Origin: Candidatus Bathyarchaeota archaeon
GTDB taxonomy: Archaea > Thermoproteota > Bathyarchaeia > Bathyarchaeales > SOJC01
Direction: 5' to 3'
Assembly (NCBI GenBank): GCA_030641425.1
Contig: DAOWHM010000106.1
Location: forward strand, 1 to 10,399
Length of the DNA stretch: 10,399 bases
The stretch's first letter is position 1. Each line of letters opens with the position of its first letter. The position numbers and the translations under genes are program-made. This document shows, one piece after another, positions 1-10,399 of the stretch. The notes beneath the pieces are model-generated. The model was not told the DNA's origin and did no database searches. It saw only the letters and a program-made list of their open reading frames with translations.

Positions 1-404
1 GAAAAGACGCTAGAACTGTCCGAGATGAATTCAGGAATATCTGCAAAACAAAGAGCATCCCAAGCAGATACGGTTGGGTAATTTTTGAGGTAACAGGAAC
101 TGCTCAGGGGCAAACCATTGCATTGAATCTTTTGTCGTTCATTGGCAAACTAGTTGTTATCGGATTCGGTATGCAGAAAAATGAATACAGTATCTCTAGA
201 TTGATGGCGTTCGATGCTGATATCATAGGCACTTGGGGCTGTTTACCACAGTACTACCCAAAAGTGTTGGAGTTAGTTCTAGACAGAATCATTGAGATTA
301 GACCGTTCACTGAACTCCGACCGATGGCGTCGATTAAGGAAGTTTTCGAAGAGGCTCATGCTAGAAGATTAATGAAAAGGGTCGTACTAACACCTGACTT
401 CTAA
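1..404 (+). CDS. had: 6-hydroxycyclohex-1-ene-1-carbonyl-CoA dehydrogenase, C-terminal part (cut by window edge)
   Basis: This is the last ~133 residues of a zinc-type (MDR) alcohol dehydrogenase. The frame is open from nucleotide 3, with no stop before TAA at 402-404, so the gene begins left of the window and the TTG at 123 is not its start. Visible pieces are FEVTGTAQGQTIAL, the Rossmann strand KLVVIGF, then LMAFDADIIGTWGCLPQYYP and the end RRLMKRVVLTPDF. The MAFDA...G.WGCLP.YYP block followed by ELRPM matches, from memory, the C-terminus of Had from benzoate degraders rather than a generic alcohol dehydrogenase. Had oxidises 6-hydroxycyclohex-1-ene-1-carbonyl-CoA to the 6-oxo compound with NAD+, the second step after benzoyl-CoA reduction. 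The neighbouring Dch and benzoyl-CoA reductase genes support this. The catalytic zinc site and most of the cofactor domain lie outside the window. Confidence 0.85.
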   Translation, partial: KDARTVRDEFRNICKTKSIPSRYGWVIFEVTGTAQGQTIALNLLSFIGKLVVIGFGMQKNEYSISRLMAFDADIIGTWGCLPQYYPKVLELVLDRIIEIRPFTELRPMASIKEVFEEAHARRLMKRVVLTPDF

Positions 405-422
405 AGTGGATATATGCATTTG

Positions 423-434
423 GCTTCACGAAGC
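423..434. terminator. Short inverted repeat between convergent had and dch
   Basis: GCTTC-AC-GAAGC forms a small perfect inverted repeat in the 33-bp space between the convergent stops. It could be a weak bidirectional terminator or only a chance palindrome. No T-tract follows it on either strand. Confidence 0.2.
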
Positions 435-437
435 TAG

Positions 438-1214
438 CTATTTTCCTTTCCATTCCGGCTTTCTCTTCTCTAAGAACGCTTTCAATCCTTCCACAGCATC
501 CTCAGTTTGCATAAGCTGTTCCAAATAGACATTAGTTACACCGTCCAACGCCTTCCTAAAATCTGAATCGATTCCTTGATAAACTGCCTTTCTCACAAAC
601 TTCAGCACTATTGGGCTCAGACCTTTTAATTTCCTTACTAGTTCTTCAACTGCTTCAGCTAGTTTTTCCGCCGGAACCACTTTGTTAACTAGCCCCATCT
701 GCTTCGCCTCTGCTGCACTAATTGTGTCACCTGTAAATATGAGTTCCAAAGCCTGTTTTCTCCCGATCAATTTAGGAAGCAACGCTGCTGCCACAGTAGG
801 AATTGCTCCAACTTTAATTTCTGGTTGTCCAAACTTGGCCTTGTCAGAAGCAATAATCATATCGCAAGCTATCGCCAATTCGCAACCACCGCCCAAAGCT
901 ATACCATTAACAACTGCTATTGTTGGCTTGTTAAGATCTGTCAGTAAATGGAATATTTTATGAAACTGACCAAGAGTTTTGTCGACTCTGTCCGGAAGAT
1001 GAGCACTAATGTCGACTCCTGCTGAAAAAGCACGCTCGCCAGCGCCAGTAATGATCACTACGTACAGGTCTCTGTCAACATTAGCATTTTCTAATGCAGA
1101 AATGATTTCCTTAATTGTCTCTACATTCAGAACGTTGAGTGGAGGTCTGTTGATGGTGATTTTAGCAACTCCATCCTCCACTTTGTAAATGATGTTTTGG
1201 AAATCTTGACGCAA
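438..1214 (-). CDS. dch: Cyclohexa-1,5-diene-1-carbonyl-CoA hydratase (crotonase family)
   Basis: This 258-residue protein is a full-length crotonase. It adds water to cyclohexa-1,5-diene-1-carbonyl-CoA, the product of class I benzoyl-CoA reductase, giving 6-hydroxycyclohex-1-ene-1-carbonyl-CoA. The oxyanion-hole segment AFSAGVDIS is at ~62-70 and GIALGGGCELA at ~104-114. The two acidic positions used by hydratases are both present: E112 (GGGCEL) and E132 (GQPEI). Two features point to Dch rather than an ordinary enoyl-CoA hydratase: the HLPD motif at 72-75 just after the oxyanion segment, and the C-terminus VYLEQLMQTEDAVEGLKAF (229-247), which closely resembles known dienoyl-CoA hydratases. 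The start is TTG at 1214, chosen because GGAGGT lies six bases upstream. It ends TAG, with an in-frame TGA four codons on. It converges with had and diverges from bzdN. A generic enoyl-CoA hydratase is the main alternative. Confidence 0.85.
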   Translation of the reverse strand: MRQDFQNIIYKVEDGVAKITINRPPLNVLNVETIKEIISALENANVDRDLYVVIITGAGERAFSAGVDISAHLPDRVDKTLGQFHKIFHLLTDLNKPTIAVVNGIALGGGCELAIACDMIIASDKAKFGQPEIKVGAIPTVAAALLPKLIGRKQALELIFTGDTISAAEAKQMGLVNKVVPAEKLAEAVEELVRKLKGLSPIVLKFVRKAVYQGIDSDFRKALDGVTNVYLEQLMQTEDAVEGLKAFLEKRKPEWKGK

Positions 1215-1220
1215 AGTGCA

Positions 1221-1226
1221 ACCTCC
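1221..1226 (-). promoter_or_regulatory. Shine-Dalgarno of dch, supporting the TTG start
   Basis: On the minus strand GGAGGT stands six bases before TTG at 1214. This is the strongest ribosome-binding match near the gene's 5' end, and the TTG it serves gives an N-terminus of normal length for the family. Confidence 0.75.
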
Positions 1227-1277
1227 TGAGTTGTAATAGTTTTCTGGTTTACCTAATATGATTTGTCACTCATGGAG

Positions 1278-1289
1278 AACAGTGCTGTT
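1278..1289. promoter_or_regulatory. Palindrome in the divergent promoter region, possible operator
   Basis: AACAG-TG-CTGTT is a perfect five-base inverted repeat in the dch/bzdN intergenic region. It lies just downstream, in the dch direction, of the AT-rich box at 1301-1311. That puts it about where dch transcription would begin, a plausible repressor site. No regulator gene is in the window and no second copy was noticed. Confidence 0.25.
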
Positions 1290-1300
1290 TCAACTATCAG

Positions 1301-1311
1301 AAAAATATAAA
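1301..1311 (-). promoter_or_regulatory. Putative archaeal TATA box for dch
   Basis: Read on the minus strand this is TTTATATTTTT, close to the archaeal TATA consensus. Transcription would start roughly 25 bases downstream, near 1280, giving a leader of about 65 bases that includes the GGAGGT site. The assignment is by pattern only. Confidence 0.45.
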
Positions 1312-1320
1312 TGCGAAAAT

Positions 1321-1348
1321 CTTATATTTTCTCTCTCTGATTTATATA
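1321..1348 (+). promoter_or_regulatory. Putative TATA boxes for the bzd operon
   Basis: Two AT-rich boxes lie upstream of bzdN: CTTATATTTT at 1321-1330, preceded by a purine-rich CGAAAAT that could act as BRE, and TTTATATAA at 1341-1349. The first would place the transcript start near 1350 and keep the ribosome-binding site in the mRNA. The second matches the consensus better but would start transcription close to the TTG codon itself, an almost leaderless message. Confidence 0.45.
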
Positions 1349-1357
1349 ACTGCGCTT

Positions 1358-1367
1358 GGAAGTGATC
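1358..1367 (+). promoter_or_regulatory. Shine-Dalgarno of bzdN, supporting the TTG start
   Basis: GGAAGTGATC differs by one base from GGAGGTGATC, the complement of the usual archaeal 16S rRNA tail. It sits immediately before TTG at 1370 and supports that codon as the start. Confidence 0.65.
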
Positions 1368-1369
1368 GC

Positions 1370-2509
1370 TTGGTCGAAGAGATATTCCAAAAGTTCAGAG
1401 ATTGGATAGACAACCGACACGAATACGCCAAAGAATGGAAAGAAAAAACCAACCGCAAGATAATAGGTTATTTTTGCACCTATGTACCAGAAGAAATACT
1501 CTATGCAGCTGACATCTTACCAGTCAGAATTCTTGGCAGCCACGAGCCACCAACCGTTACAGAACCTTACATATTTGCGATGTTTTGCCACCTCTGTCGC
1601 GACTCTTTAGCTCAAGGCTTGAAGGGAAAATTTGATTACCTGGACGGAATCGTTGAAGGGCAATCTTGTCTTCACCTGAGACAAACATTCAACGCGTGGC
1701 GACTTCACATACCAGTTGACTATGCTTATTACATATATGTTCCCCACAGCGTCCAAACACCTCATGCAACCCCATACCTTACTCAAGAGTTAGCTAAATT
1801 CAAGCATTCGCTAGAAGAGTGGATTGGCAGGAAGGTTACCGACAGCGATCTTGACAGAGGAATAAGAACAATGAACAGAAACAGGGAGTTGATGCGGAAA
1901 ATCTATGAATACCGAAAACTCGACAACCCGAAGATAACCGGCCTTGAAGCCATGGAGATGGTGCTTTCAAGCCAGATGGTGGATAAGGAAGAGCACAGCA
2001 AACTTGTGGAGCAACTGCTGCGAGAACTTCCAAACCGAAAGTTAAATCGAAACCCCGGTACCCGTCTGATGATAATTGGAAGTGAAGACGACGACAGAAT
2101 CTTCATGCAAAACGTGGAGAATCTAGGCGCAACATTTGTAATCGATGAGCATTGTACTGGAAGCAGATACCTATGGAACAATGTAAGTCCCTCAGAAGAC
2201 AGACTAGGAGCGATCGCAGAACGCTACGTAGACAGGGTGCCGTGTCCAAGCAAAGACTGGCCAGAATTCACAAGGGTTAAACACGCTGTAAACTTAGCTC
2301 AAGAATTCAAGGCTCAAGGGGCTCTCGTAATACAGAACAAATTCTGCGACCCACATGGAATCGAAATTCCTCCTTTGAAAGAAGCCTTAAAGTCCATAGG
2401 AGTACCCATCTACCCCTTAGAATTTGATGTGACGGTTCCTTGGGGACAGTTTAGAACCCGTGTAGAAGCATTCCTAGAAACGTTGACGGGGTTGGAGGAC
2501 TTATTTTAA
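1370..2509 (+). CDS. bzdN: Benzoyl-CoA reductase, BzdN/BcrC-type subunit (HgdB-like fold)
   Basis: This 379-residue protein belongs to the 2-hydroxyacyl-CoA dehydratase/benzoyl-CoA reductase family. It would pair with the next gene product to form the active-site half that binds benzoyl-CoA and accepts low-potential electrons through a [4Fe-4S] cluster. The N-terminal family signature GYFCTYVPEEILYAADILP is at ~33-51, followed by RILGSHEP. Conserved-looking cysteines are C36, C73 and C76 (FCHLC), C100, C262 (DEHCTGSRYLW) and C326 (KFCDPHG). I cannot tell from one sequence which of them hold the cluster. The length matches the N subunit of Azoarcus-type enzymes. It is the first gene of an operon running to at least 8387. 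The family also contains 2-hydroxyglutaryl-CoA dehydratases, but the four-subunit arrangement with two different ATPases argues for benzoyl-CoA reductase. Start is TTG. Confidence 0.88.
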   Translation: MVEEIFQKFRDWIDNRHEYAKEWKEKTNRKIIGYFCTYVPEEILYAADILPVRILGSHEPPTVTEPYIFAMFCHLCRDSLAQGLKGKFDYLDGIVEGQSCLHLRQTFNAWRLHIPVDYAYYIYVPHSVQTPHATPYLTQELAKFKHSLEEWIGRKVTDSDLDRGIRTMNRNRELMRKIYEYRKLDNPKITGLEAMEMVLSSQMVDKEEHSKLVEQLLRELPNRKLNRNPGTRLMIIGSEDDDRIFMQNVENLGATFVIDEHCTGSRYLWNNVSPSEDRLGAIAERYVDRVPCPSKDWPEFTRVKHAVNLAQEFKAQGALVIQNKFCDPHGIEIPPLKEALKSIGVPIYPLEFDVTVPWGQFRTRVEAFLETLTGLEDLF

Positions 2510-2530
2510 TAATTGTCTTGAGAGATGAAA

Positions 2531-2538
2531 AGGATGGT
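2531..2538 (+). promoter_or_regulatory. Shine-Dalgarno deciding the bzdO start
   Basis: AGGATGGT precedes the ATG at 2546 by seven bases. Two earlier in-frame ATGs, at 2525 and 2534, have no comparable site: the nearest GGAGG upstream of 2525 is more than 25 bases away. Confidence 0.5.
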
Positions 2539-2545
2539 AGAAACA

Positions 2546-3874
2546 ATGAAAAAATTTCCAACTGAACAATTGAAGTGTTGGAATGAGGCCAAGAACCTAA
2601 GAAAGAGCTACTATGAGAACTATCTAAACGCCCATGAGAAAGGCGGTGTGCGCTGGGCTGGCGGTGCTTGGAGTTTCAGCTCCATACCAGCTGGACTCGG
2701 CGAAGATGTCTACAGCTTAACAGGCGAACCTTACGGAGCAACAATAGCCTTCTTCAAGGACTTCACAGCTAAATGCCACGAAGCCACCGAGGCAGCAGGC
2801 TTTCCACGCACCCTCTGCGCCTACATGAGAAACTATTGGGGCTCTATTCTACTCGACAAATACATTCTTGCTGATGGAAAAGTAATTGATGAGCATCCAG
2901 CTCCAGACTTCATATGGCAAGATCACATCTGCTGCAGCCACGGAAAATGGTATCAAGTTGCAAGGTGGCTTGAGGAAAAGAAGGGCAAAAAAGTACCTAT
3001 GTATTGTGTAGATGTTTCAGTTGGTTATCCGATGGATAAGCCTCTTGAAGAATACAAGATAAACTACATTTTTCAGCAGCTAAATGATGGAGTCGAATGG
3101 TTAGAGAAAGTTACTGGAAGAGAGTATGACGATAAATTGCTTTGTGAGGCTGTTTGGAACGAGATTAATGCAACAAGACTCTGGGCGGATATTTGCACCT
3201 TAAACCAAGCAGTCCCAGCTCCTTTGGATGAAAAGTCTATGTATTCGCTATATGTCATGGGAACTCTTATGAAGCATCGCCCCGAATGTGTTGCCTTCTA
3301 CGAGAAGCTGAAAGCCGAGGTTGAGGACAGAGTCAGAAGGGGAATAGCAGCCGTGGCCAATGAGAGATTCCGAGTGATCACTGACACCCAGCCTCCATGG
3401 GGTTTCCTACGGATTTTCAGGGAAATGGAGAAATACGGGGTTGTCTCTCTTGGTTCCCTCTATACTTATGGACTGATTGGAATGTGGAAGTATCGCCCAG
3501 ATGGAACATGGGCGACAAAAGACCTTCCGCCAAGAAAGCCACAAACAAGGGAAGAAGCCCTAAGAATGATCGTTGAATGGACAGTTGACAGACCGGAATG
3601 GGCGCACTTCTACTTACCAGAAGCAAAGACAAAGATGATATTAAGCATCGTAAAACAGTGGAAGGTTGATGCAGTCTTGCTGCACTACAATAGGGGCTGC
3701 GAGGGTTTAAGCGTTCACATAGCTGAAAACCGTCACGGCCTAGTAGAAGCAGGCGTGCCAGTTTTCCCCTTTGAGGGAAACATGGGCGACGAAAGAGAAT
3801 TCGACCTTCCAGGAACCCTAGCACGCCTAACCACCTTCTTTGAAAGTATGGGATTAAAAAAACTGAGGGAATAA
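2546..3874 (+). CDS. bzdO: Benzoyl-CoA reductase, BzdO/BcrB-type subunit
   Basis: This is the second HgdB-fold subunit of the reductase, about 442 residues, partner of the preceding gene product in the substrate-binding half. Numbered from ATG 2546, it opens with KFPTEQLKCW, then RWAGGAWSF (36-44), LTGEPYGA (58-65), LCAYMRNYWGS (90-100), HICCSHGKWYQ (127-137) and a late RGCEGLSVH segment. These aromatic and cysteine-rich blocks are typical of BzdO-like proteins and, from memory, match the Azoarcus O subunit better than generic dehydratases. The ATG at 2525 would add seven residues (MKRMVET). I prefer 2546 because of its ribosome-binding site and because homologues begin close to the FPTEQLKCW segment. 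It is 36 bases from bzdN and only five before bzdP, consistent with one transcript and balanced expression. Confidence 0.9.
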   Translation: MKKFPTEQLKCWNEAKNLRKSYYENYLNAHEKGGVRWAGGAWSFSSIPAGLGEDVYSLTGEPYGATIAFFKDFTAKCHEATEAAGFPRTLCAYMRNYWGSILLDKYILADGKVIDEHPAPDFIWQDHICCSHGKWYQVARWLEEKKGKKVPMYCVDVSVGYPMDKPLEEYKINYIFQQLNDGVEWLEKVTGREYDDKLLCEAVWNEINATRLWADICTLNQAVPAPLDEKSMYSLYVMGTLMKHRPECVAFYEKLKAEVEDRVRRGIAAVANERFRVITDTQPPWGFLRIFREMEKYGVVSLGSLYTYGLIGMWKYRPDGTWATKDLPPRKPQTREEALRMIVEWTVDRPEWAHFYLPEAKTKMILSIVKQWKVDAVLLHYNRGCEGLSVHIAENRHGLVEAGVPVFPFEGNMGDEREFDLPGTLARLTTFFESMGLKKLRE

Positions 3875-3879
3875 AAAAA

Positions 3880-4674
3880 ATGATAACAGCCGGAGTAGAT
3901 ATCGGAGCAAAATACGCGAAAATAGTGCTCCTTGAAGATGCGAAAAATATTCTTGCAAATGCTAACGGCATCGTTGGATTTGATATCTTGAAATCAGCAA
4001 CTGAAGTTTTTCAAAAAGCCTTGGACAACACGAGTCTAAAACGTGACCAGATTGTTCACGTCGTAGCCACGGGAATGGGAAGAAAAGCTATCCATATGAA
4101 ACCTCCGATAAACGCCGGAGAAATAGTTCCAGAGGTCATCGCCGACGCAAAAGGGGCTTACCATCTAATTCCGACAGTGAAAACAGTAATTGACGTTGGA
4201 GCTGAAGAAGGGAGAGGAGTAAAAGTGGGTGAAAACGGAAAGGTAAGAGACTTCGTCATCAATGAAAGATGTGCTGCAGGGGCTGGAACATTCATGGAAA
4301 CCATGGCTAGGGCGTTAGAAGTGGGTGTTGAAGACATGGGTCCTCTTGCACTAAAATCTACGAAGGCCATACCGATGAACGCCCAATGCTGTGTTTTCGC
4401 AGAGTCAGAGGTTGTGACCCTCATTCACTCAAAGACTTCAAAGGAGGACATATCAAAGGCAATACATGATGCCATGGCGGGCAGAATAGCTTCAATGGTT
4501 CTTAGAGTCGGCGTAGAAAAGGACGTAGCTCTAATTGGAGGCGTGGCGCGAAACCCAGGTTTCTTGCCACCTCTGAAGAAGGAGTTAAATACAGAAATTC
4601 TTGTTCCTGAACATCCCCAATATGTGGGTGCCCTTGGGGCAGCTTTGCTTGCGCTTGAAATGGAGGCAAAATAG
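3880..4674 (+). CDS. bzdP: Benzoyl-CoA reductase, ATPase subunit BzdP/BcrA-type
   Basis: This 264-residue ASKHA-fold (BadF/BadG/BcrA/BcrD) ATPase would form a heterodimer with the next protein, bridged by one [4Fe-4S] cluster. ATP hydrolysis there drives electron transfer into the N/O half. The first phosphate loop is GVDIGAKYAKIVLL (5-18), cluster cysteines are likely C131 (NERCAAGAG) and C170 or C171 (NAQCCVFAESE), and the adenosine segment is GGVARN (220-225). The second phosphate motif reads DVGAEEGRG (105-113) instead of the DIGGQD-type motif of the partner. The short length (about 260 residues rather than about 430) is what places the enzyme in the Bzd rather than the Thauera Bcr subtype. 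GAGGGA lies nine bases before the ATG. The gene ends TAG, directly abutting the ATG of bzdQ in the same frame. Confidence 0.88.
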   Translation: MITAGVDIGAKYAKIVLLEDAKNILANANGIVGFDILKSATEVFQKALDNTSLKRDQIVHVVATGMGRKAIHMKPPINAGEIVPEVIADAKGAYHLIPTVKTVIDVGAEEGRGVKVGENGKVRDFVINERCAAGAGTFMETMARALEVGVEDMGPLALKSTKAIPMNAQCCVFAESEVVTLIHSKTSKEDISKAIHDAMAGRIASMVLRVGVEKDVALIGGVARNPGFLPPLKKELNTEILVPEHPQYVGALGAALLALEMEAK

Positions 4675-5556
4675 ATGAGTGAAAAATCTAGAGAGTTTTG
4701 GCGTTGGCGAGAATACAGGTACACAATGCCCGACATGGATTGGCACGATACAAAAGTAGTCACAGCAGGCGTTGACATAGGATCCGTAGGCAGCAAGGCC
4801 GTAGTTATGCTTGACGGAGAGCTTTACTCTTTCGCAGCTATGAGAACAGGTGGAGAGAGCGAAGAAACAGCAATCAAAGTCATGAACTGGGCTCTTGAGG
4901 AAACAGAGTTAAAAACTGAGAATGTTCCTTACGTTGTTGGAACTGGCTATGGGAGAGTGAATGTTCCCTTCGCCAAGAGAACAATAACAGAGATCGCTTG
5001 TCACGCAAGAGGAGCCCATTACATCTACGGACCAACTGTTCGAACAGTGCTTGACATTGGAGGACAAGACTGCAAGGCTATCAGATGCGACGAAAAGGGA
5101 AAGGTCATGTCGTTCCTCATGAACGACAAGTGTGCAGCCGGGACAGGGAGGGGACTCGAGGTTTTCGCTGATCTAATTAGAGTACCAATCGAAGAGCTTG
5201 GAAAAACTTCGTTAGACGTGGAAGACGAGCCGCCACCAGTAAGTAACACGTGTGTAATTTTTGCAAAAGCTGAATCTCTGGCTCTACTACGGCAAGGACT
5301 GTCGAGAGAAAAGGTTGCAGCGGCCTACCACCTCGCCATGGTTAATCGAATAATTGACCTCCTGACAAGAGTTGGAATCGAAAAAGACTTCGTAGTCACA
5401 GGAGGAGTTGCGAAAAACACCGGGATAGTTTCTAGGCTTGAGAGAAACCTTGGAATAAAGCCCCTTGAGCCTAAGTTAGATCCAATTCTAGCTGGAGCCA
5501 TGGGAGCTGCACTATTCGCTAAGGCGCTCTATGAAAAAGAAATAGGCTTACGTTAA
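4675..5556 (+). CDS. bzdQ: Benzoyl-CoA reductase, ATPase subunit BzdQ/BcrD-type
   Basis: This is the second ASKHA ATPase of the reductase, 293 residues. An N-terminal extension rich in Trp and Tyr (FWRWREYRY, ~8-16) precedes the first phosphate loop AGVDIGSVGSKAVVM (31-45). The second phosphate loop is DIGGQDCK (127-134). Cluster cysteines are C153 (NDKCAAGTG) and C193 (SNTCVIFAKAE). The adenosine motif is GGVAKN (243-248). All expected motifs of the BcrD/HgdC family are intact. GGAGG at 4662-4666, eight bases before the ATG and inside the bzdP coding end, gives it its own initiation site although it follows the bzdP stop with no gap. The extension is longer than in BcrD of the Thauera type and agrees with the Bzd subtype. 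Confidence 0.9.
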   Translation: MSEKSREFWRWREYRYTMPDMDWHDTKVVTAGVDIGSVGSKAVVMLDGELYSFAAMRTGGESEETAIKVMNWALEETELKTENVPYVVGTGYGRVNVPFAKRTITEIACHARGAHYIYGPTVRTVLDIGGQDCKAIRCDEKGKVMSFLMNDKCAAGTGRGLEVFADLIRVPIEELGKTSLDVEDEPPPVSNTCVIFAKAESLALLRQGLSREKVAAAYHLAMVNRIIDLLTRVGIEKDFVVTGGVAKNTGIVSRLERNLGIKPLEPKLDPILAGAMGAALFAKALYEKEIGLR

Positions 5557-5570
5557 AAGGAGAAGACAAA

Positions 5571-5855
5571 ATGCAAGCTCATTATGGCTATAAGGATGGT
5601 TCCGGAGACTACTTCATCATTATTGACACCGACAAATGTAACGGATGTGGAAAATGTGTCAATGCATGTCCTTATGGCGTTCTTGAGTTAATCGAGGACG
5701 AATTTGACATTGAAGGCGGATTAATGGCAGCAGTAACCGAAGAACAGCGCAAGAAAATTAAGTATAGCTGTGGACCTTGCAAGCCAGTAAGCGGAGAAAG
5801 AAGACTTCCATGCGTCTTAGCATGTGAACCTAAGGCGATAACCCATTCTTGGTAG
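5571..5855 (+). CDS. bzdM: 2x[4Fe-4S] ferredoxin, BzdM-like
   Basis: This 94-residue ferredoxin is probably the direct electron donor to the BzdPQ ATPase module. The first cluster motif is C23-x2-C26-x2-C29-x3-C33-P. The second is spread out: C67-x2-C70 (CGPC), then C81-x3-C85 in PCVLACEPKAI, with ten residues between the two pairs. The protein ends HSW followed by TAG. AAAAGGAG eight bases before the ATG is a good ribosome-binding site. A ferredoxin directly after the Q subunit is the arrangement recalled for Azoarcus bzdNOPQM. The TAG at 5853-5855 is in frame with the following flavoprotein, whose coding sequence continues without a standard start codon, so a fused product cannot be excluded. 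AIxHSW looks like a natural ferredoxin end, which favours two separate proteins. Confidence 0.85.
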   Translation: MQAHYGYKDGSGDYFIIIDTDKCNGCGKCVNACPYGVLELIEDEFDIEGGLMAAVTEEQRKKIKYSCGPCKPVSGERRLPCVLACEPKAITHSW

Positions 5856-5867
5856 GGAAAGCCTATC
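5853..5867 (+). promoter_or_regulatory. Candidate initiation region with non-standard ATC start
   Basis: The ferredoxin stop lies within GGTAGGGA, which resembles a ribosome-binding site. Seven bases after TAGGG comes ATC (5865-5867), followed by PEAVKLFINDVEV, the expected beginning of a NuoG-type [2Fe-2S] domain. The geometry is that of a normal start with the third base changed. No ATG, GTG or TTG occurs in this frame until 5988. Confidence 0.4.
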
Positions 5868-8387
5868 CCAGAAGCTGTCAAGCTCTTCATCAACGACGTC
5901 GAGGTTAAGGCGGAACAAGGTGAAACCATTCTTGAGGCTGCCATAGGAATAGATGTTTACATCCCCTCTCTTTGTCATCATCCAGATTTGCCACCACCTG
6001 ACGAAGCTAAATCCATAGAAGCTATATATCGTGGCAACGAGAAAATTGTAAGTGAATTTTCTGAAAGGCAATTTGAAGGTTGTAAACTGTGCCTAGTCAA
6101 AGTTAAGGGTCAAGAAGAACTCGTTCCTGCATGTTGTACACCTGTTTCCGATAAAATGAAAGTCTTCACTGACACAGAGCAAGTTCGCGAAGAAAGAAAA
6201 GTTCAGTTAATGCGCATCTTAGCTAGGCACCCACATGCATGTCTTATCTGTGCTCAAAAGGAAGGCTGTACAACAGAGCCTTGCTCAACAAACGTTCCAG
6301 TGGAGGAGCGTTGCTGCCCGCAATTTGGCAACTGTGAACTAGAAAGCATTGCGGAATACATTGGAATCAGAGAGGACACCTCCAGGTATATCCCGCAAAA
6401 TCTTCCTGTGATAAAGAATGCCCCCCTTTTCTTACGTGACTACAATCTCTGCATTGGATGCACCCGCTGTGTCAGGGCATGCCAAGAGCTTCGCGGTGTT
6501 GGAGCCTTAGGTTTCGTTTACAAAAATGGGGAGGTTTTCGTTGGAACGGTGGCGCCAACGCTTATGGATTCTGATTGCCGGTTCTGCGGGGCCTGTGTAG
6601 AGGTTTGCCCCACAGGAGCGTTAAGGGATAAAGAACTAAAGACCGCAAGACGTGAAGCCGATTTAGTTCCATGTAAATATGCTTGTCCAGCAAACGTTGA
6701 TGTTCCAAGATATATCCAACTAATCTCTGAAGGCAGGGTTGCTGAGGCTGCGGCTGTCATAAGAGAAAAGTTGCCGTTGCCAAATGTTCTAGCCCACGCT
6801 TGCTCCCGTCCATGCGAGAATGTTTGTAGACGGCGAGAGGTCAACGAGGCTGTTTCAATTTGCAGCCTAAAACGTTTTGCAATGGAAAATGACACAGAAA
6901 TATGGAAAGAAAAATTGGAGATTGCAAAGCCAACGGGGAAAAAAGTCGCCATAATAGGCGCTGGCCCAGCAGGACTGAGCGCAGCCTACTACTTGGTTAG
7001 ACTGGGTCATTCAGTTACCGTCTTCGAAGCCATGCCTGAACCAGGTGGAATGATGCGCTATGGTGTCCAGGAATACCGTCTACCGAAGATAATAATTGAA
7101 GAAGACATTCGAGAAATTGCTGATATAGGCGTAGAGATCAAAACGGATGTTGCCTTTGGAGAGGATCTAACATTTGAATCTCTCAAGAGCGATAGTTTTA
7201 GCGCTACTATTATCGCTGTAGGTTTGCAGACTAGCAGAAAGCTGCAGGTTGATGGTGCTGACTTGGCAGGTGTAGTCACTGGACTCGACTTTTTGAAGGA
7301 TGTTAGGGCTGGCAAAGCCCGAAACCTGAAGGGTAAAGCGTTAGTGATAGGAGGCGGCAACGTTGCAATGGATGCTGCTCTAACAGCATTAAGGCTTAGG
7401 GCCAGTGATGTGCAAGTTATCTGTTTAGAGAACTCCGAAGAGATGCCGGCCTTCGCGTGGGAAGTCCAACAAGCGCTTCAAGAAGGAGTGAAGATTCATA
7501 ACTCCTATGGAGTCAAGAAGATTTTGGGGAAAGATGGCAAAGTATTCGCAGTTGAGCTTATGTGTTGTCTCTCAGTGTTTGATGAGGAAGGAGAATTTCA
7601 TCCATCGTTCGATGAAGAAAAGACAATGCTGATCGAAACTGACACAATAATACTGGCAATAGGTCAAGCCCCGGATCTTTCTTGGCAGACCACAAGCCAG
7701 TTGAAGATATCAGAATCGAAGTTGGCACATGTAGACCTATCGGCAATTGAAACCAACATGCCAGGTGTGTTTATGTGTGGAGATATCGTCAAAGGTCCCA
7801 CATCAATTGTTGAGGCATTGGCTTCAGGCAGACAAACTGCCTTTGCTGTCGACAAGTACCTTGGTGGAACAGGAATTCTTGAGGATAGATTTGTAGACTA
7901 TGCGAAGCCAAATCCATGGCTTGGAAAAGTGGAGAAGCTTGCGTACAAGCAATCTGTGCCAATGTCTTGCTTGCCCGTTGAAGAGCGGACAGGAAATTTC
8001 CTTGAGGTTGAACTAGGCTACAATGAGAAAATGGCTCAAGAGGAGGCTAGCCGTTGTCTGAGATGTGATTTGAGATTGAACATTCAACAAGCAGCCCAGC
8101 CTCCTGAAAAATGGTTGAAACTAGACGCCTCCACTGTTGCTAATGTTCCTGAAACGGATGGGGTATATCAACTCCTGAATGAAAACAACGAAGCAATCTA
8201 TATCAAAGGCACCCTGAACCTAAGAAAAGACCTTCAGGAACAGCTAACCACCAACCCTGAAGCTAAACGTTTTCTGTACGAAGAAGCAAAAATGTTTACT
8301 ACAAGAGAAAGCGAGCTTCTCCAGCAATTCCTCAAAAAACATGGAAGGCTACCAAGACAGAATGTGGACATCGATGATCTCTACTAA
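5865..8387 (+). CDS. NuoG/GltD-type iron-sulfur flavoprotein, putative NAD(P)H:ferredoxin oxidoreductase
   Basis: This fusion of about 840 residues probably supplies reduced ferredoxin for benzoyl-CoA reduction. Numbering from ATC 5865, the NuoG-like part has a [2Fe-2S] site (C37, C73, C76, C90, with a ~30-residue insert after C37), a His-Cys cluster site H122-x3-C126-x2-C129-x5-C135, and two [4Fe-4S] sites (C196/199/202/206 and C238/241/244/248). The GltD-like part has its cysteine helix domain (C270, C274, C313, C317, C321), an FAD loop GAGPAG (365-370) ending at E388, an NAD(P) loop GGGNVAMD (496-503), and CGDIVKGPTSIVEAL near the end. Residues ~760-830 form an extra GIY-YIG-like domain. 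Starting at TTG 5988 would remove C37 and the beta-grasp core, so the true start is upstream, where no standard start codon exists. The electron direction and the NADH or NADPH choice are inferred. Azoarcus clusters carry a comparable oxidoreductase gene (bzdV), but I do not assign that name with confidence. Confidence 0.85.
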   Translation: MPEAVKLFINDVEVKAEQGETILEAAIGIDVYIPSLCHHPDLPPPDEAKSIEAIYRGNEKIVSEFSERQFEGCKLCLVKVKGQEELVPACCTPVSDKMKVFTDTEQVREERKVQLMRILARHPHACLICAQKEGCTTEPCSTNVPVEERCCPQFGNCELESIAEYIGIREDTSRYIPQNLPVIKNAPLFLRDYNLCIGCTRCVRACQELRGVGALGFVYKNGEVFVGTVAPTLMDSDCRFCGACVEVCPTGALRDKELKTARREADLVPCKYACPANVDVPRYIQLISEGRVAEAAAVIREKLPLPNVLAHACSRPCENVCRRREVNEAVSICSLKRFAMENDTEIWKEKLEIAKPTGKKVAIIGAGPAGLSAAYYLVRLGHSVTVFEAMPEPGGMMRYGVQEYRLPKIIIEEDIREIADIGVEIKTDVAFGEDLTFESLKSDSFSATIIAVGLQTSRKLQVDGADLAGVVTGLDFLKDVRAGKARNLKGKALVIGGGNVAMDAALTALRLRASDVQVICLENSEEMPAFAWEVQQALQEGVKIHNSYGVKKILGKDGKVFAVELMCCLSVFDEEGEFHPSFDEEKTMLIETDTIILAIGQAPDLSWQTTSQLKISESKLAHVDLSAIETNMPGVFMCGDIVKGPTSIVEALASGRQTAFAVDKYLGGTGILEDRFVDYAKPNPWLGKVEKLAYKQSVPMSCLPVEERTGNFLEVELGYNEKMAQEEASRCLRCDLRLNIQQAAQPPEKWLKLDASTVANVPETDGVYQLLNENNEAIYIKGTLNLRKDLQEQLTTNPEAKRFLYEEAKMFTTRESELLQQFLKKHGRLPRQNVDIDDLY
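8100..8384 (+). other. GIY-YIG-like C-terminal domain of the flavoprotein
   Basis: After the GltD-like module, the last ~90 residues read PETDGVYQLL, then AIYIKGTLNLRKDL and TTRESELLQQFLKKHGRLP. The order GVY, about ten residues, IYI-KG, NLR and a downstream ESELL helix follows the GIY-YIG core (Y768, Y779, R787, E815 or E817 from the 5865 start). A nuclease role in a redox enzyme seems unlikely. The domain may serve binding or oligomerisation. The assignment rests on motif order only. Confidence 0.5.
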
Positions 8388-8409
8388 ACACAGAAAACTG
8401 ACCGTTCTG

Positions 8410-8562
8410 CTAATACATGCATTCTAGTTGGGCGTAAAGTTCGCGGTTCATTTGAAACGCATGATCCACATCGAGAGGTCGCTTGTCCAAATCAGCTAAA
8501 ATGGATTTTTTATACGTTCTTGCTATTGATGCAGCAAACGGTTTTGGCTGTTCGTTTCCATT
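8410..8562 (-). pseudogene. Short open frame in the 8388-8599 gap, possible gene remnant
   Basis: Between in-frame stops at 8563-8565 and 8410-8412 the minus strand encodes 50 residues with protein-like composition, including YKKSILADLDKRPLDVDHAF and ending in RELYAQLECMY. There is no ATG, GTG or TTG in its first half and no clear ribosome-binding site, so as it stands it could only be a remnant or chance. A short ATG frame (METNSQ...) overlaps its upstream end in another frame, which would suit a frameshifted gene. I do not recognise the family. It lies downstream of, and co-directional with, the DUF35 gene. The rest of the gap shows no other gene or RNA. Confidence 0.2.
8506..8511 (+). terminator. 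T-run after the bzd operon, possible archaeal terminator
   Basis: Six consecutive T about 120 bases past the flavoprotein stop form the only T-tract in the 212-bp gap before the convergent DUF35 gene. Archaeal termination commonly uses T-runs. No strong hairpin accompanies it. Confidence 0.25.
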
Positions 8563-8599
8563 CTACTCTGCGCGCATGGATACGGGCAACCCTAAAAGT

Positions 8600-9064
8600 T
8601 TAGTTTATTCTTCGAAAGCGGTAGAAGACTCTTCCGTCTTCAAGTTCCACAATCTTTAGTTTGACTCTTTCTCCAATCTTCAAATTCTCATATCTTGCAT
8701 CGTCAATCCGCGCTGAAATCAGTAAACTGCCTATTTTGACCATGCCAATGCAGAACGGTACGTCTTGAGCAAAGCCTAATGGTGGTCCGGCTTTCATCTC
8801 GGTAAAAGCGTAAAGTTCACCCTCAACGCCCAAGTCTACCCATTCCAGTTTGTCCGAGAGGCAGCCTGAACAGACAATTCTTGGTGGCCACAGAAGATTG
8901 CCACATTCTTTACATTTCGTTGTCGTTAAACGTCCTTCTCTGAGGCTCTTGAAGAACTGACTGATTCTTGTGTTTTTCTCGTCTTCTAACGGATAGAAAT
9001 CTAGCATGTATGGAAGTTTTATGTTTTCCGGTCGTTTTATCTTCTCAAACTCTACGTTCCCCAT
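8600..9064 (-). CDS. DUF35 zinc-ribbon/OB-fold acyl-CoA-associated protein, thiolase partner
   Basis: This 154-residue protein has a rubredoxin-like zinc ribbon, C51-x2-C54-x10-C65-x2-C68 (CKECGNLLWPPRIVCSGC), followed by an OB-fold domain (GVEGELYAFTEMKAGPPLGF and PFCIGMVKI). This is the complete DUF35 family layout, here with a ~45-residue N-terminal helix segment. Family members bind CoA moieties and in archaea form complexes with thiolases or HMG-CoA synthase, bridging or channelling acyl-CoA between active sites. It starts three bases after the thiolase stop, and AGGGG in the thiolase coding end supplies its ribosome-binding site, so the two are translationally coupled and very probably form one complex. 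Substrate is unknown; beta-oxidation intermediates of ring cleavage are a reasonable guess from location. Confidence 0.85.
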   Translation of the reverse strand: MGNVEFEKIKRPENIKLPYMLDFYPLEDEKNTRISQFFKSLREGRLTTTKCKECGNLLWPPRIVCSGCLSDKLEWVDLGVEGELYAFTEMKAGPPLGFAQDVPFCIGMVKIGSLLISARIDDARYENLKIGERVKLKIVELEDGRVFYRFRRIN

Positions 9065-9067
9065 ATT

Positions 9068-10234
9068 CTAACCCCTCGAATAAACCAGGAGACTGTGCAC
9101 GTTTGCTGCGCCACTCAGGTTATGGGTGACTGCTGTTTCTGCGTCTTTGACATACCTTCCTCTAGGTACTTCTCCTCTGAATTGATGCAGTATGTCTATG
9201 GATTGAAGAATTGCTGTGGCACCTAGAGGGTGTCCGCAACCGAGTAGTCCTCCTCTTGGGTTCACAGCTACTTTTCCGCCAATGTAGGGTTCGCCGTCTT
9301 CGATGAATTCTCCACCTTTGCCCTTTTCACACCAACCGAACGCTTCGTATTCCATTATTTCAGAAATTGTGAAGCAATCATGTAACTCAGCGATATCAAT
9401 GTCGTTTACTGAGATTTTTGCTGTTCTTAACGCTTCTTTGACAGCTAGTTTAAGGGGAACCCACTCAGAAATACTTGCCAAGTTGTTTATTGCGTTTCCT
9501 ATGTTAGCTTGTCCCGATCCAACGATGTACATGGGGGTGTCTGTGTATTTTTTTGCATCTTCAGCAGGAACTATAAAGACTCCAGCAGCACCGTCGGTTA
9601 TCCCGCTGCAATCAAACAAGCTTAGTGGTGGAGCTATCATCAGTGACTGAAGTACCTTTTCAACTGTGACTTCCTTCTGAAATTGGGCTATGGGATTCAT
9701 CGTTGAATAATGGTGATTCTTCACAGAGACGAGTGCCATCTGCTCTTTGGTAGTTCCAAACTCGTACATGTGTCTTTGAGCGGTCATCGCAAAGAATGGT
9801 GGTGCTGACATTGCATTGACACCATCCCACTCTCGATCCAACACACATGTCATATTTGTCTGAGCCTCAGCCATGTTTGGCATATACATCTTCTCCACGC
9901 CAAGAGCAACCGCCACATCAGCAATACCACTCGCAACGCAAGCCCACGCATATCGAATAGCGGCTTGTCCGGAAGCACACATAAGTTCAGTTGTTGCAAT
10001 TACCTTCGTTGGAGTTATACCTAAGTGTTCAGCAACCATAGGGGCGACATGGACTTGAAACGTGAATCTCTCGGGTTGAGCGGCTCCCACGAGGAGTGCT
10101 TCAACGTCTTTGGGAGAAATGTTGTCAACATTGTCGAACATCGCCTTTCCCGCTTCTTGCACCAATTCTCTCCAAGTAGCCTCACGTTTGCCACATTTTG
10201 TGGCACCTCCGCCTACGATGGCGACTTTTCTCAC
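9068..10234 (-). CDS. SCP2-type thiolase (acetyl-CoA C-acyltransferase family)
   Basis: This 388-residue protein is a full-length thiolase of the SCP2/archaeal type. The nucleophile is C86 in ELMCASGQAA, a conserved HDCF replaces the NEAF of classical thiolases (H285), and GCGHPLGAT gives H335 near the C-terminus. Such enzymes cleave 3-ketoacyl-CoA or condense acyl-CoAs. The next gene, DUF35, is the usual partner. Upstream in the same direction is an enoyl-CoA hydratase, so the group looks like a beta-oxidation unit that could process the pimelyl-CoA intermediates formed after ring opening, although a general fatty-acid or mevalonate role is equally possible from sequence alone. The start is GTG at 10234 with AGGGTG five bases before it, and the N-terminus RKVAIVGGGATKCGK is typical. 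It ends TAG, in frame with the following DUF35 gene. Confidence 0.88.
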   Translation of the reverse strand: MRKVAIVGGGATKCGKREATWRELVQEAGKAMFDNVDNISPKDVEALLVGAAQPERFTFQVHVAPMVAEHLGITPTKVIATTELMCASGQAAIRYAWACVASGIADVAVALGVEKMYMPNMAEAQTNMTCVLDREWDGVNAMSAPPFFAMTAQRHMYEFGTTKEQMALVSVKNHHYSTMNPIAQFQKEVTVEKVLQSLMIAPPLSLFDCSGITDGAAGVFIVPAEDAKKYTDTPMYIVGSGQANIGNAINNLASISEWVPLKLAVKEALRTAKISVNDIDIAELHDCFTISEIMEYEAFGWCEKGKGGEFIEDGEPYIGGKVAVNPRGGLLGCGHPLGATAILQSIDILHQFRGEVPRGRYVKDAETAVTHNLSGAANVHSLLVYSRG

Positions 10235-10293
10235 TAGAACACCCTGAGAATTTTTAAGGAAAGAGAATCAAGCCCGTTATTAAGGATAGAGTT

Positions 10294-10399
10294 TATTTTC
10301 CTTTGTATTGGGGTTTTCTCTTTTCGAGGAACGCAGTTACTCCTTCATTAAAGTCCTCTGTGGATGTGAGAACACCAAAGGCTTCTGCTTCATTTGTCA
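10294..10399 (-). CDS. Enoyl-CoA hydratase family protein, C-terminal fragment (cut by window edge)
   Basis: About 34 C-terminal residues of a crotonase are visible on the minus strand: EAEAFGVLTSTEDFNEGVTA followed by FLEKRKPQ and a short lysine-rich end, then TAA near 10294. The EAFG...S.ED..EG..AFLEKRKP pattern is the classic end of short-chain enoyl-CoA hydratases and 3-hydroxybutyryl-CoA dehydratases, and differs from the YLEQLM ending of Dch in this window. It stands about 60 bases upstream of the thiolase and is probably first in that operon or within it. The catalytic part is outside the window. Reading by eye near the edge, the stop could be off by a base. Confidence 0.7.

Follow-up and report, generated by a model that had tools for sequence, protein, structure and literature searches.

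The window, a stretch of 10,399 nucleotides, carries genes for a benzoyl-CoA reductase, apparently of the bzd type, followed by a ferredoxin and a large flavoprotein (Table 1). The gene content (N-O-P-Q, ferredoxin, flavoprotein) appears to match that of the bzd operon of Azoarcus, but here the host is an archaeon and the flavoprotein lies below every NCBIfam equivalog cut-off. BzdO and BzdQ exceed their NCBIfam cut-offs and BzdN does not. The flavoprotein is presumably BzdV, a name that we take from its place in the operon.

Table 1. Genes and start-related features of the window
Feature	Positions	Strand	Basis
BzdN-like benzoyl-CoA reductase subunit (TTG start)	1370..2509	+	TIGR03190 446.6 bits, just below cut-off 453.8; PF06050 above cut-off
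BzdO benzoyl-CoA reductase subunit	2525..3874	+	TIGR03191 547.8 bits, cut-off 448.6
BcrAD/BadFG-type ATPase subunit, BzdP place	3880..4674	+	PF01869; TIGR00241 above cut-off; BzdP name inferred from place
BzdQ ATPase subunit	4675..5556	+	TIGR03192 383.4 bits, cut-off 380.2
4Fe-4S ferredoxin, stop TAG 5853-5855	5571..5855	+	Fer4 families
GGTAGGG, weak Shine-Dalgarno-like site overlapping ferredoxin stop	5851..5857	+	duplex with 16S tail -5.4 kcal/mol
ATC, probable flavoprotein initiation codon	5865..5867	+	ATH here in 10/10 clade orthologues
Flavoprotein: NuoG-type [2Fe-2S] and Fe-S N-terminus, GltD-like FAD/NAD(P) part, DUF7508 tail	5865..8387	+	
First cysteine codon, [2Fe-2S] domain, residue 37 from ATC	5973..5975	+	
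TTG, first standard start, inside domain; annotated start of P0001	5988..5990	+	

Read directly in the window, the ferredoxin frame runs from ATG 5571 to its TAG, and the flavoprotein frame is open from 5856, its stop codon ending at 8387. None of the 44 codons from 5856 to 5987 is ATG, GTG or TTG. The sequence-only reading had reported this gap together with the TAG, the open frame, the first cysteine codon and the TTG at 5988, and all of these are exact to the base. The current annotation, P0001, starts at that TTG and gives a protein of 799 aa without the first [2Fe-2S] ligand, whereas counting from ATC 5865, seven bases 3' of GGTAGGG, gives 840 aa. In the best PDB match the first strand is the same: VRVNIDNKEIFAEEGKTILE, residues 4-23 there, aligns with residues 5-24 counted from the ATC. 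By our own arithmetic, 44 codons would lack a standard start with a chance of (61/64)^44, about 0.12, and a single gap of this kind is not rare; it rises above chance because ten of the 19 orthologues whose 5' DNA can be read share it.

These 19 belong to 21 matching Bathyarchaeia genomes, out of 256 searched. In the ten, no ATG, GTG or TTG follows the in-frame stop before the first beta-strand begins, and the place of the window's ATC holds ATC in seven (G000, G007, G017, G042, G005, G003 and G010), ATT in two (G060 and G203) and ATA in one (G174), each a single base away from ATG. In all ten this ATH codon keeps a constant place, with a G-run 6-8 bases 5' of it, and the second residue is Pro, Ser or Thr. 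Directly observed are the codons, how far they are conserved, how they align with the ATG or GTG starts of orthologues, and the upstream sites. The ten group as a single clade (support 99/100), the nine relatives outside it having ATG or GTG, so that the conservation amounts to one event, which counts against the reading. The start stretch also evolves as protein, which likewise lifts the gap above chance: pairwise, codons 2-41 of eight orthologues differ 302 times at codon position 1, 186 times at position 2 and 588 times at position 3. Any single assembly may contain errors, and the sequence-only reading had allowed for a one-base error or mutation; that an ATG was lost in this way, by miscalling or recently, is scarcely credible, as the junction bases of G007, from another genus, are identical to the window throughout and eight further genomes have ATH, so that unrelated assemblies share the feature.

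The claim that a start at the first standard codon would destroy the [2Fe-2S] domain applies to seven of the ten orthologues, in which this codon follows the first cysteine as in the window, but not to the other three, where it falls within the first beta-hairpin (G017, TTG at residue 7; G005, ATG, and G003, TTG, both at residue 14). Among the 39 closest database homologues, by a rough motif rule, the annotation begins after the first cysteine in 19 and inside the hairpin in nine, as expected if gene finders miss such a start. The remaining 11 are annotated from a GTG or ATG at residue 5 (KLFIND). These 11 count against the ATC, in a comparison made over their annotated lengths, and they favor a start elsewhere in the stretch, also at a non-AUG codon, the best candidate being GTC 5877-5879, the V of VKLFIND. 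Initiation at GTC has been documented for Streptomyces sigR (PMC5472188). Such a start is nevertheless unlikely here, since the codon varies across the ten orthologues (GTC, GTT, ATT, ATC, GCA) while the ATH codon does not, and the GTC sits 19 bases 3' of GGTAGGG, against 7 for the ATC.

The window has the ferredoxin and the flavoprotein in one frame, as have eight of the ten orthologues, which would suit a ferredoxin-flavoprotein fusion made by reading through TAG 5853 or decoding it as pyrrolysine. This is a highly improbable account, and it is excluded as a conserved mechanism because three of the eight frame-sharing orthologues have an in-frame TAA after the TAG and before the ATC, and in two further orthologues the flavoprotein frame differs from that of the ferredoxin. 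None of the nine standard-start relatives is fused, as far as they were read. PylS was found above the TIGR02367 cut-off in none of ten genomes, all ten giving weak matches below it; the genomes are in part incomplete, that of the window being 79.5% complete. The TAG readthrough or pyrrolysine decoding that the sequence-only reading had considered is not supported, while the initiation at ATC 5865 that it also proposed agrees with the ATH codon in all ten clade orthologues, in a constant place behind the G-run, and with the standard starts of the nine relatives. Also considered and rejected was a +1 shift of frame beginning at the out-of-frame TTG of TCTTGGTAG; the sites are dissimilar among orthologues, and the flavoprotein frame shifts relative to the TTG in G174 and G203.

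The flavoprotein is thus very probably translated from AUC 5865-5867, and near-cognate initiation is very probably a general feature of this group of Bathyarchaeia, conserved in part. The AUC, ordinarily an isoleucine codon, would be read as methionine by the ordinary initiator tRNA, nine bases downstream of the ferredoxin stop, either by the ribosome that has just terminated at UAG 5853 or by a new 30S subunit guided there by the G-run across the ferredoxin stop. Starts at AUC, AUU, AUA, ACG and CUG may be aided by Shine-Dalgarno sites and close upstream stop codons. Initiation at these codons, the insertion of methionine and a role of coupling are what we infer from the DNA. The G-run of bzdV is a weak Shine-Dalgarno site, which counts against this account. 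Mean duplex energies with the 16S tail are -6.2 kcal/mol for the bzdV starts (n=10), -7.0 for the other curated starts (n=25), -5.2 for ATG starts (n=182) and -3.6 for internal near-cognate codons (n=1277), in a comparison that is not blind, as the upstream site was visible when several of the other cases were chosen by eye.

Near-cognate codons also lie at the starts of core genes. In the window's own genome, ACG occupies the start place of both adenylate kinase and RNA polymerase subunit K. The adk start place is ACG in G000, G001, G002, G003 and G005, and in G010, which has upstream in-frame ATGs; five other genomes of the family have ATG at exactly this place, and all 20 adenylate kinase genes read from outside Bathyarchaeia have a standard start. 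For rpoK, ACG holds the start place in 32 of the 48 Bathyarchaeia loci read. Ten of these 32 have an in-frame stop 0-2 codons before the ACG and no standard codon between, and ten have a GTG or ATG upstream in frame, within the chaperonin gene, which counts against the ACG. In the window genome the rpoK frame continues upstream of the ACG for more than 17 codons before any stop, which also counts against it, with no standard codon in the part read. The ACG-started frame is identified as RpoK/Rpb6 by PF01192 (37.1 bits, cut-off 26), and in G003 rpoK lies downstream of a TCP-1/cpn60 chaperonin gene. Outside the class rpoK gave no usable control: 15 of 20 stretches matched the motif, with long variable N-termini. 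Two of them, G283 and G269, have no standard codon, so near-cognate starts may extend beyond Bathyarchaeia.

The spread to other genes of the lineage was not foreseen by the sequence-only reading. Ten gene families with putative AUH, ACG or CUG starts were found in samples of G005, G003 and G024, among them ESCRT-III-like, eL22, Alba and Pop5 genes. In an ortholog scan of 225 pairs, a rule flagged 24 as having no standard start in both genomes and 28 in one, of which 3 and 3 were accepted by eye; these counts speak for the Bathyarchaeia genomes compared. Of the other flagged pairs, some had a standard codon close to or exactly at the conserved start, some had upstream DNA that is conserved but non-coding, and some were shadow frames; the two doubtful cases A_+_211745 and A_-_610072 were dropped. 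Further scans of 130 and 123 pairs flagged 11 and 10, from which four more families were accepted, along with the ESCRT-III-like gene of G024. It is likely that start choice is relaxed in Bathyarchaeia, with a few percent of genes (among them rpoK, adenylate kinase, ESCRT-III-like, Alba, eL22 and Pop5) initiated at AUA, AUC, AUU, ACG or CUG and some of these codons kept through the split of several families. The initiation apparatus would then be less discriminating than that of model archaea, and present annotations of the class would systematically truncate or miss these genes.

In plant organelles, C-to-U editing turns ACG into AUG. Editing of the mRNA, or a variant initiator tRNA that reads these codons, is a very unlikely alternative here. 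A C-to-U change cannot mend AUC, AUU, AUA or CUG. No tRNA-Met or initiator tRNA was found in the sampled part of G005. Loss of aIF1 was rejected as a general cause; PF01253 scores above its cut-off in 15 of 16 genomes and is absent only in G003.

All prokaryotic gene finders assume AUG, GUG and UUG starts. Bacterial infC (AUU, or AUC in Streptomyces) and Streptomyces sigR (GTC) have conserved non-AUG starts that gene finders missed, as here (PMC5472188), but these are single regulated genes under bacterial IF3, whereas the present case concerns a flavoprotein of archaea together with several core genes, which have aIF1 instead of IF3 and are not known to be regulated in this way. The proposed starts resemble archaeal termination-reinitiation in lying 9, 10 or 14 bases past the upstream stop. 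Short-distance coupling of neighboring genes was shown in Haloferax volcanii, mainly at overlaps and about half weaker at 13-14 nt, for pairs that were not selected for non-AUG starts (PMC10666635). A terminated ribosome of E. coli can restart at a non-AUG codon, a likeness to the start proposed for the flavoprotein, but there it is a leak in engineered constructs and not a matter of conserved natural codons (PMC4648390). Chloroplast non-AUG starts are likewise conserved in certain genes over evolution, but in an organelle with bacterial-type initiation (PMC9845219). Across 36 bacterial and archaeal groups, 61,358 ancestral AUG starts gave only two switches to CUG and one to AUU, although that survey counted annotated starts (PMC5622118). 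For Bathyarchaeia, a literature search with most subscription papers outside its reach turned up no account of non-AUG starts. Near-cognate starts have been described for individual genes; that core genes across an archaeal order should keep them appears to be new.

The flavoprotein presumably serves the breakdown of aromatic compounds in an uncultured archaeon, and ordinary gene finders overlook starts of this kind. If the reading is true, many truncated or missing proteins would be corrected in an uncultured archaeal group that ranks among the most abundant, and a lineage that retains ACG or AUH starts in core genes would be a natural experiment on how strictly aIF1, aIF1A and e/aIF2 make the ribosome choose its start codons.

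The window carries a bzd-type benzoyl-CoA reductase operon, in a genome (G000) of 1.0 Mb in 145 contigs with a completeness of 79.5%. Those relatives that carry a name belong to Candidatus Bathyarchaeota, and the class is called Bathyarchaeia here for that reason. The flavoprotein downstream of the ferredoxin combines an Fe-S N-terminus of the NuoG type with a FAD part resembling GltD, and its C-terminal part also matches DUF7508 (PF24348), a domain of unknown function, above the cut-off. From the genes on either side, this looks like a benzoyl-CoA reductase operon in a beta-oxidation setting.

Features of the operon and its surroundings in the window
Feature	Position	Strand	Remark
enoyl-CoA hydratase-like	438-1214	(-)	sequence judgement alone
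BzdN-like	1370-2509		
BzdO	2525-3874		
BzdP-like ATPase subunit	3880-4674		
BzdQ	4675-5556		
ferredoxin	5571-5855		
DUF7508 match	8118-8336		open-frame residues 752-824
OB-fold protein, zinc-finger-like cysteines	8600-9064	(-)	sequence judgement alone
thiolase-like	9068-10234	(-)	sequence judgement alone

The sequence-only reading had described a flavoprotein frame that follows the ferredoxin TAG and has no standard start codon (ATG, GTG or TTG) before its first domain, and its coordinates for this junction are exact to the base on direct reading. A search of 256 genomes of the class with the first 273 residues of the open frame gave matches in 21 (E up to 1e-40). Upstream DNA is readable in 19 of them, the exceptions being G185, which starts at a contig end, and G106, where this region is masked. 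ATG or GTG stands at the start in nine of the 19 (G048, G051, G104, G110, G001, G105, G004, G011, G008). The other ten (G000, G007, G017, G042, G060, G005, G003, G010, G174, G203) have no standard start from the in-frame stop to the first strand, and all ten have an isoleucine codon (ATH) at one shared place: seven carry ATC, G060 and G203 carry ATT, and G174 carries ATA. The next residue is Pro, Ser or Thr, which at the second position permit removal of the first Met. The ATH codon lies 9 nt past the ferredoxin TAG in eight orthologues, 10 nt in G174 and 14 nt in G203. The ten form a single clade (support 99/100), so on the evidence of the tree this feature has a single origin. It has outlasted at least three third-base changes with ATG one step away, a retention that is suggestive of selection, short of proof. 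In G000:C104 and G007:C25, from two genera, the first 273 residues are 97% identical and the whole protein 85%, an unevenness in divergence that may reflect recombination.

Readthrough of the TAG, giving a ferredoxin-flavoprotein fusion, was also proposed from the sequence. The orthologues rule this out as a conserved product, because the ferredoxin frame is stopped twice ahead of the ATC in G005, G003 and G010 (TAG GGA TAA CCT ATC), and the two frames differ in G174 and G203 with the ATH still kept. In G203 a TAA also interrupts the flavoprotein's frame, two codons ahead of the ATT.

Differences over codons 2-41, summed over all pairs, number 302, 186 and 588 at codon positions 1, 2 and 3, for eight of the ten ATH orthologues (near-identical G007 and one-codon-shorter G017 were left out). 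Judged from these sequences, the residues between the ATH and the annotated start are real protein. The best PDB match, 9bov, a formate-dehydrogenase-like molybdopterin oxidoreductase, has the first strand and first ligand stretch in common. The first standard codon lies past the first Cys in seven of the ten, and inside the first hairpin in three (residue 7 in G017, residue 14 in G005 and G003). Annotated starts in the 39 closest database homologues fall past the first Cys in 19 cases, within the hairpin in 9 and at residue 5 in 11, as expected if gene finders overlook the start; residue 5 may be the true start of those 11. Initiation of the flavoprotein at ATC 5865 is the favoured reading, with good confidence.

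Apparent near-cognate starts occur in other gene families as well. Comparison of 800 kb each of G005 and G003 gave 275 reciprocal best pairs, of which 225 share at least 40% identity across 60 residues, and each genome against 800 kb of G024, from another family, gave 130 and 123 pairs; the rule was thus applied to sections of three genomes, all from one class. Inspection by eye kept ten gene families where, in one or more genomes, the conserved start offers nothing but a near-cognate codon: the flavoprotein (ATC, ATC), adenylate kinase (ACG in G005 and G003), a Snf7/ESCRT-III-like gene (ATT, ATT; ATA in G024), eL22 (ATA in G005, ATG in G003), a membrane protein with no Pfam match (ATC vs GTG), a FUR-like small protein below the Pfam cut-off (ATC), rubrerythrin (ATA vs ATG), Pop5 (CTG vs GTG, offset one codon), Alba (CTG in G024) and RpoK (ACG in G003 and G024). 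The G005/G003 yield, 6 of 225 pairs, is a lower bound under this rule and depends on inspection by eye. Ahead of the ATG in a MoaA-like radical-SAM gene (G005:C1, about 1051560-1051670; G003 counterpart A_+_51553 / B_-_496796) lie about 37 conserved codons, perhaps a structured leader rather than coding sequence.

For adenylate kinase, 171 genomes matched and 30 loci were read. Five of 11 in the window's family have ACG without a standard start (G000, G001, G002, G003, G005), with a TAA two codons ahead in G000; another five have ATG at exactly this place, and G010 has ACG plus in-frame ATGs upstream. A standard start is found in all 19 loci from other families of the class and, at this place or no more than a few codons away, in all 20 species read outside it. 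This outside control is sound for adenylate kinase but not for rpoK.

Fifty rpoK loci were fetched and 48 read. ACG occupies the start place in 32, which come from families f1, f2, f4, f6 and f7 at a minimum, and the next codon usually encodes Ser. Ten of these have an in-frame stop 0-2 codons ahead with no standard codon between, 12 lack any standard codon over the stretch read, and ten have an in-frame GTG or ATG upstream, within the chaperonin gene that precedes rpoK (identified in G003). In G006 and G048 the codon there seems to be ATC. ATG is near the place in G050, G138, G143, G055, G047, G216 and G044, and GTG in G019; six loci were left unjudged (G222, G023, G068, G080, G211, G212). 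In the window's genome the rpoK frame stays open upstream over more than 17 codons, and the part read holds no standard codon. Two rpoK loci of the phylum outside the class, L304 (G283) and L307 (G269), have no standard start in the stretch read, and near-cognate starts may extend past Bathyarchaeia. Ribo-seq of Methanosarcina mazei reports an rpoK N-terminus extended relative to annotation (PMC11456600), which may hint at a wider difficulty with rpoK starts.

Duplex energies of positions -20 to -5 with the 16S tail GGATCACCTCC, found in 4 of 10 genomes with one mismatch allowed, average -6.2 kcal/mol at the ten flavoprotein starts and -7.0 at 25 further curated starts; the averages for comparison are -5.2 at 182 ATG starts and -3.6 at 1,277 internal near-cognate codons. 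Rank tests against the internal codons give p of 4e-5 and 2e-10, and 1e-6 per gene family (ten), taken as description because related sequences are non-independent and the site was visible when several of the cases were accepted.

The simplest reading would be ordinary near-cognate initiation. The Met-initiator tRNA would pair with two of the codon's three bases. A Shine-Dalgarno site would assist, as would, in the case of the flavoprotein and rpoK, a ribosome just terminated close by. Short-distance coupling is established in Haloferax, with 40-60% efficiency remaining at 13-14 nt (PMC10666635). The factor aIF1 is reported to discriminate against non-canonical starts in Sulfolobus and Pyrococcus (PMC6237735, PMC8211752). 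It is present in 15 of 16 genomes and therefore not lost as a rule; a search of the whole G003 genome did not find it (SUI1, PF01253), reflecting either loss or an assembly gap.

Conserved non-AUG starts of single genes, such as infC and sigR, are already known (PMC5472188). A literature search, with most subscription papers beyond reach, turned up no account of an archaeal lineage that uses them habitually. Such a lineage-wide habit appears likely here, and the class-wide claim draws mainly on the predicted starts of rpoK and adenylate kinase. In E. coli, AUU works at about 0.3% of the AUG efficiency (Hecht et al. 2017, cited in PMC10666635), so core genes would need strong contexts or a laxer apparatus.
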